Positions 1 to 46,468 of a DNA stretch of 46,468 nt are shown here, piece after piece. The position numbers and the translations under genes were made by a program. Source of the DNA: Bacteroidales bacterium (GTDB lineage: Bacteria; Bacteroidota; Bacteroidia; Bacteroidales; P3); contig JAFUGA010000015.1 of the NCBI GenBank assembly GCA_017469625.1, positions 1 through 46,468 of the forward strand, in the 5' to 3' direction. Each line of letters begins with the position of its first letter. The stretch's first letter is position 1. A model generated the notes under the pieces. The model was not told the DNA's origin. It searched no databases and worked only from the letters and a program-made list of their open reading frames with translations.

Positions 1-774
1 AATTTTGTTTCTTTGATAGTTCTACCTTGAACATCTGTTACATAGATTGTAACCTCAGAGTTTATTCCCTCAACTCTTAACATAGCGTCTTCTGTTGTAG
101 GATTTGGATAAAGCATTACTCTTATTCCGTTTTCTACATCATTGATACTGCTATTTACTGTCAAAGTAAGAATTACTGTACTGTCGCAACCGTTTTCATC
201 AGTGAATACCTCAGTATATGTTCCTTCTGTTTCCAAAACTTGTGTTCCGAATTGATAAGGAAGTTCATCTGGGTTGATTGTTATATCTGTTACATTAGTA
301 TTTTCTGGTCTTACAACTAATGTTACTGTGTAAAGAGTATCACATTCATTTCCTTGACCAGCAACAGTTGTTGTATATGTACCTGTTGTTGTGTAAGTAT
401 TACCGTTGAATGTGAATGTTTCACCATAGCATACAGTTTCATTAAGAGTTGCTGTTGCAGGAGTACAAGGTTCTTCACCTGCTTCAAGGGTTGTGAATGT
501 TACTTCTTCACCATATTGAGTACCATTTGCAGTTGTAGCAAAGGCTTTATATGTGTAAGAAGTATTTGCAGTTAATCCTGTTAAGTTAGCAGTCATAGTT
601 GTTCCTGTTGCAGAAACAGAAGTATAAGTACCACCAACAGTTGCTTTCCATTCAAAACCTCTTGCAGTTATTGTTTGGTTACCCAAATCTGTTATAGCAC
701 CGTTAAGAGTAGCAGAAGTTTGTGTAATACTTGTTGCAGCATTTGTTACTACTGTAGGTTCTACTGGGTCTGGT
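1..774 (-). repeat. C-terminal module shared with second adhesin (copy A)
   Basis: This segment matches 41421-42348 nearly base for base, coding the last FN3 domain, the Cys-repeat region and the sorting domain. The other copy holds 153 bp (51 codons) more, one extra Cys repeat. The window edge falls inside this shared module, as expected where an assembly breaks at a repeat. Confidence 0.9.
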
Positions 775-3700
775 ATAATTATTTCTCCTGTAGATGAAAT
801 ATAAAGAGAATCTACTGCTACTCCATAACCATTTCCTACTGTGTATGCAAATGCTATTTGATATGTAGCAGAAGGGTTAGGTAAAGCTAACGAATCTCTT
901 GTCCATTCTATTGTATTAGTTGTATAAGTTGCAAGTTGTGTCCAATCTTCATCAGTAGCAGTTCTGTAATATACTGTTAGAATATCGCTAGCGTTATTAT
1001 AAGCATCAAATGCTACAAAATAGTTATACACGATATAAGGTGTTCCTAATGAAGTAAGATTGAACAAAGGAGATACAATCATATCTGATGTTGCACCATT
1101 GGAATAGTTATGTCCAAGATAGTGATTACCGTGTTGTGGCAAAATATATAATTGATTGCCTTCTGTTGGATAATACGACATGCTTGTATTGTCTTTTATT
1201 CCCCAATTACTATTATTTCCTTCTGTATTTGCCCAACAACCTAAATCATCACTTTCAAAATCCTCAAAATAAGGGAATGAAGTAACGGCTACACATAGCG
1301 TAATAAATGAAATAGTTCTTGGAGAAGCAACACCCTCGCCACATTCAGGAGTAACCTCTACAGTGTAGGAAGATGATGATTCTAAACCTGACAATACAAT
1401 ACTTGTTTCACTAACTGTTGTTTCTTCCCAAGTATCTTCGTTTGCGATTTTGTATCTTACATTAAATCCCTCCTCAGCAGTACTTGTCCAAGAAATAGTT
1501 GCACTATTCTCTGTCACGTTTGTAGTTTGTAAATTCATCACAGGCAAACAATCTGGTGCAATTTCCAAAGTTACATCATCAAAGTAAGTTCCATTATAAT
1601 CAGAAGATACAACCTTAATAGCAACATATGCACCTTCTCCAGTGTAAGTTACTAAAGGAATTTCATATAAAGAAGAAGTATTAGTTACTTGTACAGAAGA
1701 TACTTCTGTAAACGTAGATACATCGTTTGGATTTGTCATAACACCAACACTTACAGTACTGTTAGGATTTGTTGCACTTGTAGCACAATTAAAAGATAAT
1801 TGCAAGTCATTCAACTCTAATGCATCTCTATCTATAATAGGTAGTACAGCGTAACTTGTTCCACTGTTATAAAAATACAATACATAAGTTCCACTTGTAG
1901 CATAAGTAGAGTTGTTATATACGTAAGGATAAGTTGTAGCAGGTCTTGACCAACAAGCAGGAAGCGGATAAGAAGATGTTCCTCCTGTATTACCTGAATC
2001 AAAATTCCATGTGAAAGGAACTTCTGCTATTCCTTCGCAAGCAGTAGTGAAAGAGGCAACAGGAGATGCTGGTGTAGTTTCGCAATCTGCTACAACATAT
2101 ACATTATAAGTCGTAGCAGCATCTAATTCTGCGAATGTGTAAGTGGATTCTTCACTTACTTCTATAGGCTCAGAATATTCTGTTTCAGAGGATTTCTTTA
2201 TATAAACAGTCCAAGTATCTATTTCATCTGGTTGAATCCAAGTAATAGTTGCATTGTGAGATCCTATTGTTGTAGCAGTTATACCTGTAGGAGCAAAACA
2301 AGCAGGAGGGTTTTCCTCATTGTATACTTTTACATTGTCAATGTATGCACCATCAGCATTTGACCCCATTCCTGTGAAAACAAATCTTATTTGGATTGTT
2401 TCAGAAGTTGTAGGCAATACAATAGAATCATTTCTCCAAGCAGAGCAAACATCTTCATATGTTGTTAAATATGTCCATTCCTCTTCTACATCAGAACGAT
2501 ATGATACAGTTATTTTATCTGAAACACCACTTGAAGAAAAATCAGGTCTGCGTTGAGAAAATTTAAGAAAAGGTGTAGTTACCTGACTTATATCAAATAT
2601 AGGAGATATAGCCTCTCCTGTATAAGTTCCATAAGTATGACCAATATATCCGTTGCTATTGTAATTTATACCTGTTAGGGTCCAACATTGAGGATTTTGA
2701 GAGAATGAATCTTCATAAGCATTTTCGTCATCAACCACTACAGTACCACAAGCAGTACGGAAAGAATAAACAATACTTCCTGATTCAGTTCCATCATCAC
2801 AAATAGAAGAAACATACCACTGATAATCTGTTGTAGCTGTAAGTCCTTCCAAAGTATAGATACCATCTTCTAAACTAACACCTAAAATAGATGTGTATTC
2901 TGTTTCGGAAGATTTTTTGTAATAAAGATTTACACTATAATCTGATTCCCAATAAAGATTTGCACTTGATTCTGTCATAGCATCTGCAGAAAGATTTGTA
3001 GGTTCAAGACATTCTGGTATAGGTTTTACTACTACGTTATCTACGTGCCAATCATTTCCAGAGCCTGCTGTAGAATGTTGTTTGAATGCTATATAACCTT
3101 CTTCTAATTCTATATCATTGAAATCTATTACTATAGGATAGTATGTTGTATTAGAATTAAAATCTGAAATATAAGAAGAAGCATTCAATGATTCTACAGT
3201 TTCAAATTGGTCTATATCATCAACGTTTGCTGTAGGTATAACTCCTATATCAAGTATGCCGGCATTTCCACCTCTTGCAACTACATCAAAAGTTATTCTT
3301 AAAGTATGTAAATCTTCTGCAAATTTTGGTAAAACTATTATACCAGTTTCATCTGTTTCAAAAAGAAGGCTTTTTGTAGAAGGTTCGTAATTTGCAATAT
3401 CAACAGCAGGGAAAATTTGTCCTGTGTTCCAGTTGTGAGATGCTAATTGTGTCCAACAATTAGGAATAGCATAATCTGTATATGTTTCAAAATTTTCACT
3501 GTATGGTATTTCACTAACAGATATTACATCACAAGCAGTAACAAATGTACGAACAAGACTTTCCAATTCTTCGTCACCGTCGCAAACAGAAGTTACATAC
3601 CATTGGTATGTAGTAGCAGGGTTAAGGTCTTCTAAAAGATAAATACCATCTTCCAAACTAACATCGCTTACTTCTGTGTAAGTGTCTGCTGTTATAGGTT

Positions 3701-5873
3701 TGTAATAAAGATTTGTTGTATAATCAGAATTCCAAGACAATTCTACACTTTCAACCGTAGCATTGTTTGAAGAAAGTCCAGTAGGAGGAAAACATGTAGG
3801 AGGGTTTTCTTCGTTGTATACTTTTACGTTGTTAATATATGCACCATCAGCCTCTGAACCCATTCCTATGAAAGTAAATCTTATTTGATATGTTTCAGAA
3901 GCAGATGGCAATGCAATAGAATCGTATCTCCAATCAGAGCAAACATCTTCGTATGTTACCAAATCAACCCATTCGCTTTCTGCATCTACACGATAAGATA
4001 CAGCTACTTTGTCTGCAACACCACTTGACGAGAAATCAGGTCTGCGTTGAGAAAATTTAAGATAAGGAGTAGTTACTTGACTTATATCAAAAATAGGAGA
4101 AACAGCATTTACTGTATAATTTCCATAAATATGACCAATATAGCCGTCTTCGTCATAAGTTACATCTGTTAGAGACCAGCATTCTGGTTCTATAGAGAAT
4201 GTTTCTTCATAAGCCATTTCATCATCAACAACTATAGTACCACAAGCAGTAGAAAATGTATTAACAGGACTTGCAACTTCACTTCCATCATCGCAAATAG
4301 AAGTTACATACCATTCGTATACAGTAGCAGGGTTAAGGTCTTCTAAAAGATAAACACCGTCTTCTAAACTGACATCGGTTTCTTCTACGTATGTATCTGC
4401 TCCAGCAGGTTTGTAATGAAGATTTGTTGTATAATTAGAATTCCAAGACAATTCTACACTTTCAGTTGTTACATTGTTTGAAGCAAGTCCAACAGGAGGA
4501 AAACATGTAGGAGGGTTTTCTTCATTGTATAGTTTCACATTGTCAATGTATGCACCATCAGCATTTGACCCCATGCCTGTGAAAGCAAATCTTATTTGGA
4601 ATGTTTCTGAAGTTTCTGGCAATGCAATAGAATCCGCCCTCCAAGATGAACATACATCTTCGTATGTTATCAAATCAACCCATGCACTTTCTTCATCTAA
4701 ACGATAAGATACTGCTACTTTGTCTGCAACACCACTTGACGAGAAATCAGGTCTGCGTTGAGAAAATTTAAGATAAGGAGTGGTTACCTGACTCATATCA
4801 AATATAGGAGATATAGCCTCTCCTGTATAAGTTCCATAAGTATGACCAATATAGCCTTCACTGTTATAAGTTATATCTGTTAGAGTCCAACATTGAGGAT
4901 TTTGAGAGAATGAATCTTCATAAGCATTTTCGTCATCAACAATTACAGTACCACAAGCAGTCGTAAATGTAATTGTTCTCCAAGTGCTTTGCAAACTACC
5001 ACAGTCTGCTATAACTCTTACGTTGTAAGTTGTAGCAGCATTCAAATCTGAAAAGTCTATAGAATAATCATCAGTTGTTTGATAACCATCTTCTGGCCAC
5101 TCACCATTAGATGTTTTTATTTGATAATAGAAAGAAGGAAAATCTTCTCTTTCCTGCCAAGTAATAGTAGCAGAAGATGAAGTAATATTACTTGCAGTCA
5201 ATCCACTTACTCCAGCACAATAATCTCCACTGCCAGGAGTGTAATATATACGTATATCAGGCATATAGTGTACCACTGAAGCAAGGGTACTTAGATTTAT
5301 CGCACTTGTTTCCGCTTGTGCAGAACCATCTTGCAAAGACCCCCAAGCACGTGTGGTATTGCTACCTGAATAAGTAACATATTTAGAACAAGAACCACTT
5401 GTACCACAAGCAATACCCTCTACATATATTACAAGGTTTCCTCCTTGATAAGCATAGGATGTTTCAAACTCTATATTGCTCCATTGACCAGAAGTAGGAA
5501 CAGGGCAAATGCCGTCATAAACTAAAGTAGCACCTTCTTTTATCTCCTGCCATGTAATAGAACCATCTATAACATCTTCCGATGATTCATAAACATAAAC
5601 CTTTATTGTCGCAGTCGTAGCTGTTGCAGATGCAGTAGTACCTCCGTGATATGATATGGAAGTAATAGAACTTCCACTTGTCATATCGCCCAACTCGTCC
5701 GCTAAATACATCGTAACGGTACGATGGAAACCATAATATCCAGGCAAAACAGATTGATTTGTCCCACTTGCACTAGTGTTACTTCCAATTATTTCCACAA
5801 GTTCTCCATCTTGCGAAAATCCGCTAAGGCTTAAAACTATTGCCATCAGCATGAATAAGAATGTTTTTTTCAT
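1..5873 (-). CDS. Giant fibronectin-III / MAM-like multidomain T9SS surface adhesin (C-terminus cut by window edge)
   Basis: A frame open from the ATG at 5873 to base 1, 1957 codons visible. It begins with a signal peptide (MKKTFLFMLMAIVLSLSGFS), then a beta-rich N-terminal domain (about residues 30-215). About six alternations of FN3 domains with MAM/cleaved-adhesin-like domains follow; three of the latter come from near-identical 467-bp DNA copies. After about residue 1705 come a TSATLNG-type FN3 domain, Cys-containing repeats like those of SprB-type gliding adhesins, and a T9SS sorting domain opening with VMLYPNPTTE. Comparison with the paralogue at 41306 suggests only about 40 residues are missing. 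By family, such proteins are exported by T9SS and anchored at the cell surface, often for adhesion or matrix binding; the ligand is unknown. The gene has its own promoter and a long unusual leader. The domain calls are by eye and their borders are approximate. Confidence 0.9.
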   Translation of the reverse strand, partial: MKKTFLFMLMAIVLSLSGFSQDGELVEIIGSNTSASGTNQSVLPGYYGFHRTVTMYLADELGDMTSGSSITSISYHGGTTASATATTATIKVYVYESSEDVIDGSITWQEIKEGATLVYDGICPVPTSGQWSNIEFETSYAYQGGNLVIYVEGIACGTSGSCSKYVTYSGSNTTRAWGSLQDGSAQAETSAINLSTLASVVHYMPDIRIYYTPGSGDYCAGVSGLTASNITSSSATITWQEREDFPSFYYQIKTSNGEWPEDGYQTTDDYSIDFSDLNAATTYNVRVIADCGSLQSTWRTITFTTACGTVIVDDENAYEDSFSQNPQCWTLTDITYNSEGYIGHTYGTYTGEAISPIFDMSQVTTPYLKFSQRRPDFSSSGVADKVAVSYRLDEESAWVDLITYEDVCSSWRADSIALPETSETFQIRFAFTGMGSNADGAYIDNVKLYNEENPPTCFPPVGLASNNVTTESVELSWNSNYTTNLHYKPAGADTYVEETDVSLEDGVYLLEDLNPATVYEWYVTSICDDGSEVASPVNTFSTACGTIVVDDEMAYEETFSIEPECWSLTDVTYDEDGYIGHIYGNYTVNAVSPIFDISQVTTPYLKFSQRRPDFSSSGVADKVAVSYRVDAESEWVDLVTYEDVCSDWRYDSIALPSASETYQIRFTFIGMGSEADGAYINNVKVYNEENPPTCFPPTGLSSNNATVESVELSWNSDYTTNLYYKPITADTYTEVSDVSLEDGIYLLEDLNPATTYQWYVTSVCDGDEELESLVRTFVTACDVISVSEIPYSENFETYTDYAIPNCWTQLASHNWNTGQIFPAVDIANYEPSTKSLLFETDETGIIVLPKFAEDLHTLRITFDVVARGGNAGILDIGVIPTANVDDIDQFETVESLNASSYISDFNSNTTYYPIVIDFNDIELEEGYIAFKQHSTAGSGNDWHVDNVVVKPIPECLEPTNLSADAMTESSANLYWESDYSVNLYYKKSSETEYTSILGVSLEDGIYTLEGLTATTDYQWYVSSICDDGTESGSIVYSFRTACGTVVVDDENAYEDSFSQNPQCWTLTGINYNSNGYIGHTYGTYTGEAISPIFDISQVTTPFLKFSQRRPDFSSSGVSDKITVSYRSDVEEEWTYLTTYEDVCSAWRNDSIVLPTTSETIQIRFVFTGMGSNADGAYIDNVKVYNEENPPACFAPTGITATTIGSHNATITWIQPDEIDTWTVYIKKSSETEYSEPIEVSEESTYTFAELDAATTYNVYVVADCETTPASPVASFTTACEGIAEVPFTWNFDSGNTGGTSSYPLPACWSRPATTYPYVYNNSTYATSGTYVLYFYNSGTSYAVLPIIDRDALELNDLQLSFNCATSATNPNSTVSVGVMTNPNDVSTFTEVSSVQVTNTSSLYEIPLVTYTGEGAYVAIKVVSSDYNGTYFDDVTLEIAPDCLPVMNLQTTNVTENSATISWTSTAEEGFNVRYKIANEDTWEETTVSETSIVLSGLESSSSYTVEVTPECGEGVASPRTISFITLCVAVTSFPYFEDFESDDLGCWANTEGNNSNWGIKDNTSMSYYPTEGNQLYILPQHGNHYLGHNYSNGATSDMIVSPLFNLTSLGTPYIVYNYFVAFDAYNNASDILTVYYRTATDEDWTQLATYTTNTIEWTRDSLALPNPSATYQIAFAYTVGNGYGVAVDSLYISSTGEIIIPDPVEPTVVTNAATSITQTSATLNGAITDLGNQTITARGFEWKATVGGTYTSVSATGTTMTANLTGLTANTSYTYKAFATTANGTQYGEEVTFTTLEAGEEPCTPATATLNETVCYGETFTFNGNTYTTTGTYTTTVAGQGNECDTLYTVTLVVRPENTNVTDITINPDELPYQFGTQVLETEGTYTEVFTDENGCDSTVILTLTVNSSINDVENGIRVMLYPNPTTEDAMLRVEGINSEVTIYVTDVQGRTIKETK
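2290..2756 (-). repeat. MAM-like module, 467-bp copy 3 of adhesin 1
   Basis: One of three 467-bp copies (with 3784-4250 and 4495-4961) of equal length and without visible indels, coding a MAM/cleaved-adhesin-like domain. It reads from a conserved CGTVVVDDENAYED start to an AYIDNVK end. Confidence 0.85.
3784..4250 (-). repeat. MAM-like module, 467-bp copy 2 of adhesin 1
   Basis: Equal in length to 2290-2756 and 4495-4961. Shared landmarks are a GGAGGGTTTTC block at one end and GTACCACAAGCAGT at the other. It is followed by an FN3 domain that also resembles its neighbours. Confidence 0.85.
4495..4961 (-). repeat. MAM-like module, 467-bp copy 1 of adhesin 1
   Basis: The most N-terminal of the three 467-bp copies. 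It lies about 710 bp from copy 2, that is one FN3 plus MAM unit, which suggests tandem duplication of a two-domain unit. Confidence 0.85.
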
Positions 5874-5971
5874 TTTAGTTTGTTTTTTATTTATAAATTT
5901 TACTTAAATTTTAATTTTCTTATGTTAATAATATCTTTTTTTTGTGTTAATTTTTCCACAAATACATATAC

Positions 5972-6014
5972 AAAAATCCCTATTATTCAACGTTATTGAA
6001 AGTCGAATAATAGG
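5972..6014 (-). terminator. Terminator-like hairpin inside the leader of adhesin 1 (possible attenuator)
   Basis: On the minus strand CCTATTATTC (6014-6005) pairs with GAATAATAGG (5988-5979) around a 16-nt loop, followed by GA and five T. It lies between the promoter (6142-6173) and the start codon (5873), so it would end or attenuate the adhesin transcript. The small lipoprotein at 40573 has an equivalent hairpin in its leader. Confidence 0.6.
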
Positions 6015-6062
6015 AATTCCTACATTTACAGATTACTTCTGAAGGGTAAATTGTAACTTCTA

Positions 6063-6071
6063 CCCCCCCCC
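6063..6071 (-). repeat. Poly-G tract (9 G on the transcript) in the adhesin 1 leader
   Basis: Nine consecutive C on the plus strand, hence nine G in the transcript, about 70 nt after the -7 box. The flanks AATTATAT-(G)n-TA are identical to those of the 8-G tract at 41118-41125. Runs of this kind are prone to slippage, and none of similar length is seen elsewhere in this AT-rich window. Confidence 0.85.
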
Positions 6072-6141
6072 ATATAATTATATCTACTTGAAAAACAATA
6101 GTTTTGCTTCATAAACTTACACTTTTAATTAAATAACTCTG

Positions 6142-6173
6142 CAAAGATATAAATAATAATTTGATTTACCAAA
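6142..6173 (-). promoter_or_regulatory. Bacteroidetes-type promoter of adhesin 1
   Basis: Minus strand -33 TTTG at 6173-6170, 20-nt spacer, -7 TATCTTTG at 6149-6142. This fits the Bacteroidetes vegetative consensus and predicts a start near 6136, giving a 5' leader of about 260 nt that contains the poly-G tract and the hairpin. Confidence 0.7.
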
Positions 6174-6233
6174 TAAAATAATACTTTTTTTTATACTTTC
6201 AATACAAAAACCTCATCTTCTCCCTTTCTCACA

Positions 6234-6415
6234 TAACAAAGAAAGAGAATTCTAAAACTTTGTTTTATTTTTTTAAAACAAAGTTTCGCTCTCACGAAAC
6301 AAAGAAATAATTTTCTATCTCTTTGTTTTAAATTTGTAGAACTTTGTTTTAATTTCACGAAACAAAGTTTTAGAATTCTATCTCTTCGTTTTAGAAAATC
6401 AGAATAAAGTTTTAT
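6234..6415. repeat. AAACAAAG/CTTTGTTT intergenic repeat, locus 1
   Basis: Several inverted and direct copies of AAACAAAG, CTTTGTTTTA, AGAATTCT and TCACGAAAC. The same words recur at 16108, 21575, 23137, 33945 and 40395. It lies directly downstream of the gene ending at 6448. Confidence 0.8.
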
Positions 6416-6447
6416 TAAACCTATAGAAAGAAGTGAAAATTCTATTT

Positions 6448-7296
6448 TTATCTATTTATTTTTACGGTTCTGTTTAGAGAAAATTCAAAGCGACCTTTTT
6501 TCTGAATATCTTTTTGTTGTCCGTCCTCTATACTGCCTAAACCTACTACTCCAAAATAAAACAACTTGCCTTTGTTAGCAGATTTTTGTTTAGTGTTTTC
6601 ATAGAAAAACCAGTATTTACCATCTTTATCCACAAACCACCTAAGCCAAACTCCTAAACGTGTATCTCTTGTACCATAGTTGCTTGTATTTATCTCATTT
6701 CTACTATCATAGGCAGTTTTGCAAAAAGTAATATAATTGGAATAATTATTTACATAAGTAGAATTCCAACGTGGATTTCTAAGAGCAGAATAGGAAAAAC
6801 GGCGAGCAAACATACTTTTGTTTGGTTTATAATCTGTTGGTACACCACCATTTTCTACAGGATTTTTTGTATCGCCATATAACCACAGATTATAGAAAGT
6901 ACTTCCTAAAAAACTTTTTAGACTATCCACTATTACATTTCCCTCTATTATATCATTGCCTATATTTTCTATATTGCTGAGATTATTTTGTTTATAAAAA
7001 TCTTGTATTTTGGAAGTTATCTTTTTCCTATTAAGATAATAAAAAATATATCCTATAGGTGAAGAGATTTGGGAGTAAAGTGTTTGAAGAAAAAGTTGAG
7101 AGTATCTTATGTAGCATTCTCTCTTTTCTTTTCGGTGTGTAGTGTCGTTTATATAGTCCAAATACAAAGCATCTATCATAGAAATATCGGGTACCTCTCC
7201 CAAGAAAATGCTTTCGTTTTCAGTACTTTTATTTTCCTGCTGAGCATTTAATAGAAAAGGTAGAAAAAATAATAATATAAATAGATGATATTTCAT
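6448..7296 (-). CDS. Secreted protein of unknown function (282 aa)
   Basis: Starts with a clear signal peptide (MKYHLFILLFFLPFLLNAQQ), so it is probably periplasmic or outer-membrane associated. The mature part is rich in Asn, Tyr and Lys. It has a Trp/Arg-rich middle (FARRFSYSALRNPRWN, about residues 165-180) and a C-terminal stretch with WLRWFVDKDGKYWFFYEN. These faintly recall a phage-associated family (DUF7338 type) in which an RNP motif is followed by Trp/Gly-rich strands, but I cannot confirm this. It lies 8 bp downstream of rmuC and probably shares its transcript. No catalytic motif is visible and I do not assign a function. Confidence 0.75.
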   Translation of the reverse strand: MKYHLFILLFFLPFLLNAQQENKSTENESIFLGEVPDISMIDALYLDYINDTTHRKEKRECYIRYSQLFLQTLYSQISSPIGYIFYYLNRKKITSKIQDFYKQNNLSNIENIGNDIIEGNVIVDSLKSFLGSTFYNLWLYGDTKNPVENGGVPTDYKPNKSMFARRFSYSALRNPRWNSTYVNNYSNYITFCKTAYDSRNEINTSNYGTRDTRLGVWLRWFVDKDGKYWFFYENTKQKSANKGKLFYFGVVGLGSIEDGQQKDIQKKGRFEFSLNRTVKINR

Positions 7297-7304
7297 TTTA
7301 AGTT

Positions 7305-9071
7305 TTATTCTTCTATACTCAAAATTTCGTCTTCTTCATTTTCTATAAGTGGAATATCTTTTTTAGGTACTATTCCAAACTCTCTGAACCCTTCGGCTTT
7401 TCTTATCAAACCTTGTCTTTCATTTGCAAGAGTTTTCTTTGCCTCATCAAAAATTGCTTTGGTAGAATCTAAACGTTCTCCTATTTTGTTAAATTTCTCT
7501 ACAAAGGAAGCGAGTTTTTCGTAAATATCTTTGCCTAATTTTCCTATCTTTTCAGCATTTATATTCCTATCGTTTATGTTCCAAAGCAAAGAAATAAGTT
7601 TCAAAGATGCTATAATGTTTGTAGGCGACATTAAGATGATTTTCCTTTCGTATGCTTCCCTCCACAGTTCTGGTGCATTGTCCATAGCAAGTATATAAGC
7701 AGGTTCTATAGGTATGAACATCATAATGTAGTCTATGTTTTTAACCTTTGGAAGTTTTTCATAGTTTTTAGGAGAAAGTCCTCTGATGTGTCTTCTTATG
7801 GAGTCTATATGAGATTGCAAAGCAATATTTTTTTCTTCTATAGTTTGAGCAGAACAATAATTTATATATGCTTCTATGGAAACTTTAGAGTCTATTACAA
7901 TACATTCAAGGTTGTTTCCCTTGTCTGTAGGTAGATAAACCAAAAAGTCAGGTATTTGTTTTTTTACTACACCTTCTTGGTCGGTAATGGTGAAACTTTC
8001 TTGCGTTTCATAGTTTATACCCTTGTGAAGACCGCTATAAATAAGTATATTCTCTAAAGTATTTTCTCCCCACGTACCTATATTTTTGTTGTTTCTGTTT
8101 GTACCTTTCAGAGCGTTTATAAGGTTGTCGGCTTCCTTTGATATTTTGTTGGTTTCCTTTACCATGTTTTCAATATGGTTTTTAAAAGTAGCCTCGTTTT
8201 TTGTTTGTGCAGTAGTGTTTTCTTTTATCTCTTTTTGGAAATTATCTATCTGAATTTTGAAAGGTTTTAGTATCTCATCAAGGTTTTCTTTGCTGGAAGT
8301 CTTGAAAGCATTTATCTCTTTTTCAAAAGGTTCTAAGATAAGTTTTAAACTATCCTTATTCACCTTGTTAAATTCTTCACTTTTATTTACAACTATTTCG
8401 TTGGTAATCTTTATTATCTCGTTTTTGAAATTGTTTTGTAGTTGTTCAAATTCTTCCTTATAACTCTTGTATTTCTCTTCTAATGAGGAGTTTTTCTCTT
8501 TTTCAGCAGATAATTCTATTTTCAGATTTTGTATTTGTTCTTTATTAACTGATAATTCTTGCTTTAAAGTTTCGTAATCTTTTTTACTGTTTGATAACTC
8601 TTCTTTGCAAGTATTGAATTTCTCTTCCAAAGAAGTGTTTTTCTCTTTTTCGGTGGATAGTTCTATTTTTAGGTTTTGTAGTTGTTCTTTATTTTGGGAT
8701 AGTTCTTGCTTTAGGGTTTCATAATCTTTTTGATTATTTAACAGTTGTTCATATTTTATGTTTTCTTCTTTTAAAGTGTTTTTTTCATTTTCCAAAACAG
8801 TATATTTTTCCTTTAAATATTGGTAGTTTTTCTCTGTTTCGCTATACTGACCATTGCTTTGATTAAGACGAGAATTTTCTTCACGCAAAGATTTATAGCC
8901 ATTGTTCAGATTATCTATCTGTTTTTCTTTTTCAGATATTATACCATTCAAACGGTTTATCTCTCCACTGTCTGTTTCTTGAGGTTTAGATTTTTTCAAA
9001 AGCAATACTATTACAGCAATCAAAAGAATTGCTATAACTATTCCTACTATTATTATAATAATGTTATTCAT
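7305..9071 (-). CDS. rmuC: DNA recombination protein RmuC
   Basis: A 588-aa protein with an N-terminal membrane anchor (about residues 4-25, nearly all Ile, Val and Leu), a long coiled coil (about 40-230) and the conserved RmuC domain (about 310-540), marked by GTWGENTLENIL and by IPDFLVYLP...VIDSKVS. The domain carries nuclease-fold residues. RmuC limits inversions and rearrangements at repeated DNA, probably by processing DNA ends. The coiled coil contains a 49-residue tandem duplication. The downstream secreted gene follows after 8 bp. The length is at the upper end for the family because of the duplicated coiled coil. Confidence 0.93.
   Translation of the reverse strand: MNNIIIIIVGIVIAILLIAVIVLLLKKSKPQETDSGEINRLNGIISEKEKQIDNLNNGYKSLREENSRLNQSNGQYSETEKNYQYLKEKYTVLENEKNTLKEENIKYEQLLNNQKDYETLKQELSQNKEQLQNLKIELSTEKEKNTSLEEKFNTCKEELSNSKKDYETLKQELSVNKEQIQNLKIELSAEKEKNSSLEEKYKSYKEEFEQLQNNFKNEIIKITNEIVVNKSEEFNKVNKDSLKLILEPFEKEINAFKTSSKENLDEILKPFKIQIDNFQKEIKENTTAQTKNEATFKNHIENMVKETNKISKEADNLINALKGTNRNNKNIGTWGENTLENILIYSGLHKGINYETQESFTITDQEGVVKKQIPDFLVYLPTDKGNNLECIVIDSKVSIEAYINYCSAQTIEEKNIALQSHIDSIRRHIRGLSPKNYEKLPKVKNIDYIMMFIPIEPAYILAMDNAPELWREAYERKIILMSPTNIIASLKLISLLWNINDRNINAEKIGKLGKDIYEKLASFVEKFNKIGERLDSTKAIFDEAKKTLANERQGLIRKAEGFREFGIVPKKDIPLIENEEDEILSIEE
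8436..8729 (-). repeat. 147-bp tandem duplication within rmuC
   Basis: Two adjacent copies (8583-8729 and 8436-8582) each code 49 residues beginning KDYETLKQELS and containing QNLKIELS, EKEKN and SLEEK. They lengthen the coiled coil by a whole number of heptads (49 = 7 x 7), so the helix register is kept. Confidence 0.85.
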
Positions 9072-9158
9072 AATTGTACTGTATAATATTTATCGTTTTG
9101 CAAAAATATGTAATATTTTTTCGTTTATAGCTGTTTTGGGAGAAAAAATTTGTCTTAC

Positions 9159-9189
9159 AAAAAAAAGGCGAAGAAAAACTCCGCCTTTT
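9159..9189 (-). terminator. Intrinsic terminator after the beta-helix protein gene
   Basis: Minus-strand stem AAAAGGCGGAG / CTTCGCCTTTT with a five-T loop, running into a run of T. It lies 21 bp past the stop codon of the gene at 9210. Confidence 0.85.
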
Positions 9190-9209
9190 CAATATATTAT
9201 CTTTTTATC

Positions 9210-11240
9210 TTAGTTACTTGTTACCATAGAAGAAATGGTTATGGAAGAATAATTTGTACCTGTGTAGGTTGCATTTTCATAATATCCGTTCCATTCTGTA
9301 CCTCCTTCTATGCTTCCTCCGTTATATATCTTGTATGTTCCTGTAGATAGATTTGGAGAAGAGAAAAGAAGAACTAAACCGTTGTTTCCGCCAGGGCCAC
9401 CACCACCAGGACCACCGGGACCGTAATTTGGAGAATCGTTTCCTTGAGATTTAAAGAAGCCACCGCCTCCTGGACCACCACCTTGTCCTTGATTGGAAGT
9501 GATAGTAGGTATTTGGAACATACAAAGACTATTACCAGAATTATCTGTAATGTTTATGGCTTGACCAGAAGAAACTGTGTTTCTTTTCATAAATACTCTT
9601 TGAGTGCAAACAGAAGATGTAGGAGTGGAATGTTCTCCTCCTATTCCTATAAGAGTACCTCCTGTTATTTTGAATTGATTTTGGTCGCAATCAAAACCAC
9701 CTTCTGGGGCTGTTTGACCTATTGCTATGATTAAACCACCGCTTATAGTCATTGTACTGTTACAATCTATAGCATCGTTACCTGTTGCGTGAGCGTAAAT
9801 CTTACCTCCTGTTATTTCTATGTGGTTTGCTGCATTTATAGCATCGTCATAGGTATTCAAAACTATTTCTCCACCAGATATAAACATTGTATCCTTGCTT
9901 TCAAGTCCTTCTCCACCGTCATTTTCTGTATAAACGTTTATATTACCTCCGAAGATGTAGAAATTACTCTTTGATTTTATTCCCTTAGGTTGTGCATAGT
10001 CTGTTTCACTTCCCCAACCATAACCTTGAGTTTCTACAAAATGTTCTCCTGTTGCAGATACGTTTATATTAGGAGTTGTTTCCTCACTCTCCATTATTAT
10101 GATAGTACCGTCTATGTTTATACCTTTACCACCAAGACCAGAGGCTGCTATAGTAATATCTCCACCTGTTATTACAAGGTTGCCATCTGCTTTTATACAA
10201 GAAGAAGTGTAAGAATCGGTTGTTCCTGTGGAGTCTGTATAGGTTGCTCCGTCAGAAGCAGAAGTAATATTTATAACAGGAGTACCTGTAATGATTATAT
10301 CGCCGTCTGCTTTTATTCCTCTACCTCCGTGATTTGAAGAAGGTATTTCTATAATTATACTACCACCACTAATAGTTATGTTGCTATCTGCTCCTATTGC
10401 AGAACAGTAAGAAGGGTCGTAACCGCTACCTGCTTGTTCTAAAACAACAGTACCTAAAGCCTCTATGTTTATATTTCCACCTGTTACGTTGATGCAGTCA
10501 TCGGATTTTATACCTTTTCCTTCGTCTGCATTGATAGTAATATTTACAGTAGGTTCTTCAAATGTTAGGGTATTATCGGAAGATATACCGTTTTTCTTGT
10601 TTGCTATACAGGTTAGAGTTCCTGTACCTATGAAAGTGGTTTCTCCTTTTGTGTTTATAACTGCTTTTCCATCGGAAGCAGAGTTATCTGTAAGAACATT
10701 AGTTGTACCATCTACAACATTTATAGTTGTAGTCTTGTTCTTTTTCAAACGAATAGGAATAATGGAAAGAGAAGTAAGTTCTAAACCTCCAAGAGATAGT
10801 TTAAACTTTTTATCGGATTCCAAATAGAAAGAACCGTTTGAACTTGTTCCACTCAAATAATATTCTATATTTGTCAAACCTGTATTAGTTAAAATACTAA
10901 CATCTGCACCTGAAACAGTTATTTCTATATCCTCACTCTGCACATTATTTACTATATATGCAGTATCATCTGAATAGGTTACGTAAATAATATTGGAATA
11001 ACTTGCTCCTTGGTTTGAGAATACTATACTATCTATGCTATTTATAGGAAGAGTAACGTTATTCTCTTGTTCATTTATAAGAAGATTAGATGTGTTGTCT
11101 GTCATCTTAAAGTTTGAAACGTTTGTTACATCATTCTGATAGATAACACTGCCATTGTGATACATAAGAACAGTATCCTGTGCCTTAATTCCCAAAAACG
11201 AGAAAAGGCTTATAACTAATAAAATGCTTATCTTTTTCAT
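9210..11240 (-). CDS. Secreted carbohydrate-binding / beta-helix protein (Cthe_2159, DUF4353-like)
   Basis: A 676-aa protein with signal peptide MKKISILLVISLFSFLGIKA. A short N-terminal domain (about residues 22-95, LMYHNGSVIYQND...SIDSIVF) resembles the start of the upstream gene's product. The body (about 120-540) is a series of short repeats such as GKGIKSDDCINVTGGNINI and GGEIVLNTYDDAINAANH, the pattern of the Cthe_2159 family, which has a right-handed beta-helix that binds calcium and acidic sugars. A Gly-rich segment lies at about 595-630. No T9SS sorting motif is seen at the C-terminus. It overlaps the upstream gene by 4 bp (ATGA), so translation is probably coupled. The family call is by repeat pattern only. 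Confidence 0.82.
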   Translation of the reverse strand: MKKISILLVISLFSFLGIKAQDTVLMYHNGSVIYQNDVTNVSNFKMTDNTSNLLINEQENNVTLPINSIDSIVFSNQGASYSNIIYVTYSDDTAYIVNNVQSEDIEITVSGADVSILTNTGLTNIEYYLSGTSSNGSFYLESDKKFKLSLGGLELTSLSIIPIRLKKNKTTTINVVDGTTNVLTDNSASDGKAVINTKGETTFIGTGTLTCIANKKNGISSDNTLTFEEPTVNITINADEGKGIKSDDCINVTGGNINIEALGTVVLEQAGSGYDPSYCSAIGADSNITISGGSIIIEIPSSNHGGRGIKADGDIIITGTPVINITSASDGATYTDSTGTTDSYTSSCIKADGNLVITGGDITIAASGLGGKGINIDGTIIIMESEETTPNINVSATGEHFVETQGYGWGSETDYAQPKGIKSKSNFYIFGGNINVYTENDGGEGLESKDTMFISGGEIVLNTYDDAINAANHIEITGGKIYAHATGNDAIDCNSTMTISGGLIIAIGQTAPEGGFDCDQNQFKITGGTLIGIGGEHSTPTSSVCTQRVFMKRNTVSSGQAINITDNSGNSLCMFQIPTITSNQGQGGGPGGGGFFKSQGNDSPNYGPGGPGGGGPGGNNGLVLLFSSPNLSTGTYKIYNGGSIEGGTEWNGYYENATYTGTNYSSITISSMVTSN

Positions 11241-11722
11241 AGTTTTGAGAATTTTAAGATTTTACTACCTATTTTTACTATATACATACCTTTTTCTAAA
11301 AGAGATATATCTATCTTTTCATCGTTGGCGTATTTGTCTTGAATTAACAGTCTTCCATCTAAACTATATACAGTCAAAATCTGCTTTTCATTATTATTGT
11401 TTGCTACTTTGATGTAATCTCTTGCAGGATTTGGATAGATGAAAAGGGTTTCAGCCAATTGGAAATCATCAATGGACAATGTAGGTTGAAAATAAAGTTT
11501 TTGTATAGCAGAGATTAGGAATGAAGTAGTATTGTCTTCATTGTCCAAAATTATGATTTTATTACCTTCATCAGCATTTTCTTCAAAGGAAACGCTACCA
11601 TTATCGCCCAAATCAAAACTTTGTTCTGTGCCACTGTTCAACTGAACGACCAAAACATTCTGGGCTGTTGCTCCTATGCTGAATAGAAATAGGAGCATAA
11701 CTGTACACAACATTTGTTTCAT
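11237..11722 (-). CDS. Small secreted protein with T9SS C-terminal sorting domain (161 aa)
   Basis: Signal peptide MKQMLCTVMLLFLFSIGATAQ, then a domain of about 60 residues (VLVVQLNSGTEQSFDL...SAIQKLYF) and a sorting domain from about residue 90 (LFIYPNPARDYIKV...GMYIVKIGSKILKFSKL). The N-terminal domain has the same strand pattern as the start of the downstream beta-helix protein, suggesting a shared module. It is the first gene of a two-gene unit: its stop overlaps the next start by 4 bp. It is probably exported by T9SS and may act with its neighbour; this link is inference from position and the shared module. Confidence 0.85.
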   Translation of the reverse strand: MKQMLCTVMLLFLFSIGATAQNVLVVQLNSGTEQSFDLGDNGSVSFEENADEGNKIIILDNEDNTTSFLISAIQKLYFQPTLSIDDFQLAETLFIYPNPARDYIKVANNNNEKQILTVYSLDGRLLIQDKYANDEKIDISLLEKGMYIVKIGSKILKFSKL

Positions 11723-11913
11723 AATTCTTTGTTTTTTTATTTATAAAATATGTTTCTATCTATAATATAACATTGTGAGAATGTTAAATATAGAGGTTGC
11801 AAATATATAAAAATTTTCAAAAAACAAGAAAATAATTAAGAAAAAAGCACATTTATTATGGAATATCTTAAACAAATAATAGTGTGGTATTATTAGAAAA
11901 GATTTTCCTCTTA

Positions 11914-13410
11914 TTAGAATTGGAAATAGATAAAAGGTTGTATGGCGGAACTTTTCATTTGCACCATTATAAATATAAGTATTACAGCAAATAATATTTT
12001 TGCAACTATGTTTGTTCTATAGAACATTTCCACATAAGCATCTTTCCATTTTAAAGGAAGTATGTGAATAACAAGTGCAAGAACTATTACCGCAAGAGGT
12101 TTCCAATATGCAGTGAAAACAGGAAGTATAGTTGCTATATTTACAGAGAAGATTTTTTGTAATAGAATGGTTGCAGTATTGAAATCATCTGCTCTGAAGA
12201 AAATCCACAACATAGCCACCAAATGAAACGTTATTACAGCAGAAATAAATCTATAAACTGTCTTTTCTTGCAATTTTCCTATAAAGTTTTTCCATATCTT
12301 ATCCAAAATAAGCAAAACTCCGTGCATTCCTCCCCAAAAAACAAATTTAAGATTAGCCCCGTGCCATAAACCACCTATAAGCATGGTAAGAAATAAATTT
12401 AGGTATTGTCTTATCTTGCCTTTGCGATTGCCACCTAAAGGTATGTAGATATAATCCTTTAACCAAGTAGAAAGGGATATATGCCATCTGTGCCAGAAAT
12501 CTGTTATATCTACAGCCTTATAAGGAGATTGGAAATTGCTTGGAAGACGGAAACCAAAAAGAAGAGATATGGCTATGGCTATATCTGTATATCCACTGAA
12601 ATCACAGTATATTTGCAGAGTATATCCATACATTGCCAATAGGTTTTCTATACCTGAAAAAGTATCTGGTGAAGAGAAAACTCTATCTACAAAATTTATA
12701 GAGATATAATCTGAAACACATATCTTCTTTATCAAACCTTTTAAGATAAAAAAGAAAGCAATACTAAAATCTTCTTTAGTTAAAGAATATTTATTCTTCA
12801 ACTGAGGAATAAAAACATCTGCTCTAACAATTGGACCTGCTACAAGTTGAGGAAAGAAACTTATATAAAAAGCAAAATCTGTAAAAGAAACATCGTCCTT
12901 TATTCGTTTCTTATACACATCTACAACATAACTTATAGACTGAAAAGTAAAGAAAGATATACCCACAGGTAATATTATTTTATCTACTGAAAACGTTGTT
13001 CCAAAACTATTATTGGCAAACAAAGAAAGATAATCTAAATATTTTATATCCAATGATAAATAACTGTTCAATAGGTCTACAACAAAGTAAGTATATTTGA
13101 AATAAAGAAGAAAAGCAGTGTCCAAAATTATACACAATACTAAAAGAGTACGTTTTAAAGACGGTTTATCTGTTTTTGCTATTTTCTTAGCAAAGATATA
13201 TGTTAAAAGAGTTTCTGCAAACAAGAGTATCACAAAATTGCCAGAAGATTTGTAGTAAAAGAAATAACTGCATAGCAAAAGCCAGATATGACTGAGTTTT
13301 AAACGGTTTTTGACTAATCCAAACACAATAAGGACAACCAATAAGAATAACCAAAAATATAACTGTGTGAATAGTAAAGGAGATTCTGCTGTATAACTGA
13401 AAAAACTCAT
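11914..13410 (-). CDS. MBOAT family O-acyltransferase (AlgI/DltB-like)
   Basis: A 498-aa polytopic membrane protein with about ten hydrophobic segments. MBOAT signatures: LPVGISFFTFQSISYVVDVY (148-167), PQLVAGPIVR (187-196), DFWHRWHISLSTWLKDY (304-320) followed by IYIPLGGNRKG, and the catalytic His in GGLWHGAN (His350). AlgI-type members move acetyl groups across the membrane for O-acetylation of exported polysaccharide or peptidoglycan. AlgI proteins usually sit next to an SGNH-type transferase; here none is adjacent, the nearest SGNH gene being at 31220. The substrate cannot be told. A TATTTTTG -7-like box lies at 13446-13439, but without a clear -33 box. Confidence 0.93.
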   Translation of the reverse strand: MSFFSYTAESPLLFTQLYFWLFLLVVLIVFGLVKNRLKLSHIWLLLCSYFFYYKSSGNFVILLFAETLLTYIFAKKIAKTDKPSLKRTLLVLCIILDTAFLLYFKYTYFVVDLLNSYLSLDIKYLDYLSLFANNSFGTTFSVDKIILPVGISFFTFQSISYVVDVYKKRIKDDVSFTDFAFYISFFPQLVAGPIVRADVFIPQLKNKYSLTKEDFSIAFFFILKGLIKKICVSDYISINFVDRVFSSPDTFSGIENLLAMYGYTLQIYCDFSGYTDIAIAISLLFGFRLPSNFQSPYKAVDITDFWHRWHISLSTWLKDYIYIPLGGNRKGKIRQYLNLFLTMLIGGLWHGANLKFVFWGGMHGVLLILDKIWKNFIGKLQEKTVYRFISAVITFHLVAMLWIFFRADDFNTATILLQKIFSVNIATILPVFTAYWKPLAVIVLALVIHILPLKWKDAYVEMFYRTNIVAKILFAVILIFIMVQMKSSAIQPFIYFQF

Positions 13411-13579
13411 TGCAATATATTCTTATCTTTTTATTTTGCAAAAATAGAACATTATTTTTATCTTTTAAAATTTTACTTACTTTTTCTATTTCTTTATTTC
13501 AATTTTTGTCCTCTTTGTTGTAAAATCTTCTCATTTTCAGTTTAATTTTTACTTTTTCTTATACCAAGTTCGTGTTAAT

Positions 13580-14293
13580 TTATTCAATAAATTTTAAATA
13601 ACATATCAACTTATTTATAAAATTCTCATAATTATTGAAGATAACAGAACTTTCAAATTTACCATAGTTAATATTTGTGGTATATATTTCTAACGGAGTA
13701 AGTGTAGAATAATATTTAATATAATCCTGTTTATTATAAATTTCTGTATCTGGTTCAGGTAAATGAACTACAAATAGCAGTGTCTTTGTTGGTGTATGAA
13801 TAGAAGTTTCTATATCATCTTTTGACAGCGTTATATATTTTATTACGTTATGCTCTGTAAAACTTTCCCAATTCTTTATATTACCGTATGTGTCGTAATA
13901 CGGCAATACATCAGGAATAATAAATATTTGAAAATAAGGAATACTCCTACTTCTGATATTTGCAGTTTCTCCCAACATATTTTCAAAATAGTTGTTAGAA
14001 TTTTGTGAATAATTCTGCATAACGAACTTAACACCAATACCTGCTACAACATCTTCATTCTTTGTTATGGTTATATCAACTTTTTTATCAATATAACGAC
14101 CTCTGATAGTACTTTCTTGACCTCTTCCTATACCTAAAGAATTAACAGAATATGTTTCATCATTCAACTTTTCAATTATATCATTAGCAATAGCACCGTG
14201 TAGTATTTTTAACTTCTCATTACTTCGAGAACCTGTTATTAAAAACTTCTTAAAAGAGGCTTTTATTACTTGTAAAAATTTTTGATTGTCCAT
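13580..14293 (-). CDS. Probable type II restriction endonuclease (partner of adjacent methyltransferase)
   Basis: A 237-aa protein overlapping the end of the methyltransferase gene by 44 bp in another frame, the usual layout of a compact restriction-modification pair. A nuclease-like core is seen at residues 63-115: IRGRYIDKKVDITI with Asp73, then GIGVKFVMQNYSQN (85-98, Lys89) and NNYFENMLGETANIR (100-114). This could be a PD-(D/E)xK variant with Gly where an acidic residue normally precedes the Lys. I infer the function from context and this motif; the exact family and site are unknown. Its very low GC matches the methyltransferase and differs somewhat from the neighbouring operons, in line with transfer. 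Confidence 0.75.
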   Translation of the reverse strand: MDNQKFLQVIKASFKKFLITGSRSNEKLKILHGAIANDIIEKLNDETYSVNSLGIGRGQESTIRGRYIDKKVDITITKNEDVVAGIGVKFVMQNYSQNSNNYFENMLGETANIRSRSIPYFQIFIIPDVLPYYDTYGNIKNWESFTEHNVIKYITLSKDDIETSIHTPTKTLLFVVHLPEPDTEIYNKQDYIKYYSTLTPLEIYTTNINYGKFESSVIFNNYENFINKLICYLKFIE

Positions 14294-15713
14294 ATTGTTC
14301 TGCTAATTTATAGTTTAAAAACATTTCTAAATCTTTTGAGGAATATGTATAATATCCTCCACTCTTATAATTCTTTAAAAGTCTAATATAATTGATAAAC
14401 TCTTCTGAATATATCAATTGTTTAATAGTATCATAATTCTCTTGTGTAAGAATATATAACCCACTATAAATTCCTTTCCCTGCTGCTACTTCCTCCAATC
14501 TGATGCTTTCCATATCTTTTATAATGGTATTTATTGCGTATTTTTTATTAAAAACATCTTTGATTGCTTGGGTTCTACCATACAAATACCAATATTTGTC
14601 ATCTGTTACGTCTTTATTTTTAGATAAAGCTTTCTTATGAAGTATCATATATTCATACGCTTTTTTATTATTTTTAAATTTATCCAAAGGTAAAGCTTTT
14701 CCTCTGTTATCGTAGGGAAATATAATCCTACTCCAAACACCCGTTGAGGCTTTTAATACATCTATTGTTCCGTCTGTAAAATCAAAATCACCAATGAAAA
14801 TTTTATCATTTAATGTTGCAAAGCCATTCTTTACTTGAACATATTTTTTAATTATTTTATTTGTCCGTATTTTTTCTAATAATTGTAGGTCTGAATATTT
14901 TGATATATAAAACTGTTTATCAAATTTTATACTGCCTATAGATAACTTTTCTTGAAAATATATTTCTTTTTTATAGCTATTAAACGTATAATAATCAAAT
15001 TCTTCATGTATTTGATTATTATCAAAACGTGATATTAAACTATAAGTAGTTGCAGAAAATGCTTGAAAATGTTGTAAGTCTATAACCCCAGACATATTCT
15101 TTTTATCGTAAATATATTGCCTTAGTTTTTGTCCTGCATTGCTATTAAGCCAAGAACTTGGAGTTATTAAACACATTTTTCCAAACTTGGACAACATTTT
15201 AAAACCTATTTCAAAGAAAACAATAAACAAGTCTGTCATTCCTTGTTGTGCAAATTGATATTGTTTGACCAACTTGTAGTTACCATCTAAATTATGAACT
15301 CTTACATAAGGAGGATTTCCAAAAACATAATCCATTTTGAGATTATATTCCGATATTGTTAAAGTATCTGCATTTTTTATATCCCAAATAACATTTTCAA
15401 TATTAAACTGTTTTACTATATTGTTGAGATTAGAAATACACTGTTCATATTCTTGTTTCTGTATCTCTATACCGTGAATATACAGTTGTAAATCATCTTT
15501 TAGAGTTAAAATATCTGAACTATACTTCAAATATTCATAGCAATATCTTCTAACTATCTCGCATAAGAAAGCACCATTACCACAACTATTATCTATAATA
15601 TGCTTTCTTAGTATTTGTTTGTTATTATATCCACCGAAATCCAATATTATCTCTACAAGATAATACGGTGTATATACCTGTCCATGATGCTTTACCTTTT
15701 GTTTTGATGGCAT
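14250..15713 (-). CDS. Adenine-specific DNA methyltransferase (N6-MTase, type II RM)
   Basis: A 487-aa protein. Motif I for S-adenosylmethionine binding is DNSCGNGAFL (41-50), and catalytic motif IV is NPPYVRVH (133-140), as in gamma-class N6-adenine methyltransferases of TaqI/Eco57I type. The N-terminus HHGQVYTPYYLVEIIL is also typical. The C-terminal half, about 290-470 with GRTQAIKDVFNKKYAINTII, is probably the target-recognition domain. It protects host DNA against the endonuclease coded just downstream with a 44-bp overlap. The ATG at 15713 is followed directly by the conserved MPSKQKVKHHGQVYTP start. Upstream lies a 280-nt structured leader from a consensus promoter. Confidence 0.92.
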   Translation of the reverse strand: MPSKQKVKHHGQVYTPYYLVEIILDFGGYNNKQILRKHIIDNSCGNGAFLCEIVRRYCYEYLKYSSDILTLKDDLQLYIHGIEIQKQEYEQCISNLNNIVKQFNIENVIWDIKNADTLTISEYNLKMDYVFGNPPYVRVHNLDGNYKLVKQYQFAQQGMTDLFIVFFEIGFKMLSKFGKMCLITPSSWLNSNAGQKLRQYIYDKKNMSGVIDLQHFQAFSATTYSLISRFDNNQIHEEFDYYTFNSYKKEIYFQEKLSIGSIKFDKQFYISKYSDLQLLEKIRTNKIIKKYVQVKNGFATLNDKIFIGDFDFTDGTIDVLKASTGVWSRIIFPYDNRGKALPLDKFKNNKKAYEYMILHKKALSKNKDVTDDKYWYLYGRTQAIKDVFNKKYAINTIIKDMESIRLEEVAAGKGIYSGLYILTQENYDTIKQLIYSEEFINYIRLLKNYKSGGYYTYSSKDLEMFLNYKLAEQYGQSKIFTSNKSLF

Positions 15714-15796
15714 AACATAATACTATTGTTTTTATGCGTTATGCCATTCTCTAATTCATATACGAAAACCACAAAAAAGCAACGTGGATACACTTG

Positions 15797-15992
15797 CTCA
15801 AATTGAGGCCTTCGCATAACCATAGAGAATACAAATAATACCCACGTATATGTAGGCGTTACTTTTGTTCGTATTCTCTATTCAAGTGAAAGTTGCGAAG
15901 TTTCAATTTGATTTCAGAACAAATAGCAAACGCTATTACTACTAAATTTATCAATTTCTTCATAAAAGAAATTGGTCAAATCAACATTTGAC
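15797..15992 (-). ncRNA. Structured RNA candidate: leader of the RM genes or independent ncRNA
   Basis: A nested inverted repeat: TCAAATTGA (15798-15806) with TCAATTTGA (15903-15911), CTTCGC (15810-15815) with GCGAAG (15895-15900), AAC with GTT, and ATAGAGAATAC (15822-15832) with GTATTCTCTAT (15871-15881), around a 38-nt apical loop. This is 29 paired bases in correct order. Further hairpins are AATAGC/GCTATT (15922-15937), CAATTTCTT/AAGAAATTG (15952-15974) and GTCAAAT/ATTTGAC (15975-15992). A consensus minus-strand promoter ends at 15997, so transcription would begin near 15991 and include all of them. Whether the RNA stops before the methyltransferase start is not clear, as no T-rich terminator is seen. 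I do not recognise it as a known RNA family. Confidence 0.5.
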
Positions 15993-15996
15993 TCTG

Positions 15997-16027
15997 CAAA
16001 AATAAAACTTTTTCTTTTATTGACAAA
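15997..16027 (-). promoter_or_regulatory. Bacteroidetes-type promoter of the structured RNA / RM unit
   Basis: Minus strand -33 TTTG at 16027-16024, 19-nt spacer, -7 TATTTTTG at 16004-15997. Full match to the Bacteroidetes consensus; predicted start near 15991. Confidence 0.65.
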
Positions 16028-16107
16028 ACTAAAACTTCTGTTTCTAAGGATAAGCGAAATTTTACATAATAATGATAAAGAAGTAATCTAAATAGTGTTA
16101 CTATTTT

Positions 16108-16240
16108 TCTAAAACTTTATTCATTCTCACGAAACTTTGTTTTAGAATTCTATCTCTTTGTTTTAGAATTCTCTTTCTTTGTTTTAGAAAATTAAAACAA
16201 AGTTTCGTGAGAATAAAACAAAGTTTTAGAAAATTCTTTA
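16108..16240. repeat. AAACAAAG/CTTTGTTT intergenic repeat, locus 2
   Basis: Bases 16161-16198 are identical to 40461-40498 (38 nt). The element is made of CTTTGTTTTAGAATTCT words and their reverse complement, with a TTTCGTGAG edge. Confidence 0.85.
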
Positions 16241-16374
16241 TTTATTCTAATTTTACAGGATTTGAATTTAGAATTATACAAGTTTATTTTAAACTATCAA
16301 AACATATTTCTACCTTTGGAAAATATAGTTTTTGAAAATAAAATCTTCTTTTTGAAAATCCTTAATATATAGAC

Positions 16375-16410
16375 AAAAAAATAAAGTCTTGTAACCGAAT
16401 TACAAGACTT
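16375..16410 (-). terminator. Intrinsic terminator of tRNA-Val
   Basis: Minus-strand stem AAGTCTTGTAA / TTACAAGACTT (11 bp, 5-nt loop) followed by TATTTTTT, 11 bp after the tRNA. Confidence 0.92.
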
Positions 16411-16420
16411 CCTTCTTTTG

Positions 16421-16495
16421 TGGGAGTAATAGGAGTCGAACCTATGACCCTCTGCTTGTAAGGCAGATGCTCTAAACCAACTGAGCTATACTCCC
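16421..16495 (-). tRNA. tRNA-Val (anticodon TAC)
   Basis: The 75-nt cloverleaf can be read directly: acceptor GGGAGTA / TACTCCC with discriminator A, D arm GCTC..GAGC, anticodon stem TCTGC/GCAGA with loop CTTACAA (anticodon TAC), variable GGGTC, and T arm ATAGG-TTCGACT-CCTAT. CCA is not encoded. A consensus promoter lies just upstream and a strong terminator just downstream, so it is an independent unit. Confidence 0.97.
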
Positions 16496-16507
16496 TAATT
16501 GCGTTTG

Positions 16508-16538
16508 CAAAGATACAACCTTTTTTGTTACTACCAAA
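16508..16538 (-). promoter_or_regulatory. Promoter of tRNA-Val
   Basis: Minus strand -33 TTTG at 16538-16535, 19-nt spacer, -7 TATCTTTG at 16515-16508, about 13 bp before the tRNA 5' end. Confidence 0.8.
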
Positions 16539-16554
16539 AAAAAATGTAAAAAAT

Positions 16555-17868
16555 TTAAAAGAAATCTATTTTTTTTGCATTATTCTGTTGTATAAAACTT
16601 GAATTTTGATATACTTTTTTCCCATTTAAAAAGGTCATTTCTACAGAGTTAGAGAATGTTTTTTCTTCTAATGGACTCCATTTACATTTTGATAAAATAT
16701 TTTTTGTATTTACTTTTGTTTTTTTGCCATTTTTGATTAAAACAAGGTCAGCAAAGTAGCCTTTTTCTATAAAACCTCTCTGTTTTATGTGAAATCTTTT
16801 AGCAGGATTTTTACACATTTTCTCTACAATGAAATCCAAAGTCCAATTTTCTTGTTCTGCTATTTCTAACATCATAAGTAAGGAATATTGAATAGAAGGC
16901 ATTCCAGACGGAGCAGAGAAATAATCTTTTTCTTTTTCGTTCAAAAGATGTGGAGCGTGGTCTGTGGCTATCATATCTATATATCCCTCTTCTAAGGCTT
17001 TGCGTAGAAGTTTTCTATCCACAGAAGTCTTTATAGCAGGGTTGCATTTTATAAGATTTCCTTTTGTTTTATAATCTTCTTCGCAAAACCAAAGATGATT
17101 TGGACTAACCTCGGCAGTAATATGTTTGTTTTCTAATTTATCATTGGAAAGCAAAGATATTTCTTTTCCTGTTGTAACATGTGCAAGATGAAACTGTGTG
17201 TGGTGTTTTTTTGCAAGAGAAATAGCGTAACTACTACTATTGTAACAACAATCTTCATCTCTTATCAAAGAATGTATATTATATGGTAGAGGATTAAGAT
17301 TGGAATATTTGTTTTTGTTGGAAATTATCCTTTGTTCGTCTTCACAGTGTGCTGTAATTATGAAAGGAGAATTTTTAAACAAATATTCTATTTCCTCATT
17401 ATTATCTACAAGCATATTTCCTGTAGAAGACCCAAGAAAAAGTTTTAAACCAGCAACACTTTCTTTGGGTAGGTTTATTGCTTGCCTTATATTGTCGTTA
17501 GTCAAACCAAAGTACAAAGCATAGTTGCAAAACATATTCTCTTTACATAAAACATACTTTTCCTGTAATGTTTCTATGGAAGTAGTAGCAGGAGAATTGT
17601 TTGGCATATCAAAAACACTTGTAACACCACCTGCTAGAGCAGCAATACTTTCGCTTTGCATATCGGCTTTGTATTCTGCACCCGGTTGGCGAAAATGTAC
17701 GTGCGTATCTATAATTCCCGGTAAGATAACAAGACTTTCGCAATCTATAACCTCACAGTCTTCAGGTAAAGAAATATCCTTATTGGAAACTTCTTTTATA
17801 TATTCGTTTTCAATAAGGATATTTTTCTTTTGATTGATTACTGTGCCTCCTCTTAGGTAAGTAAACAT
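16555..17868 (-). CDS. pyrC: Dihydroorotase
   Basis: A 437-aa amidohydrolase that closes carbamoyl-aspartate to dihydroorotate, the third step of pyrimidine synthesis, in the cytoplasm. Metal-binding residues are visible: HVH (His56, His58), the Lys to be carbamylated in AGLKLFLG (Lys142), His174 in TAHCED, His230 in HLAHVT and Asp303 in ATDHAPH. The carbamylated Lys and the length fit the class I (PyrC/AllB-like) type common in Bacteroidota. It is the last gene of the mnmA - Nif3-like - zinc-ribbon - pyrC run, 4 bp after the preceding stop. Confidence 0.95.
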   Translation of the reverse strand: MFTYLRGGTVINQKKNILIENEYIKEVSNKDISLPEDCEVIDCESLVILPGIIDTHVHFRQPGAEYKADMQSESIAALAGGVTSVFDMPNNSPATTSIETLQEKYVLCKENMFCNYALYFGLTNDNIRQAINLPKESVAGLKLFLGSSTGNMLVDNNEEIEYLFKNSPFIITAHCEDEQRIISNKNKYSNLNPLPYNIHSLIRDEDCCYNSSSYAISLAKKHHTQFHLAHVTTGKEISLLSNDKLENKHITAEVSPNHLWFCEEDYKTKGNLIKCNPAIKTSVDRKLLRKALEEGYIDMIATDHAPHLLNEKEKDYFSAPSGMPSIQYSLLMMLEIAEQENWTLDFIVEKMCKNPAKRFHIKQRGFIEKGYFADLVLIKNGKKTKVNTKNILSKCKWSPLEEKTFSNSVEMTFLNGKKVYQNSSFIQQNNAKKIDFF

Positions 17869-17872
17869 CTTT

Positions 17873-18691
17873 TTATTGTATTTCTTTTGCTTCTTCGTTT
17901 TCCACTTCTTGTGCTATAGCATCATCTACAAGTATTCTACCACAATATTCGCAAACTATAATATGTTTGTGCATTTTTATTTCCATCTGACGTTGATGTG
18001 CTACTTTGTTAAAGCAACCTCCACAAGATTCTCTATCTACTGTCACGACAGCCAAACCATTCTTTGCATTACCTCTTATTCTTTTAAAAGCAGAAAGGTA
18101 TCTTTCTTCCACATTCTTTTCTTCTTGTTCTGCTATTTTCAAAAGTTCTTCTTCTCTTTCTGAAGTATCTTTTATAATATCGTCAAGTTCGGCTCTTTTT
18201 ACTTCAAGGTCTTTCTTTTTTTCTGCAACTTCGTGAGAATATTTCTCAATATTTGATTCTATGTTTGAGATATTTCTATTTGCTTCTCTTATTCTCTTTT
18301 CACAAAGTTGTATTTCCAATTCTTGGAACTCTATTTCTTTTGCAAGAGATTCAAATTCTCTATTGTTTTTTACCTTGTTTTGTTGAGCTGTATATTTGGT
18401 TATCTGGTCTTTATGCTCAGCAATATCGTTGTTGTATCCACTGATAGTATTTTCAACTTCTTTTTTCTGCTCATCAAGTTTTGAAAGACGAATTGTAAGA
18501 CCTTCTATAGTATCTTCAAGGTCTTGAACCTCCAATGGCAATTCTCCTCTTATAATTCTTATTTTATCTATCTCTGATTCTATTTTTTGAAGTTTGTACA
18601 ATGCTTTCAGACGTTTTTCTACCGTAATATCCGCTTCATCGTTATGAAAAACAACCTTTGGTTCTTCTTTTTTTGTCTTTTTCGTTGCCAT
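17873..18691 (-). CDS. Coiled-coil protein with C4 zinc ribbon (DUF164 type)
   Basis: A 272-aa protein with a long coiled coil (about residues 25-205) and a C-terminal zinc ribbon with Cys223-x2-Cys226 and Cys247-x2-Cys250 (CGGC...CEYCG). This is the architecture of the conserved bacterial zf-RING_7/DUF164 family, often found next to Nif3-like genes, as it is here. The molecular role is not settled; nucleic-acid binding is often proposed. The last residues are acidic. It sits between the Nif3-like gene (15 bp) and pyrC (4 bp), surely in one operon. Confidence 0.92.
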   Translation of the reverse strand: MATKKTKKEEPKVVFHNDEADITVEKRLKALYKLQKIESEIDKIRIIRGELPLEVQDLEDTIEGLTIRLSKLDEQKKEVENTISGYNNDIAEHKDQITKYTAQQNKVKNNREFESLAKEIEFQELEIQLCEKRIREANRNISNIESNIEKYSHEVAEKKKDLEVKRAELDDIIKDTSEREEELLKIAEQEEKNVEERYLSAFKRIRGNAKNGLAVVTVDRESCGGCFNKVAHQRQMEIKMHKHIIVCEYCGRILVDDAIAQEVENEEAKEIQ

Positions 18692-18706
18692 AATAAATAA
18701 TGTATG

Positions 18707-19501
18707 TTATAAGAATTTTACTCTATTTTCTTGTTCACTTACAAACAGATTTGCAAAGTTACTAATTTTTTTTGAAATGATTTCAATAATTCTTTGTTTA
18801 ATAAATTGTTCGCTTTCGTAATGTCCAATATCTGCAACAATAATACGAGATTCTGAATTAAGAAAATCGTGGTATTTTATATCACCTGTAAGATAGCAAT
18901 CGCAATGGTTTTCTATAGCATCTTGCATAAAACTTGCCCCACTACCACCACAGATACCTATCTTTTGAATTTCTTTCTCTATATCTCCACAATAACGTAT
19001 GGATTTCAAAGATAGTTTTTCTTTTACTTGCAAAAGAAACTCTTTGGTCTTTGTTTTCTTTTCCAATTCTCCTATAGCACCACAACCCAAATAATTCTTA
19101 TCTTCGTTTGATGAAGTTTGCAAACGTGTTAAGTTTTGTAATCCTAACACCTTTGCTAAAACGAAATTCACCCCTTCAAAAGAAGAGTCCATATTAGTAT
19201 GTGTTGCATATATAGAAATATCATTCTTCATAGCAAGAGAAAGTATTTTTGTCGTTTCTCTTTCATATGGAAACTTTTTTAGAGAATGAAAAATAAAAGG
19301 GTGGTGAGATACTATAAGGTTGCAACCTTTCTTTATAGCCTCTTCTACTGTGGAAGAAAACACATCAAGACACACTAACACACCTTTGCATTCTGCAAGA
19401 GGATTGCCTACTATTAGACCAGCATTATCATAATCTTCTTGCCAATCCAATGGTGCTATTTCTTCCAAACAATCTATTATTTCTTTTATTGTAGTTTTCA
19501 T
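18707..19501 (-). CDS. Nif3-like dinuclear metal-centre protein (YbgI family)
   Basis: A 264-aa protein of the Nif3/YbgI family, which forms toroidal hexamers with a two-metal site. Ligands visible: VSHHPFIFH (His pair near residues 65-66), an Asp in VCLDVF, and the C-terminal HYESEQ in ADIGHYESEQF. It has the short form, without the inserted PII-like domain that many Bacteroidota members of about 365 aa carry. It is sometimes annotated as GTP cyclohydrolase I type 2, but its function is uncertain. Its start overlaps the mnmA stop by 4 bp (ATGA). Confidence 0.93.
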   Translation of the reverse strand: MKTTIKEIIDCLEEIAPLDWQEDYDNAGLIVGNPLAECKGVLVCLDVFSSTVEEAIKKGCNLIVSHHPFIFHSLKKFPYERETTKILSLAMKNDISIYATHTNMDSSFEGVNFVLAKVLGLQNLTRLQTSSNEDKNYLGCGAIGELEKKTKTKEFLLQVKEKLSLKSIRYCGDIEKEIQKIGICGGSGASFMQDAIENHCDCYLTGDIKYHDFLNSESRIIVADIGHYESEQFIKQRIIEIISKKISNFANLFVSEQENRVKFL

Positions 19502-20550
19502 ATTATAGTTCCACTACCATAACATAATTTACTGAATTCATCATATATTACTCCAAACTGTCCTTGTGCTACTCCTTGCAATCTATGTTCAAATCTTACA
19601 TGATATGTTTCCCCATTCTTGCTTATCCAACCCTTAGTGAAGTCCGGAGTGTGTCTAATCTTAAAAGTTATCTCTTTTTCGCCCTCAAAATCTCCCCAAA
19701 CATCTTCTGTAATAAAGTGAAAATTACCCAAATCCATCTCTTCGCCGTATTGGGTAATAGGGTCATAACCTTGCGAAACGTAAAGAACATTATTTGGAAT
19801 ATCTTTCTTAACTACAAACCATGGGCCTCCGCTTAAACCCAAACCTTTTCTTTGTCCAACGGTATGAAACCAAAAACCTTTATGTTTTCCCAATATTTTA
19901 CCGGTTTCCAACTCCACAATATCTCCCTCTTTTTCTCCTAAGTATCTTTTTATAAAATCATTGTAATTTATCTTTCCTAAAAAACATATACCCTGAGAGT
20001 CTTTCCTAAAAGCAGAAGGCATTTTCTCCTTTTCGGCTATATCTCTTACCGCTTTTTTTTCTAAATGACCTATAGGGAATTCTGTTTTCAACAGTTGAGG
20101 ATAAGTTATCTGTGCAAGAAAATCTGTTTGGTCTTTCAGTGCATCTTTGGCTGTGGATAGAAATTTTTTATCATCTACCATTGTAGTAGTGCAGTAGTGT
20201 CCTGTAGTAATAATATCAAAATCCTTTCCCCACTTTTCGTTGAACGCTCCAAACTTTATCATTCTGTTACACATAACATCTGGGTTTGGAGTGAAACCTT
20301 TATGAACTGTATCTATAGTATATTTTACAACAGTATCAAAATATTCTTTCTGAAGATTAACAACCTCCATCTTACAACCATATTTCTTTGCAATATATGA
20401 TGTAATCTCTATATCTTCTTCTTTAGGACACTCGCTATCGTCCATACCTATCATTATATAGAATATAGTCGGTGTAATACCTTGTTCTTTCAGAAGATAA
20501 ACCATAACGGAGCTATCCACTCCTCCTGAAACCAATGCTGCATAATTCAT
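19498..20550 (-). CDS. mnmA: tRNA-specific 2-thiouridylase MnmA
   Basis: Adds sulphur to U34 of tRNA Lys, Glu and Gln. Signatures are the ATP-pyrophosphatase loop SGGVDSS near the N-terminus, PNPDVMCN with the catalytic Cys, and the second catalytic Cys in QGICFLGK. I choose the ATG at 20550 (MNYAALVSGGVDSS, 350 aa). An upstream in-frame TTG at 20559 would add three residues but lies inside promoter-like sequence (TAATTTTG 20564-20557, TATTTTTG 20572-20565), so the leader is very short. It is the first gene of the operon with Nif3-like, zinc-ribbon and pyrC, and is divergent from the DUF1573 gene at 20625. Confidence 0.94.
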   Translation of the reverse strand: MNYAALVSGGVDSSVMVYLLKEQGITPTIFYIMIGMDDSECPKEEDIEITSYIAKKYGCKMEVVNLQKEYFDTVVKYTIDTVHKGFTPNPDVMCNRMIKFGAFNEKWGKDFDIITTGHYCTTTMVDDKKFLSTAKDALKDQTDFLAQITYPQLLKTEFPIGHLEKKAVRDIAEKEKMPSAFRKDSQGICFLGKINYNDFIKRYLGEKEGDIVELETGKILGKHKGFWFHTVGQRKGLGLSGGPWFVVKKDIPNNVLYVSQGYDPITQYGEEMDLGNFHFITEDVWGDFEGEKEITFKIRHTPDFTKGWISKNGETYHVRFEHRLQGVAQGQFGVIYDEFSKLCYGSGTII

Positions 20551-20575
20551 AATTTGCAAAATTACAAAAATATTT

Positions 20576-20607
20576 TTTGGTGAAAAGAAAAAGCTTTTGT
20601 AATTTTG
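20576..20607 (+). promoter_or_regulatory. Promoter of the DUF1573 gene pair
   Basis: Plus strand -33 TTTG (20576-20579), 20-nt spacer, -7 TAATTTTG (20600-20607). The start codon at 20625 follows about 17 bp later, so the leader is only around 10 nt. Confidence 0.75.
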
Positions 20608-20624
20608 CCCCTTAATTTGATATT

Positions 20625-21131
20625 ATGAGATTGAAATCTTCTTACATATTATCTTTAATCGCTTTGGCACTGCTTTTGATGGCAGGTGATTTATATGCTC
20701 AGAACAACAATTCTTCGCGTAAGAAGACCAATCCTGTAAAGAGTTTTATAAACAATTTAAAGGGTAACAAGGCTGAAAACAAAACAGAGAACAACCAAAC
20801 CACTCCAAAGATAAGTATAGACAAGACTTATTTTGATTATGGTCAAGTTTCTCAAGGAAGAAATGGTGTTGCAGAGTTTTCAGTTACTAATATAGGCGAA
20901 GGAGAATTAGTTATAGAGGACATAAAAGTTTCTTGTGGTTGCGTGGTTGTTGAGTTTGACTCCTCGCCTATAAAACCAAATGAAACAAAAACCATAAAAG
21001 TGAAGTATAATACTAATATTGTAGGAGAGATAAAAAGAAGTATAGTAATTAAAAGCAACGATAATCAAAACCCTAAGATAGTTTTGAGATTGACAGGTGA
21101 AGTTGTAAATAATAAACAAATAAAAATATAG
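20625..21131 (+). CDS. Secreted DUF1573 domain protein (168 aa)
   Basis: Signal peptide (about residues 1-25, ending GDLYAQ), a basic Asn-rich linker (about 26-62), then a DUF1573 immunoglobulin-like domain from about residue 66 (KISIDKTYFDYGQVSQG...) with the hallmark VSCGCVVVEF and VKYNTNIVGE. Such domains are common in secreted Bacteroidota proteins; the role is unknown. It is followed after 12 bp by a second DUF1573 gene and preceded by a consensus promoter. Confidence 0.9.
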   Translation: MRLKSSYILSLIALALLLMAGDLYAQNNNSSRKKTNPVKSFINNLKGNKAENKTENNQTTPKISIDKTYFDYGQVSQGRNGVAEFSVTNIGEGELVIEDIKVSCGCVVVEFDSSPIKPNETKTIKVKYNTNIVGEIKRSIVIKSNDNQNPKIVLRLTGEVVNNKQIKI

Positions 21132-21143
21132 AAAGGTTAAAAA

Positions 21144-21539
21144 ATGAAAAAATTATTCTTATCAATGTTGTTGGCTGTGCTTACAGTTTTCACAGTAAAT
21201 GCACAAGAACAGAAAAAAGCAAGTACTCAAGCAGAGATTACTTTTACAGAAATGGAACACGATTATGGTGAAGTTGTAAAAGGTGGTGATGGAATGTGTG
21301 AATTCGTTTATAAAAACACAGGAAAAGCACCTTTGATGCTTACAAATGTAAGAAGTTCTTGCGGTTGTACTATACCATCTTGGAGCAAAGAACCTTTGAT
21401 GCCAGGAAAAACAGCAAAGATACAGGTAAAGTATAACACAAACAATGTAGGTACTATCAACAAATCTATAACGGTAGAGAGCAACGCCTCCAACGGAAGA
21501 GTTATTTTGAAGATTAAAGGAAAGGTTATAAACAAGTAA
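21144..21539 (+). CDS. Secreted DUF1573 domain protein (131 aa)
   Basis: Signal peptide MKKLFLSMLLAVLTVFTVNAQ followed by a single DUF1573 domain (about 30-130) with SSCGCTIPSW and VKYNTNNVGT. It is clearly paralogous to the preceding gene but lacks its basic linker. The 12-bp gap and GAAAGG before the ATG suggest co-transcription. Function unknown. Confidence 0.9.
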   Translation: MKKLFLSMLLAVLTVFTVNAQEQKKASTQAEITFTEMEHDYGEVVKGGDGMCEFVYKNTGKAPLMLTNVRSSCGCTIPSWSKEPLMPGKTAKIQVKYNTNNVGTINKSITVESNASNGRVILKIKGKVINK

Positions 21540-21574
21540 CACAAAGAGAAACTATTTTTTTTTACTTGTATCAC

Positions 21575-21680
21575 ACAAAACTTTATTTCAGAAAAATAGA
21601 ACTTCGTTTTAGAAAAATAAAACCTTATTCTACGAGAATAAAACTTCGTTTTAGATTTTCAAAACTTCGTTTCGTTGAAG
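21575..21680. repeat. AAACAAAG/CTTTGTTT intergenic repeat, locus 3 (diverged)
   Basis: AAAACTTTATTTCAGAAAA, AACTTCGTTTTAGA (twice) and a CTACGAGAATAAAAC palindrome edge. It is a more diverged member of the family, between the DUF1573 pair and the aminotransferase gene. Confidence 0.6.
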
Positions 21681-21830
21681 CAATTCAAAGTGAAAATATA
21701 GGAAAAAGGGATTATGAAACGTATTATTTATGTTTCATAGTTCCTTATTTTTGTTAAAAAAGAAAGATATATCAAGTACATGTAGCAAAAAAGCGAAGTA
21801 CAAATAAATAATAAAACAATATATAATAAA

Positions 21831-23030
21831 ATGCCAAGAATATCAGAAACAGGAGCGACTTTACAAGCTTCAGCTATCAGAAAATTAGTACCTTTTGCAG
21901 ATGCTGCAAAAGAAAAAGGTATAAAGATTTATCACTTGAACATAGGACAACCAGATATCCTTACAGCACCAGAAGCAGTAGATGCTTTGCGTAAAGCAAA
22001 AATGGATATAGTTGCCTACACTCCTTCAAACGGAAACCTTTCTTATAGAAAGAAACTTTGCGAATACTACAATCGTTACAATATTAAATTGGAACCAAAC
22101 GATATTATAGTAACTTGTGGAGGTAGTGAAGCGTTACAATTTGCTTTCACTGTATGTGTAAATCCAGGTGAAGAAGTTTTAGTAGCAGAACCTTATTATG
22201 CAAATTACAATTCCTTCGCAAAACTTTCTGGAGCCGTAATAAAGACTATACCTTCTACAATAGATACAGGTTTCGCACTTCCTCCTATGGAAGAATTTGA
22301 AAAAGCCATAACTCCAAAAACAAGAGCCATAATCGTTTGTAACCCTAACAACCCAACAGGTTATCTTTATACAGAACAAGAACTTCGTCAATTAGCAGAG
22401 ATAGCAAAGAAACATGACCTATTCTTATTTGCTGATGAAGTTTATAGAGAGTTTGTATACGAGGGTAAAAAACATTTCTCTATCATGGAGATAGAAGGAA
22501 TAGAACAAAATGCTGTTCTTTTGGACTCTGTTAGCAAACGTTACTCTGCATGTGGTGCAAGAGAGGGTATGATAATATCAAAGAATAAAGAAGTTATGCA
22601 GGCCGCTATGAAGATGGCACAAGCACGTCTTTGCCCTCCTTATTTCGGACAAATATTTGCAGAAGCCGCTATAGATACCCCTGCAAACTATTTCAAAGAA
22701 GTTAATGACGAATACGACCGTAGAAGAAGAGCTTTGGTGAAAGCTATAAACGAAATACCAGGCTGTAAATGTCCTAACCCAACAGGTGCATTCTACACAG
22801 TAATAGAAATGCCTATAGATGATAGTGATAAATTCTGTCAATGGTTGCTTACAGATTTCAACCTTAACGGAGAAACTGTTATGCTTGCTCCTGCAACAGG
22901 ATTTTATTCTGACCCAGAAAAAGGAAGAAAACAAGCACGTATTACTTATTGTCTAAAGATTGAAGACCTTTTGGCTGGTATCAACTGTTTGAAAGAAGCA
23001 TTGAAAATTTATCCAGGAAGAACTATGTAA
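21831..23030 (+). CDS. PLP-dependent aminotransferase (class I/II, aspartate aminotransferase-like)
   Basis: A 399-aa fold-type I aminotransferase. The PLP Lys is Lys236 in SVSKRYSACGAREG; other cofactor residues are Asn174 in NPNNPTG, Asp202 and Tyr205 in ADEVY, and the substrate Arg in KQARITYCL. In Bacteroidota such proteins are annotated as aspartate or aromatic aminotransferases; the exact substrate cannot be read from sequence. It stands alone, followed by a strong terminator. Confidence 0.93.
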   Translation: MPRISETGATLQASAIRKLVPFADAAKEKGIKIYHLNIGQPDILTAPEAVDALRKAKMDIVAYTPSNGNLSYRKKLCEYYNRYNIKLEPNDIIVTCGGSEALQFAFTVCVNPGEEVLVAEPYYANYNSFAKLSGAVIKTIPSTIDTGFALPPMEEFEKAITPKTRAIIVCNPNNPTGYLYTEQELRQLAEIAKKHDLFLFADEVYREFVYEGKKHFSIMEIEGIEQNAVLLDSVSKRYSACGAREGMIISKNKEVMQAAMKMAQARLCPPYFGQIFAEAAIDTPANYFKEVNDEYDRRRRALVKAINEIPGCKCPNPTGAFYTVIEMPIDDSDKFCQWLLTDFNLNGETVMLAPATGFYSDPEKGRKQARITYCLKIEDLLAGINCLKEALKIYPGRTM

Positions 23031-23065
23031 TTCCTTGATAAGTATATATTTTAGAGTTTATTAAC

Positions 23066-23101
23066 AAAAGGCAGGAAAGCAAAACCTTTCCTGCCTTTTT
23101 T
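23066..23101 (+). terminator. Intrinsic terminator after the aminotransferase gene
   Basis: Stem AAAAGGCAGGAAAG / CTTTCCTGCCTTTT of 14 bp with a 6-nt loop, ending in T6. It lies 36 bp after the stop codon. Confidence 0.95.
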
Positions 23102-23136
23102 CTTTTTTATAATTTTTCATACCCTTATCTCCTCCC

Positions 23137-23219
23137 AACAAAACTTTGTTTTAATTTTCTCTTTCTTTGTTTTAGAAAATTAAAACTTTGTTTCATGAAA
23201 TTAGAACTAAGTTTTAGTA
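23137..23219. repeat. AAACAAAG/CTTTGTTT intergenic repeat, locus 4
   Basis: CTCTTTCTTTGTTTTAGAAAATTAAAACTTTGTTT is shared with 40471-40505. It sits between two convergent genes. Confidence 0.8.
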
Positions 23220-23481
23220 AAATGTTGTCAAAAAAGAGTTTTCTTTTACTTTTTTGCAAAAAATCATTAAGAAATTTAACTAAAATTACTATTTATTAAC
23301 ATAATATTTAACAAATAATAGTGGAATTATAATTAAAATGCATGTAAAAAGAATTCGTTTCTTATTTATCGAAATAGAACGAAATCCCACCTACAACAAA
23401 AACAAAGAAAGAATAAACAACGTTTTAGCAAGGCGAAACGAGGTTGTGAAAAAGGGGAATATGGGGAAAAATATTTGTTTG
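23220..23481. other. Non-coding, AT-rich spacer
   Basis: I see no gene here. A 14-mer AACAAATAATAGTG is shared with the spacer near 11870, and GCAAGGCGAAACGAGG weakly recalls the intergenic repeat family. With the terminator and repeat to its left it makes a 451-bp stretch without genes between convergent units. Confidence 0.6.
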
Positions 23482-24702
23482 TTAAGGGTGAATGAAATTT
23501 AATATCTTATCTGTTGCACCAACATTTGACTGAACATAATCTCCTGCTTTTTGACAGATAGATTTATAGGTTTGTTCATCGGAGTACAAAGTTTTTTGAA
23601 CGAAATCTTTTATCTCGTCTGCATTAGTTATACTTTTGGCTGCACCTATCTTTATCAAATCCACTGCCTCTTGAAACTTTTTATAATTAGGACCAAAAGA
23701 AATAGGTTTAGAAAAAACTGCTGCCTCCAAAACATTATGTATTCCTACTCCGAAACCTCCTCCTATATGCACAATATCTGCAAACCTATACAGGTAAGAA
23801 AGTATACCTATACTATCTATTATAAGTACTCGTTTATCTTTTATATTTTCTTCGTTAAGAGTAGAATATGTTATAGCCCTATCAAACATAGATAAAATAT
23901 TGTCTATATGTGCTTTATCTATAAGATGTGGAGCAAGTATGAGTTTTAAACTTTCATCATTATTGAAAGCAGAAGATATTATCTTTTCATCTTCCTCCCA
24001 AGAAGAACCTGCTACAAGGATTTTATTATCCCCTTGACAAAACTTTTCTATAAGAGGAAAATCCTTTGTTTCCCTACTCATCTTATATACTCTATCAAAA
24101 CGAGTATCCCCACTTATTGTAACATTTTCATAGCCCATAGAAGAAAGTATTTGTTTTGTGGTTTCGTTTTGTACAAAGAAATGATTGAAATTTTTTAACT
24201 GTCTTCTAAACCAAAAAGAATAAGGTTTTAACAAATAATGATTTTGTCTTAGAATAAGAGAAACTTGATAAAGAGGAATGTTTTTTAACACTCTAATATA
24301 GTTGTACCAAAACTCGTATTTAACAAAAAAGACCATATCTGGCTTTACTTTGGAAACGAAACGTTTTGCATTTCTTTTGGTGTCAAAAGGTAGATAAACA
24401 ACACAATCGGCTTGATTGTAGTTCTTTCTTATCTCATAACCAGAAGGAGAAAAGAAAGAAACCAGTATTTGCCATTGCGGATTATTCTTTCTGAAATATT
24501 CTATTAGATTTCTCGCTTGTTCAAACTCGCCCAAAGATGAACAATGAAACCACGCCGTTTTTCTTTCTGCTTTTATTTTGTTTAAAAGAGTATAGGTTTG
24601 TTTTTGTCCCTGCAACATCATTCTTAGTTTCTTTGAAAACAAAGAACCAATCTTGCAAACGAAAACAAGCAAATAAATGCCTATGTTGTAAATAACGTTC
24701 AT
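23482..24702 (-). CDS. waaA: 3-deoxy-D-manno-octulosonic acid (Kdo) transferase
   Basis: A 406-aa GT-B glycosyltransferase that adds Kdo to lipid A on the inner face of the cytoplasmic membrane. It has an N-terminal membrane anchor (about residues 4-22), the catalytic Glu in SSLGEFEQARNLIE (Glu59) and the C-terminal HIGGGFGVGIHNVLEAA signature for CMP-Kdo binding. It is the last gene of a minus-strand group with an outer-membrane barrel (30 bp gap) and an M14 carboxypeptidase. Its presence shows a Gram-negative envelope with Kdo-containing LPS. Confidence 0.95.
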   Translation of the reverse strand: MNVIYNIGIYLLVFVCKIGSLFSKKLRMMLQGQKQTYTLLNKIKAERKTAWFHCSSLGEFEQARNLIEYFRKNNPQWQILVSFFSPSGYEIRKNYNQADCVVYLPFDTKRNAKRFVSKVKPDMVFFVKYEFWYNYIRVLKNIPLYQVSLILRQNHYLLKPYSFWFRRQLKNFNHFFVQNETTKQILSSMGYENVTISGDTRFDRVYKMSRETKDFPLIEKFCQGDNKILVAGSSWEEDEKIISSAFNNDESLKLILAPHLIDKAHIDNILSMFDRAITYSTLNEENIKDKRVLIIDSIGILSYLYRFADIVHIGGGFGVGIHNVLEAAVFSKPISFGPNYKKFQEAVDLIKIGAAKSITNADEIKDFVQKTLYSDEQTYKSICQKAGDYVQSNVGATDKILNFIHP

Positions 24703-24732
24703 TATTATTTTATTACTCTGTTTCTTTGTTTG

Positions 24733-25551
24733 TTAATAGAAATATATTTTGTCGGCTTTTCTTCCAAAGAATGGGAACATCCAACCCAATTTCAAAGTAA
24801 GCATATAGTCTGTATAGGTTTTATCATCTCCACTCATCAAATCAAATTGATAATCTCTTGTCATCTTTGTCCATGCTGAATAAAACTGAATACCAGCGTA
24901 CCAATTGGCGTAAGTCTTTTTGCTGATGTGCATATAACCCAACATTATACTTGCCATAGGTCCTCTCATCTGTCTGTCATATCCATAAGCATAATCTCCT
25001 TCTAAAGCATGCACGGTACTTAAAGTATATTGATATATTATTTGGTGTTGTATAAATCCTCCGTTCAGTGTAATCATTATACCAGAATTTGGATTGGAAA
25101 GGCTAAGAGGTATAAGCCTTCCTATACCAAAAGACAAAGAGAGGTTTCTATTATAACCAACCACTCCTGCATCTGTACCATCTTCTCCTATTATAAAAGG
25201 ATTGGAATCCGAAGTATATAAACCAGAAAGTATTTTATCAAGTTGTTTAACGTTGTTGCTGCCAAATTGGAAACAAAAGTCCAACATATACAGCCAATTT
25301 GAACTTGTCTTCCAGCCTAATGTTGCATCTAAATTAAAGAAAGAAGAATATCTGTTTCCCATTTCTCCAAAAGGAAAAGTCCAACCTGCTGCCCCAGAAA
25401 AGAAAGGAGCACTTACAGTGGTATCTTGTCCTACTATTTTACTATCTTTGTTTTTGTCCAAAGCCAAACCCTTATCTATATCTTGGGCTACAATACTTAG
25501 TGGAACTAATACAAGTACAAAAACAACTATTTTACAAATATATCTTTTCAT
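24733..25551 (-). CDS. Probable outer-membrane beta-barrel protein of unknown function
   Basis: A 272-aa protein with a signal peptide (about 1-22, ending SIVAQ). The mature part shows alternating hydrophobic and polar strands with many aromatic girdle residues (for example WLYMLDFCFQFGSNN, YANWYAGIQFYSAW, YMLTLKLGWMFPFFGRK), as in small outer-membrane barrels. It ends in IYFY, an aromatic C-terminus typical of such barrels. It lies between the carboxypeptidase gene (14 bp) and waaA (30 bp). I do not recognise a named family. Confidence 0.8.
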   Translation of the reverse strand: MKRYICKIVVFVLVLVPLSIVAQDIDKGLALDKNKDSKIVGQDTTVSAPFFSGAAGWTFPFGEMGNRYSSFFNLDATLGWKTSSNWLYMLDFCFQFGSNNVKQLDKILSGLYTSDSNPFIIGEDGTDAGVVGYNRNLSLSFGIGRLIPLSLSNPNSGIMITLNGGFIQHQIIYQYTLSTVHALEGDYAYGYDRQMRGPMASIMLGYMHISKKTYANWYAGIQFYSAWTKMTRDYQFDLMSGDDKTYTDYMLTLKLGWMFPFFGRKADKIYFY

Positions 25552-25565
25552 AATCTGATACGTGT

Positions 25566-27050
25566 TTATTTTATTACGAGTATTTTTTTATTATATTGTT
25601 CTTTTGCGTTATAAATTTTAAAAAAATAGTTTCCATTATCTAATTTTGAAACATCTAAAACATTAGCCCTTGAGTGTATTCTTCCATTCATAATCATCTG
25701 TCCTTGCATATCAAAGATAGAATAATTCATATCCTCCCCCACTTCTACTACCATAACACTATTAACAGGCATAGGATAGATTTTTACATCTTTCTTAGGA
25801 TTTTTTTCTATGGACTGAGTCATACTCAAAAGTTTTACATCTTGCAAAGTGGTCATATCGTTAGATGTATTCACGTTTATAGTTTTGGAATAATAACCAT
25901 CTTTTGAGAATGTTACAGAATAGTTACCTGATAGTATAGGTCTGAAAAAATAACCGTTAGAATTTGAAAATACTTCTGAAGAATCTCTGTCGTGGTTGTT
26001 TATTTTTATCATTACATTGTCTAAAACCTCATCTGTAAGAGTATCTTTCACTACTCCCTCAAAACCAATAAGACAATATTTTGGCATAACAAACATAGAG
26101 TTGTGCAAGTATTCCCAATAGCGTTTTATTTTTGCATTTGATGGAGTGTAATCCATAGAAAGTTCTAACGTTATTTCCCTACAATGTGCAAAGTATGTGT
26201 GCCAATCTTGTCTTCCTCCAAATACAGTATACCAATCTCCACCGTCTATTATTCCATTAGAAGATACGTCTGTAAAATAATTGGAAGGAGTAGTAGAAGA
26301 AAAGGCTCCTACAAATTCGTTTCCCATATATTCAAACCAAGATTTGTCTGCATGTTCTTTTTGACTACTACGATAACAATCAAAAGGGTAGTTATAGACT
26401 TCGCTTCCTGTGTGTAGATTGCTACTTATATGAAATCTCTCTCTAAGAGCATATTCCATAAAAGCAAGAGTTTCCACTTGATAACTTTCTCCGTCTGGGT
26501 GTGCACCTGCTTTTGGGTCTGGAAAGTTTCTATTTAAATCCAAATAGTTTGCATTGTATCTAACAGCAGAACTTACCGAATTATCACCTGCTATATACGT
26601 ACCATCTGGATTTGCCATAGGACATATATACATTTGTATGGAGTTTCTAAGTTGTATAATATCATCTGCAGTACTTGTTATTAGAGTATCAATAAACTGC
26701 ATAAGTACCATAGTACCCGTAAGTTCGTTTCCATGAATAGAAGAAGAGTAAAAGAATTTTGGTTTATTTTGGTCTATGTTTGGATTGGAAGATATTTTCA
26801 GTGCAAGCAGCAGTCTGTTTTGTGTTGTGTATCCTATAGTATCTAATTTGCATATATTAGGATATGTATCTGCATAATAGTTCATAAAGTCTAAGTATGT
26901 TTGATAAGTAGGATAGAGATTCCAATTGTACATATCTTCTAAGTTTGTTGCAACACTTATGGCTTTTGTATTATCATGGTTTTGAGAAAAAGCATTCATA
27001 TAGCCCATAATCGCAAACAGACAAACTAAACTGATAAATAAATTTTTCAT
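25566..27050 (-). CDS. Secreted M14 zinc carboxypeptidase with T9SS sorting domain
   Basis: About 494 aa from the ATG at 27050; an in-frame ATG three codons upstream (27059) is possible, but MKNLFISLVCLFAIMG makes the better signal peptide. Counting from 27059, the zinc ligands are His109 and Glu112 (SSIHGNELTG) and His216 (SNLHTGSE). MANPDGT and LNRNFPDP are typical of M14, and the general-base Glu is in REITLELSMDY. A carboxypeptidase-regulatory-like domain (about 335-395) and a T9SS sorting domain (VKIYPMPVNS...YFFKIYNAKEQYNKKILVIK) follow. It removes C-terminal residues from peptides outside the cell. A -7-like TAAATTTG lies at 27084-27077. Confidence 0.93.
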   Translation of the reverse strand: MKNLFISLVCLFAIMGYMNAFSQNHDNTKAISVATNLEDMYNWNLYPTYQTYLDFMNYYADTYPNICKLDTIGYTTQNRLLLALKISSNPNIDQNKPKFFYSSSIHGNELTGTMVLMQFIDTLITSTADDIIQLRNSIQMYICPMANPDGTYIAGDNSVSSAVRYNANYLDLNRNFPDPKAGAHPDGESYQVETLAFMEYALRERFHISSNLHTGSEVYNYPFDCYRSSQKEHADKSWFEYMGNEFVGAFSSTTPSNYFTDVSSNGIIDGGDWYTVFGGRQDWHTYFAHCREITLELSMDYTPSNAKIKRYWEYLHNSMFVMPKYCLIGFEGVVKDTLTDEVLDNVMIKINNHDRDSSEVFSNSNGYFFRPILSGNYSVTFSKDGYYSKTINVNTSNDMTTLQDVKLLSMTQSIEKNPKKDVKIYPMPVNSVMVVEVGEDMNYSIFDMQGQMIMNGRIHSRANVLDVSKLDNGNYFFKIYNAKEQYNKKILVIK

Positions 27051-27186
27051 ACAGTACATATTTTATATTTAATTGGCAAATTTACATATTTTTTTTATCA
27101 TTCGCATAAATCTTATTTTCATTTTATTGAACTTCTTTACAATATTTTTTATTTTTTTTAGTTTTTAAGTCTATAGTCCTTTTAGT

Positions 27187-27891
27187 ATGAAAAAATATAT
27201 TTTGATAATATTGACACTGTTTTTTGGTTTTAAAGGATTTGCACAAAAGGCTCCTCCTAATATGCCACACTTTGATAATATACCTTTTCATTTTGGTATA
27301 ACCTTAGGTGTAAGTTCTTTGTCCTCTAACCTATCTGGTGCAACAGAACTTCCTTTGTATGACTCTATTTACGGATTTTCTTCTGTAAGAAATGCGGGTG
27401 TTCAGTTTGGAGTAATAACGGATTTGAAATTATTTGAAACCTTACACCTTAGATTTATACCTACACTTGTACTTTCAGATAGAGGATTTGAGTATAATGT
27501 AGTTAGACACGGAGAACTAAAAGACTTGAACAACTCTTTGGAAGTTATATATTTAGAAGCTCCTTTGGAGTTAAAATTTATGAGCAAACGTTACGGCAAT
27601 TTCCGTTCTTATCTGCTTGGAGGCTTCAAATACGCCTATGATTTTGGTTCTATGAAAAGAAAAAAACTTAGACCAGATGAGTATCTTATGAAGATAGAAC
27701 AACATGAGTATTTTTACACACTCGGACTTGGTTTTGATTTTTATCTATACAGATGTAAGATAAGTTTAGAATTAAAATCTTCTTTTGGTATAAATGATGT
27801 TCTGAACCACGGATTTAAGAATGCTTACACCGATTGTTTAGACAAGATAAAGACACAGTTATTTTATATCAACATAAACTTTGAAGCGTAA
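27187..27891 (+). CDS. porT: Type IX secretion protein PorT (outer-membrane barrel)
   Basis: A 234-aa protein with signal peptide MKKYILIILTLFFGFKGFAQ. The body matches the PorT/SprT pattern: PFHFGITLGVSS, NAGVQFGVITDLKLFETLHLRFIPTLVLSDRGFEY, and VIYLEAPLELKFMSKRYGN. By family knowledge PorT is an outer-membrane protein needed for T9SS export. It explains how the sorting-domain proteins coded in this window can be secreted. It is followed after 6 bp by the FAD oxidoreductase. Confidence 0.88.
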   Translation: MKKYILIILTLFFGFKGFAQKAPPNMPHFDNIPFHFGITLGVSSLSSNLSGATELPLYDSIYGFSSVRNAGVQFGVITDLKLFETLHLRFIPTLVLSDRGFEYNVVRHGELKDLNNSLEVIYLEAPLELKFMSKRYGNFRSYLLGGFKYAYDFGSMKRKKLRPDEYLMKIEQHEYFYTLGLGFDFYLYRCKISLELKSSFGINDVLNHGFKNAYTDCLDKIKTQLFYININFEA

Positions 27892-27897
27892 GGATAT

Positions 27898-29436
27898 ATG
27901 CAGAAACTATTACAATTAAGACTTGATGTAGAAGAATATATGAATGTTTCTATGTTTGAGAACATTCTTGCAAAAAAATCAAACATAGACAAGAACTCAT
28001 TATCTTATTGTGTTATAAAAGAAAGTCTTGATTGTAGAAAAAGTCCTTTATACAATGTTTCTGTAATAGTTTCAAACGATAATGATTTACCTAACCATAA
28101 GATAGCACCTCTTTTAGATATAAAAAGTAATAAAAGTGTTATAATTGTAGGTGCAGGACCTGCTGGGTTGTTTGCTGCAATAAAACTTTTGCAACACGGT
28201 ATAAAACCTATAATAATAGAAAGAGGTTCTTGTATAGAGAAAAGAAAGGTAGATGTTGCGAATATAAATAGGAATAATGAGATAAATACTGAGAGTAATA
28301 TTTGTTTTGGTGAAGGTGGTGCTGGAACTTTTTCCGATGGAAAACTTTATACAAGAAGTAACAAGAAAGGAAACATAGAGGAGGTTTTGGAAATATTTGT
28401 TCATTTTGGTGCAGAGGAAAAAATATTGAGACAAACACATTCGCATATTGGCACAGACAAACTTTCTTTCATAATAAAAAATATACGAAAAGAGATATTA
28501 TTGCACGGTGGAGAGTATTTGTTTGATTCAAAAGTGGTTGATTTTATTGTAAAGGACAATACAGTAAAAGGAGTTAAGATTGCAGATAAAGGAGAAGTCT
28601 ATGCAGATAAAGTAATCCTTGCAACAGGTCATAGTGCAAGGGATATATATCAATTATTTTACGATAGAGGGTGGAAAATAGAAAGCCAAAATTTCGCTAT
28701 GGGAGTAAGGGTAGAACACCCTCAACAACTTATAAATCAAATACAATATCATAGCAAACACCCATCTTCTTTGCTTCCTGCGGCTACTTATTCTCTTACT
28801 TGTAATGCAAATGATAGAGGTATTTTTTCTTTTTGTATGTGTCCCGGTGGTATAATCGTTCCCTCTATGGATAGACCTAATACTATGGTTGTAAATGGTA
28901 TGAGCAATTCTCTAAGAAACGGAGAAAAAGCAAATGCTGCTATAGTCGTAAGTGTAAAAGAAGAAGATGCTAAACAGTTTCATAGTTATGGGACATTATC
29001 GCTTATGATGTTTCAACAAGAGATAGAGAAAAATATGTATATACATAAACAGATAGCACCAGGACAGAGAATAACAGATTTTATGGAAAATAGATTGTCT
29101 TCTTCTCTTGTAAAATCTTCTTATATACCGGGAGTTGAGAGTGTAGATATGAATGATATGCTTCCAAAGTTTGTTTGTGAAAATCTAAAAATAGGATTTA
29201 AGAATTTTGATAAAAAGATGAGAGGATTTATAACCAAAGATTCTATGCTTATAGGCCTTGAAAGTAGAACTTCTTCTCCTGTAAGGATAACAAGAGATGC
29301 AGATACTTTGCAACATCTTACCCTGAAAAATCTTTATCCTTGTGGTGAGGGAGCAGGATATTCTGGTGGTATAACTTCCTCTGCAATGGACGGTATAAAT
29401 ATTGCTAATAAAATAATTGAGCAGTGGGGAATGTAA
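27898..29436 (+). CDS. FAD-dependent oxidoreductase (COG2509 type)
   Basis: A 512-aa protein with the dinucleotide-binding motif VGAGPAG (84-90), unusually far from the N-terminus because of an 80-residue N-terminal domain, as in the COG2509 family of uncharacterised FAD-dependent dehydrogenases. Further marks are GEGGAGTFSDGKLYTR, ILATGHSARD, and a C-terminal YPCGEGAGYSGGITSSAMDG. The substrate is unknown. It lies 6 bp after porT in the same direction. Confidence 0.9.
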   Translation: MQKLLQLRLDVEEYMNVSMFENILAKKSNIDKNSLSYCVIKESLDCRKSPLYNVSVIVSNDNDLPNHKIAPLLDIKSNKSVIIVGAGPAGLFAAIKLLQHGIKPIIIERGSCIEKRKVDVANINRNNEINTESNICFGEGGAGTFSDGKLYTRSNKKGNIEEVLEIFVHFGAEEKILRQTHSHIGTDKLSFIIKNIRKEILLHGGEYLFDSKVVDFIVKDNTVKGVKIADKGEVYADKVILATGHSARDIYQLFYDRGWKIESQNFAMGVRVEHPQQLINQIQYHSKHPSSLLPAATYSLTCNANDRGIFSFCMCPGGIIVPSMDRPNTMVVNGMSNSLRNGEKANAAIVVSVKEEDAKQFHSYGTLSLMMFQQEIEKNMYIHKQIAPGQRITDFMENRLSSSLVKSSYIPGVESVDMNDMLPKFVCENLKIGFKNFDKKMRGFITKDSMLIGLESRTSSPVRITRDADTLQHLTLKNLYPCGEGAGYSGGITSSAMDGINIANKIIEQWGM

Positions 29437-29549
29437 ATACTAAACCAATAAAATGCAATAAACTGCACTTAATTGAAAAAAATATTGTAATTTTACACCT
29501 CATTTTGTTTAAACAATTTTATGTATTTGAATAGTTTTGAGAAAAGATT

Positions 29550-31220
29550 ATGTTAAAATGTAGAACAAATATAGTATTATGGATTTTTAGTTTAATGTCT
29601 TTTATCTCTTTTACCTCAGTAGGACAAAACGATGAAAGAAGTGAAGATTATATAAACTTTGAGAGAAATTATAATGATTTACTACAATCTTATTACATAA
29701 AATCAAACGAAAAATTACTAAATGAAAGATTTCCTTCTACTGCATTTATGAGTCCTGCTTATAGTGCAGCATCTGTTTCAGATGAAGTTTATCGTCAAAG
29801 ACTAAACAGTATTCCTTCAGCAGTTAAACTTGTGTATAATAAAAACGTAAGAAGTCATATAATATATTACTTAGATAGACTAAACAAAAGCGTTGGTCTT
29901 ATGTTGGGTGTAAGTAAATATTATTTTCCTATATTTGAGAATATTTTGGATTCGTACGGTGTTCCGAGTGATTTAAAATATTTAGTCGTTATAGAGAGTG
30001 CTTTCAATCCAAGAGCCGTTTCCAAGGCAGGAGCAACAGGATTATGGCAATTTATGTATGCTACAGGTAAAACTTACGACCTAAGAGTTAACTCTATAAT
30101 AGACGACAGAAGAGACCCAATAAAATCTACTATAGCCGCTGCAAAATATTTGAATGATTTGTATAAGATTTACGATGATTGGTCTTTGGTTTTGGCGGCT
30201 TATAATTGTGGTCCAGGAAACGTGAATAAAGCCATAAAACGTTCAGGAAAAAACAGTTTTTGGGAGATTTATAATTTCCTACCAAGAGAAACAAGAAACT
30301 ATGTTCCTGCTTTCATAGCCGCAACCTATGTAATGAATTTTTATGCTGAACATGGAATAAAACCGGTTTCTCTTACCCGTCCTCTAAGTCTTATTACCGA
30401 TACTGTTATGGTAAATAAAGATATATTCTTTGGACAAATAGGAGATGTATTAAAAATATCTGTAGATGAATTAAGAGACCTTAACCCTCAATATAAGATG
30501 GATTATATCCCGGGAACACAAGATAAGTACTCTTTAAGACTTCCTTTGAAATATATAAACGAATATATAGAATTTGAAGACTCTATCTCTGTTTGCAATT
30601 TGGAGAAATACCGTCCTGAACTTTTCAAAAAAGATACTGTTGTTGGCGATTCAAATACTGTTTTTGTGGATAAGACTATTTATCATAAGGTTAAAAGAAA
30701 TGAAACATGGACGTCTATTGCCAAAAGATACGGTACTTCTGTTACATCTTTGCGTCAGTGGAATCCAAAGATAAAACGCAACAAACTACAAGCAGGAACT
30801 CTTTTGGCTATAAAAACAAAAGTGGCTGTAAATAAAAACTCAACAACTGAAAAAAGTGAAGAAGAAAAAACTACCACAACTTCCAACAATGAGGATATTC
30901 AAACAAATAACAACGAACCTCAACAAGAGGTTTCTACAGGTAATAACAAAGCAGATGTAATAAATAAGAACGTTTCTAAAAACAAAGTAAAAACAAAAAA
31001 GAAACAATCTGAAACATCTAACACTAACAAAAACACTTCTAAAACACAAACTGAAAAGAAAACATCTTCACCTACTACCCATACTGTACAGCCTGGGGAA
31101 ACAATATCTGCCATTGCAAGAAAATATGGTATGAATGAGCAACAGTTGATGAAGATAAATAATTTGAATAATGCGTCTGCAAAAAAGATTCGTCCAGGTC
31201 AAAAGATTAAACTAAAATAG
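29550..31220 (+). CDS. Membrane-associated lytic murein transglycosylase with LysM domains (MltD-like)
   Basis: A 556-aa protein with an N-terminal signal (about 1-25), an SLT domain (about 125-260) with catalytic Glu149 in VVIESAFNP, AGATGLWQFM and AYNCGPGNV, then two LysM peptidoglycan-binding domains (about 382-430, YHKVKRNETWTSIAKRYGTS; and about 508-555, HTVQPGETISAIARKYGMN). A Lys/Thr/Asn-rich linker separates the LysM domains. It cleaves glycan strands to 1,6-anhydroMurNAc products. Its stop codon overlaps the GTG start of the next gene by one base (TAGTG), so the two are co-translated. Confidence 0.94.
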   Translation: MLKCRTNIVLWIFSLMSFISFTSVGQNDERSEDYINFERNYNDLLQSYYIKSNEKLLNERFPSTAFMSPAYSAASVSDEVYRQRLNSIPSAVKLVYNKNVRSHIIYYLDRLNKSVGLMLGVSKYYFPIFENILDSYGVPSDLKYLVVIESAFNPRAVSKAGATGLWQFMYATGKTYDLRVNSIIDDRRDPIKSTIAAAKYLNDLYKIYDDWSLVLAAYNCGPGNVNKAIKRSGKNSFWEIYNFLPRETRNYVPAFIAATYVMNFYAEHGIKPVSLTRPLSLITDTVMVNKDIFFGQIGDVLKISVDELRDLNPQYKMDYIPGTQDKYSLRLPLKYINEYIEFEDSISVCNLEKYRPELFKKDTVVGDSNTVFVDKTIYHKVKRNETWTSIAKRYGTSVTSLRQWNPKIKRNKLQAGTLLAIKTKVAVNKNSTTEKSEEEKTTTTSNNEDIQTNNNEPQQEVSTGNNKADVINKNVSKNKVKTKKKQSETSNTNKNTSKTQTEKKTSSPTTHTVQPGETISAIARKYGMNEQQLMKINNLNNASAKKIRPGQKIKLK

Positions 31221-32623
31221 TGAAAATCCGACACGTTATATTAACTCTCGTTAGCATACTACTCTGTCTAACATTTTTAGCGATAATTTTCCCTAAAGAT
31301 GGTGTTAGTATTGGTAGTCTTCATCTTACATTTCCTTCTTTAAAAGAAGTTTTTTCCAATTCTACTCCTGAGTATGCAAATATTGACAACATAGTTCAAC
31401 AAACAAATGTAGTAGATAATAAAACCAATAAAGAACAATCTTCTACACAAAAAGATATAGTTACTTTTTTATATCCTAATGGAGATTCTACCCTTTTGTA
31501 TTCTTTTTTCAAACATTTAGAAAAAAGTAAACAAAACAAAGTTAGGATGTTACACTATGGGGATTCCCAAATAGAAGGAGATAGAATAACCTCTTATATT
31601 CGTACTCGTTTGCAAGAAAGTTTTGGAGGTGTGGGACAAGGAGAAATACCTCTGTTCTCTCTTTCAAATATTCAAGGAGTTTCTTACAAGTATTCAAGTA
31701 ATTGGCACCATAAATCTATACTAAACAAAAGAGAGAAAAACTTTAACAATTTCGGTATAATGATGACTTGTTGTATTCCATATACTGAAATGATTGTAGA
31801 TAGTACAAATATGGACACAACATATATTCAGTCTGCATGGATAGAGTTAAATTTCTCTCAACCCGTATCTAACAACCTACATCTATATTGTTCCAGCCCT
31901 AAAACTTTTTCTAAAATAAACATATCTTCTAAAGGTACTACCCTTGTAAAACAAAATATAAATCAAAGCGAAAACCTTGTTGATATTCTCATACCTATAT
32001 CCCAACCTATACATTCTTTGCGTATAGAAACCACAGGTACTATACAGTTATATTCTATAGATAATAGTTCAGACAATGGAGTTTATGTAGATAACATTTC
32101 TTTACGTGGTTCTTCAGGGTGGGGAATAAATTATAACAATCCTGAACTTATAACAAAGATGGCTAATTTGTTAGACGTCAAACTTATCATTATGCAGTTT
32201 GGAGTTAATGCTATACCACAGGAAGAAGACAAGGTTATGGAGTCTTATGATTTCTTTAGAAAAGAATATTCTCGTCAGTTGGCCTTTCTAAAAAAAGCCA
32301 TACCAGATGCTGAGATTATAGTAATAGGTGCTTCTGACCGTTCTCGCAAAAAAGGAAGTGGTTATGAAACAAACCCAAACATACCTAAACTTATTCAAGC
32401 CCAGAAAAAGGCAGCAGAAGAAAACGACTGCATTTTTTGGAATTTGTTTGAGGCTATGGGAGGAAACAACTCTATGCCTTCTTGGGTCTTGAGGGAAGAG
32501 CCTTTAGCCAACCCAGATTTTATACATTTCAACTCAAAAGGTGCAAAACATGTAGCAGAAATGTTTTATCAAGCACTTGATGTAGAATATCAAAAATACT
32601 TGTTATTCAAACAACAAAGATAA
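31220..32623 (+). CDS. SGNH/GDSL-type hydrolase, membrane-anchored
   Basis: A 467-aa protein starting at GTG, with one N-terminal membrane segment (about 6-24). The SGNH blocks can be read: GDS in HYGDSQIEGD (Ser116), the GxN block in MQFGVNAI, and the DxxH block in PDFIHFNSKG. The Gly/Asn-rich middle (about 230-300) suggests a carbohydrate-binding insert. The family removes or transfers acyl groups on sugars or peptidoglycan; coupling to the lytic transglycosylase suggests action on acetylated murein, which is inference. It may also be the missing partner of the MBOAT protein at 11914. Confidence 0.88.
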   Translation: MKIRHVILTLVSILLCLTFLAIIFPKDGVSIGSLHLTFPSLKEVFSNSTPEYANIDNIVQQTNVVDNKTNKEQSSTQKDIVTFLYPNGDSTLLYSFFKHLEKSKQNKVRMLHYGDSQIEGDRITSYIRTRLQESFGGVGQGEIPLFSLSNIQGVSYKYSSNWHHKSILNKREKNFNNFGIMMTCCIPYTEMIVDSTNMDTTYIQSAWIELNFSQPVSNNLHLYCSSPKTFSKINISSKGTTLVKQNINQSENLVDILIPISQPIHSLRIETTGTIQLYSIDNSSDNGVYVDNISLRGSSGWGINYNNPELITKMANLLDVKLIIMQFGVNAIPQEEDKVMESYDFFRKEYSRQLAFLKKAIPDAEIIVIGASDRSRKKGSGYETNPNIPKLIQAQKKAAEENDCIFWNLFEAMGGNNSMPSWVLREEPLANPDFIHFNSKGAKHVAEMFYQALDVEYQKYLLFKQQR

Positions 32624-32634
32624 TTTTTTTTAGT

Positions 32635-32958
32635 ATGAAAAATAAATCGTATTACTCTATAAAAGAAGTATCTGAAGAATTTCAAATCTCTTATGCTACT
32701 TTGCGTTATTGGGAAGGTGAAATACCAGAACTTCAACCCTATAGAAACAAACGAGGAGTAAGAATTTACAGCAAACAAAATATAGAAGTTTTAGAAAAAA
32801 TCATCTACCTTGTAAGAGAGAAAAATATGAGTTTGCAAAAAGTAAAAAAAGCTCTATCAGAAGGTAACGACACAGAATTTGATAAAAAACAAATAATAAA
32901 CACTCTTATAGAGACAAAACAATTTCTTAATAATTTAAAATCACAATTAAGCAAATAA
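32635..32958 (+). CDS. MerR-family transcriptional regulator (107 aa)
   Basis: A small MerR-type protein with a winged-helix DNA-binding domain: YSIKEVSEEFQISYATLRYWE (7-27), RNKRGVRIYSKQNIEVL (37-53), and a short helix that could form the dimer coiled coil. There is no visible effector or metal domain (no Cys). Such short MerR proteins are common in Bacteroidota next to envelope genes. It lies 11 bp after the SGNH gene and 4 bp before ddl. Confidence 0.92.
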   Translation: MKNKSYYSIKEVSEEFQISYATLRYWEGEIPELQPYRNKRGVRIYSKQNIEVLEKIIYLVREKNMSLQKVKKALSEGNDTEFDKKQIINTLIETKQFLNNLKSQLSK

Positions 32959-32962
32959 TTAT

Positions 32963-33940
32963 ATGAAAAAGACAATAGCACTAGTTGCTGGAGGATATTC
33001 TGGCGAATATATCATATCTTTACAATCTGCTTCACAAGTAGAGGAACATTTAAAAGAAGATTTCAATATTTATAAGATAATCATAAACAAAGAAGATTGG
33101 TTTTACGAACATAATGGGAAGAAAATATCTGTAAATCGCAACGATTTTTCTTTGGATATAGATGGAAAGAAGATAAAGTTTGACGGTGCTTTTATTATAG
33201 TTCACGGTACACCGGGTGAAAATGGTTTGTTGCAAGGGTATTTTGATATGATAGGTCTTCCTTATAATACTTGCGATGCCTTATGCTCTGCTGTAACCTT
33301 TGACAAAGAAACCTGCAATGCTGTAGTTAGAGATTTCCATATTGTAAATGTTGCAAAAAATCATATAGTCTATGCTGGAGATAATATAGATATAGACGAG
33401 ATAGTAGATGAACTGTCTTTGCCTGTTTTTGTTAAACCTTCGCAAGGTGGTTCTTCTATAGGTATGACAAAGGTTAGAAGCAAGGAAGAACTTTTGCCTG
33501 CTATACAACTTGCTTTAAACACTCACCCAAAAGTTCTTATAGAGGAGTTTATTCAGGGTAGAGAATTTTCTTGTGGAGTTTTCACAATAGATAAAAAGAT
33601 AACTGCTTTTCCTGTTACAGAGATTATACCTATAAATGAGTTCTTTGATTACGAAGCAAAATATAACGGCACAACCGATGAAGTAGTCCCTGCAAAAATA
33701 GATGACAATCTAAAAATTCTTATTCAACAAACAACAGAAAAAATATATAAAGCTCTAAATTGCAAAGGTGTTTGTAGGATAGATTTTATTTATAATAGCG
33801 AAAAAAATAAACTATATTTCCTTGAAGTAAATACCACTCCAGGACAAAGCAAAAATAGTATAGTTCCAAACCAAGTAAGAACTATGGGCAAAGACCTTCA
33901 TTGGCTCTACTTCACCCAAATAAACGAAGTTTTAAAATAA
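32963..33940 (+). CDS. ddl: D-alanine--D-alanine ligase
   Basis: A 325-aa ATP-grasp enzyme joining two D-alanines for peptidoglycan synthesis in the cytoplasm. Marks: VHGTPGENGLLQG (N-terminal substrate loop), FVKPSQGGSSIGMTKV (ATP and glycine-rich loop), FIQGREFSCGVF, and FLEVNTTPGQSKNSIVPNQ (metal and D-Ala site). Length is normal for Ddl. It is the last gene of the plus-strand group that starts with porT. Confidence 0.96.
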   Translation: MKKTIALVAGGYSGEYIISLQSASQVEEHLKEDFNIYKIIINKEDWFYEHNGKKISVNRNDFSLDIDGKKIKFDGAFIIVHGTPGENGLLQGYFDMIGLPYNTCDALCSAVTFDKETCNAVVRDFHIVNVAKNHIVYAGDNIDIDEIVDELSLPVFVKPSQGGSSIGMTKVRSKEELLPAIQLALNTHPKVLIEEFIQGREFSCGVFTIDKKITAFPVTEIIPINEFFDYEAKYNGTTDEVVPAKIDDNLKILIQQTTEKIYKALNCKGVCRIDFIYNSEKNKLYFLEVNTTPGQSKNSIVPNQVRTMGKDLHWLYFTQINEVLK

Positions 33941-33944
33941 ATTC

Positions 33945-33992
33945 CATTCTCACAAAACAAAGAAAGAGAATTCTAAAACAAAGTTTGGTAAG
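33945..33992. repeat. AAACAAAG/CTTTGTTT intergenic repeat, locus 5 (short)
   Basis: TTCTCACAAAACAAAGAAAGAGAATTCTAAAACAAAGTTTGG, starting 5 bp after the ddl stop. The inverted form of this string is found in loci 2 and 6. It lies between convergent genes. Confidence 0.7.
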
Positions 33993-34097
33993 GAGAGATT
34001 AAAAACTTATATCACTCAAATGAAGTTACATTTTTTTGAATGTGGAGGGTGTTGTGGAAGACCAGAATTATTTTGTGTATTTTGTTGTTTTGTTTAG

Positions 34098-35339
34098 TTA
34101 TTCGTTGTATTTGATAAGGTAGAGTTTGTCGTTGCGTCTTATAATAGAAGTAGTAGGCATAGAGAATAATTCACCTTTAACGGTTTTTGTTACAGGTTTC
34201 AAATCAACTCTTATTTCCTCTACTTTACCTTCATAAACTCCTGTTGTATGACCTATTATATATATATCATCTCCAAGATTTAATTCTCCTGTTTCCATTC
34301 TAATCTCTGCCACTCCAAGATTTTTGAAATAATTAGTTACAGTTCCGACAAAGATTTTTGTTGTTGTGGCTTGACTTCCATATTTGTTAGACCATTCTCC
34401 TACTTTTTGTCCCAAATAATAACCGTCCCAGAACTCTCTATTATAGACACGTTTTAGGTTTTCGTTCCAATGAGCAAGTTTTTCTTCACTCCAAGTGCTA
34501 TCACACCAACAATCAACGGCCTCTCTGTAAGTTCTTGTTACTATTTTCACATATTCCGGAGAACGTCCTCTACCTTCAATTTTAAATACCCTTACTCCAG
34601 TATCTATAATTTTGCCAATAAAATCCAAAGTCTTTAAATCCTTTGGCGACATTATATATTCATTATCCACCATCAATTCTGTACCGCCGTCCATATCTGT
34701 AACCTTGTATGGTCTTCTGCAAAACTGTAGGCAGGCTCCACGATTGGCACTACGATTAGCATTATCCAAACTAATATAACATTTTCCTGAAACCGCCATA
34801 CATAATGCTCCATGTACAAAACATTCTATCCTAAGCAGGTTGCCACTTTTACCTCTTAAATCTTCTTGCTTTATGCGGTCAATTATTGCTTTTACCTTAT
34901 CAAGTGAAAGTTCTCGTGCTGTAACAATAACATCTGCGAACTGTGAATAATACTTTACGGCTTCGTAATTAGTGATATTGCATTGCGTTGAAAGGTGTAT
35001 CTCCACGCCAACCTTGTTTGCATAAGATATAACCGACATATCAGAAGCAATAATTGCAGAAATACCACTTTCTTTTGCACAATCTACAACCTCGTGCATA
35101 TATTCTATCTCTTCATCGTAAATAACAGTATTTACGGTCAAATAAGTCTTTACGTTATTTTGCTTTGCTATTTCACAGATATTTCGTAAATCGTCCAAAG
35201 AAAAATTATTTGCAGAGGCAGAACGCATATTTAGGTTTCCAACTCCAAAATATACACTATTAGCACCTGCTTCTATAGCAGCCATAAGACTTTCATAACT
35301 ACCCACAGGGGACATTATTTCTATATCTTTTGCATTCAT
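34098..35339 (-). CDS. U32 family peptidase-like protein (TrhP/RlhA type)
   Basis: A 413-aa protein of the U32 group: MSPVGSYESLMAAIEAGANSVYFG at the N-terminus, then HLSTQCNITNYEAVKYY, and the Cys-rich signature ECFVHGALCMAVSGKCYIS...NRGACLQFCRRPY. Members once called collagenases are now known as tRNA or rRNA hydroxylation factors (TrhP, RlhA), with an Fe-S cluster held by these Cys. The length suits TrhP (YegQ). It stands after ychF in the same direction with an 86-bp gap. Confidence 0.92.
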   Translation of the reverse strand: MNAKDIEIMSPVGSYESLMAAIEAGANSVYFGVGNLNMRSASANNFSLDDLRNICEIAKQNNVKTYLTVNTVIYDEEIEYMHEVVDCAKESGISAIIASDMSVISYANKVGVEIHLSTQCNITNYEAVKYYSQFADVIVTARELSLDKVKAIIDRIKQEDLRGKSGNLLRIECFVHGALCMAVSGKCYISLDNANRSANRGACLQFCRRPYKVTDMDGGTELMVDNEYIMSPKDLKTLDFIGKIIDTGVRVFKIEGRGRSPEYVKIVTRTYREAVDCWCDSTWSEEKLAHWNENLKRVYNREFWDGYYLGQKVGEWSNKYGSQATTTKIFVGTVTNYFKNLGVAEIRMETGELNLGDDIYIIGHTTGVYEGKVEEIRVDLKPVTKTVKGELFSMPTTSIIRRNDKLYLIKYNE

Positions 35340-35425
35340 ATTTACGAAATTTTAAGAGATAATTATAAATTTAATTCTTATTGAAAAATAATGATGACAG
35401 AATAAAACATTATATAAAAAGGTAT

Positions 35426-36529
35426 TTACACATTAAACCTAAAGTGCATAATATCACCGTCTTGCACAATATAATCTTTACCTTCTATAGATATTTTACC
35501 TGCTTCTCTGCACGCTGCTTCACTTTTCAAATTCACATAGTCATCATATTTTATTACTTCAGCCCTTATGAAACCTTTTTCAAAATCCGAGTGTATTACT
35601 CCCGCACATTGTGGGGCTTTATATCCTTTATGGAAAGTCCAAGCACGTGTTTCCTTAGGTCCTGTTGTAAGAAAAGTTTCAAGGTTCAACATCTTGTAAG
35701 CTGCTTTTATCAAACGATTGACACCACTCTCTTTTAACCCCAACTCTTCCAAAAACATAAGTTTCTCTTCGTATGTTTCCAATTCTGCAATATCTTCCTC
35801 CGTCTTTGCTGCTATTACAAGTATTTCTGCATTCTCTTTCTCTGCCATAAGTTTGACAGCATCTATATGTTTGGAACCATTTTTAAAACCATCTTCATCT
35901 ACATTGCAAACATAAAGAATAGGTTTTGAAGTAAGAAGTCCTAATTCCTTTGCTATAAGGTTTAAATCTTTGTTATCAAAACTTACTTCTCTTGCATTTT
36001 TACCTTGTTCCAAAACCTGTTTATATGCTTTTATAACCTCAAAAGTATCTTTGGCCTTCTTATCTCCGCCAACCTTTGCAATCTTTTCTGTTTTTGCATA
36101 GCGAGATTCTATGGTTTCAAGGTCTTTCATTTGAAGTTCAATATCTATAATCTCTTTATCTCTTATAGGATTGACACTTCCATCTACGTGAGTAATGTTT
36201 TCGTCTTCAAAACAACGCAAAACCTCTATTATAGCATCACATTCTCTAATGTTTCCTAAAAACTTGTTTCCTAAACCTTCTCCTTTGCTTGCTCCTTTTA
36301 CCAATCCAGCAATATCTACAATCTCTACAGTAGTAGGAACTATTTTTTCAGGGTGGTCTATCTCTGCTAAAACATTCAGCCTTTCATCTGGTACAGTTAT
36401 TATACCAACATTTGGTTCTATTGTACAAAAAGGAAAGTTTGCTGCTTGAGCCTTAGAATTTGAAAGACAATTAAACAAAGTTGATTTGCCTACATTAGGC
36501 AAACCAACTATACCACATTTTAAAGACAT
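35426..36529 (-). CDS. ychF: Redox-regulated ATPase YchF (OLA1 family)
   Basis: A 367-aa protein. G1 loop GLPNVGKSTLFNCLS (8-22), DIAGLVKGASKGEGLGNKFL (switch II region), NVDE in the G4 position (typical of YchF, which prefers ATP) and a C-terminal TGS domain with TGPKETRAWTFHKG and DGDIMHFRFNV. YchF binds ribosomes and acts in stress responses. It lies 10 bp after tig. Confidence 0.97.
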   Translation of the reverse strand: MSLKCGIVGLPNVGKSTLFNCLSNSKAQAANFPFCTIEPNVGIITVPDERLNVLAEIDHPEKIVPTTVEIVDIAGLVKGASKGEGLGNKFLGNIRECDAIIEVLRCFEDENITHVDGSVNPIRDKEIIDIELQMKDLETIESRYAKTEKIAKVGGDKKAKDTFEVIKAYKQVLEQGKNAREVSFDNKDLNLIAKELGLLTSKPILYVCNVDEDGFKNGSKHIDAVKLMAEKENAEILVIAAKTEEDIAELETYEEKLMFLEELGLKESGVNRLIKAAYKMLNLETFLTTGPKETRAWTFHKGYKAPQCAGVIHSDFEKGFIRAEVIKYDDYVNLKSEAACREAGKISIEGKDYIVQDGDIMHFRFNV

Positions 36530-36539
36530 TTTGCTTTAA

Positions 36540-37964
36540 TTATTTCGTTTCTTTTTTTGTTGTTTTCTTTGTTGCTTTTTTGGTAGCAACCTCATTAAAT
36601 TTATTTACCTCTTTAATAAACTCGTCTATTGTAAGAGTTTTTGTTGTTACAGAGGTATTTTCTTTCAAACATTCTGTAAGCTGACGGTCTAACAGATAAT
36701 TATGCACTTGACGTGTTTGTTCTTGTTCTCTCAACATATCGTGTGCCATCTTGTCCATTCTTTCGTCATTTTCTTTCTTCTGTTCTTCAGTCATATCCGG
36801 CATCATAGGGAAATAACTTGGTAGAAGTTCGTTTTTGTAATAATCTACAATATCTTGTTGTTTTACTTCTATAGAATATTTCTCTGCAAGTTTTCCTTCT
36901 ATCAACTGCCATTTTATTCCATCTAAATAACGTGCGAAGTTCTCTTCAACATCCTCTTTAGAAAGTTTGTTCTCACTTGTTTCTACCATCCATCTCTTTA
37001 AGAATTCTTCTGGAAGGTCTAATTTTGTTTTGCTTACAAGTTCTTCGCTTGTTTTATTTAGGAAATAATTGTCTGATTCTCTCTTATATGTTCTGCAAAT
37101 ATCTTCTTTTGCTTCTTTGCGAAAATCTTCTTCTGTCTTTATACCTTTATCTTTATATGCTCTATCAAAGAAATCTTGGTTCATTTCCGCCATATTCATT
37201 CTTTGAATATTATCTATAGTATAAGAACATTCAGATGTAAATTCTTTTACTTCTTCAGTTGTTTTGTGTAAAACAGTTGCTAATTGTTGTATATCTTTGA
37301 AAGCCTTATGTGGTTGGAACTTAACAACTGCACCTTTTTTCTTTCCTTCAAATTTTTTCTTAATAGTAGCAAGTGCTATACGGTCTACGAATATGGTAGC
37401 ATTAGTATCTACACCACCTTCTTTTTTAGAACCATCTTCATTCAACTCTTCCAAGTGTCCGTACAACATATCTTTGTCTGCAACAACTTCTGGATTTTCC
37501 AATTTTCCATAACGAAGACGTATATCTTCAATAAATTTGTCCAAAGTTTCGTCTGTAGGTTGAACATCGTAAAGAGTTGTCTTTACTTTCTTCAAATCTA
37601 CATCAAATTCTGGCTGAAGAGCTATATCAAAGTAGAATGTAAAACTTGTATCTTTGTCCCAATCTATTTGTGGTGTTTTTTCATCATTAGCCAAAGGAGA
37701 ACCCAATACCTTTATCTTATTTTCATCTATGTATTTGTATAGGTTTTCAGACATTACTCTTTCTATCTCCTGTGCTTTTACAGGAGTACCATACATTTTC
37801 TTTACCATAGAAAATGGAACCTGTCCTGTACGAAAACCAGGCATAGTCATCTTCTTTCTCTGGTCTTTTAATTTTTTATCAACTTCTGATTGATAGTCAT
37901 TTTCTTCTACTACTATCTCAATAAGAGCCGTCAAATCTCCTGTTTTTTCCTGACTTACTTTCAT
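36540..37964 (-). CDS. tig: Trigger factor (ribosome-associated chaperone)
   Basis: A 474-aa protein. The N-terminal ribosome-binding domain carries MPGFRTGQVPFSMVKKMYG (about 41-59), close to the GFRxGxxP signature. A degenerate PPIase-like middle domain (about 160-245) and a helical C-terminal chaperone domain follow. The C-terminal tail is Lys/Thr-rich (ATKKATKKTTKKETK), longer than usual. It helps nascent chains fold. A consensus-like promoter lies just upstream and ychF follows after 10 bp. Confidence 0.93.
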   Translation of the reverse strand: MKVSQEKTGDLTALIEIVVEENDYQSEVDKKLKDQRKKMTMPGFRTGQVPFSMVKKMYGTPVKAQEIERVMSENLYKYIDENKIKVLGSPLANDEKTPQIDWDKDTSFTFYFDIALQPEFDVDLKKVKTTLYDVQPTDETLDKFIEDIRLRYGKLENPEVVADKDMLYGHLEELNEDGSKKEGGVDTNATIFVDRIALATIKKKFEGKKKGAVVKFQPHKAFKDIQQLATVLHKTTEEVKEFTSECSYTIDNIQRMNMAEMNQDFFDRAYKDKGIKTEEDFRKEAKEDICRTYKRESDNYFLNKTSEELVSKTKLDLPEEFLKRWMVETSENKLSKEDVEENFARYLDGIKWQLIEGKLAEKYSIEVKQQDIVDYYKNELLPSYFPMMPDMTEEQKKENDERMDKMAHDMLREQEQTRQVHNYLLDRQLTECLKENTSVTTKTLTIDEFIKEVNKFNEVATKKATKKTTKKETK

Positions 37965-38010
37965 CTTGTTTATATTTACTAATATTATTTAACTATTTTC
38001 AAAAGAGGTG

Positions 38011-38040
38011 CAAAATTACAAAGAAATTTTTTCTTACAAA
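38011..38040 (-). promoter_or_regulatory. Promoter of tig-ychF
   Basis: Minus strand -33 TTTG at 38040-38037, 18-nt spacer, -7 TAATTTTG at 38018-38011, 47 bp before the tig start. The spacer is one shorter than the usual 19-21. Confidence 0.5.
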
Positions 38041-38059
38041 AAAATATTCCTATATATTT

Positions 38060-39058
38060 TTAATTGAACGTGATAACGCTGTTGAGTTTTGCTTGAAGGT
38101 CTTGGTCTACTTGATAGGTGTTGTACGATTTTGAGATATGCGTTCTCCTTGATGCAAACAAACCATAACCTCCGTTAATATTTGAATAAGATGGTTTGTA
38201 GTTCAAAGAACGTTCTGTAGCATTGTTTATAGATATGTAGTCAAACATTTCTTGGTCGCAAGCCAAAATATTTATCTCAAAAGGTGCATCGTTGTACCAC
38301 GAAATACCTGTTTCATTTCCTAAAGCATTTTTAAGATACAATACTATATCTTCTTTGCTTATAGGAGCAGTCATTTGTCTTATAGAAGTGGAACTATTAG
38401 AAACCGCAGACAAAGGTATATCTACGTGTTCTATACGAGCCTGTCTTCTATAATTGAAACGTACATTTACTTGAAATCTTTTGGCAACCAAGTTTGCATT
38501 TGACTGAGATTCATTCACGTTGTTCCAAGTTACTACCAGACGAGTACCAGACGAGTTATTGAAAGTAAAATTGCTGGTGTTTATACTGTAATCTGCTATC
38601 AAATAAGTAGAAGAACTTGCTTTAAATCCTGTTTTCTTATTTGTAACTTCCAAGCGGTAAAACTTATTTACAGACAATTTGTTCTTTGTAACACAATAAT
38701 ACAAAGGCACTTCACCACTATAGAAACTACCTTCTGGTTTTTGCCTCATAGTATAATCAAATTGAAATACGTTTATAGAATTATTAGTGTCGTTCAGATT
38801 GTATTCATACATCTTAACGTCCAAATCATCTACAGGATAATAGACACTGTCTTTTTGTTTTGCATAGTGTAAAGCGTTACCATCACCAAGGAAAACCTTC
38901 TCTATTCTTACGAAAGTAGTGTCATCGTCTTGGTCTAATATACCATAAATCATCATCTGTTCTTGCCATGGTTCATTAGGTGAAAATTCCACATCATCGC
39001 AACGAACAAACAAAACTATGCAAGCCAAACAGCCAAACAGCCAAACTAATTTTTTCAT
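38060..39058 (-). CDS. DUF4249 family lipoprotein
   Basis: A 332-aa protein with a lipoprotein signal (CIVLFVRC, Cys20) followed by acidic residues (DDVE), as in exported Bacteroidota lipoproteins. The body fits DUF4249: an N-terminal beta-sandwich (MIYGILDQDDDTTFVRIEKVFLG), SGEVPLYYCV, NKFYRLEVTNKKTG. DUF4249 proteins are usually coded near TonB-dependent receptors; none is adjacent here. It follows the OmpH-like gene after 3 bp. Function unknown. Confidence 0.88.
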   Translation of the reverse strand: MKKLVWLFGCLACIVLFVRCDDVEFSPNEPWQEQMMIYGILDQDDDTTFVRIEKVFLGDGNALHYAKQKDSVYYPVDDLDVKMYEYNLNDTNNSINVFQFDYTMRQKPEGSFYSGEVPLYYCVTKNKLSVNKFYRLEVTNKKTGFKASSSTYLIADYSINTSNFTFNNSSGTRLVVTWNNVNESQSNANLVAKRFQVNVRFNYRRQARIEHVDIPLSAVSNSSTSIRQMTAPISKEDIVLYLKNALGNETGISWYNDAPFEINILACDQEMFDYISINNATERSLNYKPSYSNINGGYGLFASRRTHISKSYNTYQVDQDLQAKLNSVITFN

Positions 39059-39061
39059 ATT

Positions 39062-39793
39062 TTAGTTCTCTTTATACTTTTTATATTCTTCGTTTAGCCC
39101 TTTTAGTATTTCTTCTGTTATATCCATACCTTTATCTATGTACAAAGTAGGGCTATTTGCGTAAGAGTTTGAAAGAATAACGTTATACTTATCGTGTTTT
39201 TTATTATAATCTGCTATAAACGCATAAACAGCATCAAGAAGTTTTTTATTCATTTTCAGTTGTTCTTCTTGCAATTGCATAGGCAAAGAAGTCTGCATTT
39301 GTTGTATTTGTTGCATTCTATTTTGCAATTCTTTTTCTTTTTCTTTTTGCTGAGTAAGAGTAAGTTTGTCGCCGTTTTTCATATAATCCTGATAATCGGA
39401 CTGAAATTTTGCCTGTGTATTTTGAAAAGTTTGTTCAGCCTGTTTTTGTTTCTGAGTTATCTCTTTTTGCATTTCCACAGCCATTTCATATTTAGCCATA
39501 ATAGTGTCTGTATTCACGTATGCTATTTTCAAATCTCCTTTTTGTAAAATTTTGGCAGGAGCGGTGCTACTTGCTTCTCCGTCCTTGTCAGACTTACCAC
39601 AAACAAGAGAAACAATAGATAAAACTATAGCCACCAAAGAAACGATTATAGCCACTAAAGGAAGAGAACTTTTTTTCTTAGGTTGTTCTTCCTTTATTTG
39701 TTGTTGTTTTTGTTCTACCTCTTGTACTTGTTCTGCTACATTCTGCAAGTTTTGTTCTACTACAGAATCTGTGTTCATATTCATATCTTCCAT
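39062..39793 (-). CDS. OmpH/Skp-like periplasmic chaperone with N-terminal membrane anchor
   Basis: A 243-aa protein. A charged, Gln-rich N-terminus (1-40) and one membrane segment (about 43-66, LPLVAIIVSLVAIVLSIVSLV) are followed by an OmpH domain (about 85-240): LKIAYVNTDTIMAKYE, a long Gln/Lys-rich coiled coil, and a C-terminal strand VILSNSYANSPTLYIDKGMDIT. Soluble Skp has a cleaved signal; this form is membrane-tethered, which is unusual though known in Bacteroidota. It may assist outer-membrane protein assembly. It is followed after 3 bp by the DUF4249 lipoprotein. Confidence 0.87.
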   Translation of the reverse strand: MEDMNMNTDSVVEQNLQNVAEQVQEVEQKQQQIKEEQPKKKSSLPLVAIIVSLVAIVLSIVSLVCGKSDKDGEASSTAPAKILQKGDLKIAYVNTDTIMAKYEMAVEMQKEITQKQKQAEQTFQNTQAKFQSDYQDYMKNGDKLTLTQQKEKEKELQNRMQQIQQMQTSLPMQLQEEQLKMNKKLLDAVYAFIADYNKKHDKYNVILSNSYANSPTLYIDKGMDITEEILKGLNEEYKKYKEN

Positions 39794-39949
39794 TTTACTT
39801 TCTTTATTATGTTTTTATATTATTTCTTGATTTTGAGTTGCAAAACTACAAAAATTTTATCAAACGACCTAATACTCTGCATTTTTTCTAATATTTTTCC
39901 TGCAAATCTTTGTTTTATTTTTGTCTATAAATAAAAAATGAAAAAGTGT

Positions 39950-39980
39950 TTTGAGAATTGGATTTTTTTTCGTAACTTTG
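39950..39980 (+). promoter_or_regulatory. Promoter of the small secreted protein gene at 40026
   Basis: Plus strand -33 TTTG (39950-39953), 19-nt spacer, -7 TAACTTTG (39973-39980), a full consensus match. It predicts a start near 39987 and a leader of about 40 nt. Confidence 0.8.
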
Positions 39981-40025
39981 CATCATTAAATAAATGATAA
40001 AAATAAAAGAAAGAGTAGAAAAACT

Positions 40026-40376
40026 ATGACAAAATTTGTTAAAAATATTACGAAAATGCTACTAATATTGGTATCTTTATTAGTTGTTATTGATAGTTTT
40101 GCTACAAATGATACAAATATAAATATTACTACACAGAACTATTACTCTGTTTCTAATATATCTAAAAATACACTTTGTAACATAAGTACTACTAATGCTA
40201 TTACTTACAATATTTCAACAACTTATGATTGTAAAATAAACGTTAATAATTTCTTAATTTTATATCCAAAAACAAAGAAAACTCTTTATCAAACAGCAAT
40301 AATACACCTAAACACAAGACTCCTATACCCTCTTTTTGCACATATTCTCTATAGAACACCCATTTCCACACCTTAA
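40026..40376 (+). CDS. Small secreted protein of unknown function (116 aa)
   Basis: A hydrophobic signal (about residues 9-25, MLLILVSLLVVIDSFA), then a Thr/Asn/Ile-rich mature part with two Cys (NTLCNIST, YDCKINVN) that could form a disulphide, and a Leu/Tyr-rich end. No family is recognised. A consensus promoter 46 bp upstream supports expression. It faces the lipoprotein gene at 40573, with a palindromic repeat between them. The coding bias is weak, so an expressed RNA or a decaying gene remains possible. Confidence 0.6.
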   Translation: MTKFVKNITKMLLILVSLLVVIDSFATNDTNINITTQNYYSVSNISKNTLCNISTTNAITYNISTTYDCKINVNNFLILYPKTKKTLYQTAIIHLNTRLLYPLFAHILYRTPISTP

Positions 40377-40394
40377 TCCCCTCTTTCTATAACC

Positions 40395-40550
40395 TCATTT
40401 TAGTAAAATATAACTTTGTTTTGCCCTCACGAAGCTTTGTTTTAATTTTCTAAAGCTTTGTTTTAGAATTCTCTTTCTTTGTTTTAGAAAATTAAAACTT
40501 TGTTTCGTGAGGAGGGGGTGCAATTGCTTCTCGGTGAAACGAAGTTTTGT
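40395..40550. repeat. AAACAAAG/CTTTGTTT intergenic repeat, locus 6
   Basis: It shares 38 identical bases with locus 2 (40461-40498 = 16161-16198) and CTTTGTTTTAGAAAATTAAAAC with locus 4. Edges with TCACGAAG and TTTCGTGAGG. It lies between convergent genes. Confidence 0.85.
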
Positions 40551-40572
40551 AAGGTAGTTACATTTTTTAATG

Positions 40573-40974
40573 TTACTTTTCTGATTGTACTGTAACAGTA
40601 TAGCCCAATTGTTTTAATCTTTCAGGGGCACCACGAGTTCCAGTGGTATCACCAAATATAAAACCACCTTTTGGAGTTAGTTTTTCATATTTGTCATGTG
40701 CTGCAATTAGTTTACCAGTTATATTCATAATACCACCAACTGGTGCCATAGTCCAATCTGGTATAGGTTCTAAATAAACAATATCATATTGTTTGTTTAA
40801 TGGACTCAAAACAGTATCTTGAATTCTTTCTTCATAATTATAATAATCAAATGCAAATGTTGTGCTGGTTGGTTTATGATTTTTCTCTGGTTCGTCATCG
40901 TCATTGTTACAAGCGATGAATAAGGTTAATCCTGCTAAGGTTAGGATTAGTGGTAGTTTTCTAAAAATTTTCAT
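40573..40974 (-). CDS. Small lipoprotein of unknown function (133 aa)
   Basis: Lipoprotein signal with TLFIACNNDDDEPE: Cys22 followed by acidic residues, a surface-export pattern in Bacteroidota. The mature part contains IVYLEPIPDWTMAPVGGIMNITG and GTRGAPERLKQLGYTVTV, without a family I know. A strong AAGGAGG ribosome site lies 7 bp before the ATG, unusual for this phylum. Its leader has the same plan as that of adhesin 1: consensus promoter, about 67 nt, poly-G tract, terminator-like hairpin, then the gene. It may be linked in regulation to the adhesins. Confidence 0.8.
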   Translation of the reverse strand: MKIFRKLPLILTLAGLTLFIACNNDDDEPEKNHKPTSTTFAFDYYNYEERIQDTVLSPLNKQYDIVYLEPIPDWTMAPVGGIMNITGKLIAAHDKYEKLTPKGGFIFGDTTGTRGAPERLKQLGYTVTVQSEK

Positions 40975-41033
40975 TTTGTTTCCTCCTTTTTTACTATTTT
41001 TAATTCGTTTATTTTTTGTTATTATTTTATCAT

Positions 41034-41077
41034 AAAAAAATCCGACAAATAAAGCACAATATACTTTATCTGTCGGA
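41034..41077 (-). terminator. Strong terminator-like hairpin inside the lipoprotein leader (possible attenuator)
   Basis: Minus strand TCCGACAGATAAAG (41077-41064) pairs with CTTTATTTGTCGGA (41054-41041), 14 bp with one G-U, 9-nt loop, followed by T7 (41040-41034). It is located about 60 bp before the start codon, after the promoter. I see no second consensus promoter between it and the gene. Confidence 0.8.
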
Positions 41078-41117
41078 CTAAATTATTGTTTATAACTTTC
41101 TGAGAAGTGGTTATTTA

Positions 41118-41125
41118 CCCCCCCC
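41118..41125 (-). repeat. Poly-G tract (8 G on the transcript) in the lipoprotein leader
   Basis: Eight C on the plus strand with flanks AATTATAT-(G)8-TA identical to those of the 9-G tract at 6063-6071. It lies 67 nt after the -7 box, against 70 nt in adhesin 1. Confidence 0.85.
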
Positions 41126-41192
41126 ATATAATTTTCTAATAATATAATATTTACGTTATTATCTTTCATTCTTTTGCTCTTATTTTCTACTG

Positions 41193-41222
41193 CAAAGATA
41201 TAAAAATTCTAATACATACAAA
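41193..41222 (-). promoter_or_regulatory. Promoter of the small lipoprotein gene
   Basis: Minus strand -33 TTTG at 41222-41219, 18-nt spacer, -7 TATCTTTG at 41200-41193, followed by CAG exactly as in the adhesin 1 promoter. Confidence 0.65.
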
Positions 41223-41249
41223 GAAAATTTATTAAAAAATTTAGAAACT

Positions 41250-41280
41250 AAAAACGGTCGTTCCAAAAGAACGACCGTTT
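41250..41280 (-). terminator. Intrinsic terminator of adhesin 2
   Basis: Perfect 12-bp stem AAACGGTCGTTC / GAACGACCGTTT with a 5-nt loop, then TT on the minus strand, 25 bp after the stop codon at 41306. Confidence 0.9.
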
Positions 41281-41305
41281 GAGTTATTGTTTTATCTTTG
41301 AAAAA

Positions 41306-44300
41306 CTATTTTTTGATAAGTTTTTCTGTGCGGTTGATTGTGTCGGTTACTATTCTTATGTAATATACTCCTCTTGCAAAAGTTGAAGTTTCTAATCTTA
41401 CTTCTTGTTCGCCTTGTGCAAGTTTTGTTTCTTTGATTGTTCTACCTTGAACATCTGTTACATAAATTGTAGCATCTGAGTTTATTCCTTCAACTCTTAA
41501 CATAGCGTCTTCTGTTGTAGGGTTTGGATAAAGCATTACATTTATTCCGTTTTCTACATCGTTGATACTACTATTAACAGTTAAAGTCAAAACTACTGTA
41601 CTATCGCAATCGTTTTCATCAGTGAATACTTCAGTATAAGTTCCTTCTGCTTCCAAAACCTGTGTTCCGAATTGATAAGGAAGTTCTTCTGGGTTGATTG
41701 TTACATCTATTGCATTAGTATTTTCTGGTCTTACAACCAAAGTTACTATGTAAAGAGTATCACAATCACTTCCTTGACCAGCAACAGTTACTGTATTTTC
41801 ACCCTCTGTTAATGATTGTCCATTAAACTCTACTGTTTCACCGAAGCAAACTGTTATTGTTTCACTTGCAGTATTTTGTGCATTAACTGTTAGGTTTATG
41901 GTGTAATTTGTATCACATTCACCATTAACATCAGCAACGATTGTTGTATATGTACCTGCTGTTGTATAAGTATTTCCGTTGAATGTGAATGTTTCACCAA
42001 AGCAAACAGTTTCATTAAGTGTTGCTGTTGCAGGAGTACAAGGTTCTTCACCTGCTTCAAGGGTTGTGAATGTAACTTCTGTACCATATTGAGTACCATT
42101 TGCAGTTGTAGCAAATGCTTTATATGTATAAGAAGTGTTTGCAGTCAAACCTGTTAAGTTAGCAGTCATAGTTGTTCCTGTAGCAGAAACAGAAGTATAA
42201 GTACCACCAACTGTTGCTTTCCATTCAAAACCACGTGCAGTTATTGTTTGGTTACCCAAATCAGTGATAACACCGTTAAGAGTAGCAGAAGTTTGTGTAA
42301 TACCTGTTGCAGTGTTTGTTACTACTGTAGGTTCTACTGGGTCTGGTGCTTCACCATCATTTCCAATGATTATATTATCTATACCTATACCATAACCATA
42401 GTTAGTACGCATTTCAAATATAATTTGATATGTATCTGAAGCATTAGGTAGGGCTATTTCTTCATCTGTCCAAGAAGTAATACTGCTTGTATATGATGCC
42501 AAAAGAATTCTTTCTGCATCTGATGAAGTCTTGTAATATACATACAATTGGTCTTGGTCGCCACTCCATTCTAACTGAATGTGAGAGAATTTCAAAGTAG
42601 GATTATCTAAAGAAGAAAGTTCAAATTCTGGTGAAAGGAATTCTGTAATATTGTTTCTACTACTTGCTTTACATATTGCAAATTTACTTCCCTCTGGAGC
42701 AGAAAGACCTCCTTCGTAACTTGTTTCAGTAGTAACTTCTATAGTACCTGTTACAGGGTTAGAAATCCAACAAGAAAGTCCGTTTTCAAAACCTTCTGAA
42801 TATGAGAATTCTGTTATAGCATAGCAAGTTGTTTTGAATGTCTTTACCATACTTTGAGGAGTAGATTCATTGTCGCATATGGCTTGTACATAAAGCATAT
42901 AAGAAGTTGAAGACTCAAGTTCATCTACTACTCCTACCCATGTACCATCTTCTTCACCTGCTGTTATAGTTGCTTGTGCAAGAGTATATTCTTCTGTTTC
43001 AGAATCTACAGGTTTGTAATAGATTTCAAAGTTTTCTCCATTTTCTGCAGTCCAAGTAACAGTAGCTTCTGTTTGAGCAGCATTTATAATTACATTTTGA
43101 GGACGAGAACACTGTGGAGCTATGTCCAAAGTAATATCGTCAATAAGAGTATTCGCATAGTTATAATCTGTACCTGTGTAACTATTTCTGAAAGCAATAT
43201 AAGAACCTTCACCTTCATAAGAAGAAAGAGGTATATCAAACATTTGATAATCTTCTGTAAGGTTGTTTATAGTTGCAACAGTAGTAAAGGTTGAAGCATT
43301 TGTAGGGTCTGTCATCACACCTATTTCCAAACCTGTTCCTATGGAATTAGAAGAAATTTTTATCCACAAAGAAACTTGTAAAGTATTTATTTGTAGAGAT
43401 TCTGTATTTATTTGTGGCAATATAGCGTATTGTCCTGCATAATAATTGTAGAATTCTAATGATTTATTTCCACCATGTGCATAATAGTTATAGTTATAAA
43501 CATACGGATAAAGAGAAGTACCTGCATCTGCAGGAGTTATTCTTTGCCAACAATGAGATAAAGGATACTGTTCTGTACCTGCAGTGTTACCTGTTTCAAA
43601 GTTCCAAGTCTTTGGAAGGTCGTTTGCAGTTATTACAACGCAAGTAGTGTTGAATGTAACAGGGTTTGATGCTAAAGTTTCTTCATCGCATGCAGACTCT
43701 ACATAGAAAGTATAAGATGTTCCATGTGTAAGGTCATTTACTGTAACAGTATAAATATTTTCTTCTTCTGTAGCAGTTATTCCTTCTGTTATTTCAGTGT
43801 AAGAAGAAGCACTTGTTTCTTTGAAATAAACAGTAAATGCTGAACCCAAAGCCCCCCAAGTAATTGTTGCAGAAGTTAAATCTGGTGTTACTTCTACGTT
43901 GCTTGGTCTTGTACATTCTGGCAAGTAACCCAATGTAACATCATCTACATAAGGATAACCAGAAGTACTACGCAATGCTATAAAGTTTCCTTCACCTGTA
44001 TAACCAACGAAAGGTATTTCTTGTAAAGTATAACTTCCATTTACTCCTTGTACTGTCGCTATATTTACAAAAGTAGAAGCATCGTCTGGATTAGTCATAA
44101 CACCTACTTCCAAAGGATAATTCCCGTAAATCCAAAATGATAGTTGAAGACTACTAATAGGAACATCTACAGGAGGAAGTGCTATAAGAGAAGGTGCAGA
44201 GAAATACAAAGATTGTGTTCCTCCGTGTGCATAATAATCATAGTTATAAACATACGGGTAGTATTGATTCATATTGTTTTTCATCCAACAAGATGGATAG

Positions 44301-44410
44301 TTGTAATAATTTACATAAACATTATCTGATTCAAAGTCCCAAGTTTTTGGTAAATCTTCTTCTGTAAGAGCTACGCACGGAGTAGTAAATGTTCTCATAG
44401 TAGTTTCCAA
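41306..44410 (-). CDS. T9SS adhesin 2, C-terminal fragment (downstream of frameshift)
   Basis: 1034 codons open after a frameshift that separates it from 44437-46371. It continues the FN3/MAM pattern of the upstream fragment: FN3 remnant, MAM-like domain (about 15-160), FN3, MAM-like (about 265-425), FN3, cleaved-adhesin domain (about 530-690), TSATLNG FN3, three Cys repeats (ETVCFGETFTFNG, ETITVCFGETVEFNG type), and a complete T9SS sorting domain (VMLYPNPTTEDAMLRV...GVYYIRIVTDTINRTEKLIKK). The ATG at 44410 is internal to a domain, not a real start. With the base restored the two parts make one protein of more than 1680 residues. As it stands it lacks a signal peptide. Confidence 0.85.
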   Translation of the reverse strand: METTMRTFTTPCVALTEEDLPKTWDFESDNVYVNYYNYPSCWMKNNMNQYYPYVYNYDYYAHGGTQSLYFSAPSLIALPPVDVPISSLQLSFWIYGNYPLEVGVMTNPDDASTFVNIATVQGVNGSYTLQEIPFVGYTGEGNFIALRSTSGYPYVDDVTLGYLPECTRPSNVEVTPDLTSATITWGALGSAFTVYFKETSASSYTEITEGITATEEENIYTVTVNDLTHGTSYTFYVESACDEETLASNPVTFNTTCVVITANDLPKTWNFETGNTAGTEQYPLSHCWQRITPADAGTSLYPYVYNYNYYAHGGNKSLEFYNYYAGQYAILPQINTESLQINTLQVSLWIKISSNSIGTGLEIGVMTDPTNASTFTTVATINNLTEDYQMFDIPLSSYEGEGSYIAFRNSYTGTDYNYANTLIDDITLDIAPQCSRPQNVIINAAQTEATVTWTAENGENFEIYYKPVDSETEEYTLAQATITAGEEDGTWVGVVDELESSTSYMLYVQAICDNESTPQSMVKTFKTTCYAITEFSYSEGFENGLSCWISNPVTGTIEVTTETSYEGGLSAPEGSKFAICKASSRNNITEFLSPEFELSSLDNPTLKFSHIQLEWSGDQDQLYVYYKTSSDAERILLASYTSSITSWTDEEIALPNASDTYQIIFEMRTNYGYGIGIDNIIIGNDGEAPDPVEPTVVTNTATGITQTSATLNGVITDLGNQTITARGFEWKATVGGTYTSVSATGTTMTANLTGLTANTSYTYKAFATTANGTQYGTEVTFTTLEAGEEPCTPATATLNETVCFGETFTFNGNTYTTAGTYTTIVADVNGECDTNYTINLTVNAQNTASETITVCFGETVEFNGQSLTEGENTVTVAGQGSDCDTLYIVTLVVRPENTNAIDVTINPEELPYQFGTQVLEAEGTYTEVFTDENDCDSTVVLTLTVNSSINDVENGINVMLYPNPTTEDAMLRVEGINSDATIYVTDVQGRTIKETKLAQGEQEVRLETSTFARGVYYIRIVTDTINRTEKLIKK
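41421..42348 (-). repeat. C-terminal module shared with adhesin 1 (copy B)
   Basis: Near-identical to 1-774 but 153-154 bp longer by one additional Cys repeat (about 51 codons between GTYTT and VAGQG). The sorting domains are almost the same in both. Confidence 0.9.
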
Positions 44411-44436
44411 AGAAGAAGTTTCAGAACAGATGGCTG

Positions 44437-46371
44437 TTATTTTGTAATTATAAGTTGTTTTGCATTAAGACCTGTTATGGTAACAGTCCAAGTACCGTCT
44501 TCATCTGTCATTTGTATAAGTTCATCTTGCATTGTTATGGTTGTAAGGTTGTTAGCAGAAGTTCCATAAGTAACTACAAAATCTTCACCTGTAGAAGTCC
44601 AAGTAAGAGTTACAGAAGTAGAAGAAGGTGTAGCTGAAGTAACTACAGGGCGAGAACAAGTAGGCATATCATCTACTTTTACATCATCTAAACGTAACCA
44701 ATATCCATCGTGAGGACTATTTCTTCTTACGAAAGCAATATAACGATTACCACTATATTCTGTCAAAGGTATTTCATAAAGTTGATAATCTCCTTGAGGT
44801 ATATCTGTTTGGAATATTTGTGTAAATCCTGGCAATGGGTCTGATGTTGAAGTAGGAGCAGAAAGTTCTATATCTTCATCTGAAATCCATATAGAAATTT
44901 CTTCTGGTTCATTTGTACTATTATGTGCTCTTTGTGCATAGAAACTTAACTGTTTGTTATCATCTAAAACTAATAACGGAGTAATTAACCAATCGTTATG
45001 ATTAGAATTCGCATAGTCTGTATAACAACCAGCATTTCCACTACCACTATGAGAGTTACTGCTTTGCCATTGCCATCTGTAAGGAGTAGAACCTGTACCA
45101 ACTACTCCGCCGTCATATACAGACCAGCAAAGAGGAGTATTTACTTCAGATAATACACTGCTTGGTACCCAATTTACTTCAAAACCTTCTGTCCAAGGAA
45201 AGTCTGTAACAGCGTTACAAGTAGTAGAAATAAATCCTGTGTCCAAAGTAGATACTTCTTGTCCATCACATACTGCAGCAACATACCATTTATAAGAAGA
45301 AGAATTGGATAAGTCTTCTAATACATAAATACCATCATCAAGTGTTACGTTTTCTATAAGCGTATAACCATCATTTAAACTTGCGTTTTTATAATAAAGA
45401 TTATAACTATCTGCATCTCCTTCCCAAGAAATAGTAGCAGTTGTTTCTGTTGTTTCCAATGTTGCAAGGTTGGTAGGACGAGAACACATAGGAATATCTC
45501 TAACAGTTACATCGTCTAAACATAACCAATAACCATCATTAGGAGCATTTCTTCTTACGAAAGCAATATAACGATTACCACTATATTCTGCCAAAGATAC
45601 CTCATAAAGTTGAAAATCTCCTTGAGGTATATCTGTTTGGAATATTTGTGTAAATCCTGGTAATGGGTCTGATGTTGAAGTAGGAGCAGAAAGTTCTATA
45701 TCTTCGTCTGAAATCCATATAGAAATTTCTTCTGGTTCATCTGTAGTATTATTTGCTCTTCTTGCCAAAAAACCCAATTGTTTGTTATTGTCCAAAGTCA
45801 ACAATGGAGTAACTAACCAATCGTTATGATTACCAGAAGCATAGTCTGTATAACAAGTTGCAGCACCTTCTCCACCATGTGCATAATAAGTGCTATTTTG
45901 CCATTGCCAATTATAATTATAACCTGAACTTGTGTAGCCTCCATTATATACAGCCCAACAATTAGGAGCACTTGTTCCTAAAACAGATGAGGCAGTCCAA
46001 GGAGTTTCAAAACCTTCTACCCAAGGAAATTCACTTATGCCTTCTTCACTACAAGCAGTGTTGAATACAAAACTTCCCCACTGAGAAAGACCATCTTCTT
46101 CTCCACAATTTGCTTGTACTTCTACTTGATATGCACTTGCAGGAGATAAATTTTCAATATCATAAGTATTGCCTTCTACTTCTATTGCTTCCTCTATGTA
46201 TTCTGTTTCTCCGTATAGTTTATAACGTAATGTGTATGTTTCTCCATCTGCTGCCCAAGAAATAGTAGCAGATTCTGTTGTAGTATTTGAAACTGTAATT
46301 ATAGGTGCTGGACATGCTATTAAGGTTACGCTAACTCGGTATAAGGAGTGGGAGAATTTCTGATATATCAT
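44437..46371 (-). CDS. T9SS adhesin 2, N-terminal fragment (5' end replaced by IS-like sequence)
   Basis: 644 codons. The first roughly 18 codons (MIYQKFSHSLYRVSVTLI) read through the end of an IS-like element and are not part of the adhesin; the adhesin sequence begins near ACPAPIITVS. It then has FN3 domains and two MAM/cleaved-adhesin domains coded by near-identical DNA (WVEGFETPW..., WTEGFEVNW...). No signal peptide is present. The end, ITGLNAKQLIITK, departs from the family pattern because of a missing base; the expected continuation (KTTYNYKITAICSETSS) is found in the next frame. Together with the next fragment it is one damaged gene. Confidence 0.8.
   Translation of the reverse strand: MIYQKFSHSLYRVSVTLIACPAPIITVSNTTTESATISWAADGETYTLRYKLYGETEYIEEAIEVEGNTYDIENLSPASAYQVEVQANCGEEDGLSQWGSFVFNTACSEEGISEFPWVEGFETPWTASSVLGTSAPNCWAVYNGGYTSSGYNYNWQWQNSTYYAHGGEGAATCYTDYASGNHNDWLVTPLLTLDNNKQLGFLARRANNTTDEPEEISIWISDEDIELSAPTSTSDPLPGFTQIFQTDIPQGDFQLYEVSLAEYSGNRYIAFVRRNAPNDGYWLCLDDVTVRDIPMCSRPTNLATLETTETTATISWEGDADSYNLYYKNASLNDGYTLIENVTLDDGIYVLEDLSNSSSYKWYVAAVCDGQEVSTLDTGFISTTCNAVTDFPWTEGFEVNWVPSSVLSEVNTPLCWSVYDGGVVGTGSTPYRWQWQSSNSHSGSGNAGCYTDYANSNHNDWLITPLLVLDDNKQLSFYAQRAHNSTNEPEEISIWISDEDIELSAPTSTSDPLPGFTQIFQTDIPQGDYQLYEIPLTEYSGNRYIAFVRRNSPHDGYWLRLDDVKVDDMPTCSRPVVTSATPSSTSVTLTWTSTGEDFVVTYGTSANNLTTITMQDELIQMTDEDGTWTVTITGLNAKQLIITK
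44458..44461 (-). other. Frameshift site: one A missing in an A run of adhesin 2
   Basis: Minus strand GCAAAACAACTTATAATTAC reads AKQLIIT. With one more A (GCAAAAACAAC...) it would read AKTTYNY and join the downstream frame (KITAICSETSSLETTMRTFTT). It may be a real mutation, a slipping tract or a sequencing error. Confidence 0.85.
44681..45003 (-). repeat. MAM-module repeat in adhesin 2, copy b
   Basis: About 323 bp near-identical to 45509-45831, offset 828 bp. It codes EPEEISIWISDEDIELSAP and the preceding and following strands of a MAM-like domain. Confidence 0.8.
45509..45831 (-). repeat. MAM-module repeat in adhesin 2, copy a
   Basis: Pair of 44681-45003. Long stretches such as the DPLPGFTQIFQTDIPQGD coding segment are unchanged, which suggests recent duplication or conversion. 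Confidence 0.8.
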
Positions 46372-46468
46372 TTGGTATTAGAGGGTTATGTTTATTGAAA
46401 TATCTGATGTGAGGTTTATTAGGCATCAATTGATAGGCAGATAAAGCAGAGATAATATTAACAAGAAA
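46323..46468 (-). mobile_element. Probable end of an insertion sequence inserted in adhesin 2
   Basis: The sequence changes from adhesin-like to unrelated at about 46323. Beyond it lies GTTACGCTAACTCGGTATAA, followed by GGAGTGGGAGAA, which looks like an IS terminal repeat overlapping the stop codon of the reading frame next to it. Only one end is in the window, so the target duplication cannot be seen. Confidence 0.5.
46331..46468 (-). CDS. C-terminal end of a possible transposase (partial)
   Basis: 45 codons open from the window edge to TAG at 46331: FLVNIISALSAYQLMPNKPH, then IRYFNKHNPLIP, NDISEILPLLIPS. The tail resembles C-termini of DDE transposases in Bacteroidota insertion sequences, where a hydrophobic helix is followed by an AY..xPxKP motif. 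The stop lies inside the presumed terminal repeat, as is common for such elements. The family cannot be assigned from this short end. Confidence 0.4.
   Translation of the reverse strand, partial: FLVNIISALSAYQLMPNKPHIRYFNKHNPLIPNDISEILPLLIPS

Follow-up and report, generated by a model that had tools for sequence, protein, structure and literature searches.

Poly-G tracts within short leader ORFs as candidate phase-variable transcription attenuators of a Bacteroidales genome

The window, i.e. the whole 46,468-nt stretch of a Bacteroidales contig that was analysed, carries at 41 kb a run of eight G residues between a promoter-like box and a terminator-like hairpin, in front of a gene for a small lipoprotein-like protein. 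A leader of the same plan lies at 6 kb in front of an adhesin-like gene unrelated to the lipoprotein gene. The locus raises the question of how the number of G residues in a leader might control the gene behind it, and how widely such leaders are used. The initial annotation had proposed that the two leaders may mark a regulon of surface genes under a poly-G-controlled attenuator.

All the parts listed in that annotation were found on the minus strand: TATCTTTGCAG (41200-41190), AATTATAT (41133-41126) followed by G8 and TA, the 14-bp hairpin TCCGACAGATAAAG...CTTTATTTGTCGGA with its T7, the AAGGAGG site and the lipoprotein ORF (Table 1). The spacing of 67 nt given there is right if counted from the first base of the box, but only 56 nt separate the end of TATCTTTGCAG from AATTATAT; in the first leader 59 nt separate the box (6149-6139) from position 6079 on the minus strand, so the spacing of the two leaders does agree within 3 nt. 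The poly-G tracts differ in length, the first leader having G9 and the window leader G8. While box, tract and terminator were correctly recognized, an ORF that opens about 30 nt after the -7 box and holds the poly-G had been overlooked. Since the missing part is a leader ORF reading through the tract, the G count most likely acts via the reading frame.

Table 1. Elements of the two leaders in the window
Feature	Coordinates	Strand	Remarks
Window leader, -7 box TATCTTTGC, predicted promoter of the leader transcript	41192..41200	minus	Bacteroidota-type
Window leader, leader ORF MKDNNVNIILLENYMGGVNNHFSESYKQ and stop	41083..41169	minus	28 codons + stop, ATG at 41169, passes through the G tract
Window leader, G8 homopolymer	41118..41125	minus	proposed switch
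Window leader, terminator hairpin	41039..41079	minus	strict 14-bp core 41077-41041; T7 41040-41034
Window leader, gene presumably controlled, 133-aa lipoprotein-like protein	40573..40974	minus	stop present; AAGGAGG just upstream
First leader, -7 box TATCTTTGC	6141..6149	minus	
First leader, leader ORF MKQNYCFSSRYNYMGGGRSYNLPFRSNL and stop	6026..6112	minus	with the assembled G9 ends at the stem foot
First leader, G9 homopolymer	6063..6071	minus	
First leader, terminator hairpin	5968..6025	minus	as scored by script
First leader, gene presumably controlled, large secreted adhesin-like protein	3..5873	minus	frame reaches the window edge

With G8 the stop codon of the window leader ORF falls 3 nt before the terminator stem, and in the G7 and G9 registers 35 and 31 nt before it, respectively; with G7, G9 or G10 translation would end 3-7 nt past the tract. 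The stem alone was calculated at -23.6 kcal/mol and has 14 strict base pairs (up to 19 when end and loop pairs are counted), and the fold of the leader reached z = -5.46. The lipoprotein-like protein has a lipobox-like LTLFIAC, as read by eye, and gave no Pfam match up to E = 1. The adhesin-like protein of the first leader contains fibronectin III and MAM domains, its match to a secretion tail being below the Pfam cut-off. The motif TATCTTTGCAG occurs twice in the window in comparison to 0.05 copies expected by chance, and the G/C runs of length 5, 6, 7, 8 and 9 number 3, 1, 0, 1 and 1, the last two being those of both leaders. An Rfam search of the window at the gathering cut-offs returned only a tRNA and no known RNA family for the leaders.

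The search for box, poly-G and terminator was extended to the whole 2.37-Mb genome (G000), where the arrangement recurred in leaders that are not plain duplicates of one another. The pattern TATATGGGGGG is present in 17 copies versus none for the reversed pattern, and TTTGC followed after 55-85 nt by TATG7 in 21 versus none for the reversed control. Every one of the 53 runs of at least seven G was retrieved and inspected. Their lengths peak at G9 (6, 7, 26, 10 and 4 runs of G7, G8, G9, G10 and G11, respectively), as assembled in a draft, so that single tract lengths may be wrong. The tracts were sorted into 26 of leader type (terminator score of at least 30 together with an ORF or a box), 9 inside long coding frames and 18 belonging to neither class. 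The cut-off of 30, like those of -12 and -20 used below for the stop position, was our own choice. One boxed tract with a terminator (L081, at 3995, minus strand) was dropped because no open ORF enters it, leaving 25 leaders; a stop codon at the edge of this tract closes the leader frame, and L081 may hold a decayed leader.

Some of the 18 unsorted tracts, e.g. L116 and L102, look like leaders with weaker hairpins. Two intergenic tracts of G8/G9 with nearly the same flanks (L079 at 5476 and L095 at 4002, both plus strand) each lie less than 300 bases from a contig end. The tracts in long frames at L073, L089, L104, L113, L072 and L091 are likely ordinary contingency loci, and the coding G7 runs of the ordinary-looking enzymes L075 and L094 may not be switches. 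At L067, L134, L145 and L146, loci of relatives, a short N-terminal stretch, a G tract and a signal-like stretch stand in one frame of an exported-looking protein; these too are likely contingency loci.

A TAnnTTTG-type box, which we take to be the Bacteroidota -7 promoter element, precedes the tract in 23 of the 25 own leaders and is missing in the other two. Only two of the 25 have such a box in the interval from terminator to gene, and most target genes therefore seem dependent on transcription passing the terminator. The possibility that the poly-G acts as a promoter spacer was rejected, as the tract mostly lies 70-105 nt downstream of TTTGC. ORFs as short as those of the leaders would probably be overlooked by gene callers.

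As the target of each leader we took the best ORF lying no more than 450 nt from the terminator. Seven of the 25 leaders precede a family of lipoprotein-like proteins of 130-149 aa. Six small exported-looking proteins, four of them from this family, were scanned and none reached the Pfam cut-off. Another six stand before genes for adhesin-like proteins, large or cut off, that have an N-terminus in common; of these, only the protein encoded in the window was scanned against Pfam. The remaining targets comprise a leucine-rich BspA-type protein that bears a secretion tail, a Sel1-DarT protein, a ResIII/DEAD helicase, a WYL protein, an M48 peptidase, a SIR2-like protein and three further proteins, two with no Pfam match and one whose methyltransferase matches, like the TIR match of the SIR2-like protein, fall below the cut-off. 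Three of five proteins scanned against a defence library matched it, with hits to models of DarT, helicase and WYL. For the WYL gene the link to the leader is weak, because it has a box of its own and begins 264 nt past the terminator; the targets of L078 and L093 also start about 300 nt from the terminator. The view that only surface genes are served cannot be kept, the Sel1-DarT protein, the helicase, the SIR2-like protein and the M48 peptidase also being encoded downstream of leaders. The helicase gene has a lipoprotein-type leader (L084), which suggests that leaders may move between genes or change partner.

The statistical tests were done on 179 tracts, 53 from the own genome and 126 from ten genomes of the same genus that were sampled unevenly, with all 30 tracts of G9 or longer taken from G009 and only 3 of 41 from G002. 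Four loci of relatives (L126, L128, L137 and L139), not assigned to a genome and showing no terminator, were left out. TTTGC lies 25-125 nt upstream of 92 of the 179 tracts. A strong terminator follows 15-125 nt downstream in 44 of these 92 in comparison to none in 10 rounds of shuffling, and in 6 of the 87 tracts that lack the box. The 44 boxed tracts with terminators fell into 23 clusters at a 60 % cut-off, and the 25 own leaders likewise carry unrelated leader and hairpin sequences, which bears out the initial impression of a conserved plan with differing hairpins. It is the plan and not the sequence that the leaders have in common, as fits a mechanism in which only the end point of the ribosome matters.

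That the leaders are merely recent copies of one another, free of any selected function, is in our estimation extremely unlikely: although one cluster of 13 does unite the closely similar lipoprotein-type leaders with some others, the division into 23 clusters, the unrelated hairpins and genes, and the single leaders of the same plan found in other families of the order (see below) do not agree with recent copying.

An ATG-initiated ORF stays open into the tract in 20 of the 23 non-redundant boxed tracts with terminators. When the spacers were shuffled, 5.2 +/- 1.7 of 23 remained open, the maximum in 500 rounds being 12. Without the reduction to clusters, an open ORF was absent in 3 of 44. The ATG stands 24-34 nt past TTTGC in 32 of 41 boxed leaders. 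All 20 leaders of the test set have both a register that reaches the hairpin (stop ending at -12 or later relative to the stem) and a short one (-20 or earlier); the shuffled leaders gave 13.1 +/- 2.1 of 20 and none of 500 rounds reached 20. A stop close to the stem (-12 to +6) was present in 13 of 20 versus 8.5 +/- 2.1 in shuffles, a modest excess reached by 14 of 500 rounds. The number of leaders with exactly one ON register did not exceed chance: it was 10 of 20, against 8.5 in shuffles, and 151 of the 500 rounds gave at least as many. The position of the leader stop relative to the stem was also listed for three neighbouring G counts in 45 leaders (25 of G000, 11 of G009, 3 of G013, 2 each of G006 and G011, 1 each of G008 and G002). 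Every one of the 45 has at least one register ending at -12 or beyond and at least one ending at -22 to -56. Box, open leader ORF, tract, predicted terminator and a stop that depends on the register are thus found together in many unrelated leaders.

On the strength of this arrangement we consider it highly probable that each leader serves as a phase-variable attenuator, in which transcription is coupled to translation. Synthesis of the leader RNA would start at the -7 promoter predicted from the box, and a ribosome would start at the leader ATG, mostly 24-34 nt after TTTGC, and read through the G tract. Slipped-strand mispairing is expected to alter the number of G residues and so to shift the leader frame. 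One or two of the three registers would place the leader stop at or past the foot of the stem, where the ribosome could block hairpin formation and let the polymerase enter the gene (ON). In the other registers the leader would end mostly 22-56 nt before the stem, the hairpin could form and transcription would end (OFF). By our threshold the assembled G numbers predict 8 of the 25 own leaders to be ON, including both leaders of the window, and 17 to be OFF. The same design stands before many unrelated genes, each of which would switch alone. Since slippage should act on each copy separately, the word regulon in the sense of a common control was only partly apt, although the recurring architecture and the fit to an attenuator were rightly seen.

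The same leader ORF and terminator would also be used if RNA polymerase slipped on the G run, giving transcripts of mixed register within a cell and a graded, leaky level of expression with no heritable switching. Long one-base runs can indeed cause transcriptional slippage. This explanation is nevertheless judged quite unlikely, because closely similar lipoprotein-type leaders carry G7, G8, G9, G10 and G11, i.e. the tract length varies apart from its flanks and has changed at the level of DNA; polymerase slippage may, however, act in addition.

The presence of GGG codons in the leaders and of terminators behind them could also point to a classical amino-acid attenuator or a stalling peptide, in which glycine supply or the nascent peptide stalls the ribosome at the tract. 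A hairpin competing with the terminator was looked for between tract and terminator in 48 leaders and no general one was detected (mean z = -0.3), folding there being confined to some adhesin-type leaders; a general pause hairpin was rejected on the same grounds. Moreover, the leader peptides differ between families and none of the 16 downstream proteins that were scanned against Pfam pointed to a glycine pathway. The features of a trp-type attenuator, a competing hairpin before the terminator and regulatory codons that fit the pathway of the target gene, were not found. Stalling at the tract is thus a very unlikely basis of the control, and the attenuator set by reading frame is preferred.

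In adhesin-type leaders (L085, L096, L325, L327 and 6071-6026 of the window, minus strand) pairing is possible between the last part of the G run and a TACCC-like sequence shortly after it, for example between GGGTAAAA and TTTTACCC in L325 and L327, perhaps as a pause hairpin.

The variable columns among related leader peptides show no bias of codon position (30, 26 and 26), which adds no proof of leader translation. Selection at the peptide level was rejected for want of an excess at third codon positions. A (T/I)TSL or TSSF motif recurs just before the tract in the own leaders L098, L107 and L108, in L215 and in the leaders of relatives L060, L068, L118, L127, L133, L282, L307, L320 and L337, leaders that are otherwise unlike and come from different species.

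The principle of such a switch has been described for Streptococcus gallolyticus. According to Danne et al. 2014 (PMC3894217), the number of GCAGA repeats in the leader ORF of pil1 sets the end of the leader peptide, and translation up to the terminator raises transcription, a stop 4 nt before or inside the terminator giving high and a stop 28 nt or more before it low expression. The Bacteroidales leaders resemble the pil1/pil3 case in having the repeat inside the leader ORF, the frame set by the repeat number and the position of the stop relative to the terminator. By sequence, a repeat in the leader ORF, a predicted intrinsic terminator and a shift of the stop by repeat number were all found, the repeat unit being poly-G instead of GCAGA. 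Some of the OFF distances (22-27 nt) fall short of the 28 nt reported for the low cases of pil1. There the evidence is experimental and concerns two pilus loci of a Firmicute, whereas here 25 poly-G leaders of one Bacteroidales genome are described from sequence, mostly behind a -7 box and before unrelated genes. We infer by analogy that the leaders may work like pil1, and no descent from pil1 is claimed. Among the literature matches listed, the combination of phase variation, leader peptide, transcription terminator, ribosome and frameshift returned PMC3894217 only, and no description of poly-G leader attenuators in Bacteroidota was present; the matches covered few subscription papers and no bioRxiv preprints. 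In the accessible text of a 2025 review (PMC11868660), which mentions inversion-based switching, the terms terminat-, leader and gallolyticus are absent.

Variable G tracts, many per genome, that turn genes ON or OFF by frame are known as contingency loci of Campylobacter, Helicobacter and Neisseria (PMC11955535). The own genome resembles these in having 9 of 53 tracts in long coding frames; in the leaders, by contrast, the frame would control the leader ORF and transcription termination and not the protein itself. A variable G run in an mRNA leader likewise occurs in tlpB of Helicobacter pylori, where the G-repeat is the target of the small RNA RepG (PMC8295292). With this precedent for control through a leader G-repeat (PMC8295292), the G run could be the target of an antisense small RNA or an RNA-binding protein, its length tuning the binding and the ORF being incidental; the tract does occur in many gene leaders of the own genome, often with the same flank. 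We regard this as unlikely, since it does not predict ORF openness and register geometry above those of shuffled leaders, the flanks before the tract differ (TATAT, TTATA, TATAA, TACAC) and the coding-type tracts of the same genome suggest control by frame. A leader ORF and a terminator accompany the tract here, which sets these leaders apart from the RepG/tlpB case.

It is rather likely that in this Bacteroidales lineage poly-G leader-ORF attenuators serve as a portable switch of general use, a single cassette design controlling some 25 or more unrelated genes of a genome, including anti-phage-like ones. Were this so, both the surface make-up and the defence repertoire would be redrawn at random via transcription termination, defence-like genes would become phase-variable, and phase-variable attenuation would be a genome-wide strategy of the lineage. 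Random switching in Bacteroidales is mostly ascribed to DNA inversion, surface genes being switched by invertible promoters; in the same order, repeat slippage is proposed here in place of inversion. An attenuator of the proposed kind would allow the cell to silence a gene while leaving its protein intact, and its ON or OFF state would be predictable from the G count. Existing metagenome reads could supply the G counts, which makes the idea directly testable.

Tracts of G9 or more are present in 12 of 14 genomes of the genus, with up to 41 per genome. Among the 126 tracts from the ten relatives 20 further leaders were recognized. Leaders make up 25 of 53 tracts in the own genome and 11 of 33 in G009, and none were found among the tracts of four relatives (0 of 16 in G004, 0 of 14 in G003, 0 of 3 in G001 and 0 of 1 in G007). 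A set of many copies was observed in this genus alone, most clearly in G000 and G009. The TAT flank is typical of the own genome but not of the genus: TATG9 and its control were found 23 and 1 times in the own genome, 6 and 5 times in G013, 2 and 2 times in G002 and 0 and 3 times in G004.

Across the order, box plus TATG7 was present in 22 of 393 genomes (own included) versus 28 of 393 for the reversed control by our count, i.e. outside the own genome there was no excess (21 versus 28 genomes). Inspection of 26 such loci of other genomes revealed the plan in L242, which is contained in L184, and in L246. The looser pattern of box plus G9 occurred in 76 of 393 genomes versus about 39 for the control, estimated by eye, and among 29 loci fetched L364 alone passed. 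A contig scan for TTTGC plus TATG9TA gave 64 stretches from many phyla, two of which (L184 and L215) pass the ORF filter and a terminator filter of 28 or more, the hairpin of L215 scoring 29.5 and so below the value of 30 required in the other analyses. A Salinivirgaceae MAG (L184), a Bacteroidaceae MAG (L215) and two genomes of other families (L246 and L364) thus have single leaders with this plan. L242 is classed in the same order as the window, and since Salinivirgaceae is assigned to Bacteroidales, the window most likely derives from that order. The leader in L215 precedes a gene for a 510-aa protein with a signal-like N-terminus.
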